Below, one piece after another: positions 1 to 64,000 of a DNA stretch of 64,000 bases; the stretch's first letter is position 1, and each line of letters opens with the position of its first letter. A program made the translations under genes and the position numbers. The DNA is from Thalassospira povalilytica. Its GTDB lineage: Bacteria > Pseudomonadota > Alphaproteobacteria > Rhodospirillales > Thalassospiraceae. The notes beneath the pieces were generated by a model that was given only the letters and a program-made list of their open reading frames with translations, was not told the origin of the DNA and searched no databases. The stretch spans positions 372,001 to 436,000 of the forward strand of contig NZ_PGTS01000004.1 in NCBI RefSeq assembly GCF_002844235.1. Reading direction: 5' to 3'.

Positions 1-96
1 AAGTGCCGTGATTTCGTCTTTGGCAAAAATATAGGCAGACGCCGCGACTGCAACCAGTGCGACACCTGCGATCAGAAGCGTTGATTTACGCGCCAT
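1..96 (-). CDS. Partial membrane-anchored or exported protein (N-terminus only)
   Basis: Reading leftward from an ATG at 94-96, the frame stays open to the window edge (32 codons). The product begins MARKSTLLIAGVALVAVA and continues ASAYIFAKDEI: two basic residues, then a hydrophobic stretch of about 20 residues, so an uncleaved membrane anchor or signal peptide. A GGAAG Shine-Dalgarno lies about 10 nt before the start. HlyD-type periplasmic adaptors often begin this way, but the visible part is too short to name a family. Confidence 0.6.
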   Translation of the reverse strand, partial: MARKSTLLIAGVALVAVAASAYIFAKDEITAL

Positions 97-340
97 CGCA
101 TTGATACTTCCAAGTCGGGCAGATCACATGATCTTCCCCAAGAGAGCCCTGTTCCCGTCCGGGAAAGTTTCCGTATTTCAATTCATTACCCGTGACGGGT
201 GCTTGTTCTTTTTATGAAACACTTGTACCGGGAAAGATATTGCAACCGGTTGGGCAGAACCACAGAAAAAGTGTATCAGAAACGTCGCAGTTTGTATCTT
301 TCTGCACGATCTGGTCGCTGTTTTGACCCATGGTGACATC
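97..340. other. Intergenic stretch between a partial gene and the chemoreceptor gene
   Basis: No convincing ORF or RNA gene. The promoter of the leftward partial gene must lie here. A 5-bp stem (ACCCG/CGGGT, 188-200) followed by a T-rich stretch is too weak to call a terminator. Confidence 0.4.
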
Positions 341-386
341 AAAATACAATTGGCCCGCACAGTCAAAGTGACGTGCGGGCCAATTG
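341..386 (-). terminator. Rho-independent terminator of the chemoreceptor gene
   Basis: A perfect 14-bp stem, CAATTGGCCCGCAC at 347-360 against GTGCGGGCCAATTG at 373-386, with a 12-nt loop. On the minus strand the stem is followed by TATTTT. It lies 20 bp past the stop codon of the chemoreceptor gene. Confidence 0.85.
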
Positions 387-405
387 TTTGAAAACAAAGG
401 CGTGA

Positions 406-2523
406 TCAGGCAGCGCCCAGCATCCCCGATTTGGGAAATGCCACCAGATTGTCCTGTTGCCAGATGTCAGAACCGTCATCAATAGCCGGATCATCGTTGC
501 CCGATACATCATCGTCGCTTGCGGCCGAGGCCACAGCACGATCAAGCGATGCGGTCAGTTCGGTCACATTGCGTTCGACCTCGTCCGCCCGACGGTTAAG
601 ATCAAGGCTGAGCTTGCGGGTGACTTCGATGTCGTTGGAGACTTCGACAATGGCAGCACCGACATTGCGCACCGCATCCCCGGCCAGTGCGATGGCACCG
701 GTAATTTCCTCGGTCTCGCGGCGCTGATGTTCGACGTCGCCGGCGACTTCATCGGAAATCGACATCATCGAGCGCACGGTCACGCCGACATCTTCCATCG
801 ATGCAACACACCGGTCGGTCACAGCCCCCATGGCATTGACATGTTCGGTGATCTGTTCGGTGGCGCGTTCGGTCTGACCGGCAAGGTTTTTGACCTCGGC
901 CGCGACAACGGCAAAGCCTTTGCCCGCTTCGCCGGCACGGGCGGCCTCGATCGTGGCGTTCAGGGCCAGAAGGTTGGTTTGACCAGCAATGCCGCGGATC
1001 AGATCGACAATCTGTTCGATGCTGAGTGCGACTTCGCGCAGGTCATCGACCGCCTTGGCCGATTGTTCGGTGGAGCCAACCGCATTCTGGGCAATTTCGC
1101 GCTGACGTTCGACGCGGTTTGCAATGGACCCGATGGCTTCGGTCAGGCGAATGGCCGCATCGCCAATTGCGTTGGAATGCGACTGGCTGTCCTGTGCGGC
1201 ATCGGTGGCATTCTGGGTCTGGGTGGTGACACGTTCGGCAGCCGCGGCAACTTCGGTCACGGCTTCGCGCATGCGGGTGACCTGATGGTTGACCGATTTG
1301 ACCAGACCGGTGGTTTCACCTTCGATGGTTTCGGCCATGGCACCAAGGGATGCGCGGCGTTTTTCTTCCTCGATCCGTTGCAGGGTGATGCGTTCCTCGG
1401 CCATCTGTTCGATCTTGAGCGCATTTTCGCGGAAGATCGCAACAGTACGCGACATGGCACCGAATTCATCACGACGGTCGATATCGACCAGATCAATGTC
1501 GGTGTCATTTTCACTCAGGCGTGTCATGTCGCCATTCACACGTTTGAGCGGGCGCAGGATGCTCATGGCGATGCCAAGCGCCAAGGCCAGCGCCAGCGCA
1601 ACGCCGATTGCCGCAACAATGATGTTGGTCAGTGCGGATTTTTCAGATTGCGCGTGGGCCGCATCAACCAGAATGGTCTGATGTTCCATGGCTTCGGCAC
1701 GGATATTCTGGGTGATGGTCTGAACTTCGCGGACGGCGGATTTGAAATCATCCATCGACTGGCGGAACCCGCCGATTGAGCCTTCAAGCTGGTTTGCGCC
1801 CTGTTTGAGAAGGTCATTGTCGCGCACGGCATAGGAGAAAAGCTTTTTGTCATTGCGGGACAATTTGCCGACCGCGTTTTTGATTTCATCCTGAAGATCG
1901 GTCAGTGCCGATGTGTTCGCGCGCGCCTGATCAAGGGATTCCGGCGTGCGCAGGATGGAATATTGCAGACTGTTGACGATGGCGGCCAGATTGGCCTCGC
2001 CCAGCTTGTCACCGAACTTGTCGGCGATTTCGGGATCGCGCTTGGCGATGAATTCTTCCAGTTTGGCGGCCGATTTGCCAAGCTGATTGGCGCCCAGCAA
2101 CATGGTGTCGGATGCGGCTGTCAGGTTTTCGGCCCGCAGAACCAATGGTTCAAGGGTCGCGATGTAATCGGCACTCAGACTTTCGAGTGTGTCGGCACGG
2201 GCAACATCACCCGATGCCCGCAGGGCTTCGACCAGGGTCGCGCCGCTTTGTTCGGCATTCTGGCGGATGGTTGCGATGCCTTCGCGATCAAGCGGATCGA
2301 CGGTTTGGGCAAACAGAAGAACCTGGTTCGACAGGCGTTCAAGTTTCAGGGCGTAGTCATTGGCAAGACCAACAAGGCTTGTGCTTTTGGCGATACGGTC
2401 GGCGTGGGCCCCGAAGCCAAGCAGATATGTCGAAGACAGTGCACTGAGGCCGACAAGCAGGACAACCAGAACAAAGAAGCCTGCAAAAATGCGTGATCCA
2501 ATGCGAATTCGATCAAGAAACAT
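406..2523 (-). CDS. Methyl-accepting chemotaxis protein
   Basis: A 705-residue transmembrane chemoreceptor that would pass ligand binding outside the cell to CheA/CheW. The start [17 protein letters not shown] is followed by a first membrane helix (about residues 12-34), a roughly 260-residue helical periplasmic domain, a second helix (about 298-320, [15 protein letters not shown]), a HAMP linker and a methyl-accepting domain. The conserved signalling tip is visible as [18 protein letters not shown] followed by [15 protein letters not shown]. The sensor domain has no family I can name, so the ligand is unknown. It stands alone: no che genes nearby, its own terminator downstream and a GGA Shine-Dalgarno upstream. 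Confidence 0.95.
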
Positions 2524-2562
2524 GTAAGATCCAAACAGAAAATGGGACGTTTGGCGCGATCC

Positions 2563-2591
2563 TTACAACGGTGCATCGCTTCGTTTTGTAA
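2563..2591 (-). promoter_or_regulatory. Possible promoter of the chemoreceptor gene
   Basis: On the minus strand TTACAA (2591-2586) and TTGTAA (2568-2563) are separated by 17 bp and lie 40-70 bp upstream of the start. The match to a sigma-70 promoter is only fair; a flagellar sigma-28 promoter was looked for and not recognised. Confidence 0.25.
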
Positions 2592-2678
2592 CACTTAGAT
2601 GAAATCCGCATTTGTCGCGCCATTCCTGAGCGTTCCGATCACTTCGCAGGTGCAAAACAACAGGAATCGCGCACCAAA

Positions 2679-2694
2679 ATGTTCATATGAACAT
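2679..2694. promoter_or_regulatory. Perfect 16-bp palindrome, candidate operator
   Basis: ATGTTCATATGAACAT reads the same on both strands. It lies about 155 bp upstream of the chemoreceptor start and 270 bp upstream of the AraC start. The binding protein is unknown. Confidence 0.4.
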
Positions 2695-2910
2695 CGCCCT
2701 ATACATCTGTTGAGGGCGACCGATACCCTGTCAAAGGCGCTGTTTCTGGAACTTTTCAAGGATCGGCGGCGACTCGCAGCTATTCGGGGCCGCGAACATG
2801 GGTGCCCCCTGCCCGGCCATCGCCGGACACATGATGGCGGATTGGCAAAAGCAACCGATAGCCAGCAGCCATACATCCAAGGCACAGCAAGAACGGGGTC
2901 TGGCCGAAAA

Positions 2911-2923
2911 TGTCACGGTGACA
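2911..2923. promoter_or_regulatory. Palindrome TGTCAC-G-GTGACA upstream of the AraC gene
   Basis: Perfect 6-bp arms around one central base, ending 43 bp before the AraC start codon. Position fits an autoregulatory or other operator; a palindrome is unusual for AraC proteins, which usually bind direct repeats, so another factor is possible. Confidence 0.4.
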
Positions 2924-2966
2924 ATATTGTTCAAGCCGGGGGATTTTTTGGCGCTATACTTGGCGC

Positions 2967-3860
2967 ATGGGAACAGGTTTGCCGCATAATGGTGCCGCGC
3001 GACCGCATCCGACTGCGGCCCGGCGCCCCCGCGAGATTGCCCGTCACTGGCGGGCAGCTGACGGCATTGATTTGTTCGAAGCCGATTACAAGAATTTCAC
3101 CTTTCCCAAGCACAGCCATGACTATTACGCGTTCGGCACCATCCTGAACGGGGCGGAACAGTTCATGACGCGCGGGACCAATTATGTCGCATCGCGCGGG
3201 CAACTTTTGATGATGAACCCGATGCAGGTCCATGATGGCGGCCCGGCATCCGATGACGGGTATCAGTATCAGATCATGTTCATCGCACCCGAGATTTTCG
3301 GCGATCTGGTGCGTGAATTATCCCCGACCAATACCGGGCTTCCGTTTTTTGGAAATTGTGTGGTCGATGATCGGGAACTGCATCTGCAATTGCAGCAGCT
3401 TCATCGCATGTTCCGCCCGGATTTGTCGGCCACGACAAGCTTGCTCGAACGCGACAGCCAGCTTCTTTACAGTGCGGCACGTCTGGCCCTGCGCCATGCG
3501 GATGCGCCGCCCTTTGTCTATCGCCCGGGATCGGAAGACAAGCGCGTGCAGACCGTGATCGACTATATGGCGGCCCATCTTGATGAAAATATCGCGCTTG
3601 AAGATCTGGCAACCATCACCGGGCTGAGCCGGTTTCATCTGTTGCGCGTGTTTCGCGAGGCAACCGGACTTCCGCCCCATGCCTATTTCAATCACATGCG
3701 CCTGCGCCGGGCCAAACGCATGCTGTTTGACGGCGCCACAATTGCCGATGCGGCCGCGGCCACGGGCTTTGCCGATCAAAGTCACCTGAACCGGCATTTC
3801 AAAACCATGTGGGGCGTCAGTCCCGGCGCCTTTATCGCAAGCCTTGACCGCAAGGCATGA
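2967..3860 (+). CDS. AraC-family transcriptional regulator
   Basis: 297 residues. The N-terminal half is a cupin-like AraC sensing domain (for example FPKHSHDYYAFGTILNGAEQ, residues about 48-67, with the metal or sugar-binding style His residues). The C-terminal hundred residues carry two helix-turn-helix motifs (LEDLATITGLSRFHLLRVF and IADAAAATGFADQSHLNRHF) and the family ending FKTMWGVSPGAF. No clear Shine-Dalgarno precedes the chosen ATG, so the start could be slightly different or the message leaderless. It stands convergent to the amidase gene; its regulon is not evident from context. Confidence 0.9.
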   Translation: MGTGLPHNGAARPHPTAARRPREIARHWRAADGIDLFEADYKNFTFPKHSHDYYAFGTILNGAEQFMTRGTNYVASRGQLLMMNPMQVHDGGPASDDGYQYQIMFIAPEIFGDLVRELSPTNTGLPFFGNCVVDDRELHLQLQQLHRMFRPDLSATTSLLERDSQLLYSAARLALRHADAPPFVYRPGSEDKRVQTVIDYMAAHLDENIALEDLATITGLSRFHLLRVFREATGLPPHAYFNHMRLRRAKRMLFDGATIADAAAATGFADQSHLNRHFKTMWGVSPGAFIASLDRKA

Positions 3861-3898
3861 TCATCAAGCCTGATCACAGATCATTTCAAGATGCCTTG
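3851..3898 (+). terminator. Weak hairpin at the end of the AraC gene
   Basis: CAAGGCAT (3851-3858, overlapping the stop codon) pairs with ATGCCTTG (3891-3898). The space between is rich in TGATCA. There is no T-run, so this is at best a poor terminator between two convergent genes. Confidence 0.25.
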
Positions 3899-3934
3899 AT
3901 CACCCATCGCGGTTGATCGCGATCCCTGGCCCGA

Positions 3935-4738
3935 TCAGTTTTCGTCGAGCAATCCCGCATAGCTTTCCGGGCGACGATCCGCGAGATAGGGAAATTCCGT
4001 GCGTGATTTTTTCAAGGCGTCAAAATCAAGATCGGCAAGGATCAGGCAATCTTCCCCACCGGCGCGCGCAAGGTCGGACCAGGGGCTGCAAATCACGCTT
4101 TTGCCGACATAATCCAGATCGCCTTCCTGATCACAGCGATTGGCATAGGCCAGAAACATCTGACTTTCCATCGCACGGATCGGCACCATCATTTCGGCGA
4201 CCCGGTCAAAGGGTGCCATCTGGGCGGTCGGCACCAGCAAAAGATCACATCCCTTAAGCGCGATGCTGCGCACCAGTTCGGGAAATTCGACGTCATAGCA
4301 AATCAGCATCGATACCTTGATGCCGTTCCAGTCCACCACCAGCGGCAGGTTGTTACCCGGTGCAAAGCAACTGCGATCAAGATCGCCAAACAGCTGGATT
4401 TTCCGATGCAGCAACCGGCGTTTACCGGTCTTGTCAAACAGCGCACAGGCATTGTAATTGCGCCCGTCATCGCCCAGTTCGCCAAAGCCGACAACAATGG
4501 CAATCCCGGTTTCGCGTGCCATCCGGCTTACCGCGGTAAGGCTGTCACCCGACAGTTTTTCAGATTCCGCAAGAATGGCGGCGCGCCCGATATTATAACC
4601 GGTCAGATACATCTCGGGTGCGATGATCAGATCAGCACCGGCATCGCGGGCCTCACGCGCGCGGCGCGCAAGGTTCGCGATCCGGGTCGGTTTATCAATG
4701 ACTGCGTCCTGGCCGGACTGATAAACCGCGATTTTCAT
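3935..4738 (-). CDS. Nitrilase-superfamily amidase, DavA (5-aminopentanamidase)-like
   Basis: 267 residues, the usual length for the carbon-nitrogen hydrolase family. The catalytic Glu-Lys-Cys triad is visible: PEMYLTGYNIG (Glu), LLHRKIQLFG (Lys) and LICYDVEFPE (Cys). The last two motifs, plus VPTAQMAPFD, AYANRCDQEG and FPYLADRR, resemble my recollection of DavA of Pseudomonas putida, which hydrolyses 5-aminovaleramide; N-carbamoylputrescine amidase is a less close alternative. It is the last gene of a six-gene operon, 3 bp after the ureohydrolase gene. Inference: it may hydrolyse an omega-guanidino or omega-amino amide such as 4-guanidinobutyramide. Confidence 0.85.
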   Translation of the reverse strand: MKIAVYQSGQDAVIDKPTRIANLARRAREARDAGADLIIAPEMYLTGYNIGRAAILAESEKLSGDSLTAVSRMARETGIAIVVGFGELGDDGRNYNACALFDKTGKRRLLHRKIQLFGDLDRSCFAPGNNLPLVVDWNGIKVSMLICYDVEFPELVRSIALKGCDLLLVPTAQMAPFDRVAEMMVPIRAMESQMFLAYANRCDQEGDLDYVGKSVICSPWSDLARAGGEDCLILADLDFDALKKSRTEFPYLADRRPESYAGLLDEN

Positions 4739-4741
4739 GAC

Positions 4742-5794
4742 TTATCCCTCACCCTTGCGGCGTTTGATTGCATCGGTCACCAGACACAGTTCTTCAAACA
4801 GCACCTGGGCACCGACATGGGCGGTATTGGTGGTGGCATCATATTGCGGGGCAACCTCGACAATATCGGCACCAACAAAATCAAGCCCCTTGAGCCCGCG
4901 CAAAATCGCCAGTGCCTCGCGCGAGGTCAGACCACCGATTTCAGGCGTGCCTGTCCCCGGCGCAAAGGACGGATCAAGACAATCCACATCGAATGAAAGA
5001 TAGACCGGGCCATCGCCAATCACTTCGCGTGCCTTGGCAATCACCGCATCGACCCCCATTTTCGGGACTTCTTCGGCATGGATGACGGTCATGCCGCTGT
5101 CATAGGAAAATTCCCAAAGATATTCCGCCCCGCCGCGAATGCCGATCTGGATGGTGCGTTCCGGATCAAGAACCCCGTCCATCACCGACTGGCGGAACGG
5201 ACCGCCATGATGGAACTTGGCACCTTCATATTCGCCGCTGGTATCGCAATGGGCATCAAGATGGATCATGCCGACCGGGCGGTCCTTGCCAACAGCGCGC
5301 TGGATCGAATAGCTGATCGAATGATCACCGCCAATGGCAATCGGGATTACCCCGGCATCAACGATTTTGGTGAAGTAATCGACGATGTCTTCGTGACAGC
5401 TTTCAAGCGAGAAGCGGCTGCGGAACGGCACATCGCCGATATCGGCAACATTGCAATGGGCACCGGGCACCATGCGCAACACATGTTCATACGGGCCAAT
5501 GCGTTCGATGTTGCGCACTGCACGCGGACCAAGACGTGCGCCTGCCCGGTTCGTCACGCCCAAATCCATCGGCACCCCGACAAGGGCAACATCCAGACCA
5601 TCAAAGTTGTTTTTTGCCGCATCGGGGGCAAAAGGCGCATCAAGGAAAGTCGGCACCCCGGCAAACGGCCATTTGCGTTCGCCGCTTGCGGAAAACTGGG
5701 TTTCGGCCACTTCCTTGAAGTGCGGATCGAACATGTCGCCGCCTTTGGCGTTGCCATATTTCTCGCGCAGTTTTGCGAGTTTTTCACTGTTCAT
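4742..5794 (-). CDS. Ureohydrolase: agmatinase or guanidinobutyrase family
   Basis: 350 residues of the arginase/agmatinase fold, which removes urea from a guanidino compound with a two-metal centre. The metal ligands are in GGDHS, HLDAHCDT and SFDVDCLDPSFAPGTGTPEI. An N-terminal extension of about 50 residues precedes the core, longer than E. coli SpeB (about 306 residues). The start is set by the strong Shine-Dalgarno AGGAGG ten bases upstream. Its place between a polyamine-type ABC transporter and a DavA-like amidase points to guanidino-compound catabolism. Agmatine, 4-guanidinobutyrate, 3-guanidinopropionate or guanidine cannot be told apart by eye. Confidence 0.88.
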   Translation of the reverse strand: MNSEKLAKLREKYGNAKGGDMFDPHFKEVAETQFSASGERKWPFAGVPTFLDAPFAPDAAKNNFDGLDVALVGVPMDLGVTNRAGARLGPRAVRNIERIGPYEHVLRMVPGAHCNVADIGDVPFRSRFSLESCHEDIVDYFTKIVDAGVIPIAIGGDHSISYSIQRAVGKDRPVGMIHLDAHCDTSGEYEGAKFHHGGPFRQSVMDGVLDPERTIQIGIRGGAEYLWEFSYDSGMTVIHAEEVPKMGVDAVIAKAREVIGDGPVYLSFDVDCLDPSFAPGTGTPEIGGLTSREALAILRGLKGLDFVGADIVEVAPQYDATTNTAHVGAQVLFEELCLVTDAIKRRKGEG

Positions 5795-5859
5795 GATGGT
5801 GGCCTCCTAGGGTCGGGTGGGACGTTTATTGTTGGGGATATGGCAGATCAAAATTTGCA

Positions 5860-6666
5860 TCAGCCATCCTCGTCATGGCGCCAGGCGCCAAGCAATCGTG
5901 GCAAATCGCCAAACCGTGCAATCAGGCCGAACACAATCACCGCCACAGCCACAAACAGGACCGTCACGGACGCCATGGTCGGCGTATAGCCATATCGCAG
6001 GGAATTGAAGATCTTGATCGGCAGGGTCTCGACCGTGAAGCCGACCGCCATATAGGCAACGATATATTCATTGAGCGACAGCACGAACGCAAAGGCCATG
6101 CCCGAAATGATATAGGGCAGGATCAAAGGCAGGATCACGGTGCGCAGAATGGTCTTGTCATCTGCGCCCATGGTGGCGGCGGCTTCGACCAGACTGTCAT
6201 CAACGGCATCAAACCCGAGTGTGAGTGTGACAAGCGGCAAGGTGACAAAGAAGATGCCGTGACTGATCACCACCGTCCATGGCTGCCCATAGGCCCCGGC
6301 CGTGGTCCAGAAACTCAGGAATCCAAGCGCAGTTATGACCGGGGGCAAGATAAACGGCGCCAGTCCGAGCACCTGAACAATCCGGGCCCAGGGCGCATGA
6401 AACCGCCACAGGAACCATGCCAGCGGAAAGGCGACAATCACCGAAAGACAGGATGCCCCGATCGCCACACCGACACTGTTAAACAGGGCCTGACGCCAAC
6501 CGTCATCGGTGAAAATCTGGGCATACCAGTCCAGCGAGAAACCCTGTGGCGGGAAGGACAGCGATTTCTTTTCGTTAAATGACACCCCGGCAACCACGAC
6601 AAGCGGCGCCGACAGAAACAGCACAAGCGATCCAAGAAACAGACGCAGGACAAATTTGTTGATCAT
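5860..6666 (-). CDS. ABC transporter permease, PotC-like
   Basis: 268 residues with six predicted membrane helices and the coupling motif EAAATMGADDKTILRTVILP (EAA loop) that contacts the ATPase. It matches the second permease of spermidine/putrescine-type importers. The start codon overlaps the end of the upstream permease gene by 4 bp (6663-6666), so translation is probably coupled. The ureohydrolase gene follows after 65 bp. Confidence 0.92.
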   Translation of the reverse strand: MINKFVLRLFLGSLVLFLSAPLVVVAGVSFNEKKSLSFPPQGFSLDWYAQIFTDDGWRQALFNSVGVAIGASCLSVIVAFPLAWFLWRFHAPWARIVQVLGLAPFILPPVITALGFLSFWTTAGAYGQPWTVVISHGIFFVTLPLVTLTLGFDAVDDSLVEAAATMGADDKTILRTVILPLILPYIISGMAFAFVLSLNEYIVAYMAVGFTVETLPIKIFNSLRYGYTPTMASVTVLFVAVAVIVFGLIARFGDLPRLLGAWRHDEDG

Positions 6667-7514
6667 GCCGCGTGCTCCTTTTTGCCATAGAGCAACGAAA
6701 TCGCGACAAGCGACAGACTGACCAGCACCAGAAATACCGCCATTGCCGCTGCAAATGGCATGTTGGATTGATAGATCGCCTGATCCGTGATCAAAACCGA
6801 CAATGTCCAGTGGGACGGTTTGCCCAGCAATTGCGGCAACAGATAACAGCCGAGCGCAAAGACAAACACCATGATCAGAGTGGAAACGATGCTGTTGCGA
6901 AGGGCTGGCACCACAACATTGGCAAAGCTGCGAACCGGTCCGGATCCCAGAGTCCGGGCGGCTTCGACCAGAGACGGGTCAAGACGCGACAGGGCGGGAT
7001 ACAGCACCAGCACGGTATAGGGGAATGTCTGATAGACCATACCGGTCATGACCGCGCCGAAACCGGGCGACAAGGACATCGGTTTGTCCATGATCCCCAG
7101 CGATACCAGCAGATTGGTGATCCCGGCCGTCCGTGACAGCAAGGTCGACCAGCCAAAGCCGATCAGGACTTCTGACAACGATAACACCGAGAGAAGAAAC
7201 ACCAGCCAGACAACCTGTGCCTGACGGCTCATGCGGGTCAGGATATAGGTAAACGGGAAGGCCAGAACGACCGAAACCACCGCCACCAGTGCCGCCAAAC
7301 CAATCGAAAAGCCCAGAATTCCGCCAAAGAACCCGGTCAGAAAGCGCGCATAGTTTTCAAAAACAAAGGCCGGTTCGTAAAACGCCCCCTGCACGCGCTG
7401 AAAGAATGAAACGGCAATCATGATCCCGAACGGGATCACAAAGAAAACCGTCAGCATTCCGGCCGGGAATGCGATGGTGGCGTAATCGGCAAATTTTTGC
7501 GGTTTAAGCTTCAT
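6663..7514 (-). CDS. ABC transporter permease, PotB-like
   Basis: 283 residues, six predicted membrane helices, EAA loop visible as LVEAARTLGSGPVRSFANVV. First permease of the polyamine-type importer. It overlaps the ATPase gene by 4 bp at 7511-7514 and the next permease gene by 4 bp. Confidence 0.92.
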   Translation of the reverse strand: MKLKPQKFADYATIAFPAGMLTVFFVIPFGIMIAVSFFQRVQGAFYEPAFVFENYARFLTGFFGGILGFSIGLAALVAVVSVVLAFPFTYILTRMSRQAQVVWLVFLLSVLSLSEVLIGFGWSTLLSRTAGITNLLVSLGIMDKPMSLSPGFGAVMTGMVYQTFPYTVLVLYPALSRLDPSLVEAARTLGSGPVRSFANVVVPALRNSIVSTLIMVFVFALGCYLLPQLLGKPSHWTLSVLITDQAIYQSNMPFAAAMAVFLVLVSLSLVAISLLYGKKEHAA

Positions 7515-8560
7515 GCGTCCCCCAACACCACACAGGCTTCCCGCGGGAAGGACACTGAAACCCGGTCACCTGCCGTAACGTCGGGGCGGTCTGACGGGGT
7601 GGTTATCGCGGTAATCTGTTGACCGGACACATCAAGATAGAATTCGATGCTGGCACCAAGATCACGGATATAGGACACCGTTCCTGTCAAAATGCCCGCG
7701 GAATTTGCCCCGTCATCTTTTGCAAGGCGGATATTTTCCGGCCTGACTGAAATGGTCACATCCCCCGATGCCGGGACATCATCGGCCAGCAAGACACCAC
7801 CGGCAACGGCAATCTGGTCTGCCCCGTTGACCCGCCCGGTAATCAGGTTGGTCATGCCGATAAAGTCGGCAACAAAGGCATCCTTGGGTTTGCGATAAAT
7901 TTCGACCGGCGGGGCAACCTGATGAACCTTGCCCTGAGACATCACCACCACCAGATCGGCCATGGTCATGGCTTCGCGCTGGTCATGGGTCACGACAATG
8001 GTGGTAATTCCCAGCTTTTGCTGAAGCTGTTTGAGTTCGATCTGCATGCTTTCGCGCAATTTGGCATCCAGTGCCGAAAGCGGTTCATCAAGCAGGAAAA
8101 GTTTGGGTTCAAGTGCAAGCGCACGGGCAATCGCCACGCGCTGGCGCTGTCCGCCGGACAGTTTGGCGACCGGACGGTCAGCCATATCTGGCAATTGTAC
8201 CAGTTCGAGAAGACGTTTGACCGCCTTGAAACAATCGGCCTTTGATCCGCCGCGAATACGCAACGGATAGGCGATATTTTCGCCCACCGTCAGATGCGGG
8301 AAAAGTGCCAGATTCTGAAACACCATGCCGAAGTCACGCTGATGGGTGGGAATGCGCGTGACGTCGTTTCCTTCAAGCAAGATCCGGCCATGGGTCGGAT
8401 CTTCGAGCCCGGCAATCATCCGCAGCAAGGTCGTCTTTCCACAGCCCGACGGCCCCAGAAGACACACAAATTTCCCGTTGGGGATCGTAAGGCTGGTTTC
8501 ATGAACGGCGGTAAAGTCACCGAACTTCTTTTCGATGGAATCAAAGACCAGACCAGACAT
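7511..8560 (-). CDS. ABC transporter ATP-binding protein, PotA-like
   Basis: 349 residues. Walker A GPSGCGKTTLLR, Q-loop region, signature LSGGQRQRVAIARAL, Walker B LFLLDEPLSALDA and switch His in VVTHDQ are all present. The C-terminal 100 residues form the TOBE regulatory domain common to PotA/MalK-type importers. AGGAT lies five bases before the start. It is separated from the upstream binding-protein gene by 141 bp holding a long stem-loop. Confidence 0.94.
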   Translation of the reverse strand: MSGLVFDSIEKKFGDFTAVHETSLTIPNGKFVCLLGPSGCGKTTLLRMIAGLEDPTHGRILLEGNDVTRIPTHQRDFGMVFQNLALFPHLTVGENIAYPLRIRGGSKADCFKAVKRLLELVQLPDMADRPVAKLSGGQRQRVAIARALALEPKLFLLDEPLSALDAKLRESMQIELKQLQQKLGITTIVVTHDQREAMTMADLVVVMSQGKVHQVAPPVEIYRKPKDAFVADFIGMTNLITGRVNGADQIAVAGGVLLADDVPASGDVTISVRPENIRLAKDDGANSAGILTGTVSYIRDLGASIEFYLDVSGQQITAITTPSDRPDVTAGDRVSVSFPREACVVLGDA

Positions 8561-8594
8561 TGGGCATCCTGTTTATGACATTGGACAAGGCAAC

Positions 8595-8660
8595 CAGGCA
8601 GCATGCCGTGGCCATGGTCGATGACCGGCAGGGTGATTTGCACCCCGGGCATGCTGCCTG
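8595..8660 (-). other. Intercistronic stem-loop between binding-protein and ATPase genes
   Basis: Perfect 13-bp arms CAGGCAGCATGCC (8595-8607) and GGCATGCTGCCTG (8648-8660) enclose 40 nt. There is no T-run on the minus strand. Stem-loops in this place in ABC importer operons commonly protect the upstream binding-protein mRNA from 3'-5' decay so it is made in excess; that role is inferred. Confidence 0.65.
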
Positions 8661-8701
8661 TCTGCAAGATCAGCTGTTAAAAGCCGGACCCTGATTGGCA
8701 A

Positions 8702-9802
8702 TTAGCCAACAATCAGTTCGGTCCATTTCTGCGACAGCCAGTCGGCGCGCTGCTGATACATGTCATAACGCGGAATGATCGGTTCGATTTCCGAGGAAAC
8801 CGACGCGAATTCGGCATCGGTCAGGCCGGTTTTGGCCCGCGGAATGGTCGGGGATGTGCCGACCTTGCGCGACAGCAATGCCTGGATTTCCGGCTGGCTC
8901 ATGAAATCGATAAAGACATGGGCCAGATCGAGCTTCTCAGAAGCCTTGGAAACCGCCCAGCTGCCGGAATCGTTAATGCCGCCTTCTTTGGGGAAGGTCG
9001 AACGCACCGGATAACCATCGGCCGCCGCAAGACCGGCAACATCGTGGTAATACTGGCCCATCGGGATTTCACCCGATTTGAGTGCCTGTTCGAACTGGGC
9101 TTCGTCACGATACCAAAGCTGCACGTTGTCTTTAAGTTCGGCCAGCTTGTCCATGACCTTGAGAATGCCTTCTTCGGTATCAAGGATTTCCTGACCACCG
9201 AAATAGGTCTTGGCCGTGACATCCAGCAGGAAGGAGTTGGTGACAAGCGCAAGAAGACCAAGCTGACCTTCACGTTCGGGTTTCCAAAGTTCGGCCCAGC
9301 TGGTCGGTGCTTCGCCAATCACGTCAGAGTTGGAAACAAGGGTGATGTACCAGGTAACCGCACCAACCCCGCAAACACTGCCATCATCATATTTGTTGAT
9401 AAAGGCCGGGATGACATTTGCAACATTAGGCATTTTGGCCGGATCAAGTTTCGCCCAGATGCCAGCCGCCGAACCACGCAGCATGCTGACCTGTGAAATC
9501 ATCGATACGTCGGCTGGTGCCTGACCGGCGCGCGCTGCCTGTTCAAGCTGCACCAGCCATGCTTCGCCCGTCGGCTGGGCAATCGATTCGACGGCAATGC
9601 CGGTCGCCTTGGTGAATTCGGGGAAGATATGCTTGTCAAAGCTGTCTTTGAAATACCCGCCGTAAGCGCCGATCTTGAGGCTTTTTTCCTGGGCTTTCAG
9701 AATGCCCGGAAAACCTGTGATCCCCGCCATCGCAACCGCAGAACCGCCAGCAATCCCTGCCAGCACGGAACGGCGGCTGATACCCTTTTTCATGTCGTCC
9801 AT
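8702..9802 (-). CDS. Tat-exported ABC substrate-binding protein, polyamine type
   Basis: 366 residues from the ATG at 9802; a GTG three codons earlier (9811) is possible, but AGAGGTGG is spaced for 9802. The N-terminus carries a twin-arginine signal (KKGISRRSVLAGIAGGSA, then a hydrophobic stretch ending near ILKAQ), so the protein is folded before export to the periplasm. The rest fits the PotD/PotF-type extracellular binding family. It is the first gene of the operon and supplies ligand to the PotABC-like transporter. Ligand not determinable here; the downstream ureohydrolase suggests a guanidino compound or polyamine. Confidence 0.9.
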   Translation of the reverse strand: MDDMKKGISRRSVLAGIAGGSAVAMAGITGFPGILKAQEKSLKIGAYGGYFKDSFDKHIFPEFTKATGIAVESIAQPTGEAWLVQLEQAARAGQAPADVSMISQVSMLRGSAAGIWAKLDPAKMPNVANVIPAFINKYDDGSVCGVGAVTWYITLVSNSDVIGEAPTSWAELWKPEREGQLGLLALVTNSFLLDVTAKTYFGGQEILDTEEGILKVMDKLAELKDNVQLWYRDEAQFEQALKSGEIPMGQYYHDVAGLAAADGYPVRSTFPKEGGINDSGSWAVSKASEKLDLAHVFIDFMSQPEIQALLSRKVGTSPTIPRAKTGLTDAEFASVSSEIEPIIPRYDMYQQRADWLSQKWTELIVG

Positions 9803-9822
9803 GTGATCCACCTCTGATAATT

Positions 9823-9840
9823 GGCGGGTCTTGGCCCGCC
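9823..9840. other. Short hairpin in the binding-protein leader
   Basis: GGCGGG (9823-9828) and CCCGCC (9835-9840) with a 6-nt loop lie a few bases upstream of the Shine-Dalgarno of the leftward operon. Read on the plus strand it is followed by TGTGTTTTTG and resembles a terminator, but no rightward gene ends here. It may act as leader structure or block readthrough. Confidence 0.4.
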
Positions 9841-9938
9841 TGTGTTTTTGTTTCTTGCCATCGCCTTTTCCCAGAACAGCGATGTCGTTTGCCTAGCAGA
9901 TCAAATTGCGCGACCCGAAAAAATCACGTAATGCTGAA

Positions 9939-9966
9939 ACTTACTTTGGGATTCTTCAAAGTAAGT
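9939..9966. promoter_or_regulatory. Inverted repeat in divergent promoter, candidate LysR operator
   Basis: Perfect 10-bp arms ACTTACTTTG (9939-9948) and CAAAGTAAGT (9957-9966) with an 8-bp spacer, 18 bp before the LysR gene start. Position between a LysR gene and a divergent catabolic operon is typical of a LysR site. The arms are longer than the usual T-N11-A box. Confidence 0.6.
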
Positions 9967-9984
9967 CACGGGGGATGTGTCGGA

Positions 9985-10893
9985 ATGGCGATGGAACAAA
10001 CCGATCTCAAGCTTTTGCGTATTTTTTTGACCATCGTTGAAGCCGGCGGATTTGCAGCCGCACAAAGCGAACTCAATCTGTCGCTGTCGACCATTTCAAG
10101 TTATGTCACCGCCCTTGAAACAAGGCTTGGATTTAGTCTGTGCAAACGCGGACGCAGCGGCTTTTCCCTGACCCGTGAAGGTCAGGTGGTATTCGAAGAA
10201 GCCCATCGCCTGTTCAAATCGGTATCGCATTATGAAACCAAGATGCGGTCGCTACGCGACAAGCTTAATGGCACATTGACCATCGGTTTGACCGACAACA
10301 CCATCACCGATCCGGGGGCGCGCCAGATTGAAAAAACCATCGCGCGTTTTGTCGAACAGGCCCCGGATGTAACATTGAATGTTGTGACCTATCCGCCCAA
10401 TGATTTGCTGCGCGAAGTCGTGACAGGCGCCATTCAGGTCGGTGTCTGTGCCTTTCCCAAAACGGTTCTGGGATTAAGCTACATCTCGCTTTATCCGGAA
10501 ATGCACCGGTTTTATTGCGGGGTGGATCACCCGCTTTATCATCAGCCCGACAGTGAAATCGATATTGACGAAATCCGGCGTTTCCGGATTGTCGGGCGGA
10601 AATTCTGGCTTGGCCGCGACCTTAAGGATTTTGCGATCGCCCGCCCGCACGCCACGGTTTCGGATATGGAGGCCGAGGCACGCCTGATTCTGTCGGGTGC
10701 GTTTCTGGGCTATTTGCCCGAACATTATGCAAAACAGTTCGTCGAAGCCGGGCGGATGCGCCCGATCCGCCCCGATCAGTTCTTTGTCGAGGCAATGTTT
10801 CAGGCAAGCTTTGATTCCAACAAGCAGCTTGATCCGGTTGCCGAGCTGTTTCTTGACCTTCTGATCGAAGACTTTGGCGCAAAGCGGGTGTGA
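9985..10893 (+). CDS. LysR-family transcriptional regulator
   Basis: 302 residues from ATG 9985. The winged HTH is at residues about 5-64 (LKLLRIFLTIVEAGGFAAAQ followed by SELNLSLSTISSYVTALETR), then the usual periplasmic-binding-protein-like effector domain. An upstream in-frame ATG at 9889 would add 32 residues that cover the operator and do not look like family sequence, so it was rejected. The gene is divergent from the ABC/ureohydrolase operon and probably controls it, with the imported compound or a product as inducer. Confidence 0.9.
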   Translation: MAMEQTDLKLLRIFLTIVEAGGFAAAQSELNLSLSTISSYVTALETRLGFSLCKRGRSGFSLTREGQVVFEEAHRLFKSVSHYETKMRSLRDKLNGTLTIGLTDNTITDPGARQIEKTIARFVEQAPDVTLNVVTYPPNDLLREVVTGAIQVGVCAFPKTVLGLSYISLYPEMHRFYCGVDHPLYHQPDSEIDIDEIRRFRIVGRKFWLGRDLKDFAIARPHATVSDMEAEARLILSGAFLGYLPEHYAKQFVEAGRMRPIRPDQFFVEAMFQASFDSNKQLDPVAELFLDLLIEDFGAKRV

Positions 10894-11050
10894 ATTTCAA
10901 ATCGCCGCCTGATCGGGCAATAGCAATATCGTCCAATACGTCCTGTCTGATCTGCCCGATAGTGGAGCCTGTAAGACTTGGCTCCTCGCCCACCAGCAAA
11001 CCGGAACCGCCAGTCGCCCCCAAATGAACTGGCGCATAAAACAATAGGAA

Positions 11051-11881
11051 ATGTCGGAAATGTCACGCCCCGGACCTGCCCAAATCGGGCATTTCGACCC
11101 TGATACCATCAGACGCGGCGCGATCGCGTGCCTGCCACTTTTGCCAAGCACCATTATCTTTGGCGCGGTGCTTGGCGTTCTTGCGTCCCAGCGCGGCTTG
11201 TCGTTGGGCGAACTTTTATTCATGAGCCTGACGGTCTTTGCCGGATCGGCCCAGTTCGTGTCGGTTGATCTGTGGCGCGAAACCATTCCGGCCGCCACCA
11301 TCATCATCGCAACAGCGGTGATCAATATGCGCTATATCCTGATTGGTGCGTCGCTTCGCCCGGTTTTTCGTGGCCGTCCGCTTTGGGTCAAGATTTGCGG
11401 CATGCATATGGTGGCCGATGAAAACTGGGCGGTGACCATGACCCAGCCAAACCTTGCCAATCCGGGCTTTCTGCTGGGTGGCGGGATCTTTCTTGGTGTG
11501 GTCTGGGCGACGGGCAATATTGCCGGTTACCTGCTGGGCGGCGGCATTCCCGACCCGGAAGTCTATGCGCTTGATTTCGCCTTTACCGCGGTTTTTGCCG
11601 CCCTGACCATTGGCATGTGGAAGGGCAAGGTTGACCTTTTGCCATGGGTGGCCGCCGCGATCGGATCCATCATCGGGCACTATACCCTGCCCGGCACCTG
11701 GTCGATCCTGGCCGGTGCGGGGGCCGGTGTTGTCACCGCGGCCCTGACATGGCGCCCGGATATGGATGATGACAGTCTTGAGGCCGAATTTGCCGTGGAA
11801 GGCCGCGATGCCTATGGCGCCCCCGAAGGCACCGTCAACACCGGCAAAACAGCGACCTTCAGCCCGGAGGCCGGCAAATGA
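11051..11881 (+). CDS. azlC: AzlC-family branched-chain amino acid exporter, large subunit
   Basis: 276 residues with several predicted membrane helices. Family sequence includes GAVLGVLASQRGLSLGELLF and SLTVFAGSAQFVSVDLW. AzlC works with the small AzlD protein to export branched-chain amino acids and analogues such as azaleucine. Its stop overlaps the azlD start by 4 bp. A charged tail of about 35 residues (EAEFAVEGRDAYGAPEG) extends beyond the last helix. No Lrp-type regulator gene is adjacent. Confidence 0.9.
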   Translation: MSEMSRPGPAQIGHFDPDTIRRGAIACLPLLPSTIIFGAVLGVLASQRGLSLGELLFMSLTVFAGSAQFVSVDLWRETIPAATIIIATAVINMRYILIGASLRPVFRGRPLWVKICGMHMVADENWAVTMTQPNLANPGFLLGGGIFLGVVWATGNIAGYLLGGGIPDPEVYALDFAFTAVFAALTIGMWKGKVDLLPWVAAAIGSIIGHYTLPGTWSILAGAGAGVVTAALTWRPDMDDDSLEAEFAVEGRDAYGAPEGTVNTGKTATFSPEAGK

Positions 11882-12207
11882 CCCAGTTCCCTGATCTGAC
11901 GACTTTCAGCCTTGAAGCCGTTTTGACCATCCTTGGCATGGCGGCTGTAACATACGGCATGCGTCTGGGCGGGCTTTTGATGGCCGATCGGTTGCCGCAA
12001 CATGGCCGCTGGGCGCATGTGCTCGAACGTCTTCCCGGTGCGGTTCTGATTTCGGTCTGGGTGCCCAGCGCACTTTCGGCCGGGGCCATCGGCATTGCCG
12101 GTGCGGCAGCAACAGTCGTTACCATGGCGCTTGCGCGCAACCTGTTTGCGGCCATGGCCGTGGGGATGGTTCTGGTGGCGGTCGGGCGGTATTTTATCGG
12201 CACGTAG
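11878..12207 (+). CDS. azlD: AzlD-family transport protein, small subunit
   Basis: 109 residues, three to four predicted membrane helices, with the family-like stretches VTYGMRLGGLLMADRL and LPGAVLISVWVPSAL. Partner of AzlC; the 4-bp overlap (ATGA) implies coupled translation. The transcript ends in a strong bidirectional terminator. Confidence 0.88.
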   Translation: MTQFPDLTTFSLEAVLTILGMAAVTYGMRLGGLLMADRLPQHGRWAHVLERLPGAVLISVWVPSALSAGAIGIAGAAATVVTMALARNLFAAMAVGMVLVAVGRYFIGT

Positions 12208-12227
12208 ACAACAGCGTCTTTCCAATA

Positions 12228-12257
12228 AAAAAGCCGCCCGACAATGGGCGGCTTTTT
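12228..12257. terminator. Bidirectional terminator between azlD and prfC
   Basis: AAAAAGCCGCCC (12228-12239) pairs with GGGCGGCTTTTT (12246-12257), loop GACAAT. The A-run and T-run flanking the GC stem let it work for both convergent genes. Confidence 0.9.
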
Positions 12258-12279
12258 GCATTTGGCAGGAATGCCTGTA

Positions 12280-13875
12280 TCAGGCAGCAACCATATTTTG
12301 TTCGCGGGTGGATTCGAACTTAAGGTTCGGCCAGTCGCGTTGCGTGGTTTCAAGGTGCCAGGCGTTACGCGCGATAAAGACCAGTGTATCGTCATGGTCT
12401 TCAAACAGTGCCGACTGGTTTGAATCGCGGAACTTCTTGATCTCAAGCGGATCATCGCCCATGACCCAGCGCGCCGCATAGGCCGGGGTCTGTTCGAAAT
12501 GGACCTTGATGCCATATTCAGCCGCGATGCGTTCCTTGAGAACTTCGAACTGAAGTTGGCCGACCACACCGACGATCCAGTCCGCCCCCATCATCGGTTT
12601 AAAGACCTGGGATGCGCCTTCTTCGGCAAGCTGTTCAAGGGCACGCTGAAGGTGCTTGCCCTTAAGCGGGTCATCAAGACGGACTTTCTGTAGCAATTCC
12701 GGAGCAAAGGCCGGAACACCGCGGAAGCGAAGGTCTTCGCCCTCGGTCAGGGTATCACCAATACGCAGCGTGCCGTGGTTCGGAATGCCGATAATGTCGC
12801 CCGGCCAAGCTTCTTCGGCAATGTCACGTTCATTGGCAAAGAACAGCATCGGGTTATGCACCGCCATCTGTTTGCCCGCACGGACATGTTTAAGCTTCAT
12901 GCCGCGTTTGAAATGGCCCGAACACAGACGGATGAATGCAATACGGTCGCGGTGGTTCGGGTCAATATTTGCCTGAACCTTGAAGACAAAGCCTGCGACC
13001 TTTGGTTCGACTGCGTCGACCAGACGGGTTGCGGCTTCTTGCGGGCGCGGGGTCGGGGCGATATCGCCAATGCCGCGCAACAATTCACGCACGCCAAAGT
13101 TATTGACTGCCGACCCGAAGAAGACCGGGGTCAGATGCCCTTCGCGATAGCTTTGCAAATCAAATGGCGGGCAGATTTCGCGCACCATTTCGACTTCTTC
13201 GCGCAGCTTCTCCAGAAGATAATCCGGGATCAGTTCATCAAGCTTGGGATCATCAAGGCCTTTGATCGGGATGGCTTCCTTGACGACATTGCCGCCTTTT
13301 TCCATGAACAGAAGCTGATCATTGACCACATCGTAACAGCCATGGAAATCACGGCCCGACCCGATCGGCCATGTTACCGGCGACACATCAAGGGCCAAGT
13401 CCTGTTCGATCTGATCAATCAGTTCGAACGGATCGCGGGATTCACGGTCAAGCTTGTTGACAAACGTCGTGATCGGCACATCACGCAGACGGCAGACCTC
13501 AAACAGTTTGCGTGTCTGGGCCTCGATACCCTTGGCACCGTCAATCACCATGACGGCGGAATCAACTGCGGTCAGCACGCGATAGGTATCTTCGGAAAAG
13601 TCTTCGTGGCCCGGCGTATCAAGCAGGTTGAAGATGTTCTTTTCAAACTCGAAGGTCATCACAGCCGAAGACACGGAAATGCCGCGGTCCTGTTCGATCT
13701 TCATGAAGTCCGAACGTGCGCCGCGCTGTTCCTTTTTTGCCTTCACCGCACCGGCCATCTGAATGGCACCCCCGAACAGCAGCAGCTTTTCGGTCAGGGT
13801 CGTTTTACCCGCATCCGGGTGGGCAATGATGGCGAAGGTACGGCGACGCGATACCTGCTGGTCAATCATCGACAT
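12280..13875 (-). CDS. prfC: Peptide chain release factor 3
   Basis: 531 residues from ATG 13875 (a TTG three codons earlier and ATG 13869 are alternatives; no clear Shine-Dalgarno decides). RF3 is a translational GTPase that removes RF1/RF2 from the ribosome after termination. GTPase motifs: AHPDAGKTTLTEKLL (P-loop), DRGISVSS (switch I), DTPGHEDFSEDTYR (switch II) and NKLDRESRDP (G4). The C-terminal part matches RF3 (GVVGQLQFEVLKERIAAEYG). Length is normal. Confidence 0.96.
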   Translation of the reverse strand: MSMIDQQVSRRRTFAIIAHPDAGKTTLTEKLLLFGGAIQMAGAVKAKKEQRGARSDFMKIEQDRGISVSSAVMTFEFEKNIFNLLDTPGHEDFSEDTYRVLTAVDSAVMVIDGAKGIEAQTRKLFEVCRLRDVPITTFVNKLDRESRDPFELIDQIEQDLALDVSPVTWPIGSGRDFHGCYDVVNDQLLFMEKGGNVVKEAIPIKGLDDPKLDELIPDYLLEKLREEVEMVREICPPFDLQSYREGHLTPVFFGSAVNNFGVRELLRGIGDIAPTPRPQEAATRLVDAVEPKVAGFVFKVQANIDPNHRDRIAFIRLCSGHFKRGMKLKHVRAGKQMAVHNPMLFFANERDIAEEAWPGDIIGIPNHGTLRIGDTLTEGEDLRFRGVPAFAPELLQKVRLDDPLKGKHLQRALEQLAEEGASQVFKPMMGADWIVGVVGQLQFEVLKERIAAEYGIKVHFEQTPAYAARWVMGDDPLEIKKFRDSNQSALFEDHDDTLVFIARNAWHLETTQRDWPNLKFESTREQNMVAA

Positions 13876-13891
13876 GGTTATCAACTTTAAT

Positions 13892-13962
13892 CCGATATGA
13901 ATTTCTTGGCGCGCAATGTAGCGATTTTTACGCCCAATGCCACCGTGAAATCGTCATATCGG
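13892..13962. repeat. Separated inverted repeat upstream of prfC
   Basis: CCGATATGA (13892-13900) and TCATATCGG (13954-13962) are exact inverted copies 53 bp apart, between arsP and prfC. Could be paired half-sites for a looping regulator or chance; no known motif recognised. Confidence 0.3.
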
Positions 13963-13978
13963 GCATGTAGGGCTGCAA

Positions 13979-15016
13979 TCAGCCCAGCCAAATCTGCGAA
14001 ATCACCCCGATTGCGAACGATCCGACCAGCGCATAGGCCAGATACAGGACAAAGACGGGCTTTTTCACCAAGGCAAACACCGCAATTGCCGCCGGAATTG
14101 ATGACACGCCGCCCGCGACCAGAAACGCCATCGCCGCCCCCGATTGCATGCCTTGGGCAATCAGGCCCTGCATCACCGGAAGGGCTGCATAACCGTTCAA
14201 ATAGGCCGGAACACCAACAAGGGTGGCAATGGCAATCGGACCAACGCCATCCCCGCCAAGCAGGCCGCTGACACTTTCGGCCGGGACATAGGCCACCATC
14301 ATGCTTTCGAGCAAAAAGGCAAAAGCCATCCATTTGCCAAGGAAGATCATGTTTGAAAGCGCCGATTTGCGGAACCTGGTCACCCGGTCGCCATCCTGCC
14401 AGAATTTCCAGACGACTTCCTTGGGCGCGCGGACCTTGGCCCCGCCGCATCCGCCATTGCCAACCCCGTCGCGCAGCGGATCAGTGAGGAAGCCGCGACC
14501 CACCAGCCACATGGTAACAAAGCCCCCCATCAGACCAAGCGCGATGGCGGCAATCATTTTGATCACCGCAAAATCGGTTCCCAAGGTGCCTGCTGTCAAA
14601 ACAAACATTGCCGGATCAATCACCGGCGATGCCAGCCAGAATGCCATAACCGGGGCAAGCGGAACCCCCATGGCCAGCAGGGCCGCAATCAGCGGAATAA
14701 CCCCGCAGGAACAGAACGGTGACAAGGCCCCGAATGCGGCCGCGGTAAAGACCATGCGCACCGGATGCCCGGCAAAGGCCCGCGAGATCAGGTTATCCGC
14801 CCCGCTCGCCGTGGCATAGGCGGCCATTGCGATCGACAGCAACAAATAGGGCGCGGTCCCGATAAAGGCATCAAGGGTGAATTCAATGCTTGGCACCAGT
14901 TGCGCAGGATCGAACAGATAGACCGCCAGCAAAATCGCCAGTCCCGCCAACAGAACGCGGTCAAATTGACGGGCTGAAACGCCGAGACGGCGGAGTTGCA
15001 ATGTCAGGGCAGTCAT
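13979..15016 (-). CDS. arsP: ArsP-type permease (PF03773 family)
   Basis: 345 residues with eight or more predicted membrane helices. The family core is visible: FGALSPFCSCGVIPLIAALL, MGVPLAPVMAFWLASPVIDP and, later, GVPAYLNGYAALPVMQGL. ArsP proteins export trivalent organoarsenicals such as methylarsenite; related permeases have other substrates, so the name rests on context beside two arsR genes and an arsenic operon. Start chosen at 15016 because AGGG lies eight bases upstream; the ATG at 15022 is too close to it. A palindromic operator copy sits at 15027-15042. Likely co-transcribed with the upstream arsR. Confidence 0.82.
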   Translation of the reverse strand: MTALTLQLRRLGVSARQFDRVLLAGLAILLAVYLFDPAQLVPSIEFTLDAFIGTAPYLLLSIAMAAYATASGADNLISRAFAGHPVRMVFTAAAFGALSPFCSCGVIPLIAALLAMGVPLAPVMAFWLASPVIDPAMFVLTAGTLGTDFAVIKMIAAIALGLMGGFVTMWLVGRGFLTDPLRDGVGNGGCGGAKVRAPKEVVWKFWQDGDRVTRFRKSALSNMIFLGKWMAFAFLLESMMVAYVPAESVSGLLGGDGVGPIAIATLVGVPAYLNGYAALPVMQGLIAQGMQSGAAMAFLVAGGVSSIPAAIAVFALVKKPVFVLYLAYALVGSFAIGVISQIWLG

Positions 15017-15026
15017 ATCCATATCC

Positions 15027-15042
15027 CTAGAAAATTAGTTAT
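15027..15042. promoter_or_regulatory. Second copy of the arsR1 operator, upstream of arsP
   Basis: CTAGAAAATTAGTTAT in the 49-bp arsR-arsP gap matches 14 of 16 bases of the palindrome at 15441-15460 read on the same strand. It suggests that the same ArsR protein also acts directly on arsP. Confidence 0.5.
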
Positions 15043-15065
15043 ATTATCCCAAACAAAAGACCCGC

Positions 15066-15431
15066 TTATGCAAGGGCCTTGGAATCCTTGTTGCTGATGG
15101 CACCGGTTTCGGTTGTGGAATCGCCTGATGACAGGGGTGAAAGATCAACACCGCTGCAACATTCATCGGCAATGAAGCCGACGATATTTTGCATCACGTC
15201 AAAATCCGCCCGGTTGCGGGTTTCACGGCCCTGCTTTTCCTGGGTGACAAGACCGGCCTGAACCAGCGTGCCAAGATGATGTGCCAGGGTCGATGCCGGC
15301 AATTCAAGCAAACGGCCAATATCACCGATATTCAACCCATCGCGTCCGGCCTTGACCAGTTGGCGATAGATTTTCAATCGGGCTTCATGGCCCAGTGCCG
15401 CAAAGGCAGGTGCGATGTCTTTTTCTTTCAT
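15066..15431 (-). CDS. arsR: ArsR/SmtB-family repressor (first)
   Basis: 121 residues. The winged HTH is visible as IGDIGRLLELPASTLAHHLG followed by TLVQAGLVTQEKQGR. A vicinal cysteine pair, C91-C92 in ADECCSG, lies past the recognition helix and is the likely trivalent arsenic site. No third cysteine is close, which may favour organoarsenicals (two-coordinate) over As(III); that is inference. Transcribed leftward toward arsP, divergent from the second arsR. Its own operator palindrome lies 10 bp upstream of the start. Confidence 0.9.
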   Translation of the reverse strand: MKEKDIAPAFAALGHEARLKIYRQLVKAGRDGLNIGDIGRLLELPASTLAHHLGTLVQAGLVTQEKQGRETRNRADFDVMQNIVGFIADECCSGVDLSPLSSGDSTTETGAISNKDSKALA

Positions 15432-15440
15432 GTCGCAATC

Positions 15441-15460
15441 ATAACTATATTTCTAGTTAT
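15441..15460. promoter_or_regulatory. Operator palindrome of the first arsR
   Basis: ATAACTA (15441-15447) and TAGTTAT (15454-15460) are perfect 7-bp arms with a 6-bp spacer, ten bases upstream of the leftward arsR start. This is typical ArsR/SmtB operator architecture, and a degenerate copy lies upstream of arsP. Confidence 0.65.
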
Positions 15461-15568
15461 TTAAACATATTTTTGCGCTGCGAATAAAGAATTGATTTCA
15501 AAACATAAATTTTGAACCCGGGTTTAAAGCAAGATCATGACACGCAATTGTCACTTGCCAATTGATCA

Positions 15569-15592
15569 ATATGTCGATAATTCCAGACATAT
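15569..15592. promoter_or_regulatory. Operator palindrome of the second arsR
   Basis: ATATGTC (15569-15575) and GACATAT (15586-15592) are perfect 7-bp arms with a 10-bp spacer. The right arm runs into the start codon of the rightward arsR, so binding would block both transcription and start. Its sequence differs from the first arsR operator. Confidence 0.6.
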
Positions 15593-15929
15593 GGACACAA
15601 ATAACGCAATTACCGCCCTGGCCGCATTGGCACAGGAACACAGACTGGCTGCTTTTCGCTTGCTGGCCGCGACCGGGGAAACCGGCATGGCCGCCGGGGA
15701 ACTGGCACGCCAAATCGGCATCCCGCACAACACAATGTCATCGCATCTGGCAACATTGAGCAATGCGGGACTGATCACCGCCACGCGCGATGGCCGATCC
15801 ATGATTTATCGCATTGTTCCCGCCGCCATGCGGGCATTGCTGGGATTTCTGACCGATGACTGCTGTCAGGGGCGCCCGGAACTTTGCGGGCTGGCACCGG
15901 TGACGGCACCAAAGACAGAATGCTGTTAA
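15591..15929 (+). CDS. arsR: ArsR/SmtB-family repressor (second), cysteine-rich C-terminus
   Basis: 112 residues from ATG 15591; an earlier ATG at 15537 would place the operator inside the gene and was rejected. HTH: AGELARQIGIPHNTMSSHLA. The C-terminus has C91-C92, C99 and a final C111-C112 (LTDDCCQGRPELCGLAP). A vicinal pair plus a third cysteine a few residues on recalls the three-Cys As(III) site of Acidithiobacillus ferrooxidans ArsR (C95, C96, C102). First gene of the rightward arsenic operon. No clear Shine-Dalgarno, so it may be leaderless. Confidence 0.9.
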   Translation: MDTNNAITALAALAQEHRLAAFRLLAATGETGMAAGELARQIGIPHNTMSSHLATLSNAGLITATRDGRSMIYRIVPAAMRALLGFLTDDCCQGRPELCGLAPVTAPKTECC

Positions 15930-15957
15930 TTCAATCTGCCTTTCAGGGGACAAACAC

Positions 15958-16470
15958 ATGTCTGGTGGAACCTATAACGTGCTTTTCCTGTGCCGGGCCA
16001 ATTCGGCGCGCAGCATCCTGGCCGAAGCCATCCTGAAAAAGGAAGGTCACGATCATTTCTTTGGCTTTAGCGCCGGGTCCTACCCACGCGGCGAAATTCA
16101 CCCCTATGCGCAGGAGCTTCTGACCAGCCTTGGGCACGATATCAGCAGCTTTTCCTCAAAGGGGATGGAAGTCTATTCCGAGCAGGACGAAGTCAGGTTT
16201 GATTTCGTTTTCACCGTTTGCGACGCCACCGCCAATGAAGATTGCCCGATCTTTCCCGGATCCCCGATGACCGCCCATTGGGGTGTGCCTGACCCGGCCG
16301 CGGTTACCGGCAGCGACGCCGAAAAACGGCTGGCCTTTGCCGATACCTATCGAATGTTGCGCAACCGGATTTCGATTTTCACAAGCCTGCCTTTTGCATC
16401 GCTTGATCGCCTGTCGCTGCAAAAGGAAATCGACAGGATCGGCCATATTTCAGATCGCGAGGATGCATGA
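15958..16470 (+). CDS. arsC: Arsenate reductase, low-molecular-weight phosphatase type
   Basis: 170 residues. Reduces As(V) to As(III) in the cytoplasm. The phosphatase-like loop CX5R is C12-RANSA-R18 (LFLCRANSARSILAEAIL); the acidic DP motif is in WGVPDPAAV. Further cysteines in VFTVCDATANEDCPIFPGSP fall where thioredoxin-linked ArsC enzymes keep their resolving cysteines, though the pair is one residue further apart than in Bacillus ArsC, so the electron donor is uncertain. AGGGGA lies seven bases before the start. Overlaps acr3 by 4 bp. Confidence 0.9.
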   Translation: MSGGTYNVLFLCRANSARSILAEAILKKEGHDHFFGFSAGSYPRGEIHPYAQELLTSLGHDISSFSSKGMEVYSEQDEVRFDFVFTVCDATANEDCPIFPGSPMTAHWGVPDPAAVTGSDAEKRLAFADTYRMLRNRISIFTSLPFASLDRLSLQKEIDRIGHISDREDA

Positions 16471-17531
16471 CACAGAAAAAGGACACCGCCGCCATGGGAT
16501 TGTTTGAACGCTACCTTACGGTTTGGGTCGCGGTCAGCATCGTGGCCGGCATTGTGCTTGGCGAACTGTTTCCGGCCCTGTTTCAGACGATTGGCAATCT
16601 GACGGCCTATGAGATCAATTTGCCGGTAACGGTTCTGATCTGGTTGATGATCGTGCCGATGCTGATGAAGGTCGATTTTGGCGCCTTGCACGAAGTCGGT
16701 CGGCAATGGCGCGGCATTGGCGTGACACTTGGCGTGAACTGGCTGATCAAACCGTTCACCATGGCGGCCCTTGGCTGGCTGTTTATCGGGTTTCTGTTTC
16801 GCCCGCTTTTGCCCGAGGCCCAGATTGAAAGCTATATCGCGGGCCTGATCCTTTTGGGGGCGGCACCGTGCACGGCGATGGTGTTTGTCTGGTCGCACCT
16901 GACCAAGGGGGATGCCAATTTCACCCTGACGCAGGTGGCCCTTAACGACACCATCATGATTTTCGCCTTTGCCCCGATTGTTGCGCTGTTGCTTGGTATT
17001 TCGGCGATTACCATTCCGTGGGAAACCCTGACCATTTCGGTCGTCGCCTTTATCGTCATTCCGGTGATTGCCGGTCAGGTGATCCGAAGCCGGGTAATGA
17101 AGGGCGGCATTGATCATTTCAATGCATTTGATGCCCGGCTCAAACCGGTTTCGATGATCGCACTACTGACAACACTGGTCTTGCTGTTTGCCTTTCAGGG
17201 GCAACAGATCATTTCCCAACCGATCATCATCGCGCTTCTGGCCGTGCCGATCATTTTGCAAACCTATTTCATTGCTGCCATCGCCTATGTCGCCAACAAG
17301 TTTCTGGGGGTGGAGCACAGGATTGCCGCACCCTCGGCGATGATTGGTGCATCAAACTTCTTTGAACTGGCGGTCGCCACCGCCATTGGCCTGTTCGGCT
17401 TTTCATCGGGTGCGGCATTGGCGACCGTGGTCGGCGTTCTGGTCGAAGTTCCGGTGATGTTATCGCTGGTTGCCATTGCCAACCGGTCACGTGGCTGGTT
17501 CGCATCAAACACCGCCCCGCAAAACAAGTAA
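16467..17531 (+). CDS. acr3: Arsenite efflux transporter, Acr3 family
   Basis: 354 residues, about ten predicted membrane helices. Family features include [34 protein letters not shown], a cysteine in [20 protein letters not shown] (the conserved functional Cys of Acr3) and [20 protein letters not shown]. It exports As(III) made by the adjacent ArsC. An in-frame ATG at 16494 (MGLFERY) is an alternative start. Confidence 0.95.
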
Positions 17532-17553
17532 TCCACGCATTCAGGTAATCGAG

Positions 17554-18570
17554 ATGAGCAAGAAAATACGCATCGGCATCAACGGTTTCGGCCGCATGGG
17601 GCGGCTGGTTTTACGGGCGGGCTGGGGTCACCCGAACCTTGAATTTGTTCATATCAATGAAATCCGGGGCGGGGCCAAAACTGCGGCCCATCTTCTGGAA
17701 TTTGATTCGGTTCATGGCCGCTGGTCCAACCGGGTTGATTGCATCAATGACCAGGTGGTGATTGATCAGACCCACAAGATTTCGTTTTCCGAAAACGCCA
17801 CACCGGCCGACACCGACTGGATCGGCATGGGGTGCGACATCGTTCTGGAATGCACCGGCAAATTCAAAACGCCCGAAACGCTTCAGCCCTATTTTGATCA
17901 GGGTGTGAGAAAGGTCATTGTCGCAGCCCCGGTCAAGGAAGGTGCGCTTAATATCGTCTATGGGGTCAATGATGATCTTTACGATCCGGCGACACATCAT
18001 CTTTTGACTGCGGCAAGCTGCACCACCAATTGTCTGGCCCCGGTGGTCAAGGTCGTGCATGAACAACTGGGCATCAAGCATGGTGCGATCACCACCATCC
18101 ATGATGTGACCAACACCCAGACGATTGTCGATCTTCCGCATAATGACCTGCGCCGGGCGCGGTCGTGCCTGCAATCATTGATCCCGACCAGCACCGGCTC
18201 CGCCACCGCGATCACGATGATTTATCCGGAATTGGCAGGAAAATTGAACGGGATTGCCGTGCGTGTGCCGCTTCTTAACGCATCGCTGACCGATTGCGTG
18301 TTTGAAGTGGCGCGCGATACCGATTTTGAAACGGTCAATCGCCTGATGCGCGAGGCATCGGAAACCTATCTTGCCGGTATTCTGGGCTATGAAGACCGCC
18401 CGCTGGTCAGTGTTGATTACCTTAATGACAGCCGGTCTTCGATCATTGATGCCGGATCGACCATGGTGATCGACAAGCGACAGGTCAAAATACTGGCCTG
18501 GTATGACAATGAATGGGGCTATGTCTGTCGTATGGCGGATCTGGCTGCCAAAGTCGCGCAATCGCTTTAG
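17554..18570 (+). CDS. ArsJ-associated glyceraldehyde-3-phosphate dehydrogenase
   Basis: 338 residues from ATG 17554 with AGGT seven bases upstream; the longer frame from 17470 overlaps acr3 and was rejected. NAD-binding start [19 protein letters not shown] and catalytic Cys in [15 protein letters not shown] are intact. In ars operons with arsJ, this enzyme uses arsenate instead of phosphate to make unstable 1-arseno-3-phosphoglycerate, which ArsJ exports and which then releases arsenate outside. The neighbouring arsJ makes this role more likely than glycolysis. Confidence 0.92.
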
Positions 18571-18581
18571 GAATGCCGATC

Positions 18582-19808
18582 ATGTCATCTGCCATTCGCA
18601 ATTATGCACTTGTGACCGGGGCCTATTGGGGCTTCACCCTGACTGACGGGGCGTTGCGGATGCTGGTGCTGTTGCATTTCCATGCCCTTGGCTATTCGGC
18701 ATTTGAAATTGCCCTTCTGTTCATCCTCTATGAAGTGGCGGGGATTGTAACCAATCTGGTTGGCGGATGGCTGGCACAAACACGCGGGCTGCGCTTTACC
18801 CTTTATAGCGGATTGATCCTCCAGATCGCATCGCTTGCCGCCCTTTCGCAAACACAGGCCGATTGGGCACCGGCCATTTCAGTTATCTATGTCATGGGAC
18901 TTCAGGCCGCATCGGGGGTTGCCAAGGACCTGACCAAGATGTCGAGCAAATCGGCAATCAAGGTTCTGGTGCCTGCCGATGCCGGGGGTGCGCTTTTCAA
19001 ATGGGTTGCCCTTTTGACCGGGTCGAAAAACGCCCTTAAAGGGGTCGGCTTTTTCATGGGCGGTGCGCTTTTGTCCTGGCTTGGATTTTCCGGGGCGTTG
19101 CTTGCCATGGCGGTCGGCCTTGCCATCACGCTGATCGCGGTTGCGCTGTCACTGGGCAATGCGATGTCCGGACCATCTGAAAAGATCAAACCCAAATTCC
19201 GTGACGTGTTTTCGCGTGACCGCAAGATCAATGTCCTGTCGGCGGCCCGGCTTTTCCTGTTCGGGTCGCGTGATATCTGGTTTGTGGTCGGCCTGCCGGT
19301 GTTTTTGGCAGCCGAACTGGGCTGGAACCATATCGAGGTCGGCACCTATATGGCGCTTTGGGTGATCGGATACGGCTTCATTCAGGCCTTCGCCCCCAAA
19401 ATGCTGCGCGCCGGATCACACGAACCCGATGGCTGCACCGCCCGGTTCTGGATCGCAGCCCTGATCGCGGTGACCACTGCCATTGCCGCAGCCGTCACAC
19501 AGGGGATTGCGCCGCAACTTGCAGTTCTGGGCGGGCTTTTGGTGTTCGGCATTGTCTTTGCCGTGAACTCGTCACTGCATTCCTATTTGATCCTTGCCTA
19601 TGCCGATGGCGACAAGGTCGCGATGAATGTCGGGTTTTATTACATGTCCAATGCCATCGGGCGGCTTTGCGGGACCATTCTGTCGGGCGTTGCCTATTCC
19701 TATGGCGGGCTGGTCGGATGTCTTGTGACGTCGATTGCGTTTTTGACCATCAGCTGGATCATCAGTGCCGCCCTTCCGGCAAGAAGCGCCGTCACACCGC
19801 AGAGTTGA
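18582..19808 (+). CDS. arsJ: ArsJ, organoarsenical efflux MFS transporter
   Basis: 408 residues from ATG 18582, placed by AGGA nine bases upstream; ATG 18573 is an alternative. About twelve predicted membrane helices of the major facilitator fold, with GAYWGFTLTDGALRMLVLLH near the start and GAALFKW-like glycine-rich segments (PADAGGALFKWVALLTGSKN), which I associate with ArsJ. Exports 1-arseno-3-phosphoglycerate made by the upstream dehydrogenase. Last gene of the operon; no strong terminator seen after it. Confidence 0.9.
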   Translation: MSSAIRNYALVTGAYWGFTLTDGALRMLVLLHFHALGYSAFEIALLFILYEVAGIVTNLVGGWLAQTRGLRFTLYSGLILQIASLAALSQTQADWAPAISVIYVMGLQAASGVAKDLTKMSSKSAIKVLVPADAGGALFKWVALLTGSKNALKGVGFFMGGALLSWLGFSGALLAMAVGLAITLIAVALSLGNAMSGPSEKIKPKFRDVFSRDRKINVLSAARLFLFGSRDIWFVVGLPVFLAAELGWNHIEVGTYMALWVIGYGFIQAFAPKMLRAGSHEPDGCTARFWIAALIAVTTAIAAAVTQGIAPQLAVLGGLLVFGIVFAVNSSLHSYLILAYADGDKVAMNVGFYYMSNAIGRLCGTILSGVAYSYGGLVGCLVTSIAFLTISWIISAALPARSAVTPQS

Positions 19809-19967
19809 ACAAAAAAGTTCTTTCGCAGATGCGGGATAAATGACTGAAAAGACTCACAATCCGGATTCACGAAAATTTCATCGTGCAAAAAACCGTGACA
19901 AGACACTGCATATAGGGGTACGATTCCAATCAACGGTCAATCACTGGACCGCAGGAGGGGTTCCCGA
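19809..19967. other. Gap after arsJ, likely phoH promoter region
   Basis: Lower-GC stretch with no convincing gene. A 64-codon frame from ATG 19840 was rejected because it runs past and out of frame with the better-supported leader ORF. CATATAG near 19910 could be a -10 region, without a clear -35. Confidence 0.3.
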
Positions 19968-20141
19968 GTGCCGCGAAAAAGCGTCTTACAACGAGAATTT
20001 TCGCCCCCCGGATCGCACATGCAACATGTTGTGACCGGCGGAAACTCCTACCGCCACTTCCATCGCAAGATGAAAATTGAATGCGCGCCTTTCCATGACG
20101 GAATGGCGCGTTTTGCTTTTTTGGCACATTTGATGAGGTGA
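19968..20141 (+). CDS. Candidate 57-residue leader ORF upstream of phoH
   Basis: GTG start preceded at seven bases by a near-ideal Shine-Dalgarno GGAGGGG (19954-19960). The product starts MPRKSVLQREFSPPGSHMQH and is basic with many His residues. Its last codons contain the phoH Shine-Dalgarno (GAGGTG) and its stop at 20139-20141 is five bases before the phoH ATG, which suggests translational coupling. Against a conserved protein: third positions are only about half G or C, less than its neighbours, and a terminator hairpin lies inside the frame. No family recognised. Confidence 0.4.
   Translation: MPRKSVLQREFSPPGSHMQHVVTGGNSYRHFHRKMKIECAPFHDGMARFAFLAHLMR
20084..20122 (+). terminator. Terminator or attenuator just before phoH
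   Basis: CGCGCC-T-TTCC (20084-20094) pairs with GGAA-T-GGCGCG (20100-20110) around ATGAC with one T-T mismatch, followed by TTTTGCTTTTTT. It lies 25 bp upstream of the phoH start and inside the candidate leader ORF, so ribosomes on that ORF would disrupt it. Confidence 0.6.
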
Positions 20142-20146
20142 TCGTC

Positions 20147-20908
20147 ATGGGTAAGCGCGCAGCACGCCGTCGTAACCGTCCGCAACAGTCCGACAACAAT
20201 GTCCATGAACTGTTTGATGAAAAGAACGCTGACTGGCACCCGCTTCAGGGGGAAGCCGCAGAACAGAAAGGACAACGCGATCAAAGCTACCGCCGCAACA
20301 TCCGCCCGAAAAGTGAAAACCAGGCCGCATTGATGGAGGCCATTGATGCCTTCAACCTGGTCCTTGCCCTTGGCCCGGCAGGCACCGGTAAAACCTATAT
20401 CGCCGTTTCCAAGGCGGTCGAGGCCCTTGATAAGGGTGATATCGGCCGCATCGTTCTGGCCCGCCCGGCTGTTGAAGCCGGGGAAAATATCGGCTTCCTG
20501 CCCGGCGATGTCGAAGCCAAGATGGCCCCGTATCTTCGCCCGCTTTATGACGCGCTTAATGATCGCCTTGGCACCAAGCGCCTGCGCACATACCTTTCGG
20601 ACGGCACGATTGAGATTGCCCCGATCGGCTATATGCGTGGCCGTACCCTGAACAATGCCTTCGTCGTCATCGACGAAGCCCAGAACTGCACATACGGGCA
20701 GCTTAAAATGCTGGTGACCCGTCTGGGCTGGAATTCTACCATGATCCTGACCGGCGACCCGGATCAGACCGACCTACTGCCGGAAATGTCGGGTCTTTCG
20801 GAAATGTCTGAACGACTTGAAAATGTCGAAGATGTCGCCTGTGTCCAGCTGCGCGACAAGGACATTGTCCGACATCCGCTGGTTGCAAGCATGCTTACGG
20901 TTCTCTGA
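20147..20908 (+). CDS. PhoH-family ATPase, short form
   Basis: 253 residues from ATG 20147 (GAGGTG spaced seven bases). The P-loop is LGPAGTGKTYIAV and Walker B is AFVVIDEAQNCTYGQL, followed by GDPDQTD. This matches the PhoH NTPase core without the N-terminal domain of YbeZ; the first 60 residues are charged and probably unstructured. PhoH proteins are linked to RNA metabolism, but the function of this short group is not established. It is not beside ybeY, so it is probably a second phoH paralogue. Confidence 0.88.
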   Translation: MGKRAARRRNRPQQSDNNVHELFDEKNADWHPLQGEAAEQKGQRDQSYRRNIRPKSENQAALMEAIDAFNLVLALGPAGTGKTYIAVSKAVEALDKGDIGRIVLARPAVEAGENIGFLPGDVEAKMAPYLRPLYDALNDRLGTKRLRTYLSDGTIEIAPIGYMRGRTLNNAFVVIDEAQNCTYGQLKMLVTRLGWNSTMILTGDPDQTDLLPEMSGLSEMSERLENVEDVACVQLRDKDIVRHPLVASMLTVL

Positions 20909-20953
20909 TTTCGGTTATCAAGTTCCGACACAGCAAACCAAAGAAGAAAAAAG

Positions 20954-20987
20954 GACGGGCCCCGAAAGGGCCCGTCACTTTTTTTTT
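20954..20987 (+). terminator. Strong terminator of phoH
   Basis: GACGGGCCC (20954-20962) and GGGCCCGTC (20968-20976) with loop CGAAA, followed by a run of nine T. Confidence 0.92.
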
Positions 20988-21059
20988 GGATCTGCTTATA
21001 TAGACTGATAATTCTTGGCTTCGCGCCCGATCACCGGGATCGATAAAACCTGTCAAGAA

Positions 21060-21106
21060 AACATATATATTGACGAAATTTTCAATCCGAACCCAATATA
21101 TAGACA
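21060..21106. promoter_or_regulatory. Two NrdR-like boxes in the nrdAB promoter
   Basis: Box 2, ACCCAATATATAGACA (21091-21106), carries the NrdR core CAATATATAG. Box 1, AACATATATATTGACG (21060-21075), is weaker with core ATATATATTG. Their cores start 31 bp apart, about three helical turns, the arrangement expected for NrdR, the ATP/dATP-sensing repressor of ribonucleotide reductase genes. A possible -35 (TTGACG, 21070-21075) overlaps box 1 and box 2 covers the -10 region. Confidence 0.7.
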
Positions 21107-21124
21107 TCACGGTCCTTCTTACCG

Positions 21125-21305
21125 AACCATATCGGTTTGAAGGCTAAGAGGGAATTCGGTGCGTTTTGCATATGCACGACAATGCCGAAGCTGCCCCCGC
21201 AACTGTAAGCGGCTAGCTTTAATCCAACCATGGTCACTGAAATGCTTGGCATTTCGGGAAGGCCGGATGAAGCATCGATCCGCAAGCCAGGAGACCTGCC
21301 GTGAG
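21125..21305 (+). ncRNA. Cobalamin (B12) riboswitch
   Basis: The B12-box region reads GCTGCCCCCGCAACTGTAAG (21191-21210), followed by a CACTG element near 21235, the GGAAGGCCGGATGAAG stretch and the closing GCAAGCCAGGAGACCTGCC (21282-21300). These are the conserved parts of the adenosylcobalamin riboswitch in correct order. It lies in the leader of nrdAB, about 120 nt before the start codon. Established for the class: B12 binding shuts off the downstream gene. Confidence 0.93.
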
Positions 21306-21401
21306 CGAACGTAAACATTCACGGGCGGGGTGTCCCGGTGGAGTGCTTGTGATCTGACTGGCAAACCGCCAATCATCCCTGCATACCTCCGTTTGGCCTT
21401 T

Positions 21402-21420
21402 GCCCCCATATGATTGGGGC
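21402..21420 (+). promoter_or_regulatory. Hairpin that may mask the nrdA Shine-Dalgarno
   Basis: GCCCC (21402-21406) can pair with GGGGC (21416-21420); the GGGG is the only Shine-Dalgarno-like sequence before ATG 21426, six bases away. This would be the output part of the riboswitch, closing the ribosome site when B12 is bound. The pairing is a by-eye prediction. Confidence 0.45.
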
Positions 21421-21425
21421 TTACG

Positions 21426-24386
21426 ATGTCAGAAGCAGTCGAGTTGGAACGGCCAGCCGTTTCCGATCCTTCATCAAATTCACAAACCATCTATCAGGTG
21501 ATCCGTCGCAACGGATCGGTTACGGCCTTTGATGCAACCAAAATCAAAACAGCCCTGACCAAGGCATTTCTTGCCGCCGAGGGCGAAACCGCGTCGGGAT
21601 CACATCGGGTACATGACATTGTCGATGGATTGGCCGATCAGGTTACCACGACCTTGTTAAAGCGGGCCGCGCCGAGCCATACCCTTCAGATCGAAGATAT
21701 ACAGGATCAGGTCGAGCTGGCCCTGATGCGCAGCGAACATCACAAGGTTGCGCGCGCCTATGTCCTGTATCGTGAAGACCGTGCGCGCGAACGCGCCAAG
21801 CTTGATGCACGCAAGAAAAGCAAAAAGGCCGGGCAGCCCGATCTTCATGTCACCCTGCCCGACGGCAGCAAAAGGTTGCTTGATATTGACCGGTTGGCGA
21901 CCGTGATTGCCGAGGCCTGTGGCGACCTTGATGGCGTCAGCACAGCACCGATCATGGAAGAAACCAGAAAGAACCTTTATGACGGTGTCACCACCGGGGA
22001 ATTGGCACTTGCCCCGATCATGGCAGCCCGAACACTGGTAGAGCGCGAACCGAATTACGCCTTTGTCAGCGCACGTTTGTTACTTGACAAGCTTCGGACA
22101 GAAGCCCTGAGCTTCGTCTTTGACCAGCCCGAACAAGCCACCCAGGCCGAGATGGGCGTACGATACGCGACGTATTTCCCCGCCGCGATCACGGCTGGCA
22201 TCAAGGCCGGTCTGATTGATCCGGAATTGTCAAAGTTTGACCTGAAAAAGATTGCCGCTGCGATCAAACCGGAACGTGATCTGAATTTCCAGTATCTGGG
22301 ACTTCAGACGCTTTATGACCGTTACTTCCTGCATGTCAAAGGGTCGCGGTTTGAACTGCCACAGGCCTTTTTCATGCGGGTTGCCATGGGTCTTGCAATC
22401 CGTGAGATCGACCGCGAAGCCAAGGCAATCGAATTTTATGATCAGCTTTCCACCTTTGTCTTCATGGCATCGACCCCGACCCTGTTCAATGCCGGCACAT
22501 GCCGCCCGCAATTGTCATCCTGCTTCCTGACCACCGTGCCCGATGACCTTGATGGCATCTTCAAATCAGTCAAGGACAACGCGCTTTTGGCGAAATATTC
22601 CGGCGGCCTTGGCAATGACTGGACCCCGGTGCGTGGTCTTGGCGCGCATATCAAGGGCACCAATGGTCAAAGCCAGGGCGTGGTTCCGTTTCTGAAAGTC
22701 GCCAATGACACCGCGATTGCCGTCAACCAGGGTGGCAAGCGCAAGGGGGCTGTTTGTGCCTATCTCGAAACATGGCACATCGATATCGAAGAGTTCCTTG
22801 ATCTGCGCAAGAACACGGGCGATGACCGCCGCCGGACGCATGATATGAACACGGCCAACTGGGTGCCGGACCTGTTCATGGAACGGGTGATGGCAGATGC
22901 GCCATGGACCCTGTTTTCGCCCGATGACACGCCGGACTTGCATGATCTTTATGGTGCGAAATTCAAGACCGCGTATGAGGCATATGAAGCCAAGGCCAAT
23001 AGCGGCCAAATCACGAATTTCAAAACCGTGCGCGCGGTGGATCTTTGGCGGCGCATGTTGACCATGCTGTTTGAAACCGGTCATCCATGGATCACCTTCA
23101 AGGACCCGTGCAACATCCGGTCCCCGCAACAACATCGCGGCGTGGTGCATTCATCAAACCTGTGCACGGAAATTACACTCAATACATCGGCAGACGAGGT
23201 CGCGGTATGCAACCTGGGCTCAATCAACCTGTTGGCCCATGTCACCGAAAATGGCATCGACCATGACAAGCTTGCAAAAACGGTAAAAACTGCGATGCGG
23301 ATGCTTGATAACGTCATTGATATCAACTTCTACACCATCCCCGAAGCACGCTATTCCAACATGCGTCATCGTCCGGTTGGTCTTGGATTGATGGGTTTTC
23401 AGGATGCGTTGCAGAAACTGAAAATCGCCTATGCCTCGTCAGAGGCCGTCGCATTTGCCGATGAAAGCATGGAAGCCATTTCCTTCCACGCCATTTCGGC
23501 ATCGGTTGATCTGGCGGCGGAGCGTGGCCGGTATGAAAGCTTTGACGGTTCATTGTGGTCCAAGGGCACCCTGCCAATTGACTCGCTTGAACTGCTTGCC
23601 AAGGTTCGTACCGAATTTGATGTCGACCGCAGCCAGCGCCTTGACTGGGACGGGTTGCGCGAACGGGTCCAAACCACCGGCATGCGTAATTCCAACACGA
23701 TGGCAATCGCCCCGACGGCAACGATTTCCAATATCTGCGGCGTCAGCCAGTCAATTGAGCCCGCCTATCGCAACCTGTTTGTGAAATCGAACATGTCTGG
23801 CGATTTCACGGTGGTCAATGCCGCCCTTGTCCGTGATCTGAAAGAACGCGGTCTTTGGGACGAGGTGATGATATCCGACCTGAAATATTATGATGGCAGC
23901 ATCGGCCAGATTGATCGCATTCCCGATGACCTCAAGGCGCTATATGCCACCGCGTTTGAACTTGATTCATCCTGGTTGATCGAGGCGGCATCACGTCGTC
24001 AGAAGTGGCTTGATCAGGCGCAATCCCTGAACCTTTATATCGCCAATCCGTCTGGCAAAAAGCTTGATGATCTTTATCGTCTGGCGTGGTTGCGCGGACT
24101 TAAAACCACCTATTACCTGCGATCAAGTGCCGCGACCCATGTCGAGAAATCGACACTTAAGGGCACCGATGGTCGCCTGAATGCGGTGGTGAATGCCCCG
24201 CAAGCAGCAAGCCCTGCCCCATCGCCTTCGCCTGTTACCGCACCTGCACCTACACCAGCGCCCGCAGTCAGCAATCGTCCATCCGGGGTCATTGATGCGG
24301 GCGCCGCATCCGATGCGATTACCGGCGGTGACGTCTGGGGCAAGGCATGTTCCCTTGACGACCCTGATTGCGAAGCCTGCCAATAA
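21426..24386 (+). CDS. nrdA: Ribonucleoside-diphosphate reductase, alpha subunit (class I)
   Basis: 986 residues from ATG 21426 (a TTG at 21414 gives a longer frame but lies in the Shine-Dalgarno). Reduces ribonucleotides to deoxyribonucleotides. Two ATP-cone allosteric domains occur in tandem, about residues 22-118 (YQVIRRNGSVTAFDATKIK) and 142-222. Catalytic barrel: TPTLFNAGTCRPQLSSCFL (active-site Cys), NLCTEI, NLGSIN and APTATISNICG. The C-terminal CSLDDPDCEACQ holds the swinging redox cysteines after a Pro/Ala linker. Pairs with the class Ic-like NrdB next door. Controlled by NrdR boxes and a B12 riboswitch. Confidence 0.95.
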   Translation: MSEAVELERPAVSDPSSNSQTIYQVIRRNGSVTAFDATKIKTALTKAFLAAEGETASGSHRVHDIVDGLADQVTTTLLKRAAPSHTLQIEDIQDQVELALMRSEHHKVARAYVLYREDRARERAKLDARKKSKKAGQPDLHVTLPDGSKRLLDIDRLATVIAEACGDLDGVSTAPIMEETRKNLYDGVTTGELALAPIMAARTLVEREPNYAFVSARLLLDKLRTEALSFVFDQPEQATQAEMGVRYATYFPAAITAGIKAGLIDPELSKFDLKKIAAAIKPERDLNFQYLGLQTLYDRYFLHVKGSRFELPQAFFMRVAMGLAIREIDREAKAIEFYDQLSTFVFMASTPTLFNAGTCRPQLSSCFLTTVPDDLDGIFKSVKDNALLAKYSGGLGNDWTPVRGLGAHIKGTNGQSQGVVPFLKVANDTAIAVNQGGKRKGAVCAYLETWHIDIEEFLDLRKNTGDDRRRTHDMNTANWVPDLFMERVMADAPWTLFSPDDTPDLHDLYGAKFKTAYEAYEAKANSGQITNFKTVRAVDLWRRMLTMLFETGHPWITFKDPCNIRSPQQHRGVVHSSNLCTEITLNTSADEVAVCNLGSINLLAHVTENGIDHDKLAKTVKTAMRMLDNVIDINFYTIPEARYSNMRHRPVGLGLMGFQDALQKLKIAYASSEAVAFADESMEAISFHAISASVDLAAERGRYESFDGSLWSKGTLPIDSLELLAKVRTEFDVDRSQRLDWDGLRERVQTTGMRNSNTMAIAPTATISNICGVSQSIEPAYRNLFVKSNMSGDFTVVNAALVRDLKERGLWDEVMISDLKYYDGSIGQIDRIPDDLKALYATAFELDSSWLIEAASRRQKWLDQAQSLNLYIANPSGKKLDDLYRLAWLRGLKTTYYLRSSAATHVEKSTLKGTDGRLNAVVNAPQAASPAPSPSPVTAPAPTPAPAVSNRPSGVIDAGAASDAITGGDVWGKACSLDDPDCEACQ

Positions 24387-24407
24387 CCAGAAACCGGAAT
24401 AAGAACC

Positions 24408-25520
24408 ATGCTTGACTGGATTGAAAACGACGCCCCGGTTTCACACGATACCGGTGATGGCACAAATGATGCCACCGGCCTTGGCGAGATTGACCGTTCC
24501 GGCGGTCGTGTCACGGTCAGTGACAAGGCGATGATCAATTCGCGGGCCGATGTGAACCAGCTTCTGCCGCTTAAATACGGCTGGGCCTGGGACAAGTACC
24601 TTGCGGGTTGCAATAATCACTGGATGCCGACCGAAGTTTCCATGCAGGCCGACATCGCGCTTTGGAAATCGCGCGATGGCCTGACCGATGATGAACGTCG
24701 GATGCTTAAACGTAATCTGGGTTTCTTTGCCGCATCCGAAAGCCTTGTTGCCAACAACATCGTTTTGGCAATTTATCGCCACCTGACCAACCCGGAATGC
24801 CGCCAGTATCTTTTACGACAGGCCTTCGAGGAAGCGGTTCATACCCACACCTTCCAGTATATTGTCGAAAGCCTTGGCCTGGATGAGGGCGAGCTTTTCA
24901 ACATGTATCGCGAAGTTCCGTCGATTACCGACAAGGCGGCATGGGCGTTGAATTATACCAAGCACCTTGATGATCCGAATTTTGCCACCGGCACACCCGA
25001 ACGCGATCAGGATTTCCTGCGCGATCTTGTGGCGTTCTATGTCGTGTTTGAAGGCATGTGGTTTTACACAGGATTTGCGCAAATCCTGTCACTTGGCCGG
25101 CGCAACAAGATGGTCGGCATCGCCGAGCAATATCAGTACATCCTGCGTGACGAGAGCATCCATCTCAATTTCGGGATTGATGTTATCAACCAGATCAAGG
25201 CTGAAAACCCGCATCTTTGGACAGCGGAATTTCAGGAAGAAATTCGTGCGATGTTGCGTGATGCCGCCGAACTTGAAGCGGCCTATGGACGCGACACCAT
25301 GCCCAATGGCTTCCTTGGCCTGAATGCCGAGCTCTGTGAGCAATATATGCATTTCATCGCCAACCGCCGTTGCGGGCAGCTTGGCCTTGCCCCCGTATTT
25401 AACGAGGTCGAAAATCCGTTCCCCTGGATGTCAGAGGCCATGGATCTGAAAAAGGAAAAGAACTTCTTTGAAACCCGGGTGATCGAATATCAGAACGGCG
25501 GCGCGCTTAGCTGGGACTGA
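24408..25520 (+). CDS. nrdB: Ribonucleotide reductase beta subunit, class Ic-like (Phe at radical site)
   Basis: 370 residues. Ferritin-like fold with metal ligands E111 (ESLVANN), E142 and H145 (EEAVHTHTF), E215 (FEGMWF), E249 and H252 (DESIHLNFG). The residue four past H145, the site of the radical tyrosine in standard enzymes (Y122 of E. coli), is F149. Every ligand and the Phe differ by a constant 22 from Chlamydia trachomatis R2c (E89, E120, H123, F127, E193, E227, H230). R2c uses a Mn(IV)/Fe(III) cofactor instead of a tyrosyl radical, so this enzyme is predicted to do so too. Lies 21 bp after nrdA. Confidence 0.93.
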
Positions 25521-25546
25521 TTGCCACACCCAACATCATCATAAAC

Positions 25547-25578
25547 AAAACGGCTGGGAACATGTTTCCAGCCGTTTT
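25547..25578. terminator. Bidirectional terminator between nrdB and the CDF gene
   Basis: AAAACGGCTGG (25547-25557) pairs with CCAGCCGTTTT (25568-25578), with a 10-nt loop. Serves both convergent genes. Confidence 0.9.
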
Positions 25579-25602
25579 CATTCAAGCCTAGTCTTTTGGC
25601 GG

Positions 25603-26622
25603 TTAGCGCCCCATGGCGGCGACTTCGCTTCCGGCGTTGGACACCGGGATGTCGTGTTGACCGGCGCGTTTGGCGCGACCGGTGTGCCAGAATTCCGGGT
25701 CTTCGGTATAGCCGCTATATTCATCGAGATGGATGTCTTCGGGCGGTTCGGGATGGATGGTGATATCAAGATCGGGATATTCGGAACGGATGCTGTCCAT
25801 TACCTGATGGCAGATGGTGTGCGCTTCGCGCATCAACATCCCGCCATCCATGATCAGTTCGATCTCGGCAAAGCGATGCACGCCCGATGACCGTGTGCGC
25901 AGGCGGTGAATGCCGATCACCGATGCGTTTTTCATGGTCAGTTCAATAATGCGCTGGCTGTCGGAATCGGGCAGTTCCGCATCCATCAGGACCTTGACCG
26001 AATTGCGTCCGACCTTGATCGCGGAAAACAGCAGGAAGCTTGCCACCAGTGCGCCGATTGCCGGATCGGCCCAGGCAAATCCCGATACCCCGGCAAACAG
26101 GGCAATGATCACGGCAAGATTGGCCAGAATGTCGCTGCTATAATGCATGGAATCGGCATCAACCGCCACCGATCCCGACATTCGCACCGCCTTGCGCTGC
26201 AACAGTACCAGACCAACTGTCATGACAAGTGACACCGCCATGATCCAGATGCCTTCATAGGCAAAGGAAATCTGTTTGGGTTCATTGAGCCTTGATGCGG
26301 CCTCGGCCAGGACCAGAACAGCCGCCCCGATCATGAAGGCCGACTGAAACAGCCCGGCAAGGGGTTCTGCCTTGCCATGGCCGAAACGGTGATCATGATC
26401 GGCCGGGCGCCATGCCGAACGGACCGCCATGAAGTTGATCACAGACGTGCCGACATCAAGCATACTATCAATCATGGAGGACAGCAGACTAACCGAGTCC
26501 GTCAGGAACCAGCCAACCGCCTTGATGATGATCAGGGTCGCAGCAATGACAATGGAGGCCGTCGTTGCACGACGTGCCCACATTTCTTTCTGCGCTATGT
26601 CAATGACGGGACATTGACTCAT
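25603..26622 (-). CDS. Cation diffusion facilitator (FieF/CzcD-type) metal exporter
   Basis: 339 residues from ATG 26622, chosen because AGAGGT lies nine bases upstream; the frame opens 11 codons earlier. Six predicted membrane helices, with metal-site residues in SMIDSMLDVG and in DADSMHYSSDILAN (HxxxD), then a cytoplasmic C-terminal domain with HRLRTRSSGVHRF. Uses the proton gradient to expel divalent metals such as Zn, Fe, Cd or Mn; the ligand set does not decide which. Divergent from ccmF. Confidence 0.92.
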   Translation of the reverse strand: MSQCPVIDIAQKEMWARRATTASIVIAATLIIIKAVGWFLTDSVSLLSSMIDSMLDVGTSVINFMAVRSAWRPADHDHRFGHGKAEPLAGLFQSAFMIGAAVLVLAEAASRLNEPKQISFAYEGIWIMAVSLVMTVGLVLLQRKAVRMSGSVAVDADSMHYSSDILANLAVIIALFAGVSGFAWADPAIGALVASFLLFSAIKVGRNSVKVLMDAELPDSDSQRIIELTMKNASVIGIHRLRTRSSGVHRFAEIELIMDGGMLMREAHTICHQVMDSIRSEYPDLDITIHPEPPEDIHLDEYSGYTEDPEFWHTGRAKRAGQHDIPVSNAGSEVAAMGR

Positions 26623-26818
26623 ACGTTGTTGACCTCTGGCCGCCCAATCTGCCACCTGACAGCGGTTTTATAGCCTGTTTGAGCATAATATGTAATGACT
26701 ATTGCCATATTTTCGCCCAGCGTTGTGCAGCAAATAGCGCATATTTGATATTCCGCAAGGTTTCCAAGCCTGTTTTAAGGGATTATATCTCGCAATCGGG
26801 CGCACAAGAGAGAACCTA

Positions 26819-28801
26819 ATGATTGTAGAGATCGGACATTACGCACTGATATTGTCACTTGTTGTGGCACTCGCCCAGTCGACCTTGCCGTTTTTGGCCG
26901 CATCGCGCAGAGACCCGGTTCTTTTGATGGTGGCGCCGCGACTGGCGATTACCTGTTTTGCACTGGTCGCCGCCAGTTTTCTGGCGCTGACCTATGCATA
27001 TGTGGCGTCTGATTTCTCTGTTCTCAATGTTCTGTCCAACAGCCATACCTCCAAACCGATGATCTACAAGATCACCGGTGTGTGGGCGAATCACGAAGGA
27101 TCGATGCTGCTTTGGGTGATGATCCTGACCCTGTTTGGTGGTGCGGTTGCCGCGTTCGGGCGCAATCTTCCGCCAACGCTTCTGGCCCGCGTGCTGGGCG
27201 TGATGGGGCTGATTGGTGTTGGCTTTATTCTGTTTATCGTTCTGACCTCAAACCCGTTTGAGCGCGTGATCAACCCGCCGCTTGATGGTGAGGGCATGAA
27301 CCCGTTGCTGCAAGACCCTGGCATCGCCATCCATCCGCCCTTCCTGTATCTGGGCTATGTCGGGTTTTCCGTTGCCTTTGCCTTTGCAGTCGCCGCCCTG
27401 ATTGAAGGACGGGTTGACCCGGCATGGGCGCGCTGGGTCCGTCCATGGACGCTGGCGGCATGGGTCTTTCTGACCGCTGGTATCGGGCTTGGTTCCTGGT
27501 GGGCCTATTACGAGCTTGGCTGGGGCGGCTGGTGGTTCTGGGATCCGGTGGAAAACGCATCCTTCATGCCATGGCTTGCCGGTACGGCGCTGTTGCATTC
27601 GGCGATTGTGGTTGAAAAACGTGATGCGCTGAAAAGCTGGACGATCTTTTTGGCGATCCTGGCGTTTTCGTTCTCGTTGCTTGGGACGTTTCTGGTGCGT
27701 TCCGGGGCGCTGACATCGGTTCATGCCTTTGCCACCGATCCGACGCGTGGCGTGTTTATTCTGTTCTTGCTGTTTATTACGGTTGGCGGGTCGCTTGGCC
27801 TTTATGCATGGCGTGCGCCCAACCTTCGGGGTGGCGGACTGTTCCAGCCGATTTCGCGCGAAGGCGCACTTGTGTTTAACAATGTGCTGCTTTCGATTGC
27901 GGCGGCCATGGTGTTGCTGGGCACGCTTTATCCGCTGTTGCTTGAAACCGTGACCGGGGAAAAGATTTCGGTAGGCGCGCCGTTCTTCAACGCGACCTTT
28001 GTGCCGATCATGACCCCGGTCATCATTGCCATGGCACTGGGTCCGCTGATGCCATGGAAACGTGCCGACCTTTTGGGCGTGTTCAACAAGCTCAAGATCG
28101 CGCTGGCGGCAACGGTTGTGGTCGTTCTGGTCACCTTGTGGCTTGCCGGCGGGCCGGCCTTTGCCCTGTTCGGGCTTGGACTGGCGACCTGGCTGTTTGT
28201 CGGGTCGATCCTTGAATGGGCCGGGCGGATCAAGCTTTTGCGCGAACCGTTCGCCACAAGTCTGCGCCGGATGAAGAACCTTCCGCGTTCGTCCCATGGC
28301 ACCATGCTGGCCCATGCCGGGGTTGCAATCGTGGTTGCCGGGATTACCGGATCACAAGCCTGGACCGAAGAAGCCGTGCAGTCGCTTGCGGTCGGGGAAA
28401 GTGCACAAATTGCCGATCATACCTTTACGCTCAGCGCGATCCGGGAATATCAGGGGCCGAACTTTGTCGCCCGTGAAGCAACCATCACCATTGCCACACC
28501 GGGTGAACGCACGGTCATTCTGACGCCTGAAAAACGTGTCTATACGGTCGAGGGCATGCCCACCACCGAGGCCGGGATTCAATCAAGCTTTACCGGCGAT
28601 ATCTATGCCGTAATCGGCGATCAGGATGAAAGCGGCAAGTGGATCACGCGGTTCTATGTCAAACCGATGATCCCGTGGATGTGGGCCGGCGGCCTGATCA
28701 TGGTGTTTGGCGGGCTGATGTCGCTTTCGGACAGACGTTACCGGATTGGTGCGCCGACCCGTTCCCACAAGGCAGCGGCCAAAGCCGTTCCCGCAGAATA
28801 A
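26819..28801 (+). CDS. ccmF: Cytochrome c heme lyase subunit CcmF
   Basis: 660 residues with about fifteen predicted membrane helices. The tryptophan-rich heme-handling segment WGGWWFWDPVENASFMPWL is present (residues about 238-256). CcmF works with CcmH and CcmI to attach heme from CcmE to apocytochrome c at the periplasmic face. AAGAGAGAA lies a few bases upstream of the start. ccmI follows after 22 bp. ccmE is not upstream and ccmG/ccmH are not downstream, unlike the common order. Confidence 0.95.
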   Translation: MIVEIGHYALILSLVVALAQSTLPFLAASRRDPVLLMVAPRLAITCFALVAASFLALTYAYVASDFSVLNVLSNSHTSKPMIYKITGVWANHEGSMLLWVMILTLFGGAVAAFGRNLPPTLLARVLGVMGLIGVGFILFIVLTSNPFERVINPPLDGEGMNPLLQDPGIAIHPPFLYLGYVGFSVAFAFAVAALIEGRVDPAWARWVRPWTLAAWVFLTAGIGLGSWWAYYELGWGGWWFWDPVENASFMPWLAGTALLHSAIVVEKRDALKSWTIFLAILAFSFSLLGTFLVRSGALTSVHAFATDPTRGVFILFLLFITVGGSLGLYAWRAPNLRGGGLFQPISREGALVFNNVLLSIAAAMVLLGTLYPLLLETVTGEKISVGAPFFNATFVPIMTPVIIAMALGPLMPWKRADLLGVFNKLKIALAATVVVVLVTLWLAGGPAFALFGLGLATWLFVGSILEWAGRIKLLREPFATSLRRMKNLPRSSHGTMLAHAGVAIVVAGITGSQAWTEEAVQSLAVGESAQIADHTFTLSAIREYQGPNFVAREATITIATPGERTVILTPEKRVYTVEGMPTTEAGIQSSFTGDIYAVIGDQDESGKWITRFYVKPMIPWMWAGGLIMVFGGLMSLSDRRYRIGAPTRSHKAAAKAVPAE

Positions 28802-28823
28802 GCGTCAGGGCTAGGAAACCTTC

Positions 28824-30062
28824 ATGACCATCTGGATTGTTCTTGCCGCCATTACGCTTCTTGTTGCGGGCTTTGTCCTTTGGCCGGTCCTGCGTCAGCG
28901 TGAAACGGGTGCCGATGCTGCGTCTGATGACGACGATCAAAACGGCAATAACGAACTGAACCATGATCTTGCGGTTTATCGCGACCAGCTGGCCGAGATC
29001 GAGCGCGATATCGAACGCGGTGTCCTCAGCACCGAACAGGCCAATGCGGCACGTATCGAAGTACAACGCCGTATCCTGAATGCAGATCAGCGCATCAAGG
29101 CCCGGGAAAGTGGGGCGACATCACGCATCGGCAAGCCGTCACTTCGGATATATTCCGCCCTTGCGATTGTGCTGTTTCTGATTGGCGGGTTCGGGCTTTA
29201 TCTTGATCTTGGCAGCCCCGATATGCCCGACCGCCCGATTGCCAGCCGGGCTGATGAAATCAATGCCATCCAACAGGCAGAATCGATCAATAGCGACCGG
29301 CTTGCTGCACTCAACCGCGCGGTCAGTGATCTTTCGCAAAAGCTGATTGCCGATCCGGAAAACCTTAAAGGGTGGGAACTGCTTGGCGCCAGTCTGATGG
29401 CGCTTGGCCGCCCAGTCGAGGCACAGACCGCGTTTCTTGAGGCCGTCAAACTGTCTGATCGCGATGGCGATTATCTTGCCATGTATGCGGAAAGCCTGAT
29501 CCGTGGCGACAATGGCCAGATCAATGCAACCGCACGCGGTGTCCTTAAAGAAGCCGCGACAACCCAAAGCGGCGACCCGCGCATCCAGTATTATCTGGGC
29601 CTTGCCGATGCACAGGATGGCAATATTGCCGCGGCTGTTGATCGCTGGATCGCGCTTGCCAACAGTGCCTCGGCTGATGCGGCCTGGTTGCCGATGGTGG
29701 TTGCCCGGATCAAGGATGCCGCCCTTGCCCAGGGAATTGATATCGAAGGGCGACTTGATGTCGCAAAGGCCGCGCCATCCAATGGTCCAAGCCAGGACGA
29801 TGTCGCCGCCGCCCAGCAAATGACACCCGAAGAACGTCAGGACATGATCAATTCGATGGTCGATGGACTGGCTGACCGTCTTGACGGCAATCCGGACGAT
29901 CCGGAAGGCTGGGCACGGCTGATGCAGGCCTATATGGTGCTGGGGAAACAGGACAAGGCACAGGCCGCCTATCAGAAGGCATCGGATGTGTTTGCCGATC
30001 AGCCCGATCTGGTCGCCCGGTTTGATGCATTGGCCAAAGAGATCGGGATCACAGCAAACTAG
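28824..30062 (+). CDS. ccmI: Cytochrome c biogenesis protein CcmI
   Basis: 412 residues. Two N-terminal membrane helices (IWIVLAAITLLVAGFVLWPV and the stretch around residues 108-130) flank a cytoplasmic coiled-coil loop (YRDQLAEIERDIERGVLS), followed by a periplasmic TPR domain (GWELLGASLMALGRPVEAQT; GWARLMQAYMVLGKQDKAQA). CcmI brings apocytochrome c to the CcmFH lyase. The arrangement is complete, so this is the fused form. Confidence 0.92.
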   Translation: MTIWIVLAAITLLVAGFVLWPVLRQRETGADAASDDDDQNGNNELNHDLAVYRDQLAEIERDIERGVLSTEQANAARIEVQRRILNADQRIKARESGATSRIGKPSLRIYSALAIVLFLIGGFGLYLDLGSPDMPDRPIASRADEINAIQQAESINSDRLAALNRAVSDLSQKLIADPENLKGWELLGASLMALGRPVEAQTAFLEAVKLSDRDGDYLAMYAESLIRGDNGQINATARGVLKEAATTQSGDPRIQYYLGLADAQDGNIAAAVDRWIALANSASADAAWLPMVVARIKDAALAQGIDIEGRLDVAKAAPSNGPSQDDVAAAQQMTPEERQDMINSMVDGLADRLDGNPDDPEGWARLMQAYMVLGKQDKAQAAYQKASDVFADQPDLVARFDALAKEIGITAN

Positions 30063-30412
30063 ATCCCGATCAGGCCGCCCCCGATGATCTGGGCTGGCAA
30101 TTCGCGGGATGGCGCTGTAAAACTGTTTGCAGTTGATGAACCTGGCAACCATTCCCCGACACATTGCCAGCCGGGCGATACCACCCGTTTTCACCCATCA
30201 TGATCCGCCCGGAAATCCGGCGGATACGGCGGTGATAAAAATATCCCTTCTCCCCTTCCACCACCACTTATGAGATATTATATTTCATACGTAAGAATAA
30301 TGATTTCTACTTTAACAAGGCCTTATTGATTTGATTTTCGTGTCAAAGTATGAGAACCAGTCTTAAGGGTAGCTAATTTAGCAAATTGCTATTCTAGGAT
30401 ATGGGGTGCGGT
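30063..30412. other. AT-rich gap after ccmI
   Basis: No ORF stands out. From about 30265 to 30400 the sequence becomes clearly AT-rich compared with the surrounding genes and leads directly into a terminator hairpin, so a small RNA gene is possible. No promoter could be fixed with confidence. Confidence 0.35.
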
Positions 30413-30449
30413 CGATGGTTGGGGAACCATCGTTCTCTTTTCTTTTTAT
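30413..30449 (+). terminator. Orphan terminator between ccmI and response regulator
   Basis: CGATGGTT (30413-30420) and AACCATCG (30425-30432) with loop GGGG, followed by TTCTCTTTTCTTTTT. It is 350 bp past the ccmI stop, so it either ends the ccm transcript late or ends an unannotated short transcript. Confidence 0.7.
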
Positions 30450-30516
30450 AATTCAAGAGATTCGCAGAGCGGGAAACAGGGACGGGGTATAGGATAACTA
30501 CCCACCCGATTGGATA

Positions 30517-30972
30517 ATGGGTGCAATGTCGGCTCACGCAAATGGCATAACGAACAATCTGTTGCTGATTGAAGATAATCCGGGTGACGCACGTCTTGTG
30601 CGCGAAGCTCTTCGGGAATTCAAACGCCCGGTGGAGCTGCATCACGTCAAGGATGCCACGACAGCGTTGCAGTTCCTGCAGCAAGACGGCCCCTATCGGA
30701 ATGCGCCGCGCCCGCGCCTGATTCTTCTTGATCTTAATATGCCGCGCAAGGATGGTCGCGAAATGTTGCGCGATATCCGCAATGATCCCAATTCGGCTTC
30801 AATCCCTGTCATTGTCCTGACGACGTCGGGGGCGGACCACGATGTTGATCTTTGTTATGCTGCCGGGGCAAACTGTTATTTGCGCAAACCGGTCGATGTG
30901 ACAGAATTCATCGATCTGATGAAAATGATCGAATCCTTCTGGCTGGGGCTGGCTTTAACCCCGACGCCGTAA
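30517..30972 (+). CDS. Single-domain response regulator (Rcp1-like)
   Basis: 151 residues, receiver domain only, no output domain. Acidic pair E19-D20 in LLIEDNPGDARLVREAL, phosphoacceptor D72 in ILLDLNMPRKDG, T102 and K124 (YLRKPVD) are present. The ENPGD-like start and the length fit the Rcp1 group, whose members usually partner hybrid or phytochrome-type histidine kinases; no kinase gene is near. Start uncertain: ATG 30526 (MSAHANG) is nearly as good. The orphan permease gene follows after 22 bp. Confidence 0.9.
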   Translation: MGAMSAHANGITNNLLLIEDNPGDARLVREALREFKRPVELHHVKDATTALQFLQQDGPYRNAPRPRLILLDLNMPRKDGREMLRDIRNDPNSASIPVIVLTTSGADHDVDLCYAAGANCYLRKPVDVTEFIDLMKMIESFWLGLALTPTP

Positions 30973-30994
30973 CCCACCTGCCAGCGAGACGCGC

Positions 30995-33619
30995 ATGTCC
31001 CGCCTGCCATCATCTTCTTCGCGTTACGCCACATGCAAAGCCATCGGTCGCTTTGTCCATTGTCAGCTTCGCAGACCGACTGCGGGCATATGGGCGCTGT
31101 TTGCGACCCTGGTGTTTGCAATCACCACCCTGTCACTGACGGTCAGCATGACCCATTCAGTACGCGATGCGCTGCGCCAGTCGGCCGAACAAACAATCGG
31201 TGGCGATATCTCGTTACGGCTGTTTCACCGACCGCCAACAGATGCGGAGTTGGGGTTCCTTGAAACTTTCGGCATTGTGGCTGTCAGTGCCGAACAACGC
31301 GTCATGATCCACCCCAAACCCGATCAACCCGGAATTTTATCGGAACTCAAGGCCGTTGACCGGACATATCCGCTTTTCGGGGATGTGAAGCTTTCGCGGC
31401 CCGGCCCGGTCAGCGCCATTCTGGCAAACGATGATGATGATGATGCCGGTGGCAACAAAAACCTGCCCGGGGCAATCGTTGATCAGGATTTTCTTGATCA
31501 AAGCGGACTTTCGATCGGCGATGTCATTCATCTCGGCGATCAGCAATATCGTATTCGCGCAGGGTTGCTGGCCGAACCGGAACGACAGTTCAGGCTGTTT
31601 TCACTGGGACCGCGCATTATCGTATCGCTTGATGACTATCGAAAGAACGCCCTGCTATCTTCAGACAAACAGGTTTACTGGTATAGCCGACTGAAACGCA
31701 GCCAAGCTGACCCCCGCCCCAACAGTCAGGTGATCGCCGATATCGAAGCCCGCTTTCCCGAAAGTGGCTGGCGCATTGTGAATGCTGCTGATGGCATCCC
31801 GGGTATCGAGCGGATCGGCGAGTTCGCCACAGCCTTTGTCAGTTTGATCGGCATTGCGATCTTTGCCATTTCAATGAGCGCGATTGCCAATGCCATTCGA
31901 ACCGATTTGAACGGTCGGCAGGATCAGTTTGCCCTGATGCGCGCCGTCGGGGTCAGACCGGGGCAACTTGGCATCACCATCGCCGGGTTGGTCTGGGGCA
32001 TTGCGGTTGTGGCATTGATTGTATCGGCATTTATCACCCAGCTTTTGGCCGGTATGATCGCCCCGATATTTGCAAGCAACCTTGGCATTACACTTAACCC
32101 GTCAGTCCATCAATGGACTGATATTACGGGCTTTGTTGCGTGTTTTGTGGCTCTGCTGTCAATCGGACCGATACAGACGGCATGTGCGGTCAAGCCGGCC
32201 CTGCTGTTTCGCCATCAGACCGACAAAACGCCGCACGGGTCAGGCACGCAACATTCCGGGGCGTGGCTGACCCGCGCAGCAATCCTGACATCGGCCATCG
32301 CTGTTATCTGGTTTGCAATGCGCCTGATCGGGTCCGGTTGGTTTTCCGGTATTTTGATCGCGGTGCTTGTGCTGTGTCTGTCGGGATTTATCGGCGTCGG
32401 GTTTTTGATGCGCAAGGTTTCAGCACTGGCCGCACATCGATGCGCGGGATCACCATCCTTGAAACTGGCCCTGCGCAATATTGCCCGCCCGACCAGCCCG
32501 ACGGTCACTGTTGCCGCGTCATTTGGTCTGGCAGTGACATGCCTGTTTGCGGTCATTGTGTTCGGGGCACTGGCGGGACATCACCTTAGATCCGTCTTGC
32601 CAACTGAAACCCCCGATCTGGTGTTTTTTGACCTGCCCCCCGATCAGCAGACCACTTTCCGGACTGCCGCCCTTGCCGTGCCATCGGTGGAAGCGATCGA
32701 ACAAATGCCATTCGTGCATGGTCGGGTAACCCGTCTTAACGGCAAGCCGGTTGTCCTTGATCAGGTGCCACGACGCTATCACTGGTTTATCCGTGGTGAC
32801 CGGGGTCTGTCTTGGGCGCGTCACCCAAACACAACATTGCAAAAGGCCGAACTTGTGGCTGGTGATTGGTGGCCAGACGATAGTATCAATGCAAACCTTG
32901 TGTCGCTTGATGCCGATATTGCCCATGCACTTGGTCTTGGGCTCGATGACAGCATTTCGGTCAATATTCTGGGTCAGCGGCATGACCTAAAGATCGCCAA
33001 TCTGCGCAAGATCGACTGGTCGCGCCTTGGCCTTGATTTTCCGATGGTATTGTCCCCGATGCAGCCGCCATTTGCCCATGGCGTGATCACGACAATTGAC
33101 CTCGTCCCGTCATCCGCATCCCGAAATACCGCCGCCGCGATCAGCCGCCTTGGCGATCAGTTTCCCGCCGTTCCGATGATCCGGGTATCGGATGTCATGG
33201 ATCGCCTTGGCACCCTGTTTGACCAGGTGCACGGCGTTCTGTTGCTGTTGACGGTAATGGCAACCGTCGGGGCCTTGCTGGTGATTGTGACCGGGTTGAT
33301 TGCCCAGCGTCAGGATGGCGCGGCCAACCTTGCGATGCTGCGTGCCCTTGGTATTCGACCGGGGCAAATCATTCGGACAGGCGCACTTGAAACCGGCATT
33401 GTGGTTGCGGCAAGCGGGGTTCTGGGCACGGTGGCCGGGACAAGTGTCGCGGTGCTGGCAGCATCGCGCCTCGGATCATTCGACGTCGCGGAGACCGTGG
33501 TAATGATGGCGCCCCTTGCGGCAGGGGCCGTGGCACTGATCGGGATCATCGGGTTTGGTGGCGGATGGATTTTGCAACAGGCATCCCTTCGGGCACAGTC
33601 GGGTTGGCGTCGCGGATAG
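30995..33619 (+). CDS. FtsX-like (YbbP-type) ABC permease, no adjacent ATPase
   Basis: 874 residues. Membrane helix near residues 30-52, a large periplasmic MacB-like domain, three helices around 285-400, two more near 425-475, a second helix and periplasmic domain from about 505, and three C-terminal helices (GVLLLLTVMATVGALLVIVT onward). This duplicated layout matches YbbP/FtsX-type permeases involved in envelope lipoprotein or lipid handling. Such genes usually lie beside a YbbA/LolD-type ATPase; none is in this window near it. Low conservation motifs, so substrate unknown. Confidence 0.85.
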   Translation: MSRLPSSSSRYATCKAIGRFVHCQLRRPTAGIWALFATLVFAITTLSLTVSMTHSVRDALRQSAEQTIGGDISLRLFHRPPTDAELGFLETFGIVAVSAEQRVMIHPKPDQPGILSELKAVDRTYPLFGDVKLSRPGPVSAILANDDDDDAGGNKNLPGAIVDQDFLDQSGLSIGDVIHLGDQQYRIRAGLLAEPERQFRLFSLGPRIIVSLDDYRKNALLSSDKQVYWYSRLKRSQADPRPNSQVIADIEARFPESGWRIVNAADGIPGIERIGEFATAFVSLIGIAIFAISMSAIANAIRTDLNGRQDQFALMRAVGVRPGQLGITIAGLVWGIAVVALIVSAFITQLLAGMIAPIFASNLGITLNPSVHQWTDITGFVACFVALLSIGPIQTACAVKPALLFRHQTDKTPHGSGTQHSGAWLTRAAILTSAIAVIWFAMRLIGSGWFSGILIAVLVLCLSGFIGVGFLMRKVSALAAHRCAGSPSLKLALRNIARPTSPTVTVAASFGLAVTCLFAVIVFGALAGHHLRSVLPTETPDLVFFDLPPDQQTTFRTAALAVPSVEAIEQMPFVHGRVTRLNGKPVVLDQVPRRYHWFIRGDRGLSWARHPNTTLQKAELVAGDWWPDDSINANLVSLDADIAHALGLGLDDSISVNILGQRHDLKIANLRKIDWSRLGLDFPMVLSPMQPPFAHGVITTIDLVPSSASRNTAAAISRLGDQFPAVPMIRVSDVMDRLGTLFDQVHGVLLLLTVMATVGALLVIVTGLIAQRQDGAANLAMLRALGIRPGQIIRTGALETGIVVAASGVLGTVAGTSVAVLAASRLGSFDVAETVVMMAPLAAGAVALIGIIGFGGGWILQQASLRAQSGWRRG

Positions 33620-33924
33620 GACCAGAGACCACACCAGACAGGGCACTCTGCCCATGCTGACCTGAGCTGAGCTGGGCTGGGCTAGGCTAGGCTAGTTTGG
33701 ACCGGGCCAGACTTGCCCCACACCAAAGCAGATAGCGGGCCCCGTCCACCCCATACATGACTGCGGCCCGAATGTGCACACCAGGGTAGCGAAATTCCGG
33801 ATGGGGTCATTCCGCTTACAGGCTTGGGACATCTTGAAGCCCCCAAAATCCATGCGCAGCGCATCCTGAATTATGGTGTCACCATCATGTGATGGACATC
33901 TATCAGAACGAGACACCACCAACA
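33620..33924. other. Gap between orphan permease and ATP synthase genes
   Basis: About 300 bp without a convincing gene; the short frames here have no Shine-Dalgarno or family sequence. Contains the pentanucleotide repeat listed separately. Confidence 0.4.
33664..33693. repeat. Pentanucleotide tandem repeat, six copies
   Basis: Six successive 5-mers ending in GCT: GAGCT twice, GGGCT twice, AGGCT twice, followed by a decayed AGTTT. The paired stepwise change suggests slippage with point mutation. It lies 44 bp after the permease stop, outside any gene. Confidence 0.75.
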
Positions 33925-33954
33925 AAAAAGGCCGCCCACAAGGGCGGCCTTTTT
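33925..33954. terminator. Terminator of the ATP synthase operon
   Basis: AAAAAGGCCGCCC (33925-33937) pairs with GGGCGGCCTTTTT (33942-33954), loop ACAA. Symmetric, so it also stops rightward transcription from the permease gene. Confidence 0.92.
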
Positions 33955-33975
33955 CAGGAATATTTCAACTGACGA

Positions 33976-34380
33976 TCAGTTGGTCAGGGCAGCAATCTGT
34001 GCACGGGCAATTTCGAGCGCGCGCTCGGCATTTGCCTTGTCGTGGGCAGTGCTGGCTGCCTTGAGGTCGGCAGTTGCCTGCTCAAGACGTGCCTGTGCTT
34101 CGTCAGCTTTCAGATCGGCAACCGGAACCGCTTCTTCTGCCAGAATGGTGCAACGCTCGGGATTAACCTCTGCGACACCACCGGCGACGAAGATACGTTC
34201 GGAAACCTTACCACCTGCATAGATGTCGATGACACCCGGACGAATGGTCGAGATCATCGGCGAATGCTTCGGCAGCACACCAAAATTCCCGTCCGTGCCC
34301 GGAACAACGACCATCTCGACCGGCTCTGATTTGAGCAGGGCAGACGGTGAAACAAGTTCCAGTACAGTCGTATCAGTCAT
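33976..34380 (-). CDS. atpC: ATP synthase F1 epsilon subunit
   Basis: 134 residues. N-terminal beta-barrel with the family sequence VPGTDGNFGVLPKHSPMIST and a C-terminal helical hairpin (ARLEQATADLKAAS onward). Central-stalk subunit that links rotation to catalysis and can inhibit hydrolysis. Last gene of atpHAGDC. Confidence 0.96.
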   Translation of the reverse strand: MTDTTVLELVSPSALLKSEPVEMVVVPGTDGNFGVLPKHSPMISTIRPGVIDIYAGGKVSERIFVAGGVAEVNPERCTILAEEAVPVADLKADEAQARLEQATADLKAASTAHDKANAERALEIARAQIAALTN

Positions 34381-34421
34381 GACAATCCTCGCTCCTTAGC
34401 CGGAGGGGGACCGAAACTGCC

Positions 34422-35873
<1,452 letters not shown>

Positions 35874-35892
35874 TTAACTTCCTGCGACCCGC

Positions 35893-36783
35893 TTACAAAG
35901 CCTCGGCGCCGGAAATGATTTCAATCAGTTCATTGGTGATCTGAGCCTGACGTGAGCGGTTGTACTGGATGCTCAGTCGGTCGATCATGTCGCCGGCATT
36001 GCGGGTTGCGTTATCCATCGCGGACATACGCGCGCCGTGCTCGGATGCGCTGCTTTCAAGCATTGCACCGAAAATCTGGACGCCAACGTTACGCGGCAGC
36101 AAATCAGCCAGAATGGCTTCTTCGGACGGTTCGTAGTCATAAACCGCAGAAGAACCAGTAGCTTCTTCCTGCTCAGCAGCTTCTTCACCGACAAACGGGA
36201 TGAGCTGCTGTGCTGTTGCCACCTGCGAAATCGCGGACACGAACTTGTTGTAGAAGATCGTGCAGACGTCGAATTCGCCTTCGTCATACAGCGCCAGAAC
36301 TTTATCGCCAACTTCGGAAGCAGAAGAGAAATCAATGCCCTTCTTGCCTTCGATGCCGGTATACCGGGCGACAATACTGTCACCAAATTCACGCTTGAGC
36401 GCATCTGCGCCTTTGCGGCCAACACAGATCAGCTTGACCGTTTTGCCTTCGGCCTGCAGGGCCTTGGCTTTCAAACGGGCAGCTTTGACGATCGATGCGT
36501 TGAAACCACCGCAAAGGCCACGGTCAGCGGTGAAGACAACGAGCAGATGCACATTGTCTTTACCCGAACCGGCCAGAAGCTTCGGAGCGCCTTCATTGCT
36601 ACCGACGGCGGTTGCAAGACGACCCAGCATCGTCCCCATGCGTTCAGCATAGGGACGGGCTGCTTCGGCTGCATCCTGTGCACGACGGAGCTTGGAGGCT
36701 GCCACCATCTTCATCGCCGAGGTAATCTTCCTCGTCGATTTGACGCTGGCAATGCGCGAGCGCAGATCCTTCAAACTAGCCAT
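35893..36783 (-). CDS. atpG: ATP synthase F1 gamma subunit
   Basis: 296 residues, normal length. N-terminal coiled-coil start [37 protein letters not shown] in the middle, and the C-terminal rotor helix ending [20 protein letters not shown]. Rotating central shaft of F1. A long-looking spacer of 52 bp follows to atpD. Confidence 0.97.
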
Positions 36784-36813
36784 TGCGTTTCCTCCTTCGC
36801 CTAAGTTTCAGTC

Positions 36814-38346
36814 TTACGCGAAGGTTTTCGCGAACTTGTCGAGGAACGCTTTAAGCTTGGTTTCGCTGTCTTCCGACAGAACCTTCTCGGTGCGGATCGC
36901 ATCGAGGATATCAGCACCAGCGGAACGAATTTCCGACAGGAACTGGTCTTCGAAAGCGCGAACTTTGTTCACTGCGATACCGTCGAGATAACCTTTAACA
37001 CCAGCATAGATCACGACGACCTGCTCTTCGACCTTGAGCGGCGAGTACTGCGGCTGCTTGAGCAGCTCGGTCAGACGTGCGCCACGGGCCAGAAGTTTCT
37101 GGGTTGCCGGATCAAGATCCGATGCGAACTGTGCGAATGCTTCCATCTCACGATACTGAGCGAGTTCCAGCTTGATCGAGCCGGCAACCTGCTTCATCGC
37201 TTTGATCTGTGCGGACGAACCAACACGCGAAACCGACAGACCAACGTTCACAGCCGGGCGTACGCCTTTGTAGAACAGGTCGGTTTCAAGGAAGATCTGA
37301 CCGTCGGTGATCGAGATCACGTTGGTCGGAATAAACGCCGAAACGTCGTTACCCTGGGTTTCAATGACCGGAAGTGCGGTCAGCGAGCCAGCGCCGTTTT
37401 CGTCATTCATCTTCGCAGCACGTTCCAGCAGACGGGAGTGCAGATAGAAGACGTCACCCGGGAATGCTTCACGTCCCGGCGGACGGCGAAGCAGAAGCGA
37501 CATCTGACGATATGCAACTGCCTGCTTGGACAGATCATCATAGAAGATGGTTGCGTGCATGCCATTGTCACGGAAGTACTCGCCCATTGCGCAAGCAACG
37601 AACGGTGCCAGGAACTGCATCGGCGCCGGGTCGGACGCGGTAGCTGCAACGACAATGGTGTTTTCCATTGCGCCGCGCTCTTCGAGGACCTTGACAACCT
37701 GTGCAACGGTCGAACGTTTCTGACCAACTGCAACATAGATGGAGAACATCTTGTCGCTGTCGGATTTCGCTGCATCGTTCACCGGCTTCTGGTTCAGAAT
37801 GGTGTCAACGATGATGGCGGTTTTACCGGTCTGACGGTCACCAATGATCAGCTCACGCTGGCCACGGCCGATCGGGATCAGGGAGTCAATCGACTTGATA
37901 CCGGTCTGTACCGGCTCGTGAACCGATTTACGCGGGATGATGCCCGGTGCTTTGACGTCGGCAAGGCGACGTTCTTTGGTTCCCAGATCGCCTTTACCGT
38001 CGATCGGGTTACCCAGTGCGTCAACGACGCGGCCGAGAAGTTCTTTACCAACCGGAACGTCAACGATGGCGCCAGTACGTTTAACCTGGTCACCTTCCTT
38101 GATCGAACGGTCAGAACCGAAGATCACGACACCAACGTTGTCTTCTTCGAGGTTAAGGGCCATGCCCTTAATGCCACCCGGGAAGTCAACGAGTTCACCA
38201 GCCTGAACGTTGTCCAGACCGTAAACACGGGCAATACCATCACCGACGGACAGAACCTGACCGACTTCGGCAACTTCGGCTTCAGCGCCAAAATTGGCAA
38301 TCTGATCCTTGAGAATAGCGGAGATTTCCGCGGCGCGGATTTCCAT
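36814..38346 (-). CDS. atpA: ATP synthase F1 alpha subunit
   Basis: 510 residues starting [21 protein letters not shown]-loop [20 protein letters not shown], and [17 protein letters not shown] near the C-terminal third. The A of its ATG is the last base of the atpH stop (TGATG at 38348-38344), so translation is coupled. Non-catalytic nucleotide-binding subunit. Confidence 0.97.
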
Positions 38347-38903
38347 CACGCAACCCCTTTCATAGCGAGCTCGAGCTTCTGCAGTTTGGTACGAAGCGAG
38401 GCATCAAAAACCCGGGAACCGACCTTGACGACAAGACCGCCAAGAACCGCCGGATCAACTTTAAGGTCCACTTTGACAGTGGCGCCGACAACTTCTTTGA
38501 GAGCGCCGGTAACGGCTTCGATTTGCTCTTTTTTCAACTCGGATGCCGAGGTGACCTGTGCGGTTACTTCGCCATTGTGAGCTGAGAGCATGGAAAGGTA
38601 GGAATCGATAACACCCGGCAGGGCAAACAGACGACGCTTCTGAGACAGAAGTCCTACGGTCTTCTTGGTCAACTCGGAAACGCCAAGCTTGTCCAGAAGA
38701 GCCGCCATCGCCTTGGCCTGCACGTCCCGGGAAATCACGGGACTGCGGAGTACATTCCGGAGGTCATCGCTGTTTGCGATGGCCTGGTCGAGCAATTCAA
38801 GATCGCCTTTCACAACATCAAGCTGCTTGGCCGAATTGGCCAAGTCAAAAAGTGCAGTGGCATAGCGCCCTTGGAGCCCGGTCGCGGCAGTATTTTGGGA
38901 CAC
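38346..38903 (-). CDS. atpH: ATP synthase F1 delta subunit
   Basis: 185 residues, GTG start (GTGTCCCAAAAT) with GAGG about ten bases upstream. Peripheral stalk subunit joining F1 to the b subunits; [20 protein letters not shown] and the C-terminal [20 protein letters not shown] are family features. First gene of the operon. The F0 genes (atpIBEF) are not here, the usual split in alphaproteobacteria. Confidence 0.96.
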
Positions 38904-38950
38904 CGGTGAAAGCCCTCAATTCTGGTTATGAGAACGACTCGGATACGTAT

Positions 38951-38985
38951 AAAAAAATGGTCTCCCGAAAGGGTCTCCTTCCGGG
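38951..38985 (-). terminator. Terminator-like hairpin in the atp leader
   Basis: On the minus strand CCCGGAAGG (38985-38977) pairs with CCTTTCGGG (38972-38964), eight of nine base pairs, loop AGAC, and a run of seven T follows at 38957-38951. It lies 48 bp upstream of the atpH start, so it could attenuate the atp operon or end an upstream short transcript. Confidence 0.55.
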
Positions 38986-39085
38986 AAGCGAGCGTTTGGT
39001 ATCACATGTCCATGGCGTGGGCAACCCCCGCGCAAGCGCATTTGGACGCTCTTTTTCATTCTTTGGCAAAGAAGGCCCGAAACAC

Positions 39086-39107
39086 CGCGAAAACACCCGT
39101 TTTTGCG
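39086..39107. other. Second hairpin in the atp leader
   Basis: CGCGAAAAC (39086-39094) and GTTTTTGCG (39099-39107) pair with one G-T step around ACCC. No T-run on either side. Role unknown. Confidence 0.35.
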
Positions 39108-39409
39108 GGGGATGTACGACTATTTTATAACGTGCCCTTATCAACCAAACGGCACTTTGGGTATTCGATCACGCTATTTTCGCGACGAATCCCCCGATTT
39201 GGACGAACATTCTTTTTGGCCGACCTGCTCAAAACAGATCAAAGCCCGGCAAAAGTGTAACCGAGTTCACACCTGAGATACCCGGCGCACGGCCATGAAC
39301 CGATAAACTTCGCCCCGATATCCTGCACTTAAATTAGGTGTTGGCATTCCGCTTATATATAAAGACAGGCGTGCCCGGGACATCATGTCAGGGCACCGCT
39401 TGTCACGCA

Positions 39410-39733
39410 TCAGATATGAGAACCGGTACCGTCGCCTTTTGACTGCCAGTTTCGCGACCGGTTGATGGCCATCTTTGCATCGCATTGCGCGCCGAGTTCC
39501 AGGCCGAACTGATCCATCAGCCGATATAGCAATATCATCACGTCGGCGGCCTCTTTGCCGATTTCGGACAGATCACGCTGATCAATGGCATCACCAAGTT
39601 CATGCATTTCGAGCATGGCGCGATCCCAAAGTGCTTTCGGATCGGTCACCGGACCAAAGGTTTCTTCCGCCCATGCACAGATTGATTGTTGGCTTTCGGT
39701 CCGTGCATTATTGTTTTCGCAATGCTTTTTCAC
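39410..39733 (-). CDS. MazG-like NTP pyrophosphohydrolase family protein
   Basis: 107 residues with a GTG start (AGAGA upstream). The all-alpha NTP-PPase signature is visible: ...AMLEMHELGDAIDQRD... then IGKEAADVMILLYRLMDQFG, giving the acidic ExxE/D and ExxD residues that bind magnesium. Such proteins cleave non-standard nucleoside triphosphates to monophosphates. The closest group by eye is the dATP/dUTP pyrophosphohydrolase-like domain; substrate not determinable. Independent gene. Confidence 0.75.
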   Translation of the reverse strand: MKKHCENNNARTESQQSICAWAEETFGPVTDPKALWDRAMLEMHELGDAIDQRDLSEIGKEAADVMILLYRLMDQFGLELGAQCDAKMAINRSRNWQSKGDGTGSHI

Positions 39734-39793
39734 TTTAAATCTCTGTCTATATCAAGTTGCACCGGTTCCCGCCGCCCACAACGGACGACAGAA

Positions 39794-40627
39794 ATGAGAA
39801 AACCGATCGACACACGCCATGAAACAAATGCCATCTTCAAGATGGCAGCTGTTTGCCTGACCCTGTGTGTCTTGGTGTTTTCATACAGCACCGCCCAGGC
39901 ACGAACACTGATTATCGAATGTCTGAGCGAACCGCCCCTTAAATGGTGGTCCAATGACAAGGCGCTTGGCATCGATGTCGATATCATGACCGAAGTTCTG
40001 CGCGAAATGGGGATCACGGATTACACATTCCGCTTTGTCGATACCGGTCGACGGTTGCTTCATAATGCCGAACAGGGGCAATCCGATATTGTGCTGACCC
40101 TGTCGCTGAATGATGAACGCGAACGCTTTCTGACCTATCCAGAAGAAGCCCACCTGCTGCTTGACTGGCGTTTTGCCATTCGCAAGGAAGACAGCAACCA
40201 TATCCGGTTTTCCGATTTTTCCGATCTGTCCAATGTCCGGATCGGGGCTGCTGCCGGCTATTCCTATACACAGGCATTCTGGGAATCCGGACTGGATATC
40301 GAAACGGTTGCCCGCAACGATCTTTTGATTCCGATGCTGTTGCAGGAACGCTTTGACGCCGTACCGGTCAATTATCTGAGCACTGTTTTTGAAACCATCC
40401 AAAGCGGTGAACGCAGCAAGATTGCCTTTTTGTATCCACCGCTGCGCCGGGCGGCCTATTACAATCCGTTTTCCAAGGCATCGGATTACCCTGACAAACA
40501 GGTTTTCCTGGACCGCTATGACGAAATCATCCGTGAAATGCGCGATGACGGGCGGCTTTTGGCAATTTTTGAACGCTACCTTGGCCCGGATGGGCTGGAT
40601 TGGTGGCAGTCACAATATTCCCAATAA
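39794..40627 (+). CDS. Periplasmic binding protein, amino acid (SBP_bac_3) type
   Basis: 277 residues from ATG 39794; ATG 39842 is an alternative start. A long N-terminus leads to a signal peptide (AAVCLTLCVLVFSYSTAQA, cleavage after AQA). Then the two-lobed extracellular solute-binding domain (PPLKWWSNDKALGIDVDIMT; GAAAGYSYTQAFWESGLDIE). No permease or ATPase gene adjoins, so it may feed a distant transporter or act as a sensor-type binding protein, as many orphan members do. Confidence 0.85.
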   Translation: MRKPIDTRHETNAIFKMAAVCLTLCVLVFSYSTAQARTLIIECLSEPPLKWWSNDKALGIDVDIMTEVLREMGITDYTFRFVDTGRRLLHNAEQGQSDIVLTLSLNDERERFLTYPEEAHLLLDWRFAIRKEDSNHIRFSDFSDLSNVRIGAAAGYSYTQAFWESGLDIETVARNDLLIPMLLQERFDAVPVNYLSTVFETIQSGERSKIAFLYPPLRRAAYYNPFSKASDYPDKQVFLDRYDEIIREMRDDGRLLAIFERYLGPDGLDWWQSQYSQ

Positions 40628-40644
40628 ACCGAACCTGATCATTT

Positions 40645-42876
40645 TTACATGAAGCTATACGGGTCGATATCGACCTGCACTCGCACACTGCCCGGTGTTT
40701 TGACCTTTGATAGCCAGTCATGAATAAGCGCCTGCATCTTCACCCCTTTATCCGCACGGATCAGGAAACGACGGCGATAGCGCCCGCGTAACAGCGATAG
40801 CGGTGCTGGTGCCGGTCCCAAAATCATCAGGCCATCCCCACGCGGCGCAGCCCGGCCGATCCGCCATGCGGCTTCGTCGACTTCGTTTTCCTTTTTGCCG
40901 CTGATGATAAGGGCGGCAAGTCGCCCATGCGGGGGCATGCCATGGGTCATGCGCTGGGACAGTTCGACCTCGTTAAAGGCATTGCGATCACCAGCAGCAA
41001 TCGCCTTGATCACCCGGTTGGCCGGATCGGCTGTTTGCAAAATGACCGTGCCCGGTCGATCACCACGCCCGGCACGCCCGGCGACCTGGGTCAGCAATTG
41101 ATAGCTGCGCTCAGCCGCCCGCAAATCCCCGCCCGCCAGACCAAGATCTGCATCGACAACCCCGACCAGGGTCAGCATCGGAAAGTGATACCCTTTGGCA
41201 AGGATCTGGGTCCCGATCAAAAGATCGACTTCATGATTGTGAACCCGCTTGACCAGTTCGGCGGCGGCCTTTGGCCCCATGATATTATCGGATGTCGCGA
41301 CCTCGACCCGGATATCGGGAAAGGTTTCGACCGCTTCTTCAAACAGGCGCTCCACCCCCGGACCGCACGGCGCCAATTTGCCCTCGGCCCCGCATTCCGG
41401 ACAGGTATCAGGGGCCTTGGCCTGATAACCGCAATGATGGCATTGCAGCTTTCCCCAGGCACGATGTTCAACCAGCCATGCCGTACAGTTCGGGCACTGG
41501 AACCGATGCCCGCAGGCCCGGCACAGGGTCAATGGCGCATAACCCCGCCTGTTCAGGAACAGCATCGCCTGTTCCCCGCTGGCAAAGGTTTCGACCAGCC
41601 GCTTTTTCAGCGTCGGCGTGATCCAGCGATTGCGTTCGGGTTTGTCCGAACGGATATCGATGATTTCGACACTGGGCAAAACCGCCGCCCCGTGACGACT
41701 ACCAAGCTCGACACGCTGATAGCGGCCGGCTTCGACATTGGCCAAAGTTTCAAGCGACGGCGTCGCCGATGCCAGCACCACCGGAATATTGCCAAGATGG
41801 GCCCGCGCCACAGCCATGTCGCGCGCGTGATAAATCACGCCGTCTTCCTGTTTGAAGGCATGTTCATGTTCCTCATCAACCACAATCAGACCAAGATCGT
41901 GATAGGGAAGGAACAAGGCCGACCTGGCGCCCACCACAAGTTTTGCCGATCCGTCTGCCACCGCCCGCCAGGTATCGCGACGCCGCGCCTGCCCGACTTC
42001 AGAATGCCACAGGGCCGGGTTCACACCGAACCGGTCGCGAAAACGTTGCAACCACTGAGCCGAAAGGGCGATTTCGGGCAACAGGACCACCACCTGCTTG
42101 CCTTGGGCAAGGGCGGCACGGATCGGTTCAAAATAGACCTCGGTCTTGCCTGATCCGGTGATGCCATCAAGAAGGGTACAGGAAAACCCGCCACGTTCGA
42201 CCTGTGCACACAGGGCATCTGCCGCCGCTGTCTGTTCATCCGAAAGATCGGGCCGCGGGATTTCAAGATCCGGCAGATCAAACGGCGAAGGCGGGGTCAC
42301 CATCAAGCGTTGCACGGCACCTGCTTCGACCAGCCCCTTGACCACACTGGCCCCGGCACCGGTTTCGCGCAGGATATCGCCTTGCTCCATGGGGGGATGA
42401 TCGGCAAGAAACGCCAGAACGCGTTTGCGCGGCGGTGTCATACGCAGCGACGCCGCATCAAAATCCGCATTGAGCGTGAATCTGAAAATCGGTTTGGGGG
42501 CTTCAAGGGCGTCAGGCACACTCATTGCCATGCGCAAAACCGCCCCTTGCGGGGCCATGGTATAGGCCGACACCCAGTCAACGAACCGGCGCGTTACATC
42601 GGCCATCGGTTCGGTCGGGAGAACGCCGTAAATTTCACGCAGTTTGGACGACTCGACATCGCCCTTGGCCGGTCCCCAGACAACACCACGCTGGTTTTGG
42701 CGCCCCAGCGGAATTTCGACAAAGTCGCCGGGTGCCACAGAAATGCCTTCCGGCACCAGATAATCATACGGCCCCGCCAAAGGCAGCGGCGGCAACACAG
42801 AAATCGTCTGTGCGGTTACCTGAAAGGCCGGATCATCAGCAAACAGATTTCCAGATGTGGCCTTTGCGGCACTCAT
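40645..42876 (-). CDS. priA: Primosomal replication protein N' (PriA helicase)
   Basis: 743 residues, normal length. 3'-5' helicase that restarts stalled replication forks. Walker A LLDGITGSGKTEVYFEPI, DEEH box VVDEEHEHAFKQEDG, and the zinc-binding cysteines in LCRACGHRFQCPNC, LQCHHCGY, CPECG. The N-terminal 3'-DNA-binding domain begins near LPLAGPYDYLVPEG. Convergent with the binding-protein gene with 17 bp between stops. Confidence 0.96.
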   Translation of the reverse strand: MSAAKATSGNLFADDPAFQVTAQTISVLPPLPLAGPYDYLVPEGISVAPGDFVEIPLGRQNQRGVVWGPAKGDVESSKLREIYGVLPTEPMADVTRRFVDWVSAYTMAPQGAVLRMAMSVPDALEAPKPIFRFTLNADFDAASLRMTPPRKRVLAFLADHPPMEQGDILRETGAGASVVKGLVEAGAVQRLMVTPPSPFDLPDLEIPRPDLSDEQTAAADALCAQVERGGFSCTLLDGITGSGKTEVYFEPIRAALAQGKQVVVLLPEIALSAQWLQRFRDRFGVNPALWHSEVGQARRRDTWRAVADGSAKLVVGARSALFLPYHDLGLIVVDEEHEHAFKQEDGVIYHARDMAVARAHLGNIPVVLASATPSLETLANVEAGRYQRVELGSRHGAAVLPSVEIIDIRSDKPERNRWITPTLKKRLVETFASGEQAMLFLNRRGYAPLTLCRACGHRFQCPNCTAWLVEHRAWGKLQCHHCGYQAKAPDTCPECGAEGKLAPCGPGVERLFEEAVETFPDIRVEVATSDNIMGPKAAAELVKRVHNHEVDLLIGTQILAKGYHFPMLTLVGVVDADLGLAGGDLRAAERSYQLLTQVAGRAGRGDRPGTVILQTADPANRVIKAIAAGDRNAFNEVELSQRMTHGMPPHGRLAALIISGKKENEVDEAAWRIGRAAPRGDGLMILGPAPAPLSLLRGRYRRRFLIRADKGVKMQALIHDWLSKVKTPGSVRVQVDIDPYSFM

Positions 42877-43049
42877 ATATTATAAACCCCGTGAGATTGC
42901 CTGTAGCGCCGAACCTGATTTGCGGGTTCCGGGCCGTCAGGCAAAGACGTAAACGGTCCCACAGCCATGGGTTTGGTCCCGTCATCAGATGGCTCTGACC
43001 CTAGCAGCTAACCGCATCATTGAACAACAGGTCCTAAACAGGAAATCCA

Positions 43050-43706
43050 ATGAAGTTTTTCATCGATACCGCTGACATCGACGCAATCCGCGAACTCGCC
43101 ATGTCCGGCCTCGTGGACGGTGTCACCACCAACCCGTCGCTGGTAGCAAAAACAGGCCGACCGTTTCTCGAACTGATCAAGGAAATTTGTGACGTTGTCG
43201 ACGGCCCGGTCAGCGCAGAAGTTGCAGCGACCGACTACGACACCATGGTTGCCGAAGGCCGCAAACTGGCGAAAATTGCCGACAATGTTGTCGTCAAGCT
43301 GCCGCTGACGGCTGATGGCCTCAAAGCTTGCCGTACCTTCACGGACGAAGGCATCCAGACCAACGTTACCCTTTGCTTCTCGGTTGGTCAGGCGATCCTG
43401 GCTGCCAAAGCTGGCGCGACCTATGTGTCGCCGTTCGTTGGCCGTCTTGATGACATCTCGTCTGATGGCATGCAGCTGATTGCTGACATCTGTGAAGTTT
43501 ACAACAACTACCCGAACTGGACGACCGAGGTTCTGGTTGCTTCGGCCCGTGGCCCGCAGCACGTTGTCGACTCGGCACGCCTTGGTGCGGATGTTGTCAC
43601 CATCCCGCCGCAGGTTCTTGGCCAGCTGACCAAACACCCGCTGACCGACAAGGGGCTTGAGACCTTCCTGGCGGATTGGGAAAAAACCGGCCAGTCGATC
43701 CTTTAA
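43050..43706 (+). CDS. tal: Transaldolase / fructose-6-phosphate aldolase family
   Basis: 218 residues, the short transaldolase (TalC/FSA) type. [20 protein letters not shown] and [11 protein letters not shown] open the barrel; the Schiff-base lysine is K83 in NVVVKLPLT. Acts in the pentose phosphate pathway, or as fructose-6-phosphate aldolase; annotated members in alphaproteobacteria are mostly transaldolases. AGGAAA lies six bases before the start. Two terminators follow. Confidence 0.92.
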
Positions 43707-43732
43707 GTCGTCCCGCAATCCGGCACGACAGA

Positions 43733-43806
43733 TAAAAACCGCGCGTCCGCCGGTTTTTAACATGCATTTAACCCGGCTGCCCGCATTGTGGCAGCCGGGT
43801 TTTTTA
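43733..43806 (+). terminator. Two tandem terminators after the transaldolase gene
   Basis: First: TAAAAACCG (43733-43741) with CGGTTTTTA (43751-43759). Second, stronger: AACCCGGCTGCC (43770-43781) with GGCAGCCGGGTT (43790-43801), then TTTTA. Only 10 bp separate them. Confidence 0.88.
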
Positions 43807-43831
43807 TTTCTAATTTTTCAAGCCGGAACCG

Positions 43832-44521
43832 ATGGAAAAGACAGCTTTGCGCGCCGACGATGTCGTCAACTACCTTGCCGAGAATCCTGATTTCTTTACG
43901 ACGCGTCCGGACTTGCTTGAAAGTCTTGAATTGCCGGTGCGCGAGCTGGGCAATGGCGTTGCCGACATGCAGCAATATGTCGTGGCGCGCCTGCGCGATG
44001 AACGCGAAAAGCTGCGCGGTGCAACCAGCGAACTGATCAATATTTCCAAATCCAATCTTGAAACCCAAAGCCGCATTCACCGGGCAGTTCTGGCATTGCT
44101 GAATGCGCGCGGTTTTGAAACCTTTGTCGAAGCACTTCAGGACCTTGTGCCCGAACTGCTTGATCTTGACGCGATTGCGCTGTGCTTTGAAGAATGCGAC
44201 GAGGCCCCGGTGCCAAGCTGTGGCGGCCGTGTCCGGCGCCTCGTTGTTGGTGCTGTTGATCAGGTTCTTGGCGAAGAACAGGATGTCTGGCTGTTGCCGG
44301 ATGATGCCGGGGATGAGGCGATCTTTGGTCCGCGGGCCGAGGAAATCCGGTCAGCAGCAATCGTCCGCCTTGCACCATTTTATGGCGATCCGGTCGGTAT
44401 CGTTGCCTTTGGCGTCAAGGAACCGGGATATTTCAGCCCGGCCCAGGCCAATGATCTGATCATGTTCCTGGCATCCGTGATCGAGTTCGGGGTACGCAGA
44501 TGGCTGACCCAAACGGTCTGA
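43832..44521 (+). CDS. DUF484 family protein
   Basis: 229 residues. DUF484 proteins have a short N-terminal helix pair (DDVVNYLAENPDFFTTRPDL) and a GAF-like domain; function is unknown. The gene usually lies directly upstream of xerC, as here, with a 22-bp overlap that implies coupled translation. Confidence 0.9.
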   Translation: MEKTALRADDVVNYLAENPDFFTTRPDLLESLELPVRELGNGVADMQQYVVARLRDEREKLRGATSELINISKSNLETQSRIHRAVLALLNARGFETFVEALQDLVPELLDLDAIALCFEECDEAPVPSCGGRVRRLVVGAVDQVLGEEQDVWLLPDDAGDEAIFGPRAEEIRSAAIVRLAPFYGDPVGIVAFGVKEPGYFSPAQANDLIMFLASVIEFGVRRWLTQTV

Positions 44522-45453
44522 TCGCCCTTAAACTGCCCGACGACCTGCGCGAAGCCATTGCCGACTGGCGGGGGTGGCTTTGCGATGAAAAACGCGCATC
44601 CGATCACACTACGGATAACTATCAGGCCGACCTTTATGCCTTTTTGGGGTTTGTCACCGACCATCTTGGCGCGGTCCCTGATCTGAAAGATTTGCTGCGT
44701 CTGAACCCGCGCGATTTTCGAAGCTGGCTGGCCCGGCGCAGCATGGATGGCATGGCCAAAACATCAACGGCGCGTGCGCTGTCATCGCTGCGCAATTTTT
44801 ACCGTTTTCTCGAACGGTCAGGGCGCGGGCAAAATGCCGCCGTGCAATCCATCCGCAACCCGCGCCTTCCGCAATCCACACCCAAACCGCTGACACCCGA
44901 TGATGCGATGGCGGTGCTTGAAAATGCCGATGCCTGGCAGGATGAGCCATGGCTTGGGAAACGCAATCTGGCATTATTCACCCTGCTTTATGGATGCGGG
45001 TTACGTATTTCCGAAGCACTGGACCTGAACGCCAATCAACGCCCGACCGGGGATTCGATGGTGATCACCGGCAAAGGCAACAAACAGCGCCTTGTCCCGG
45101 TCTTGCAGATTGTGCGTGATGCCATCGATGATTATATCCGCGCCTGCCCGTTTGCCCCGGACGGGGATGAGCCGCTTTTTGTCGGCGCGCGCGGCAAACG
45201 ACTGGTCGCACAGGTCGCCCAACGTGAAATGCGCAAGGTCCGCGAACTTTTGAACCTGCCCGATACGGCGACCCCGCATGCGCTGCGCCATTCCTTTGCT
45301 ACCCATCTTCTGGCCGGTGGCGGGGATTTGCGCACCATTCAGGATTTGCTCGGCCATGCGTCGCTTTCGACCACCCAGCGCTATACCGCGGTCGATACCG
45401 AACAGTTGATGGCGGTCTATAACGGCACCCATCCCCGGGCGCGGCAGCGATAA
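44500..45453 (+). CDS. xerC: Tyrosine recombinase XerC
   Basis: 317 residues. N-terminal SAM-like DNA-binding domain, then the catalytic domain with Arg in LLYGCGLRISEALDL, HxxR in HALRHSFATHLL, His in LLGHASLSTTQRY and the nucleophile Tyr in QRYTAVD. Resolves chromosome dimers at dif with XerD. Identity as XerC rather than XerD or a mobile integrase rests on DUF484 upstream. Confidence 0.93.
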   Translation: MADPNGLIALKLPDDLREAIADWRGWLCDEKRASDHTTDNYQADLYAFLGFVTDHLGAVPDLKDLLRLNPRDFRSWLARRSMDGMAKTSTARALSSLRNFYRFLERSGRGQNAAVQSIRNPRLPQSTPKPLTPDDAMAVLENADAWQDEPWLGKRNLALFTLLYGCGLRISEALDLNANQRPTGDSMVITGKGNKQRLVPVLQIVRDAIDDYIRACPFAPDGDEPLFVGARGKRLVAQVAQREMRKVRELLNLPDTATPHALRHSFATHLLAGGGDLRTIQDLLGHASLSTTQRYTAVDTEQLMAVYNGTHPRARQR

Positions 45454-45534
45454 ACCATCATTCCGGAAATTTGGCGGAAACGATCCGGGTTTCCAAGCGT
45501 TGGCACTGTATCATTCACCCAACGGGAGACCGCC

Positions 45535-45828
45535 ATGAAACTGTTTCGCTCACGCCGTTTTGACGCCAGCCCGAAGCACCGCCAGGTCTATAGCGCCTAT
45601 GAGATTGCCTATTCGACAGTCGATCTGCTTGCTGCGGTGTTGTTCATCATCGGCAGTGTGCTGTTTCTTGATAAGGCCACGATGCATGTCGGGACGTGGC
45701 TGTTTATCATCGGCTCGGTCCTTTTCGCGGCACGCCCGGCTGTAAGGCTGGCGCGCGAACTGCATCTTTCGGGACTTGGCGATGGCAAGACCGACCATCA
45801 GCATGCCGATCAGTCCGCACAAAGCTGA
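45535..45828 (+). CDS. YrhK-domain small membrane protein
   Basis: 97 residues with two predicted membrane helices (YSTVDLLAAVLFIIGSVLFL and VGTWLFIIGSVLFAARPAV), each ending in a similar FIIGSVLF motif. This matches the YrhK-like domain, function unknown. GGGAGA lies before the start. The histidine-rich tail (KTDHQHADQSAQS) is cytoplasmic or periplasmic depending on topology. Confidence 0.8.
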   Translation: MKLFRSRRFDASPKHRQVYSAYEIAYSTVDLLAAVLFIIGSVLFLDKATMHVGTWLFIIGSVLFAARPAVRLARELHLSGLGDGKTDHQHADQSAQS

Positions 45829-45932
45829 GCTCTGCTTTGGCCTTAGCGCGCATTTTGCAAAATTTCGTTTCCACCGGCTTGCAGTTCCCCCTTACACTGC
45901 CCGCAAACAATTGATTCGACCGGAGGAAAATC

Positions 45933-46538
45933 ATGATTCTGCGCTCCAGTGGCCCGTCGCCGTTTGGCCGGAAAGTCAAAATGGTTGCCAAGATTCTTGG
46001 CATCTATGACCGTTTGACCATCGAGATGTCCAACACCAATGATCCGCAAGACACATTGCGCCAGCAGAACCCGCTGGGCAAAATCCCGATCCTGATTCTG
46101 GATGACGGTCGCAAGATTTTTGATAGCCGCGTGATTTGCGAATATCTTGATGCGCAGGTCGATGGCATCACCCTGCATCCGACCGAAAGCGACGCCCGGT
46201 GGGAAGCATTAACGCTTCAGGCGCTTGGCGATGGCATTGTCGATGCCGCGATCCTTCAGGTTTATGAAAACCGCATGCGCCCCGAAGACAAGCGCCATGA
46301 AGACTGGCTGTCCTATCAGGCAGACAAGGTCAAACGATCACTTGATCAGCTGGCCCAGACCCCGCCATCGCTTGAAGGCGATCTTACGATCGGGCATGTC
46401 GCGATTGCCTGTGCACTCGGTTATCTTGATTTGCGCTTTGAGGGCAAATGGCGCGCGAGCTATCCTGCGCTTGTGGCCTGGCTTGATGCCTTCCGGGCGC
46501 GTGTCCCGGCCTTTGACGCGACCAAGTTCGAAGGTTGA
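45933..46538 (+). CDS. Glutathione S-transferase family protein
   Basis: 201 residues. Thioredoxin-like N-domain MILRSSGPSPFGRKVKMVAK, the cis-Pro region NPLGKIPILIL and DSRVICEYLD, then an all-helical C-domain. Ser in SPFGRKV is the probable catalytic residue where other GSTs have Ser/Cys/Tyr. CGGAGGAAA lies just before the start. Substrate unknown. Confidence 0.9.
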   Translation: MILRSSGPSPFGRKVKMVAKILGIYDRLTIEMSNTNDPQDTLRQQNPLGKIPILILDDGRKIFDSRVICEYLDAQVDGITLHPTESDARWEALTLQALGDGIVDAAILQVYENRMRPEDKRHEDWLSYQADKVKRSLDQLAQTPPSLEGDLTIGHVAIACALGYLDLRFEGKWRASYPALVAWLDAFRARVPAFDATKFEG

Positions 46539-46550
46539 TCTATTTATCGG

Positions 46551-46576
46551 CCCCGCCCACGGCATGATTGGCGGGG
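46551..46576 (+). terminator. Hairpin after the GST gene
   Basis: CCCCGCC (46551-46557) with GGCGGGG (46570-46576), 12 bp after the GST stop. No T-run, so a weak or Rho-assisted terminator. Confidence 0.4.
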
Positions 46577-46633
46577 TCGCAAATGCCCAAACAATAACGA
46601 CCCGATTTCCCAAAACCCGGAGCCTCACCCGTT

Positions 46634-47128
46634 ATGTCCCGTCTGAACAGCGTTATCCGCCGCCTGCAAGCCCAACGCGATTGCCTGAATGCCGCCGCAG
46701 AAATGATCAAGGATCAGGACGGCATCGTACTGGAAGTCGGTCTGGGCAATGGCCGGACATTCGACCATTTGCGCGAAATCATGCCGGATCGGGAAATCTT
46801 TGTATTTGATCGTCAGATCGCCGCCCATCCGAAATGCATCCCCGATGACGATCATCTGTTCCTTGGCGATATTTTCGAAACCCTGCCCAGGGCGGTCGAA
46901 CAGTTCAAAGGCAAGGTTGCCCTTGTCCATTCCGATGTCGGCACCGGGGACGAGGCCCTTAATGCCAAGATCGCGGCCTTTATCGGCCAGACCCTGCCAC
47001 CGGCCTTGATGATCGGGGCGATTGTCGCCTCCGATCAGAAGATCGACGTACCCGGCACGATTGCCGAACCCCTGCCCGAAGGTGTGCCGCAGGACCGCTA
47101 TTTCTTCCGGCGTTTCAAAGGGCAATAA
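46634..47128 (+). CDS. Small class I SAM-dependent methyltransferase
   Basis: 164 residues. The SAM-binding motif I is visible as GIVLEVGLGNGRTFDHLREI, followed by an acidic end of strand 2 (IFVFDRQIAAHP). Some such short proteins are annotated only as methyltransferase-like. Substrate unknown. The next gene is the glutamine synthetase family protein 66 bp on. Confidence 0.8.
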   Translation: MSRLNSVIRRLQAQRDCLNAAAEMIKDQDGIVLEVGLGNGRTFDHLREIMPDREIFVFDRQIAAHPKCIPDDDHLFLGDIFETLPRAVEQFKGKVALVHSDVGTGDEALNAKIAAFIGQTLPPALMIGAIVASDQKIDVPGTIAEPLPEGVPQDRYFFRRFKGQ

Positions 47129-47194
47129 TCCGCCCGCCCGACACACAGGCCATAGTCGGCCACCGCCCGTAATCCACCATCAGGATACCAGACC

Positions 47195-48583
47195 GTGACC
47201 ACCAGTAATGCCTCCTCCCCCAGCGGATCGCAGCTTTCCGAAGCACAGGATTTCCTGGCCAAATATCCCGATGTCGAAGCCATCGACATTATCCTGACCG
47301 ATTTCCACGGCATCGGGCGCGGCAAGATGATCCGTCGGCACGAGTTGGAAGGCATTTATAAATCCGGTCGCGGCTTGCCCAGCTCCCTGTTCGGGCAGGA
47401 CGTCACGGGCGAGGATGTTGATGATTGCGGTCTGGTCCAGACCGGGGGCGGCGGCGATTGCCGGTGCTGGCCGGTGCCGGGCACGCTTGGCTATCTGCCC
47501 CATACCGGTCGCGGGCAGCTTTTGATTGCCATGCATGAAGAAGATGGCACACCCCATGATGTCGACCCGCGCAATGTGTTTGCCGCACAGGTCAAGCGGG
47601 CCGGGAAACTCGGCTTTCGCCCGATGGGGGCATTCGAACTTGAATTTTATCTGGTGGATCGCACGCCCGATGCATCGGGCCTTTATCACCCGGCATCCTA
47701 TGCCATGACCAAACGCGGATCATCGCTTCGCAATACCATGTCGGTTGACGAGATTGACGAAATGTCACCGCTGTTTGATGCGGTCTATGAAGGCGCAAAG
47801 CATCTTGACCTTACCCTGGAAACCCTGATTTCCGAATATGGTCCGGGGCAATATGAAATGACCATCCGCTATCGCGATCTGATGCGTGCAGCCGATGATG
47901 TCATCATTGCCAAACGCCTTATCCGCACCTGTGCGCGGCGTTTCGGCATGGAAGCGGTATTCATGCCAAAACCGTTTGGCAACGAAGCCGGGTCAGGCAT
48001 GCATTTGCACCTGTCGCTGGCCGATCCGGACGGCAACAACCTGTTTGCCGATCAGGCGGACGGATCGCTCAGCCCGTTGATGCTCAATGCCATTGGTGGC
48101 ATTCGCGGAACCATCGGCGAAACCATGCTGCTTCTTGCTCCGTTCATGAATTCATGGCGCCGATTTGCCTCGGCCATGTATTCACCGGCATCCGATGACT
48201 GGGGCGTTGAAAACCGCACCGTGGCGCTCCGCGTTCCGGGCACACCGGGCAAAACGCGCCATTTTGAACATCGCATTGCCGGTGTGGACGCCAACCCGTA
48301 TCTGGTGGCAGCCGTCACCCTTGGTGCCGCCCTTGACGGGATCGAAAACAAGATTGATCCGGGCAAACCCTGCGAAGACGAAATCGGTCAGGCCAAAGCC
48401 CCCAACGACCTGCCGCGACACTGGCTTGATGCAATTGACCAGTTTGGGGCATCCGAGTTCAACAAACGCACGCTTGGCGAACGCTTCCACACGGCCTTTA
48501 CCAAAATCAAGCAGGCCGAGTACGAACATATGGCGCTTAAGGTTTCGGCGGCAGAGTGGGAATATTACGGGTTTTCCGTTTAA
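47195..48583 (+). CDS. Glutamine synthetase family protein, PuuA-like
   Basis: 462 residues, GTG start with AGGA about ten bases upstream. The C-terminal catalytic barrel has GNEAGSGMHLHLSLADPDGN and AGVDANPYLVAAVTLGAALD. Length and sequence fit type I glutamine synthetase relatives such as gamma-glutamylputrescine synthetase (PuuA) rather than housekeeping GlnA, since the GlnA tyrosine adenylylation region is not seen. Could act on a polyamine or other amine. No puu operon neighbours, so substrate is open. Confidence 0.85.
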   Translation: MTTSNASSPSGSQLSEAQDFLAKYPDVEAIDIILTDFHGIGRGKMIRRHELEGIYKSGRGLPSSLFGQDVTGEDVDDCGLVQTGGGGDCRCWPVPGTLGYLPHTGRGQLLIAMHEEDGTPHDVDPRNVFAAQVKRAGKLGFRPMGAFELEFYLVDRTPDASGLYHPASYAMTKRGSSLRNTMSVDEIDEMSPLFDAVYEGAKHLDLTLETLISEYGPGQYEMTIRYRDLMRAADDVIIAKRLIRTCARRFGMEAVFMPKPFGNEAGSGMHLHLSLADPDGNNLFADQADGSLSPLMLNAIGGIRGTIGETMLLLAPFMNSWRRFASAMYSPASDDWGVENRTVALRVPGTPGKTRHFEHRIAGVDANPYLVAAVTLGAALDGIENKIDPGKPCEDEIGQAKAPNDLPRHWLDAIDQFGASEFNKRTLGERFHTAFTKIKQAEYEHMALKVSAAEWEYYGFSV

Positions 48584-48620
48584 GGAAGATCGGTGATTGA
48601 CCCGATTGCGCACCAAACCA

Positions 48621-48650
48621 GCCCGCCATCAAGGTGGCGGGCGGAATTTT
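48621..48650 (+). terminator. Terminator after the glutamine synthetase family gene
   Basis: GCCCGCCA (48621-48628) with TGGCGGGC (48635-48642), loop TCAAGG, then GGAATTTT. The tail is short. Confidence 0.65.
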
Positions 48651-48807
48651 ATGTCCTGCGTCTGGTGCATGACCGGGTGAATAACTGCCCCATTTCCTTG
48701 CCATCCCGGCTTAATGGCGATATTCAGTTCTCAAACTGTCATTAACTTGCAATGCCGGGCCCCGCGACTTATCTCCGGCTTGCAAACAGGCGAGATGAGA
48801 CAACGCC

Positions 48808-49830
48808 ATGAATGAAATGATCACCATTGCCGAAGCATCTGCTGACGCAATGTCGGAAATGCAGATTGATCCGACCCTTGATCTGGAAGCTGAGATTCAG
48901 CGCCTGAAAAAGGAAAAGAACGCGATCATTCTGGCCCATTACTATCAGGATGGGGAAATTCAGGACCTTGCCGACTTTGTCGGCGATAGTCTGGACCTGT
49001 CGCGCAAGGCTGCCGAAACCGATGCCGATGTTATCGTTTTCTGCGGTGTGCGTTTCATGGCCGAGGTTGCCAAAATCCTCAGCCCGAACAAAACCGTTCT
49101 GTTGCCGGATTCGAAAGCGGGTTGCTCGCTCGAAGATTCGTGTCAGCCCGAACCGTTCCGCAAATTCCGCGAACAACATCCTGATCACGTATCCATCACC
49201 TATATCAACTGCTCCGCAGAGGTGAAGGCCGCGTCCGATATTATCGTGACCTCGTCCAATGCGGCCGAGATCATTGATCAGATCCCGCTTGATAAACCGA
49301 TCCTGTGGGCACCTGACCGCCATCTTGGTTCTTACCTTGCCAAGAAAACCGGTCGTGACATGACGCTTTGGAACGGGTCGTGCATCGTGCATGAACAGTT
49401 TTCCGAACGCGAACTGATCCGCCTTAAGACCCAGAACCCGGATGCCAAGATCGCTGCCCACCCGGAATGCCATGACGGTATTCTGAAACATGCCGATCAC
49501 ATCGGATCGACCCGGGCCATTCTGGAATATGTGATCAACGGTCCGGATCAGAAATATCTGATCGCGACCGAGCCCCACATTATCCACCAGATGGAAAAGG
49601 CAGCCCCGCACAAGGAATTCATTCCTGTACCGGGTGCCGACGGATCATGTGCGTGCAACAATTGCCCGTTCATGGAGCTCAATACGCTCGAAAAGCTTTA
49701 TCTGTGTCTTGTCAATAACGGCCCGCAGATCGTCATGCCCGAAGACCTGCGTGTAGCAGCGGTCAAACCGCTTGAACGCATGCTTGAAATGTCAAAGCAC
49801 ATTCCGGTCAAAAAAGACGACGCGGCCTAA
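48808..49830 (+). CDS. nadA: Quinolinate synthase
   Basis: 340 residues. Condenses iminoaspartate with dihydroxyacetone phosphate using a [4Fe-4S] cluster in NAD synthesis. [20 protein letters not shown] and [20 protein letters not shown] mark the family; cluster cysteines are probably in FCGVRF or [20 protein letters not shown] and the CACNNCPFM segment. nadC follows but behind a terminator; nadB is not present. Confidence 0.96.
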
Positions 49831-49843
49831 GCCAGATCACCTT

Positions 49844-49876
49844 ACAGCCCCGCAAATCTTGCGGGGCTGTTTGCCT
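49844..49876 (+). terminator. Strong hairpin between nadA and nadC
   Basis: ACAGCCCCGCAA (49844-49855) with TTGCGGGGCTGT (49859-49870), loop ATC, then TTGCCTTT. It would end most nadA transcripts, so nadC relies on readthrough or its own promoter. Confidence 0.8.
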
Positions 49877-49905
49877 TTCCCATCGCATTTAATACGGCAC
49901 CCACC

Positions 49906-50745
49906 ATGACCGTCCTGACCCAGGCTGAAATTTCGGAATTCATCGACCGCGCCTTTGCCGAAGATATCGGAACCGGCGACATCACATCTGACAACGTTGT
50001 GCCCGCTGATGCGCGCCTGCGTGTTGCCCTTGAAACCCGCGAGGATATCGTGGTTGCCGGGCTTGATATCGCGCTGGACTGTTTCCGCAAACTGGTCCCC
50101 GATGCCAAAATCGAAAAGCATTGCGAGGATGGCGATGCGATCAAGGCAAAGGACGTTCTGGCCGTGGTTGAGGGCAATGCGCGCGGTATTCTGACCGCGG
50201 AACGTACAGCCCTTAATACGCTTCAGCATCTTTCGGGCATCGCCACCACCACGCGCACCTATGTGGCCGCCATGGGCGAAACAACGGCGAAGCTTTTAGA
50301 TACCCGCAAAACGTTGCCCGGTTGGCGCAAGCTGGAAAAATATGCCACCCGCATGGGGGGGGCGCAGAACCACCGTATGGGTCTTTATGACGGGGTGATG
50401 ATCAAGGACAACCATATCGGTGTTGTCGGATCGATCACCAAATGCGTCGAAGCTGCCCGTGCGGCCAACCTGCCCAAGATCGAGGTTGAATGCGATACCC
50501 TTGATCAGGTGGCCGAGGCCGCCAATGCCGGTGCCGATATCATCCTGCTTGATAATATGGGACCCGATATGCTGCGCGAAGCCGTCGCGATTGTTGGTGG
50601 CCGCTGCAAGACCGAAGCATCGGGTGGCGTGAACCTTAAAACCATCGGGGCGATTGCCGCCACCGGTGTTGATTACGTATCGGTCGGGCGCATTACCCAA
50701 TCGGCCCCGGCGGTTGATATCGGGCTGGATGTTGCCATCCTGTAA
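49906..50745 (+). CDS. nadC: Nicotinate-nucleotide pyrophosphorylase
   Basis: 279 residues. Converts quinolinate and PRPP to nicotinate mononucleotide. Family sequences: EDIGTGDITSDNVVP, LDTRKTLPGWRKLEKYATRM (PRPP-handling), NHRMGLYDGVMIKDNH and VDYVSVGRITQSAP. Second NAD gene after nadA. The Nudix gene begins 8 bp after its stop. Confidence 0.96.
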   Translation: MTVLTQAEISEFIDRAFAEDIGTGDITSDNVVPADARLRVALETREDIVVAGLDIALDCFRKLVPDAKIEKHCEDGDAIKAKDVLAVVEGNARGILTAERTALNTLQHLSGIATTTRTYVAAMGETTAKLLDTRKTLPGWRKLEKYATRMGGAQNHRMGLYDGVMIKDNHIGVVGSITKCVEAARAANLPKIEVECDTLDQVAEAANAGADIILLDNMGPDMLREAVAIVGGRCKTEASGGVNLKTIGAIAATGVDYVSVGRITQSAPAVDIGLDVAIL

Positions 50746-50752
50746 TCGCACC

Positions 50753-51169
50753 ATGCCCCACCCGGACACACAAGAATCACCGCAAAGGATTATCCGGACC
50801 GCAAACTGGATTTTGCGTGACGGGGAAAAGGTGCTTTCGGTGCGCAGTCATGGCCGCGACCGTTTTTATCTTCCGGGCGGGAAAATCGATCCGGGCGAAA
50901 CCGCCCGCGATGCCATCATTCGCGAAGTCACCGAGGAACTTGGCGTCACCCTGATTGATGACAGCATCCGGGAAATCGGCACTTTTGCCGGGCATGGCCA
51001 CAATCAGCCCGACGGGGCGATTGTGCGCATGACCTGTTTTACGGCCGACTATCGCGGCATGCTTGCCCCGGCCCGCGAGATCGCCGAGCTGCGCTGGCTG
51101 ACCCAACGCGAACGCGACCTAATGGCCCCGATGGGCCAAAAGATCACAGCGGCACTGTTTGACATCTGA
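50753..51169 (+). CDS. Nudix hydrolase
   Basis: 138 residues from ATG 50753, eight bases after the nadC stop. The complete Nudix box GX5EX7REVXEELG is GGKIDPGETARDAIIREVTE followed by ELGV. Hydrolyses a nucleoside diphosphate linked to another group; substrate unknown. Being tight behind nadC, a role in nicotinamide nucleotide clean-up is possible but speculative. Confidence 0.9.
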   Translation: MPHPDTQESPQRIIRTANWILRDGEKVLSVRSHGRDRFYLPGGKIDPGETARDAIIREVTEELGVTLIDDSIREIGTFAGHGHNQPDGAIVRMTCFTADYRGMLAPAREIAELRWLTQRERDLMAPMGQKITAALFDI

Positions 51170-51198
51170 CAGGTTTGTACTTCCGTTCCGGGCAATTC

Positions 51199-53802
51199 CT
51201 AGCGCGGGGCATCTGCATCCGGATCACCACCGGCATCCGGGATGCCGCGGCTCGACGCGTCCTGATCGCGTGAAATATCCTTGGCGGCCGATGGCGGTGT
51301 TGCCTGCTGGTCGGCACCATGTCCATCAACATCATCCGATTGCGGGGCCTGCTTGTCCTCGACCTGCGGGGTTTCGGGGCGCGGTCGGGTCTGGCCCCTG
51401 CCGGCATCGCGGATTGCCTCAGTCAGCTTGTCGATATCACGCAGATTAAGGTCACGCTGCGGGAACGGAATTTCGATGCCTTCGTCACGGAACCGCTGCA
51501 CAAGTTCAAACCGGATCGAACTTGCAACCGCCATGACATCGCCGATATCACGCAGGAAATAGCGCAGCTCAAAATCAAGCGAGCTGGCACCAAAATCCAT
51601 GAACACGACCTGTGGCGCCGGATAGCTCAGGATTTCGCGACGTTTATCGGCCATCTCAAGCAGGATTTCACGCACCTTGTCGACATCGGCCCCGTATGAA
51701 ACACCGATCTTGATGATGCCACGGCCCGAGCGTTCCTTAAGCGTCCAGTTCAGGACCCGGTTGGAAATCAGTTCGGAGTTCGGAATGACAACCGATGACC
51801 GGTCAAAGGTTTCGATTTCGGTGGCGCGTACCCGGATATCTTTGACAAAGCCCTGATCGGCACCAACCACGATCCAGTCCCCGACCTTGATCGGCCGTTC
51901 GACCAGAAGGATCAGACCCGATACGAAGTTGTTGACGATACTTTGCATGCCAAAACCGATACCGACCGAAATCGCACCGGCAATGATCGCAAGGTTCGAA
52001 AGATCCATGCCCGCCGCCGAAATAGCCAGCAGCACCGCAAGACAGATCCCGGCATAACCGAAGATCGCCGAAACAGAATGTTGCAGCCCCTGATCAAGCT
52101 TGGTGTTGGGCAGAACCCGCGTGCTGAGCATCCGCTGGAAGAACCGCATCGCGCCCAGAACAATCACAAACATCAGGGCCGCAAGCAGGATCGACTTCAG
52201 GGAGAAATGAATTCCCCCGACCTGGATGCCGACAAAGGCCTGCTGGACAGCAAGGATCAGGTCAACCCAGGCAATATCAGTAAAGATCATCACCGCGACC
52301 GGCACGGCAATCGTCACCATCACCACATCGATCAGAACACGGAGCCAGAAATACAGGGTGCCATGCACCGCATCGGTGGTTTTGCTGTCTTCGGCCGGTT
52401 CGGGGCGCACCAGATAGGTGTGCATCAATGCCCGGCTATAGCCGCGCAGCAACCAGTAACAGGTCAGGAATGCCAGACCCATCATCAGGTTTTCCAGAAT
52501 GAAGCGCGCCAGCGCCACATAGCCCAGCGCCATCAGAACCGGCATCAGAATGGCGACGGCCTTCAGACCACGGCGACTGCGCCGTTCAAGTTTGGGCCAG
52601 AATTCATGCCGGTCCTTTTCGTCATGCACCCAGAAGACGCCAAGCGACGACACAAACAGCAGGACCGAAATGATCAGAACGTTGGAAATACTTTGGACAA
52701 GCGCAATATCAAGCGACGTGCCAAGGGTTGTCGCGCCTTGCAACAGCACCATGTCCCACGCAAAAATCAATGCCACCACCAGCGACGAAACCCCGACAAT
52801 CCGGGCACCGCGCGGCGTGGTTCCGGCCCGGCGCAGGGTCGGTGAAAATGGGGAATGAACGCTGCGAATGGCCGCACCGACAAAAAGCAAAAACAGGGCG
52901 GCGGCAAAGCATTGATGGATGAAATCGCCCATCGCCCCGTTCAAAAGGTCCTCGCGGGAATCAAGAATGCCATATGCCACCAGCAACGCGATCCCCGGCA
53001 CCATTGCGGTAAACAGGAACCGTGTCCCCGATATCAGGGCAACCCGGTCTTCGGACGGCACCGCTTTCCAGCGCGCCGGCATATAGCGCAGAACAAGGAC
53101 TTCCCCGCCAATCAGGGCCGCAATCACGATAAAGGATAACAGAACAAGGCCAGGCGCAATTTCGGCAAGCTCGTCGGCCGCTTGACCTTCGAGTTCCAGG
53201 TTGGCATAGCGTGCCTGCACCATGCTGGGCAGACGCACAATTTCACCCCACGCGGTCAACCAGACACCGGGATCAAGCGGCACATCAACCCGCCCCAGAA
53301 TGCGGCGCGTGAAGCGTTCGCGGGCCAGTGCGGCAAGCTGATCGGAAAGTTCGGTCGCACGGAAATCGACAAGTTCAAGCTGCTTGATCACCCCGGTAAC
53401 GCGCGCGATGTCCTGACCAATGCGTTCACGTTCGCGCGCGACGGCGGGGACTTCTTCCTGGCCTTCTGCCGGGGGTTCGCCAAGCTTGCCAAGGGCGGCT
53501 TTAAAGCGTTTCAGTCGCTCATCTGCCCGATCATGAAGGGTATTCACACCAAGCTGGATGGTTTCGATCTTGTCACGGCCATCGGAAATAAACCGGTTGG
53601 TGACTTCGTCACGGGCGATCGTCTTTTCCAGATCGCCAAGCGCATCATCCCATTCGGAAATCCGGTTCTGGGCGTTTTCCAGTTCGATTTTCTGAACGGC
53701 TTCCTGAGCCTTGTCGTCGCCTTGCGCCGCCACAGGGTGCGTCGCTGTCATCGCCAACAAACAGATTGCAAGACCTGCGAATACGTGACGAAGAGAAGTC
53801 AT
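51199..53802 (-). CDS. Large MscS-family mechanosensitive channel with DUF3772 domain
   Basis: 867 residues from ATG 53802 (MTSLRHVFAG), which opens a signal peptide ending HPVAAQ; the frame opens 20 codons earlier. Then an about 150-residue periplasmic coiled-coil domain (DUF3772-like), a run of about eleven membrane helices, and the MscS pore and beta domain (SVGIGFGMQSIVNNFVSGLI; LVERPIKVGDWIVV). Pressure-release channel. The C-terminal tail is acidic and rich in Asp, Gln and Pro. Divergent from the ZntB-like gene. Confidence 0.9.
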   Translation of the reverse strand: MTSLRHVFAGLAICLLAMTATHPVAAQGDDKAQEAVQKIELENAQNRISEWDDALGDLEKTIARDEVTNRFISDGRDKIETIQLGVNTLHDRADERLKRFKAALGKLGEPPAEGQEEVPAVARERERIGQDIARVTGVIKQLELVDFRATELSDQLAALARERFTRRILGRVDVPLDPGVWLTAWGEIVRLPSMVQARYANLELEGQAADELAEIAPGLVLLSFIVIAALIGGEVLVLRYMPARWKAVPSEDRVALISGTRFLFTAMVPGIALLVAYGILDSREDLLNGAMGDFIHQCFAAALFLLFVGAAIRSVHSPFSPTLRRAGTTPRGARIVGVSSLVVALIFAWDMVLLQGATTLGTSLDIALVQSISNVLIISVLLFVSSLGVFWVHDEKDRHEFWPKLERRSRRGLKAVAILMPVLMALGYVALARFILENLMMGLAFLTCYWLLRGYSRALMHTYLVRPEPAEDSKTTDAVHGTLYFWLRVLIDVVMVTIAVPVAVMIFTDIAWVDLILAVQQAFVGIQVGGIHFSLKSILLAALMFVIVLGAMRFFQRMLSTRVLPNTKLDQGLQHSVSAIFGYAGICLAVLLAISAAGMDLSNLAIIAGAISVGIGFGMQSIVNNFVSGLILLVERPIKVGDWIVVGADQGFVKDIRVRATEIETFDRSSVVIPNSELISNRVLNWTLKERSGRGIIKIGVSYGADVDKVREILLEMADKRREILSYPAPQVVFMDFGASSLDFELRYFLRDIGDVMAVASSIRFELVQRFRDEGIEIPFPQRDLNLRDIDKLTEAIRDAGRGQTRPRPETPQVEDKQAPQSDDVDGHGADQQATPPSAAKDISRDQDASSRGIPDAGGDPDADAPR

Positions 53803-53866
53803 GCCTGATGATCCATATTGATGCCCAAAGACCGGTATTTGACCGTTTTGCCCGATTTGCAAACAA

Positions 53867-53886
53867 GTTACACTGAAGAATGTAAC
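53867..53886. promoter_or_regulatory. Inverted repeat in the divergent channel/ZntB promoter
   Basis: GTTACA (53867-53872) and TGTAAC (53881-53886) with an 8-bp spacer. Candidate operator in a 175-bp divergent gap. No known regulator motif matched with confidence. Confidence 0.3.
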
Positions 53887-53977
53887 GAATCATCAAACGT
53901 TTCGTTCCCATGATTGATGAAATCGCCATCTGCTGATTGCCCGCATGATTTTCGGCAAAACAGCCAAGGAGCCCCCA

Positions 53978-54967
53978 ATGCACAAATCGGCCCTGATCAA
54001 CGCCTTTCAGATCAACCAGGACGGGTCGGCAAAACCGATCGAATGGAGCACCCTGCAAGACGGACTGCCAGCACCAAGCGAGACATCCTATGTCTGGGTT
54101 CATCTTGACTGGATGGGCGAAGGGGTGCGCAACTGGCTGATCAATATTGCCGGTATTGACCCGACGATTGCCGATACCCTTGCAACACGCGGCACCCGTC
54201 CTGGGGTGTTCTTCTATGATCCGGGTTATTCACTGAACCTGCGCGGGGTCAACCTGAATGCCGAAAACGACCCGGCCGATATGATTTCGGTGCGTTTCTG
54301 GGTCACCTCAAACATGGTCATTACCCTTCGCAATCAGTCGCTTAAGGCGTTTGACGATATCCGTTCGGCAATTGCACAAAACAGCGCACCGCGCAGCATT
54401 GATGATTTCGTTCTGACCGTGGCTGAAAGGCTGATCCACCGGCTTGAAAATGTCGTGCGCGGCATCGAGGCAGATGTCGAAACCATCGAGGAAGACCAGG
54501 AAACCGTTGCCGAGGGCAAGACCCTTGCCCTGCGTCGGCGCGGGTCGGATATCCGTAATTCCGTCTCGCGGCTGCGCCGCCATCTGGCCCCGCAGCGCGA
54601 CGCGCTTTCAAATTATGTCGAACAGAAACCGGCCTGGTCGGACAAGCGTTTCAAACGGCGCGGGCGGGCCCTGACCGACAAGACGATCCGCCTGATCGAA
54701 GAATTTGATTCGCTTCGTGAACGCATCCAGATCGTGAACGAAAACCTGATGGCGATCGAAACCGAGCAGATGAACCGCACCATGTACTGGCTGACCGTAA
54801 TTGCCGGTCTGTTTCTGCCGATCAGTTTTGTCACCGGGCTTCTTGGCATCAATGTCGGGGGCATTCCGGCGGCGGACAACCCGTACGGCTTTGTCACGGT
54901 TGCGGTGATTTTGACGGCCATTACCGCCTTTGAAATCTGGCTTTTCAAAAAAATGCGTCTGATCTGA
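53978..54967 (+). CDS. ZntB-like zinc transporter, CorA family
   Basis: 329 residues from ATG 53978 with AAGGAG seven bases upstream; the frame opens 11 codons earlier. Large soluble cytoplasmic domain, a long stalk helix, and two C-terminal membrane helices. The pore-mouth motif is GIN (VTGLLGINVGGIPAADNPYG) instead of the CorA YGMN, which is typical of ZntB. ZntB moves zinc coupled to protons; direction is disputed in the literature. Confidence 0.88.
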   Translation: MHKSALINAFQINQDGSAKPIEWSTLQDGLPAPSETSYVWVHLDWMGEGVRNWLINIAGIDPTIADTLATRGTRPGVFFYDPGYSLNLRGVNLNAENDPADMISVRFWVTSNMVITLRNQSLKAFDDIRSAIAQNSAPRSIDDFVLTVAERLIHRLENVVRGIEADVETIEEDQETVAEGKTLALRRRGSDIRNSVSRLRRHLAPQRDALSNYVEQKPAWSDKRFKRRGRALTDKTIRLIEEFDSLRERIQIVNENLMAIETEQMNRTMYWLTVIAGLFLPISFVTGLLGINVGGIPAADNPYGFVTVAVILTAITAFEIWLFKKMRLI

Positions 54968-55021
54968 CGGGCGGGCATCACTGTCGATGCTACCCTAAGG
55001 GCAGAATGCGCAATCGCATCA

Positions 55022-55055
55022 AGCGCCTTGTTGCATTGCAATGCGTCTTGGCGCT
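55022..55055. repeat. Nested palindrome between zntB-like gene and zapE
   Basis: Inner perfect palindrome GCATTGCAATGC (55033-55044) and outer arms AGCGCC (55022-55027) / GGCGCT (55050-55055) share one exact centre at 55038.5. The in-between 5-mers do not pair. No T-run, so not a classical terminator. Confidence 0.45.
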
Positions 55056-55105
55056 ATGACATTGCACATTGAGCTGATTTCTTTCACTGCATCCGAGACT
55101 TGTTG

Positions 55106-56233
55106 ATGACCGACGGCCCGCTTTCCCGTTATCGCGCGAAAATCACATCTGGCGAGCTGTCCCACGATCCGATGCAGGAGCTGTGCGCGGAAAAACTCCA
55201 AAGCCTGAAAAACGCGCTGGCCCATTACGAACCCTCGACCGGGTCGGGCGGCTGGCGTGAACGGTTTGGATTGACCCGGCGCCGCGAAGAACCCACCCCG
55301 CCATCCGGGCTTTATATTTATGGCGAAGTCGGGCGTGGCAAATCCATGTTGATGGACCTGTTCTATGAAACCATCGACATTGAAAAAAAGCGCCGCGTGC
55401 ATTTCCACGACTTCATGCAGGACGTGCATGAACGCATGCACCGGTTCCGCAAGACCAAGAAAAAAGATGACGCCGACCCGATCCCGCCCATCGCCAAGGA
55501 CCTGGCCGATGGGGCCTGGTTGCTGTGTTTTGATGAAATGCAGGTCACCGATATCACCGATGCGATGATCCTTGGACGGCTGTTCGAACAGCTGTTTGAC
55601 CATGGCGTGGTGATTGTGACCACCTCGAACCGCGTCCCGGATGACCTTTACAAGGACGGCCTGCAACGTCAGAATTTTCTGCCTTTCATCGATATGATCA
55701 AGCAGAAGCTTGATGTGCTTGAACTGGCCAGCCCCACCGATTACCGGATGCGCAATCTGACCGCCGCAGACGTATTTCTGTATCCGTGCCAGCGTGAAGA
55801 AGCCGTTGGCAAGATTGATGAAATCTTTGAAACCCTGACACAGGGGGCACGCGTTGCCCCCGACAGTTTGACCATCAAGGGCCGCAAGATTGAAATCTCG
55901 GCCGCGGGGGCCGGTGTTGCCAAATTCAGCTTTGACGAGCTGTGCACACGTCCGCTTGGCCCGGGGGATTACATCGCCCTTGCCACGCATTTTCATACCA
56001 TCGTCATTGATTTTATTCCCAAACTGCCGGATTCCCGCCGGGACTGGGCCAAACGGTTCGGAACACTGATCGATGCAATGTATGAACACAAAACCAAACT
56101 GATCTGCGCAATCGAATGCGACCCGACCGAGATTTACACCGACGGCGATTATTCGTTCGAGTTCCAGCGCACGGTGTCGCGCATGACCGAAATGCGCAGC
56201 CAGGAATATCTCGACATGGCGCATTTGACCTGA
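55106..56233 (+). CDS. zapE: Cell division protein ZapE (AFG1-like ATPase)
   Basis: 375 residues from ATG 55106. P-loop GEVGRGKSMLMDLFYETIDI, Walker B WLLCFDEMQVTDITDAMILG and TTSNRVPDDLYKDGLQRQNF fit the AFG1/ZapE family. In E. coli ZapE regulates the Z-ring under low oxygen or heat; in alphaproteobacteria it lies near the TCA operon, as it does here upstream of mdh. Confidence 0.92.
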   Translation: MTDGPLSRYRAKITSGELSHDPMQELCAEKLQSLKNALAHYEPSTGSGGWRERFGLTRRREEPTPPSGLYIYGEVGRGKSMLMDLFYETIDIEKKRRVHFHDFMQDVHERMHRFRKTKKKDDADPIPPIAKDLADGAWLLCFDEMQVTDITDAMILGRLFEQLFDHGVVIVTTSNRVPDDLYKDGLQRQNFLPFIDMIKQKLDVLELASPTDYRMRNLTAADVFLYPCQREEAVGKIDEIFETLTQGARVAPDSLTIKGRKIEISAAGAGVAKFSFDELCTRPLGPGDYIALATHFHTIVIDFIPKLPDSRRDWAKRFGTLIDAMYEHKTKLICAIECDPTEIYTDGDYSFEFQRTVSRMTEMRSQEYLDMAHLT

Positions 56234-57772
<1,539 letters not shown>

Positions 57773-57782
57773 GAACGCGAAG

Positions 57783-57810
57783 CGGGCTGGTCGTTGACCG
57801 GCCCGTTTTT
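57783..57810 (+). terminator. Partial terminator between mdh and sucC
   Basis: CGGGCTGGTC (57783-57792) pairs with GACCGGCCCG (57796-57805) through one G-T wobble, loop GTT, then TTTTT. It would leave mdh partly uncoupled from the suc genes. Confidence 0.7.
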
Positions 57811-57943
57811 CAATCATTGGTGTTTTTAAAACTTCAATGATCGCGGGCCTCGCAAACAAAGTCCCTCCCGCATATACGGGGACATTGAAATCCCGATTTC
57901 TGACCCACAGGAAATCGTACGGAAGGCAAGAAAGCGACCGAAC

Positions 57944-59143
57944 ATGAATATTCATGAGTACCAGGCGAAAGAAATTCTTCGCAAATACGGTGTGACCGTG
58001 CCGAATGGCAAAGTTGCATATACCGCTCAGGAAGCCATCGAAGCTGCCCAGTCCCAGGCTGGTCCGGTTTACGTGGTGAAATCCCAGATCCATGCAGGTG
58101 GCCGCGGTAAAGGCACCTTCAAGGAAGCCAAAGCAGGCGATAAAGGCGGCGTTCGCGTTGTCAAAAGCGTCGAAGAAGTTGGCGCAAACGCTGAACAGAT
58201 GCTCGGTTCGACCCTGGTGACCCACCAGACCGGTCCGGAAGGCAAAGAAGTCAAACGCGTTTACATCGAAGAAGGCTGCGATATCGCACGCGAACTGTAT
58301 CTTTCGGTTCTCGTCGACCGCGCTTGCTCGCGCGTGATCTTCATGGCTTCGACCGAAGGCGGCATGGACATCGAAGAAGTTGCCGAAGCAACCCCGGAAA
58401 AGATCGTCACCGTTGACATCGATCCGGCTGCCGGCTTCTCGGGCTTCCATGGCCGTAAACTGGCATTCGCACTTGGCCTCGAAGGCAAGCAGGTTTCCAA
58501 AGCTGTCAAATTCATGTCGGCAATGTACCAGTGCTTCCTCGACACCGATGCAGCCATGGTTGAAATCAACCCGCTGGTCGTGACCGGCGAAGGCGACATC
58601 ATCGCGCTCGATTGCAAAATGAACTTCGACGACAACGCGCTGTTCCGTCATCCGGACATCGAAAACCTGCGCGACGAAGACGAAGAAAACCCGGCTGAAC
58701 TTGAAGCTGCCAAACACAGCCTCAACTACATCAAGCTCGATGGCACCATCGGCTGCATGGTTAACGGCGCAGGCCTGGCCATGGCAACCATGGACATCAT
58801 CAAGCTTTATGGTGGCGCACCGGCAAACTTCCTTGACGTTGGTGGCGGCGCGACCAAAGAACGCGTTACCACGGCCTTCAAACTGATCCTGTCTGACCCG
58901 AATGTCGAAGGCATCCTGGTCAACATCTTTGGTGGCATCATGCGTTGTGACGTGATTGCAGACGGCGTTGTGGCAGCTGCCCGCGAAGTCAGCCTGAACG
59001 TTCCGCTGGTTGTTCGCCTTGAAGGTACGAATGTCGAACTTGGCAAGAAGATCCTCGAAGAATCGGGTCTGCCGATTGTTTCGGCTGACAACCTTGCCGA
59101 TGCCGCCGAGAAGGTGGTCAAAGCTGTGAAGGAGGCCGCGTAA
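57944..59143 (+). CDS. sucC: Succinyl-CoA synthetase beta subunit
   Basis: 399 residues. ATP-grasp fold beginning [20 protein letters not shown], with [20 protein letters not shown] and [20 protein letters not shown]. Makes succinate and ATP (or GTP) from succinyl-CoA together with SucD, whose gene starts 2 bp later. Confidence 0.97.
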
Positions 59144-59145
59144 CT

Positions 59146-60021
59146 ATGGCTGTTCTCGTCGATAAAAACACCAAAGTTATCTGCCAGGGTTTCACTGGTT
59201 CGCAGGGTACTTTCCACAGCGAGCAGGCTCTTGCATATGGCACCAAAATGGTTGGTGGTGTTACCCCGGGTAAAGGCGGCACCAAGCACCTTGACCTGCC
59301 GGTCTTCAACACCGTTGCCGAAGCGAAACACGTTACCGAAGCAAATGCTTCTGTAATCTATGTTCCGCCGCCCTTCGCAGCAGATGCAATTCTTGAAGCC
59401 ATCGATGCAAAAATCGAACTTGCTGTCTGCATCACCGAAGGCATTCCGGTTGCTGACATGGTTCGCGTCAAGCGCGCGCTCGAAGGTTCTTCGACCCGCC
59501 TGATCGGCCCGAACTGCCCGGGTATCATTACCCCGGACGAATGCAAAATCGGCATCATGCCGGGTCACATTCACCGCCGCGGCAAAATCGGTATCGTTTC
59601 GCGTTCCGGTACGCTCACCTACGAAGCAGTTGCACAGACCACGGCCGCTGGCCTGGGTCAGTCGACCTGTATCGGTATCGGTGGTGACCCGGTCAACGGC
59701 ACCAACTTCATCGACTGCCTCGACCTGTTCCTGAAGGATCCGGAAACCGAAGGCATCATCATGATCGGTGAAATCGGTGGTTCGGCTGAAGAAGAAGCAT
59801 GTGAATTCCTGCAGGCTTCCAAAGTCAAGAAACCGGTTGCTGGCTTCATCGCCGGTGTTACCGCACCTCCGGGTAAACGCATGGGCCATGCCGGTGCGAT
59901 CATCTCGGGTGGCAAGGGTACTGCCGATGCGAAAATGGAAGCCATGCGCAGCGCTGGCGTTCTTGTTGCCGATTCCCCGGCAAGCCTCGGCTCGACCATG
60001 CTGAAGGCTTTGAAGGGCTAA
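59146..60021 (+). CDS. sucD: Succinyl-CoA synthetase alpha subunit
   Basis: 291 residues. CoA-binding start [20 protein letters not shown]; phosphorylated His in [32 protein letters not shown]. Forms the SucCD heterotetramer. Codon choice is strongly biased to GGT, GTT, CGT, CTG, as expected for a highly expressed gene. Confidence 0.97.
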
Positions 60022-60050
60022 TCTGGGTAGTCAGAGGAAAGGCAAGGGGG

Positions 60051-60078
60051 GGCGTGGTCCTGTCTTGGGGACCATGCC
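60051..60078 (+). other. Hairpin between Shine-Dalgarno-like tract and sucA start
   Basis: GGCGTGGTCC (60051-60060) pairs with GGACCATGCC (60069-60078) through one G-T step. A purine tract AAGGGGGG lies directly before the stem (about 60044-60052), while no Shine-Dalgarno lies between the stem and ATG 60091. Folding the hairpin would bring the tract near the start codon. Confidence 0.45.
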
Positions 60079-60090
60079 TTCCGACCACAA

Positions 60091-63003
60091 ATGAAACCTC
60101 AAGATCTCGACACGATTCTTAACGAGTCGAACGCAACCTACATCGCTCAAATCTATGCCCGGTATCTGGAGAACCCGTCTGCGGTTGACCAGAGCTGGGC
60201 TGAGTTTTTTGACGGGTTGCAGGACGACGCCTCCGAACTCCTCGCAGAAATGCGTGGGCCGAGCTGGCAGCCGCGGGAAACCAAGGTTGTTGGCGGCATG
60301 GAGGGATACGACGTCTCACAGGGACATGCCGAACGTCAGGCCCAGGTGGCCTATGCACCGGCAGCCCTCGCAGCACCGGGAGCGGCACAGGTCAATTCTG
60401 ATGCCATCCGCGCTGCGGCCAATGATTCCATTCGCGCACTGATGCTGATCCGATCCTTCCGTGTGCGCGGCCATCTGGAAGCAAATCTGGATCCGCTGGG
60501 CCTTGCCCCGCGTGAACCGCACCCGGAACTTGATCCCAAGACCTATGGCTTCACCGAAGCCGACATGGACCGTCCGATTTTCATCGCGAACGTTCTGGGT
60601 CTTGAAACCGCGACCATCCGCCAGATCGTTTCCCTGGCGCGCAAAACCTATTGCGGGTCGATCGGTATCGAATTCATGCACATTCAGGAACCTGAACAGA
60701 AGTCATGGATTCAGCAGCGGATCGAAAGCATCGGCAACCAGACGCAGTTTACTGCACGCGGCAAGGAAGCCATCCTTGAGCGCCTGGTAGAAGCCGAAGG
60801 CTTTGAAAATTATCTGCATACCAAATATGTCGGCACCAAGCGTTTCGGCGTTGACGGTGGCGAAGCCCTGATCCCGGCACTTGAACAGATCCTTAAACGT
60901 GGCAGCCAGCTTGGCATCCGCGAGGTCGTGTTCGGTATGCCGCACCGTGGTCGTCTGAACGTTCTTGCCAATGTTATGGCCAAGCCGTTCCGCGCGATCT
61001 TCTCGGAATTCATGGGCAACCCGTCCAAGCCGGACGACGTGATGGGCTCGGGTGACGTTAAATATCACCTTGGTACGTCCGCCGATCGTGAATTTGATGG
61101 CAATGTCGTTCACCTTTCGCTGACGGCAAACCCGTCGCACCTTGAAGCGGTGAACACTGTTGTCCTTGGTAAGGTCCGTGCAAAACAGTCCCAGCGCAAA
61201 GACACCAATCGCGAGCAGGTTATGGGTATCCTCCTGCATGGTGATGCGGCCTTTGCCGGTCAGGGTCTTGTTGCGGAAACCTTCGATCTGTCGCACCTCA
61301 AAGGGTATCGTACCGGTGGTACCATCCACTTTGTTGTGAACAACCAGATCGGTTTCACGACCAAGCCGACCGATTCCCGTTCTTCGCCCTATTGCTCGGA
61401 CATTGCCAAAGTCGTTCAGGCACCGATCCTGCACGTCAATGGTGACGATCCCGAAGCAGTGGTTCATGCGGCCCGCATCGCGACCGAATTCCGTCAGGAG
61501 TTCAAACAGGACGTCGTTATCGACATGTTCTGCTATCGCCGCTTTGGCCACAATGAAAGCGACGAGCCGGCCTTCACCCAGCCGAAGATGTATGACGTGA
61601 TCGGCAAACACCCGACCACCAAGGACATCTATGCACAGCAGCTGATCAAGGAAGGTCTTCTGACCGAAGAACGCGTCAAGGAACTGGACAAGTCGTTCCA
61701 GGATTATCTTGATGAAGAGTTCAAGGCGTCCGAAGCATACCGTCCGAACAAGGCTGACTGGCTTGAAGGCAAATGGTCCGGACTTGCATCCTCGCATGGC
61801 GAAGATGCCGACTGGATCGGCAAGACCGGCGTCGACGAAGATCTTCTTCAGGAAGTTGGCCGTGCGCTTTCGACCGCACCGGAAGATTTCGACATCAACC
61901 GCAAAATCCTTCGTCAGTTGAAGGCCAAGGCGAAGATGTTCGAAACCGGCGAAGGTATTGACTGGGCAACCGCCGAAGCACTGGCGTTCGGTACGCTGAT
62001 GTGCGAAGGCACCCCGGTCCGTCTTTCGGGTCAGGATTGCCAGCGCGGTACCTTCTCGCAGCGTCATGCCAAACTGGTCGACCAGACCACCGAGGCCAAA
62101 TACACCCCGCTCAACAACATCCGTACCGGTCAGGCCGAGCTTGAAGTTCTCAACTCGCCGCTGTCCGAAGCCGGTGTTCTGGGCTTTGAATATGGTATTT
62201 CCCTTGCCGAGCCGCACTCGCTGGTTCTTTGGGAAGCCCAGTTCGGTGATTTTGCCAACGGTGCACAGGTCATCATTGACCAGTTCATCAGCTCGGGCGA
62301 AGCCAAATGGCTGCGTATGTCGGGTCTGGTGATGCTTCTGCCGCACGGTTACGAAGGCCAGGGTCCGGAACATAGTTCGGCCCGTCTGGAACGTTACCTG
62401 CAGCTTTGTGGTGAAAACAACATGCAGGTGGCGAACTGTACGACACCGGCAAACTATTACCACATCCTGCGCCGTCAGATCCGTCGCTCGTTCCGTAAGC
62501 CGCTGATCCTGATGACGCCGAAGTCGCTTCTGCGTCACAAGCAGTGCGTGTCGAACCTGTCCGAATTCGGTCCGGGAACGACATTCAAGCCTGTGATCGA
62601 GGAAACCGGCAAGCTGGTAGATGCCAAAAAGGTCAAACGCGTCGTTCTGTCGTCGGGCAAGGTCTATTACGATCTTCTCGCCGAGCGCGAAAACCGCGGC
62701 ATCGAAGATGTTGCCCTGGTTCGTGTCGAACAGCTTTATCCGTGGCCGGAAAAAGAACTGGCAACGGAACTTGCGAAATACCCGAATGCTGATGTCGTAT
62801 GGTGTCAGGAAGAATCCGAGAACATGGGTTCCTGGTTCTTCGTCGATCGTCGTATCGAAGCCACCCTGTCGAGCATTTCGCACAAGGCGGGTCGTCCGGT
62901 TTACGTTGGTCGTGCAGCTTCGGCTTCGCCGGCAACGGGTCTTCTGAAGGCCCACCTGCGTGAACAGGCCGAACTTGTCGATGCGGCACTAAGCGTAAAA
63001 TAA
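60091..63003 (+). CDS. sucA: 2-oxoglutarate dehydrogenase E1 component
   Basis: 970 residues. Thiamine-diphosphate enzyme that decarboxylates 2-oxoglutarate and passes succinyl to E2. N-terminal peripheral segment (IYARYLENPSAVDQSWAEFF), catalytic part GMPHRGRLNVLANVMAKPFR, LTANPSHLEAVNTVVLGKVR, and CYRRFGHNESDEPAFTQP (diphosphate site), then the transketolase-like C-domain (LPHGYEGQGPEHSSARLERY). Normal length. Confidence 0.97.
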   Translation: MKPQDLDTILNESNATYIAQIYARYLENPSAVDQSWAEFFDGLQDDASELLAEMRGPSWQPRETKVVGGMEGYDVSQGHAERQAQVAYAPAALAAPGAAQVNSDAIRAAANDSIRALMLIRSFRVRGHLEANLDPLGLAPREPHPELDPKTYGFTEADMDRPIFIANVLGLETATIRQIVSLARKTYCGSIGIEFMHIQEPEQKSWIQQRIESIGNQTQFTARGKEAILERLVEAEGFENYLHTKYVGTKRFGVDGGEALIPALEQILKRGSQLGIREVVFGMPHRGRLNVLANVMAKPFRAIFSEFMGNPSKPDDVMGSGDVKYHLGTSADREFDGNVVHLSLTANPSHLEAVNTVVLGKVRAKQSQRKDTNREQVMGILLHGDAAFAGQGLVAETFDLSHLKGYRTGGTIHFVVNNQIGFTTKPTDSRSSPYCSDIAKVVQAPILHVNGDDPEAVVHAARIATEFRQEFKQDVVIDMFCYRRFGHNESDEPAFTQPKMYDVIGKHPTTKDIYAQQLIKEGLLTEERVKELDKSFQDYLDEEFKASEAYRPNKADWLEGKWSGLASSHGEDADWIGKTGVDEDLLQEVGRALSTAPEDFDINRKILRQLKAKAKMFETGEGIDWATAEALAFGTLMCEGTPVRLSGQDCQRGTFSQRHAKLVDQTTEAKYTPLNNIRTGQAELEVLNSPLSEAGVLGFEYGISLAEPHSLVLWEAQFGDFANGAQVIIDQFISSGEAKWLRMSGLVMLLPHGYEGQGPEHSSARLERYLQLCGENNMQVANCTTPANYYHILRRQIRRSFRKPLILMTPKSLLRHKQCVSNLSEFGPGTTFKPVIEETGKLVDAKKVKRVVLSSGKVYYDLLAERENRGIEDVALVRVEQLYPWPEKELATELAKYPNADVVWCQEESENMGSWFFVDRRIEATLSSISHKAGRPVYVGRAASASPATGLLKAHLREQAELVDAALSVK

Positions 63004-63010
63004 CTTTACC

Positions 63011-63034
63011 GAACGGGCGAGCAATCGCCCGTTC
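63011..63034 (+). other. GNRA-type stem-loop between sucA and sucB
   Basis: GAACGGGCGA (63011-63020) and TCGCCCGTTC (63025-63034), perfect 10-bp stem with GCAA tetraloop. No T-run, so probably an mRNA-stabilising or processing element within the operon. Confidence 0.6.
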
Positions 63035-63108
63035 AATACGTTCATTTAGAATTCATTCGCATCATGGCAGACCCACACTGCCTGATTGAAAAAACGGTCG
63101 AGGAAAAA

Positions 63109-64000
63109 ATGGCGACTGAAGTTAAAGTTCCCGCGCTGGGCGAGTCTGTATCTGAAGCCACGGTGGCAAAATGGTACAAAAAAGTCGGTGAAGCTGTTGC
63201 TGCCGATGAACCGATTGTCGAACTTGAAACCGACAAAGTGACCGTTGAAGTCAACGCACCGGTTGCCGGCGCGATTGCTGAACTGGTTGTTGGTGAAGGC
63301 GACGAAGTCGAAGTTGGCGCCCTGATCGCCATGATCAACGAAGGTGCCGAAGGCGCTGCTGCTGCTCCGGCAGAAGAAAAAGCAGAAGCCAAGGCGGAAG
63401 AAGCTCCGGCCAAGAAAGAAGAAGCCAAACCGGCTCCTGCTGCTGCGCCGGCCGCTGCCACCGCAGCCAACACCGACCATCCGCTGCCGCCGGCAGTTCG
63501 CAAACTGGTCGAAGACAACAATCTTGACCCGGCCGCCATCCCGGCAACCGGCAAAGATGGCCGTCTGACCAAAGGCGACGTCATGAACTATCTTGCTGGT
63601 GGCGCACCGGCACCGCGTGCGGCTGCACCGGTTGCTGCGGCCCCGGCAGCGCCGAAGCCGGAACGTGAACTGCGTGACGGTGAAGAGCGCGTCAAAATGT
63701 CCAAGCTGCGCCAGACCATCGCGCGCCGCCTGAAAGAAGCCCAGAACACCGCGGCCATGCTGACCACTTACAACGAAGTGGACATGACCAACCTTCTGGC
63801 TTGCCGTAACCAGTACAAAGACGGCTTCGAGAAGAAGCACGGTGTGAAGCTTGGCTTCATGTCCTTCTTCATCAAGGCCTGCACCACGGCCCTGAAAGAA
63901 TGGCCGGCTGTTAACGCCGAAATCGACGGCAACAGCTTCATCTACAAAAACTACTGCGATATCGGCGTTGCCGTTGGTACCCCGCAGGGTCTTGTTGTTC
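63109..64000 (+). CDS. sucB: Dihydrolipoyllysine succinyltransferase E2, 3'-truncated by window
   Basis: 297 codons visible from ATG 63109 (GAGGAAAAA immediately upstream; ATG 63064 is a less likely start). Lipoyl domain with the modified Lys43 in ELETDKVTVEVNAP, an Ala/Glu/Lys-rich hinge (about 78-120), peripheral-subunit-binding domain (HPLPPAVRKLVEDNNLDPAA, about 124-162), a second linker, and the start of the acyltransferase domain (MSKLRQTIARRLKEAQN). Core of the oxoglutarate dehydrogenase complex. lpd probably follows beyond the edge. Confidence 0.96.
   Translation, partial: MATEVKVPALGESVSEATVAKWYKKVGEAVAADEPIVELETDKVTVEVNAPVAGAIAELVVGEGDEVEVGALIAMINEGAEGAAAAPAEEKAEAKAEEAPAKKEEAKPAPAAAPAAATAANTDHPLPPAVRKLVEDNNLDPAAIPATGKDGRLTKGDVMNYLAGGAPAPRAAAPVAAAPAAPKPERELRDGEERVKMSKLRQTIARRLKEAQNTAAMLTTYNEVDMTNLLACRNQYKDGFEKKHGVKLGFMSFFIKACTTALKEWPAVNAEIDGNSFIYKNYCDIGVAVGTPQGLVV

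Follow-up and report, generated by a model that had tools for sequence, protein, structure and literature searches.

How does a class I ribonucleotide reductase (RNR) work when its radical-generating subunit has lost the radical tyrosine, and what would a free-living bacterium use it for? Both questions are raised by nrdB in the window, a 64,000-nucleotide stretch of Thalassospira povalilytica DNA. As far as the surveyed literature tells, knowledge of class Ic chemistry derives from a single enzyme, that of a pathogen. Thalassospira is a free-living genus, and here the class Ic signature stands in a setting that hints at a job, namely B12 shortage. The features of the gene that carry the argument are given below.

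24408..25520, plus strand: nrdB, radical-generating subunit with a Glu+Phe (class Ic-type) signature, an ORF of 370 aa
24738..24740, plus strand: codon of E111, the first metal ligand (position calculated from the start of the ORF; this residue is Asp in the 99 Tyr-type R2s read)
24852..24854, plus strand: codon of F149, which takes the place of the class Ia/Ib radical Tyr (position calculated likewise)

The initial annotation had described six metal ligands with a phenylalanine in place of the tyrosine, at a constant offset of 22 from the R2c protein of Chlamydia trachomatis, and both the ORF reading and the alignment bear this out. NrdB carries E111, E142, H145, E215, E249 and H252 as ligands, with F149 as the Phe, and their R2c partners are E89, E120, H123, E193, E227 and H230, with F127 for the Phe; the offset holds at every one of them. 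The alignment places Phe, and no Tyr, at the radical position (F149 corresponds to C. trachomatis F127). Furthermore, W72, Y244, D248 and Y361 align with W51, Y222, D226 and Y338 of the chlamydial protein, which we take to be its radical-transfer residues. NrdB scores 315 bits against Pfam Ribonuc_red_sm and 674 bits against NCBIfam PRK07209, is 89-94% identical to its nearest named relatives, which belong to Thalassospira species, and is the sole R2 found in the 4.44 Mb genome. The C-terminal Tyr (Y361) and the adjoining nrdA mark it as a true RNR subunit by these features, and they also count against an R2lox identity, for which the R2lox models reach at most 51.8 bits, far below their cut-offs. 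A sequencing slip behind F149 was likewise rejected because 105 distinct fetched R2 sequences carry the same Glu+Phe pair.

Class Ic is characterised in print by Phe in place of Tyr together with a Mn/Fe centre (available parts of PMC3824934 and PMC8463856). NrdB has the full metal site with Glu as ligand 1, a class Ic feature, and the six ligands, this Glu and the Phe together support the class Ic pattern proposed earlier. The other classes fit less well. Class Ia wants Tyr at the radical site and Asp as ligand 1, where NrdB has F149 and E111; class Id is unlikely because its R2s universally keep the Tyr, and the NrdA there has no ATP-cone (PMC8463856, in the sections accessible), as against F149 and ATP-cones here; class Ie is excluded because its metal ligands are replaced and all six are present in NrdB. 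From the residues that it carries, NrdB very probably holds a tyrosine-free metal oxidant, and we infer that the metals used are Mn and Fe. Under this reading, nrdAB would encode an oxygen-dependent class I reductase of the class Ic type, in which NrdB would bind two metals through E111, E142, H145, E215, E249 and H252. Because Phe replaces Tyr at 149, the stable oxidant would have to sit on the metal centre, most likely as the Mn(IV)/Fe(III) form of C. trachomatis, and the conserved positions suggest that it would be passed to NrdA through W72, D248 and Y361.

Ligand 1 and the radical residue behave as a tied pair. From 311 loci, 270 of them with an R2 match, 206 distinct aligned R2 sequences were obtained, comprising 105 with Glu+Phe, 2 with Glu+Leu, 99 with Asp+Tyr and none with a mixed pair, although these sequences are related and thus do not represent 206 independent events. 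Alignment columns 55, 212, 238 and 251 lean the same way as the pair. W218 was considered as a clade-specific residue and discarded, as Trp also occurs there in some Tyr-type R2s. For Chlamydia, an Asp-to-Glu change accompanying the Phe has been noted. The two Glu+Leu R2s (L176 and L177, at loci L287 and L288) come from the actinobacterial genomes G691 and G669 and have an nrdA-like frame after nrdB; a cobalamin riboswitch match lies just before nrdB at L287, where 32 bits barely exceed the cut-off, and about 2.5 kb before nrdB at L288, with 77.5 bits.

The phylogeny of these proteins was explored with a 90-row set and with a 40-row set, the latter obtained by dropping rows that were distant, on long branches or nearly duplicated, together with L195/L208-L216, a fast Asp+Tyr group; the two trait columns (ligand 1 and radical site) were left out of the 40-row NrdB tree. 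NrdB falls in a clade, here called W, that holds alphaproteobacteria together with Crossiella, Saccharopolyspora erythraea and others. Two groups are Tyr-type, P (Pseudomonas-type) and B (other proteobacteria and an Acaryochloris plasmid), and three actinobacterial Glu+Phe rows on the C. trachomatis side of the 40-row tree form group C. Clade W joins P and B with a support of 100/98, and C. trachomatis and the C rows lie outside the clade of W, P and B. A concatenated NrdA+NrdB tree, built without the C. trachomatis row and without L276 (whose NrdA was detected by tblastn) and L279 (partial NrdA), agrees with the NrdB tree. Consequently, the kinship with Chlamydia that the initial annotation implied does not hold: uniting W with the C. 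trachomatis side is rejected both for NrdB alone with C. trachomatis included (AU p 0.0365) and for NrdA+NrdB (AU p 0.0067), where that side consists of its actinobacterial partners in group C only.

The direction of change is less sharply drawn. Uniting P and B, which corresponds to a Glu+Phe ancestor with a single switch to Asp+Tyr, is retained (AU p 0.32 for NrdB and 0.196 for NrdA+NrdB), and because this single switch survives the AU test, we make no claim of an independent origin of Glu+Phe in W. The grouping of W with P has a support of 90/89 (NrdB) and 83 (NrdA+NrdB), yet that of W with B gives p 0.042 for NrdB and 0.305 for NrdA+NrdB. The 90-row tree requires at least four changes of the residue pair, two of which are forced by its starred branches. 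On these trees, class Ia-type and class Ic-type R2s are interleaved in this branch and do not form two lineages. It had been anticipated that a placement with class Ia would speak against class Ic; NrdB does group with class Ia-type R2s, but this does not refute the class Ic assignment, because the two types are interleaved here. In our view, class Ic is defined by chemistry, and forming one clade with C. trachomatis is no defining feature of it.

The surroundings of nrdB suggest what the enzyme may be for, and the features upstream are as follows.

21093..21317, plus strand: aptamer of a cobalamin (B12) riboswitch ahead of nrdA, matching Rfam RF00174 over its full length (1-189) with 122.6 bits and E 2.9e-30
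21402..21420, plus strand: possible hairpin over a G-rich stretch just before the nrdA start, a putative expression platform (sequence reading and fold)
21426..24386, plus strand: nrdA, encoding the catalytic subunit of a class I RNR (PRK07207; 641 bits to the Pfam barrel model and 1683.8 bits to NCBIfam NF005544)
21495..21785 (contig 393495-393785), plus strand: N-terminal ATP-cone of NrdA (PF03477, 72.9 bits)
21846..22100 (contig 393846-394100), plus strand: second, weaker ATP-cone of NrdA (PF03477, 28.3 bits)

The nrdA start was taken as the ATG at 21426 (the ORF program starts at the TTG at 21414), which lies about 110 bases from the end of the aptamer, on the same strand. The earlier remarks on a two-cone NrdA and on B12 control are confirmed by the two PF03477 matches and by the riboswitch match, the aptamer being present in every clade relative scanned. 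Between 21317 and 21426, that is, from the aptamer to the nrdA start, no plus-strand terminator-like site was found. The minimum free energy fold of 21300-21440 includes a 4-pair hairpin at 21402..21420, although the z-score of the whole is weak (-1.21). Since a terminator-like hairpin is missing and the small hairpin spans the bases leading up to the ATG, our guess is that control is exerted at the translation start. Downstream, a cation-efflux (CDF) gene at 25603-26655 on the minus strand is convergent with nrdB; its match crosses stop codons in several genus mates, possibly as mere differences in frame ends. Elsewhere in the source genome there are four further cobalamin riboswitch matches, followed by ORFs that, judged by eye, appear to be cobalt-transport, B12-uptake, cobW-cobN and methylmalonyl-CoA-mutase genes. 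The same genome encodes a class II NrdJ as a 1237-aa ORF on another contig (NF005736, 2181 bits). The operon is predicted to be off at plentiful adenosylcobalamin and on when B12 is short, and nrdAB would therefore stand in for the B12-dependent NrdJ. Thus, a B12-repressed Mn/Fe back-up reductase that replaces NrdJ in B12 shortage is, by its sequence and setting, the probable role of this operon.

The same arrangement recurs across the relatives of NrdB. A riboswitch lies upstream of nrdA on the same strand in all 35 W-clade loci scanned, drawn from more than 80 such loci, and in 4/4 Glu+Phe actinobacterial loci of group C (39/39 together), compared with none of the 16 Tyr-type P and B loci, where each scan extended over 1.4 kb or more ahead of nrdA. 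It was also absent from the three haloarchaeal Glu+Phe loci scanned and from three actinobacterial Glu+Phe loci whose R2s are 41% identical to NrdB and beside which no nrdA was seen; a further Glu+Phe actinobacterial locus (L289, R2 34% identical) does carry one. The riboswitch is no peculiarity of class Ic, as it also occurs at 9 of the 13 actinobacterial loci of distant Tyr-type R2s, several of these matches being weak (37-49 bits). At the Tyr-type nrdAB of Acaryochloris marina plasmid pREC2 (L194), a small gene separates nrdA from a riboswitch about 900 bases upstream; cobW and DUF1636 genes follow nrdAB there, and the plasmid is typed as conjugative.

NrdJ follows a similar pattern. A NrdJ over the model cut-off and away from nrdA was found in 17 of 18 named W genomes vs 4 of 16 P and B genomes (Fisher p 4.5e-5, with kinship ignored), the latter count being possibly low because the model can miss a split or divergent NrdJ. 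In the 18th W genome, that of Erythrobacter tepidarius, the sole candidate is a NrdJ-like frame of 743 aa that stays under the cut-off, and NrdJ was present by the same measure in 5/5 further actinobacterial genomes with Glu+Phe R2s. Matches were counted solely away from nrdA because several NrdAs narrowly pass the same cut-off.

Among 289 alphaproteobacterial genomes, 133 have an R2 match and three a class Ic-type R2 (the source genome, one genus mate and one other); the other alphaproteobacterial R2s are about 34% identical to NrdB or less, apart from a few short partial matches at 40-41%, and all 27 of them that were read are Asp+Tyr. A search of 299 proteobacterial genomes gave 57 that passed E 1e-50, at 59 places, of which 50 were read (8 Glu+Phe and 42 Asp+Tyr). 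Among 246 actinobacterial genomes there were 26 that passed, and reading every one of these gave 11 Glu+Phe, 2 Glu+Leu and 13 Asp+Tyr. On Azospira sp. plasmid pAZI09 (L195), one row of genes combines nrdB and a gene for an RNR alpha subunit with class III nrdD genes and their activase, and this cluster adjoins an integrase and a Tn3 transposase.

Within Thalassospira, a class Ic-type nrdB occurs in 8 of 29 genomes and a Tyr-type one, about 28% identical to it, in 12 (13 loci); two genomes have both and 11 neither. All eight class Ic operons have the riboswitch. At the 13 Tyr-type loci, the scan covered stretches of 8-9 kb, each reaching into the sequence ahead of nrdA, and no riboswitch was found. 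A class II-type frame is present in 29/29 genomes, of about 1,240 aa with an RNR barrel in 28 and as a 665-aa fragment in one; the NrdJ models were applied to the frame of the source genome, and the other frames were likened to that one. The class Ic operon lies between phoH and the cation-efflux gene in six of its eight genomes. Of the 21 genomes that have no class Ic operon, 13 show phoH directly next to the efflux gene (for example G575, with phoH 99.6% identical to that of the window), the flank read in the remaining eight not showing phoH. On a genus tree of ccmF and the efflux gene, which covers 28 of the 29 genomes (G589 has no ccmF stretch), the Tyr-type operon characterises a single clade with 11 genomes, and the class Ic operon needs six changes and is present in 6 of the 17 genomes outside that clade. 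The other two class Ic genomes, G570 (contig C2, 2626000-2640000, L305) and G571 (contig C1, 275000-289000, L306), carry nrdAB at another site, convergent to a gene judged by eye to be metE-like, with one cobalamin riboswitch before nrdAB and another before the metE-like gene. In these genomes, two B12-independent stand-in enzymes are side by side.

Three other explanations have to be weighed against a B12-repressed Mn/Fe back-up enzyme. NrdB could be class Ic-like in sequence and yet use another metal oxidant, such as Fe/Fe or Mn/Mn. In favor of this, its closest relatives outside the clade are Tyr-type, with an identity of 67% against 58% for C. trachomatis, and the Glu+Phe proteins of the NrdB side are unlike those of the C. 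trachomatis side in some columns (for example 69, 78 and 218 in the 40-row set). However, NrdB agrees with C. trachomatis at every one of the six ligands and in the Glu+Phe pair, and class Id, the known Mn/Mn case, keeps its Tyr according to the accessible text of PMC8463856, so that we consider a different metal pair unlikely. We give still less weight to a general aerobic class I enzyme in which the missing Tyr has no meaning for cofactor stability and the riboswitch serves plain B12 sparing as in Streptomyces. The Tyr-type actinobacterial operons with a riboswitch are compatible with it, as is Streptomyces coelicolor (PMC4991794, as far as available), but in the branch of NrdB itself the riboswitch goes with Glu+Phe (39/39) and is missing with Asp+Tyr (0/16), with the Acaryochloris locus as a partial exception, and the substitution pair is strictly conserved.

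It is equally improbable that nrdB is a recent foreign arrival in Thalassospira without a settled role. Its patchy presence (8/29 genomes, with at least six changes on the tree of two flanking genes) and the fact that plasmids of Phyllobacterium, Methylocella and Aureimonas carry relatives 82-86% identical would suit such an arrival. Against it stand the shared site between phoH and the efflux gene and the fact that nrdB identity tracks ccmF identity (Spearman 0.62 over 28 non-independent pairs). Because the two divergences run in parallel, the simplest history is that the operon is old and was lost repeatedly in genomes for which NrdJ is enough.

With the back-up reductase as the preferred reading, a broader proposal can be offered tentatively, and we hold it with less than even confidence. 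The switch between class Ia and class Ic may be reversible in this R2 branch through two tied substitutions (Asp/Glu and Tyr/Phe): either W became class Ic independently of Chlamydia, or the Pseudomonas-type and related proteobacterial enzymes regained the Tyr radical from a class Ic-like ancestor. Class Ic would be kept in genomes where a B12-repressed operon backs up NrdJ, which would let cells exchange cobalt chemistry for that of manganese and iron. As class Ia-type and Ic-type R2s here are not two lineages, the jump between cofactor types is open to study in close homologues, and the sister Thalassospira species either lack the class Ic operon or carry the Tyr-type enzyme instead. The tied residue pair, the interleaved phylogeny and the B12 setting are what this analysis adds to the initial annotation.

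Class Ic-type R2s outside Chlamydia are already in print, and an R2 86% identical to NrdB has already been solved. Lundin 2010 (PMC3019208) and PMC3824934, in the parts available, list class Ic not only for Chlamydia but also for haloarchaea and further bacteria. Literature searches, run mostly at listing level and outside most subscription journals, returned no paper tying class Ic enzymes to B12 riboswitches and no biochemistry for any member of clade W, and the accessible portions of PMC9936198 and PMC4428469 do not connect class Ic with the riboswitch. The solved protein is the R2 of the actinobacterium S. erythraea (PDB 6y2n), 86% identical over 338 columns, with the same six ligands and Glu+Phe pair and in the same clade W; its structure served as a crystallography test case, for which the available text gives no metal identity or activity (PMC7467353). 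The class Ic type enzyme itself, C. trachomatis R2c (PDB 1syy and 4d8f), shares all ligands, the Phe and the radical-path positions with NrdB, but is 58% identical and lies outside the clade that joins NrdB with Tyr-type R2s, and its NrdA has three ATP-cones (PMC9669993) compared with two in Thalassospira. The Pseudomonas-type R2 (L197, from a P. aeruginosa plasmid) is closer in identity (67%) but has Asp+Tyr; the P. aeruginosa NrdA is two-cone like that of Thalassospira (PMC9669993), and operons of this type lack the B12 riboswitch at the 16/16 P and B loci scanned, a count without L197, whose stretch holds no nrdA. Haloarchaeal class Ic-type NrdB, for which Phe at the radical site was noted by Lundin 2010 (PMC3019208, in the part available), is 51-55% identical to the Thalassospira protein and has Glu+Phe but no riboswitch in 3/3 loci.

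The regulatory setting has its nearest counterpart in S. coelicolor nrdABS, a class I operon behind a B12 riboswitch in a genome with a class II NrdJ, as in Thalassospira; unlike NrdB here, the enzyme is described as class Ia in the accessible text (PMC4991794). The actinobacterial R2s of riboswitch-bearing Tyr-type operons in our set, which does not include S. coelicolor, are 32-36% identical to NrdB. In Propionibacterium acnes, an annotated cobalamin riboswitch precedes the first gene of nrdAB, and much of the operon's transcription ends in that region (PMC3848588, available part). The Thalassospira class Ic-type enzyme is of a known kind, in a setting that is well ordered but little studied.
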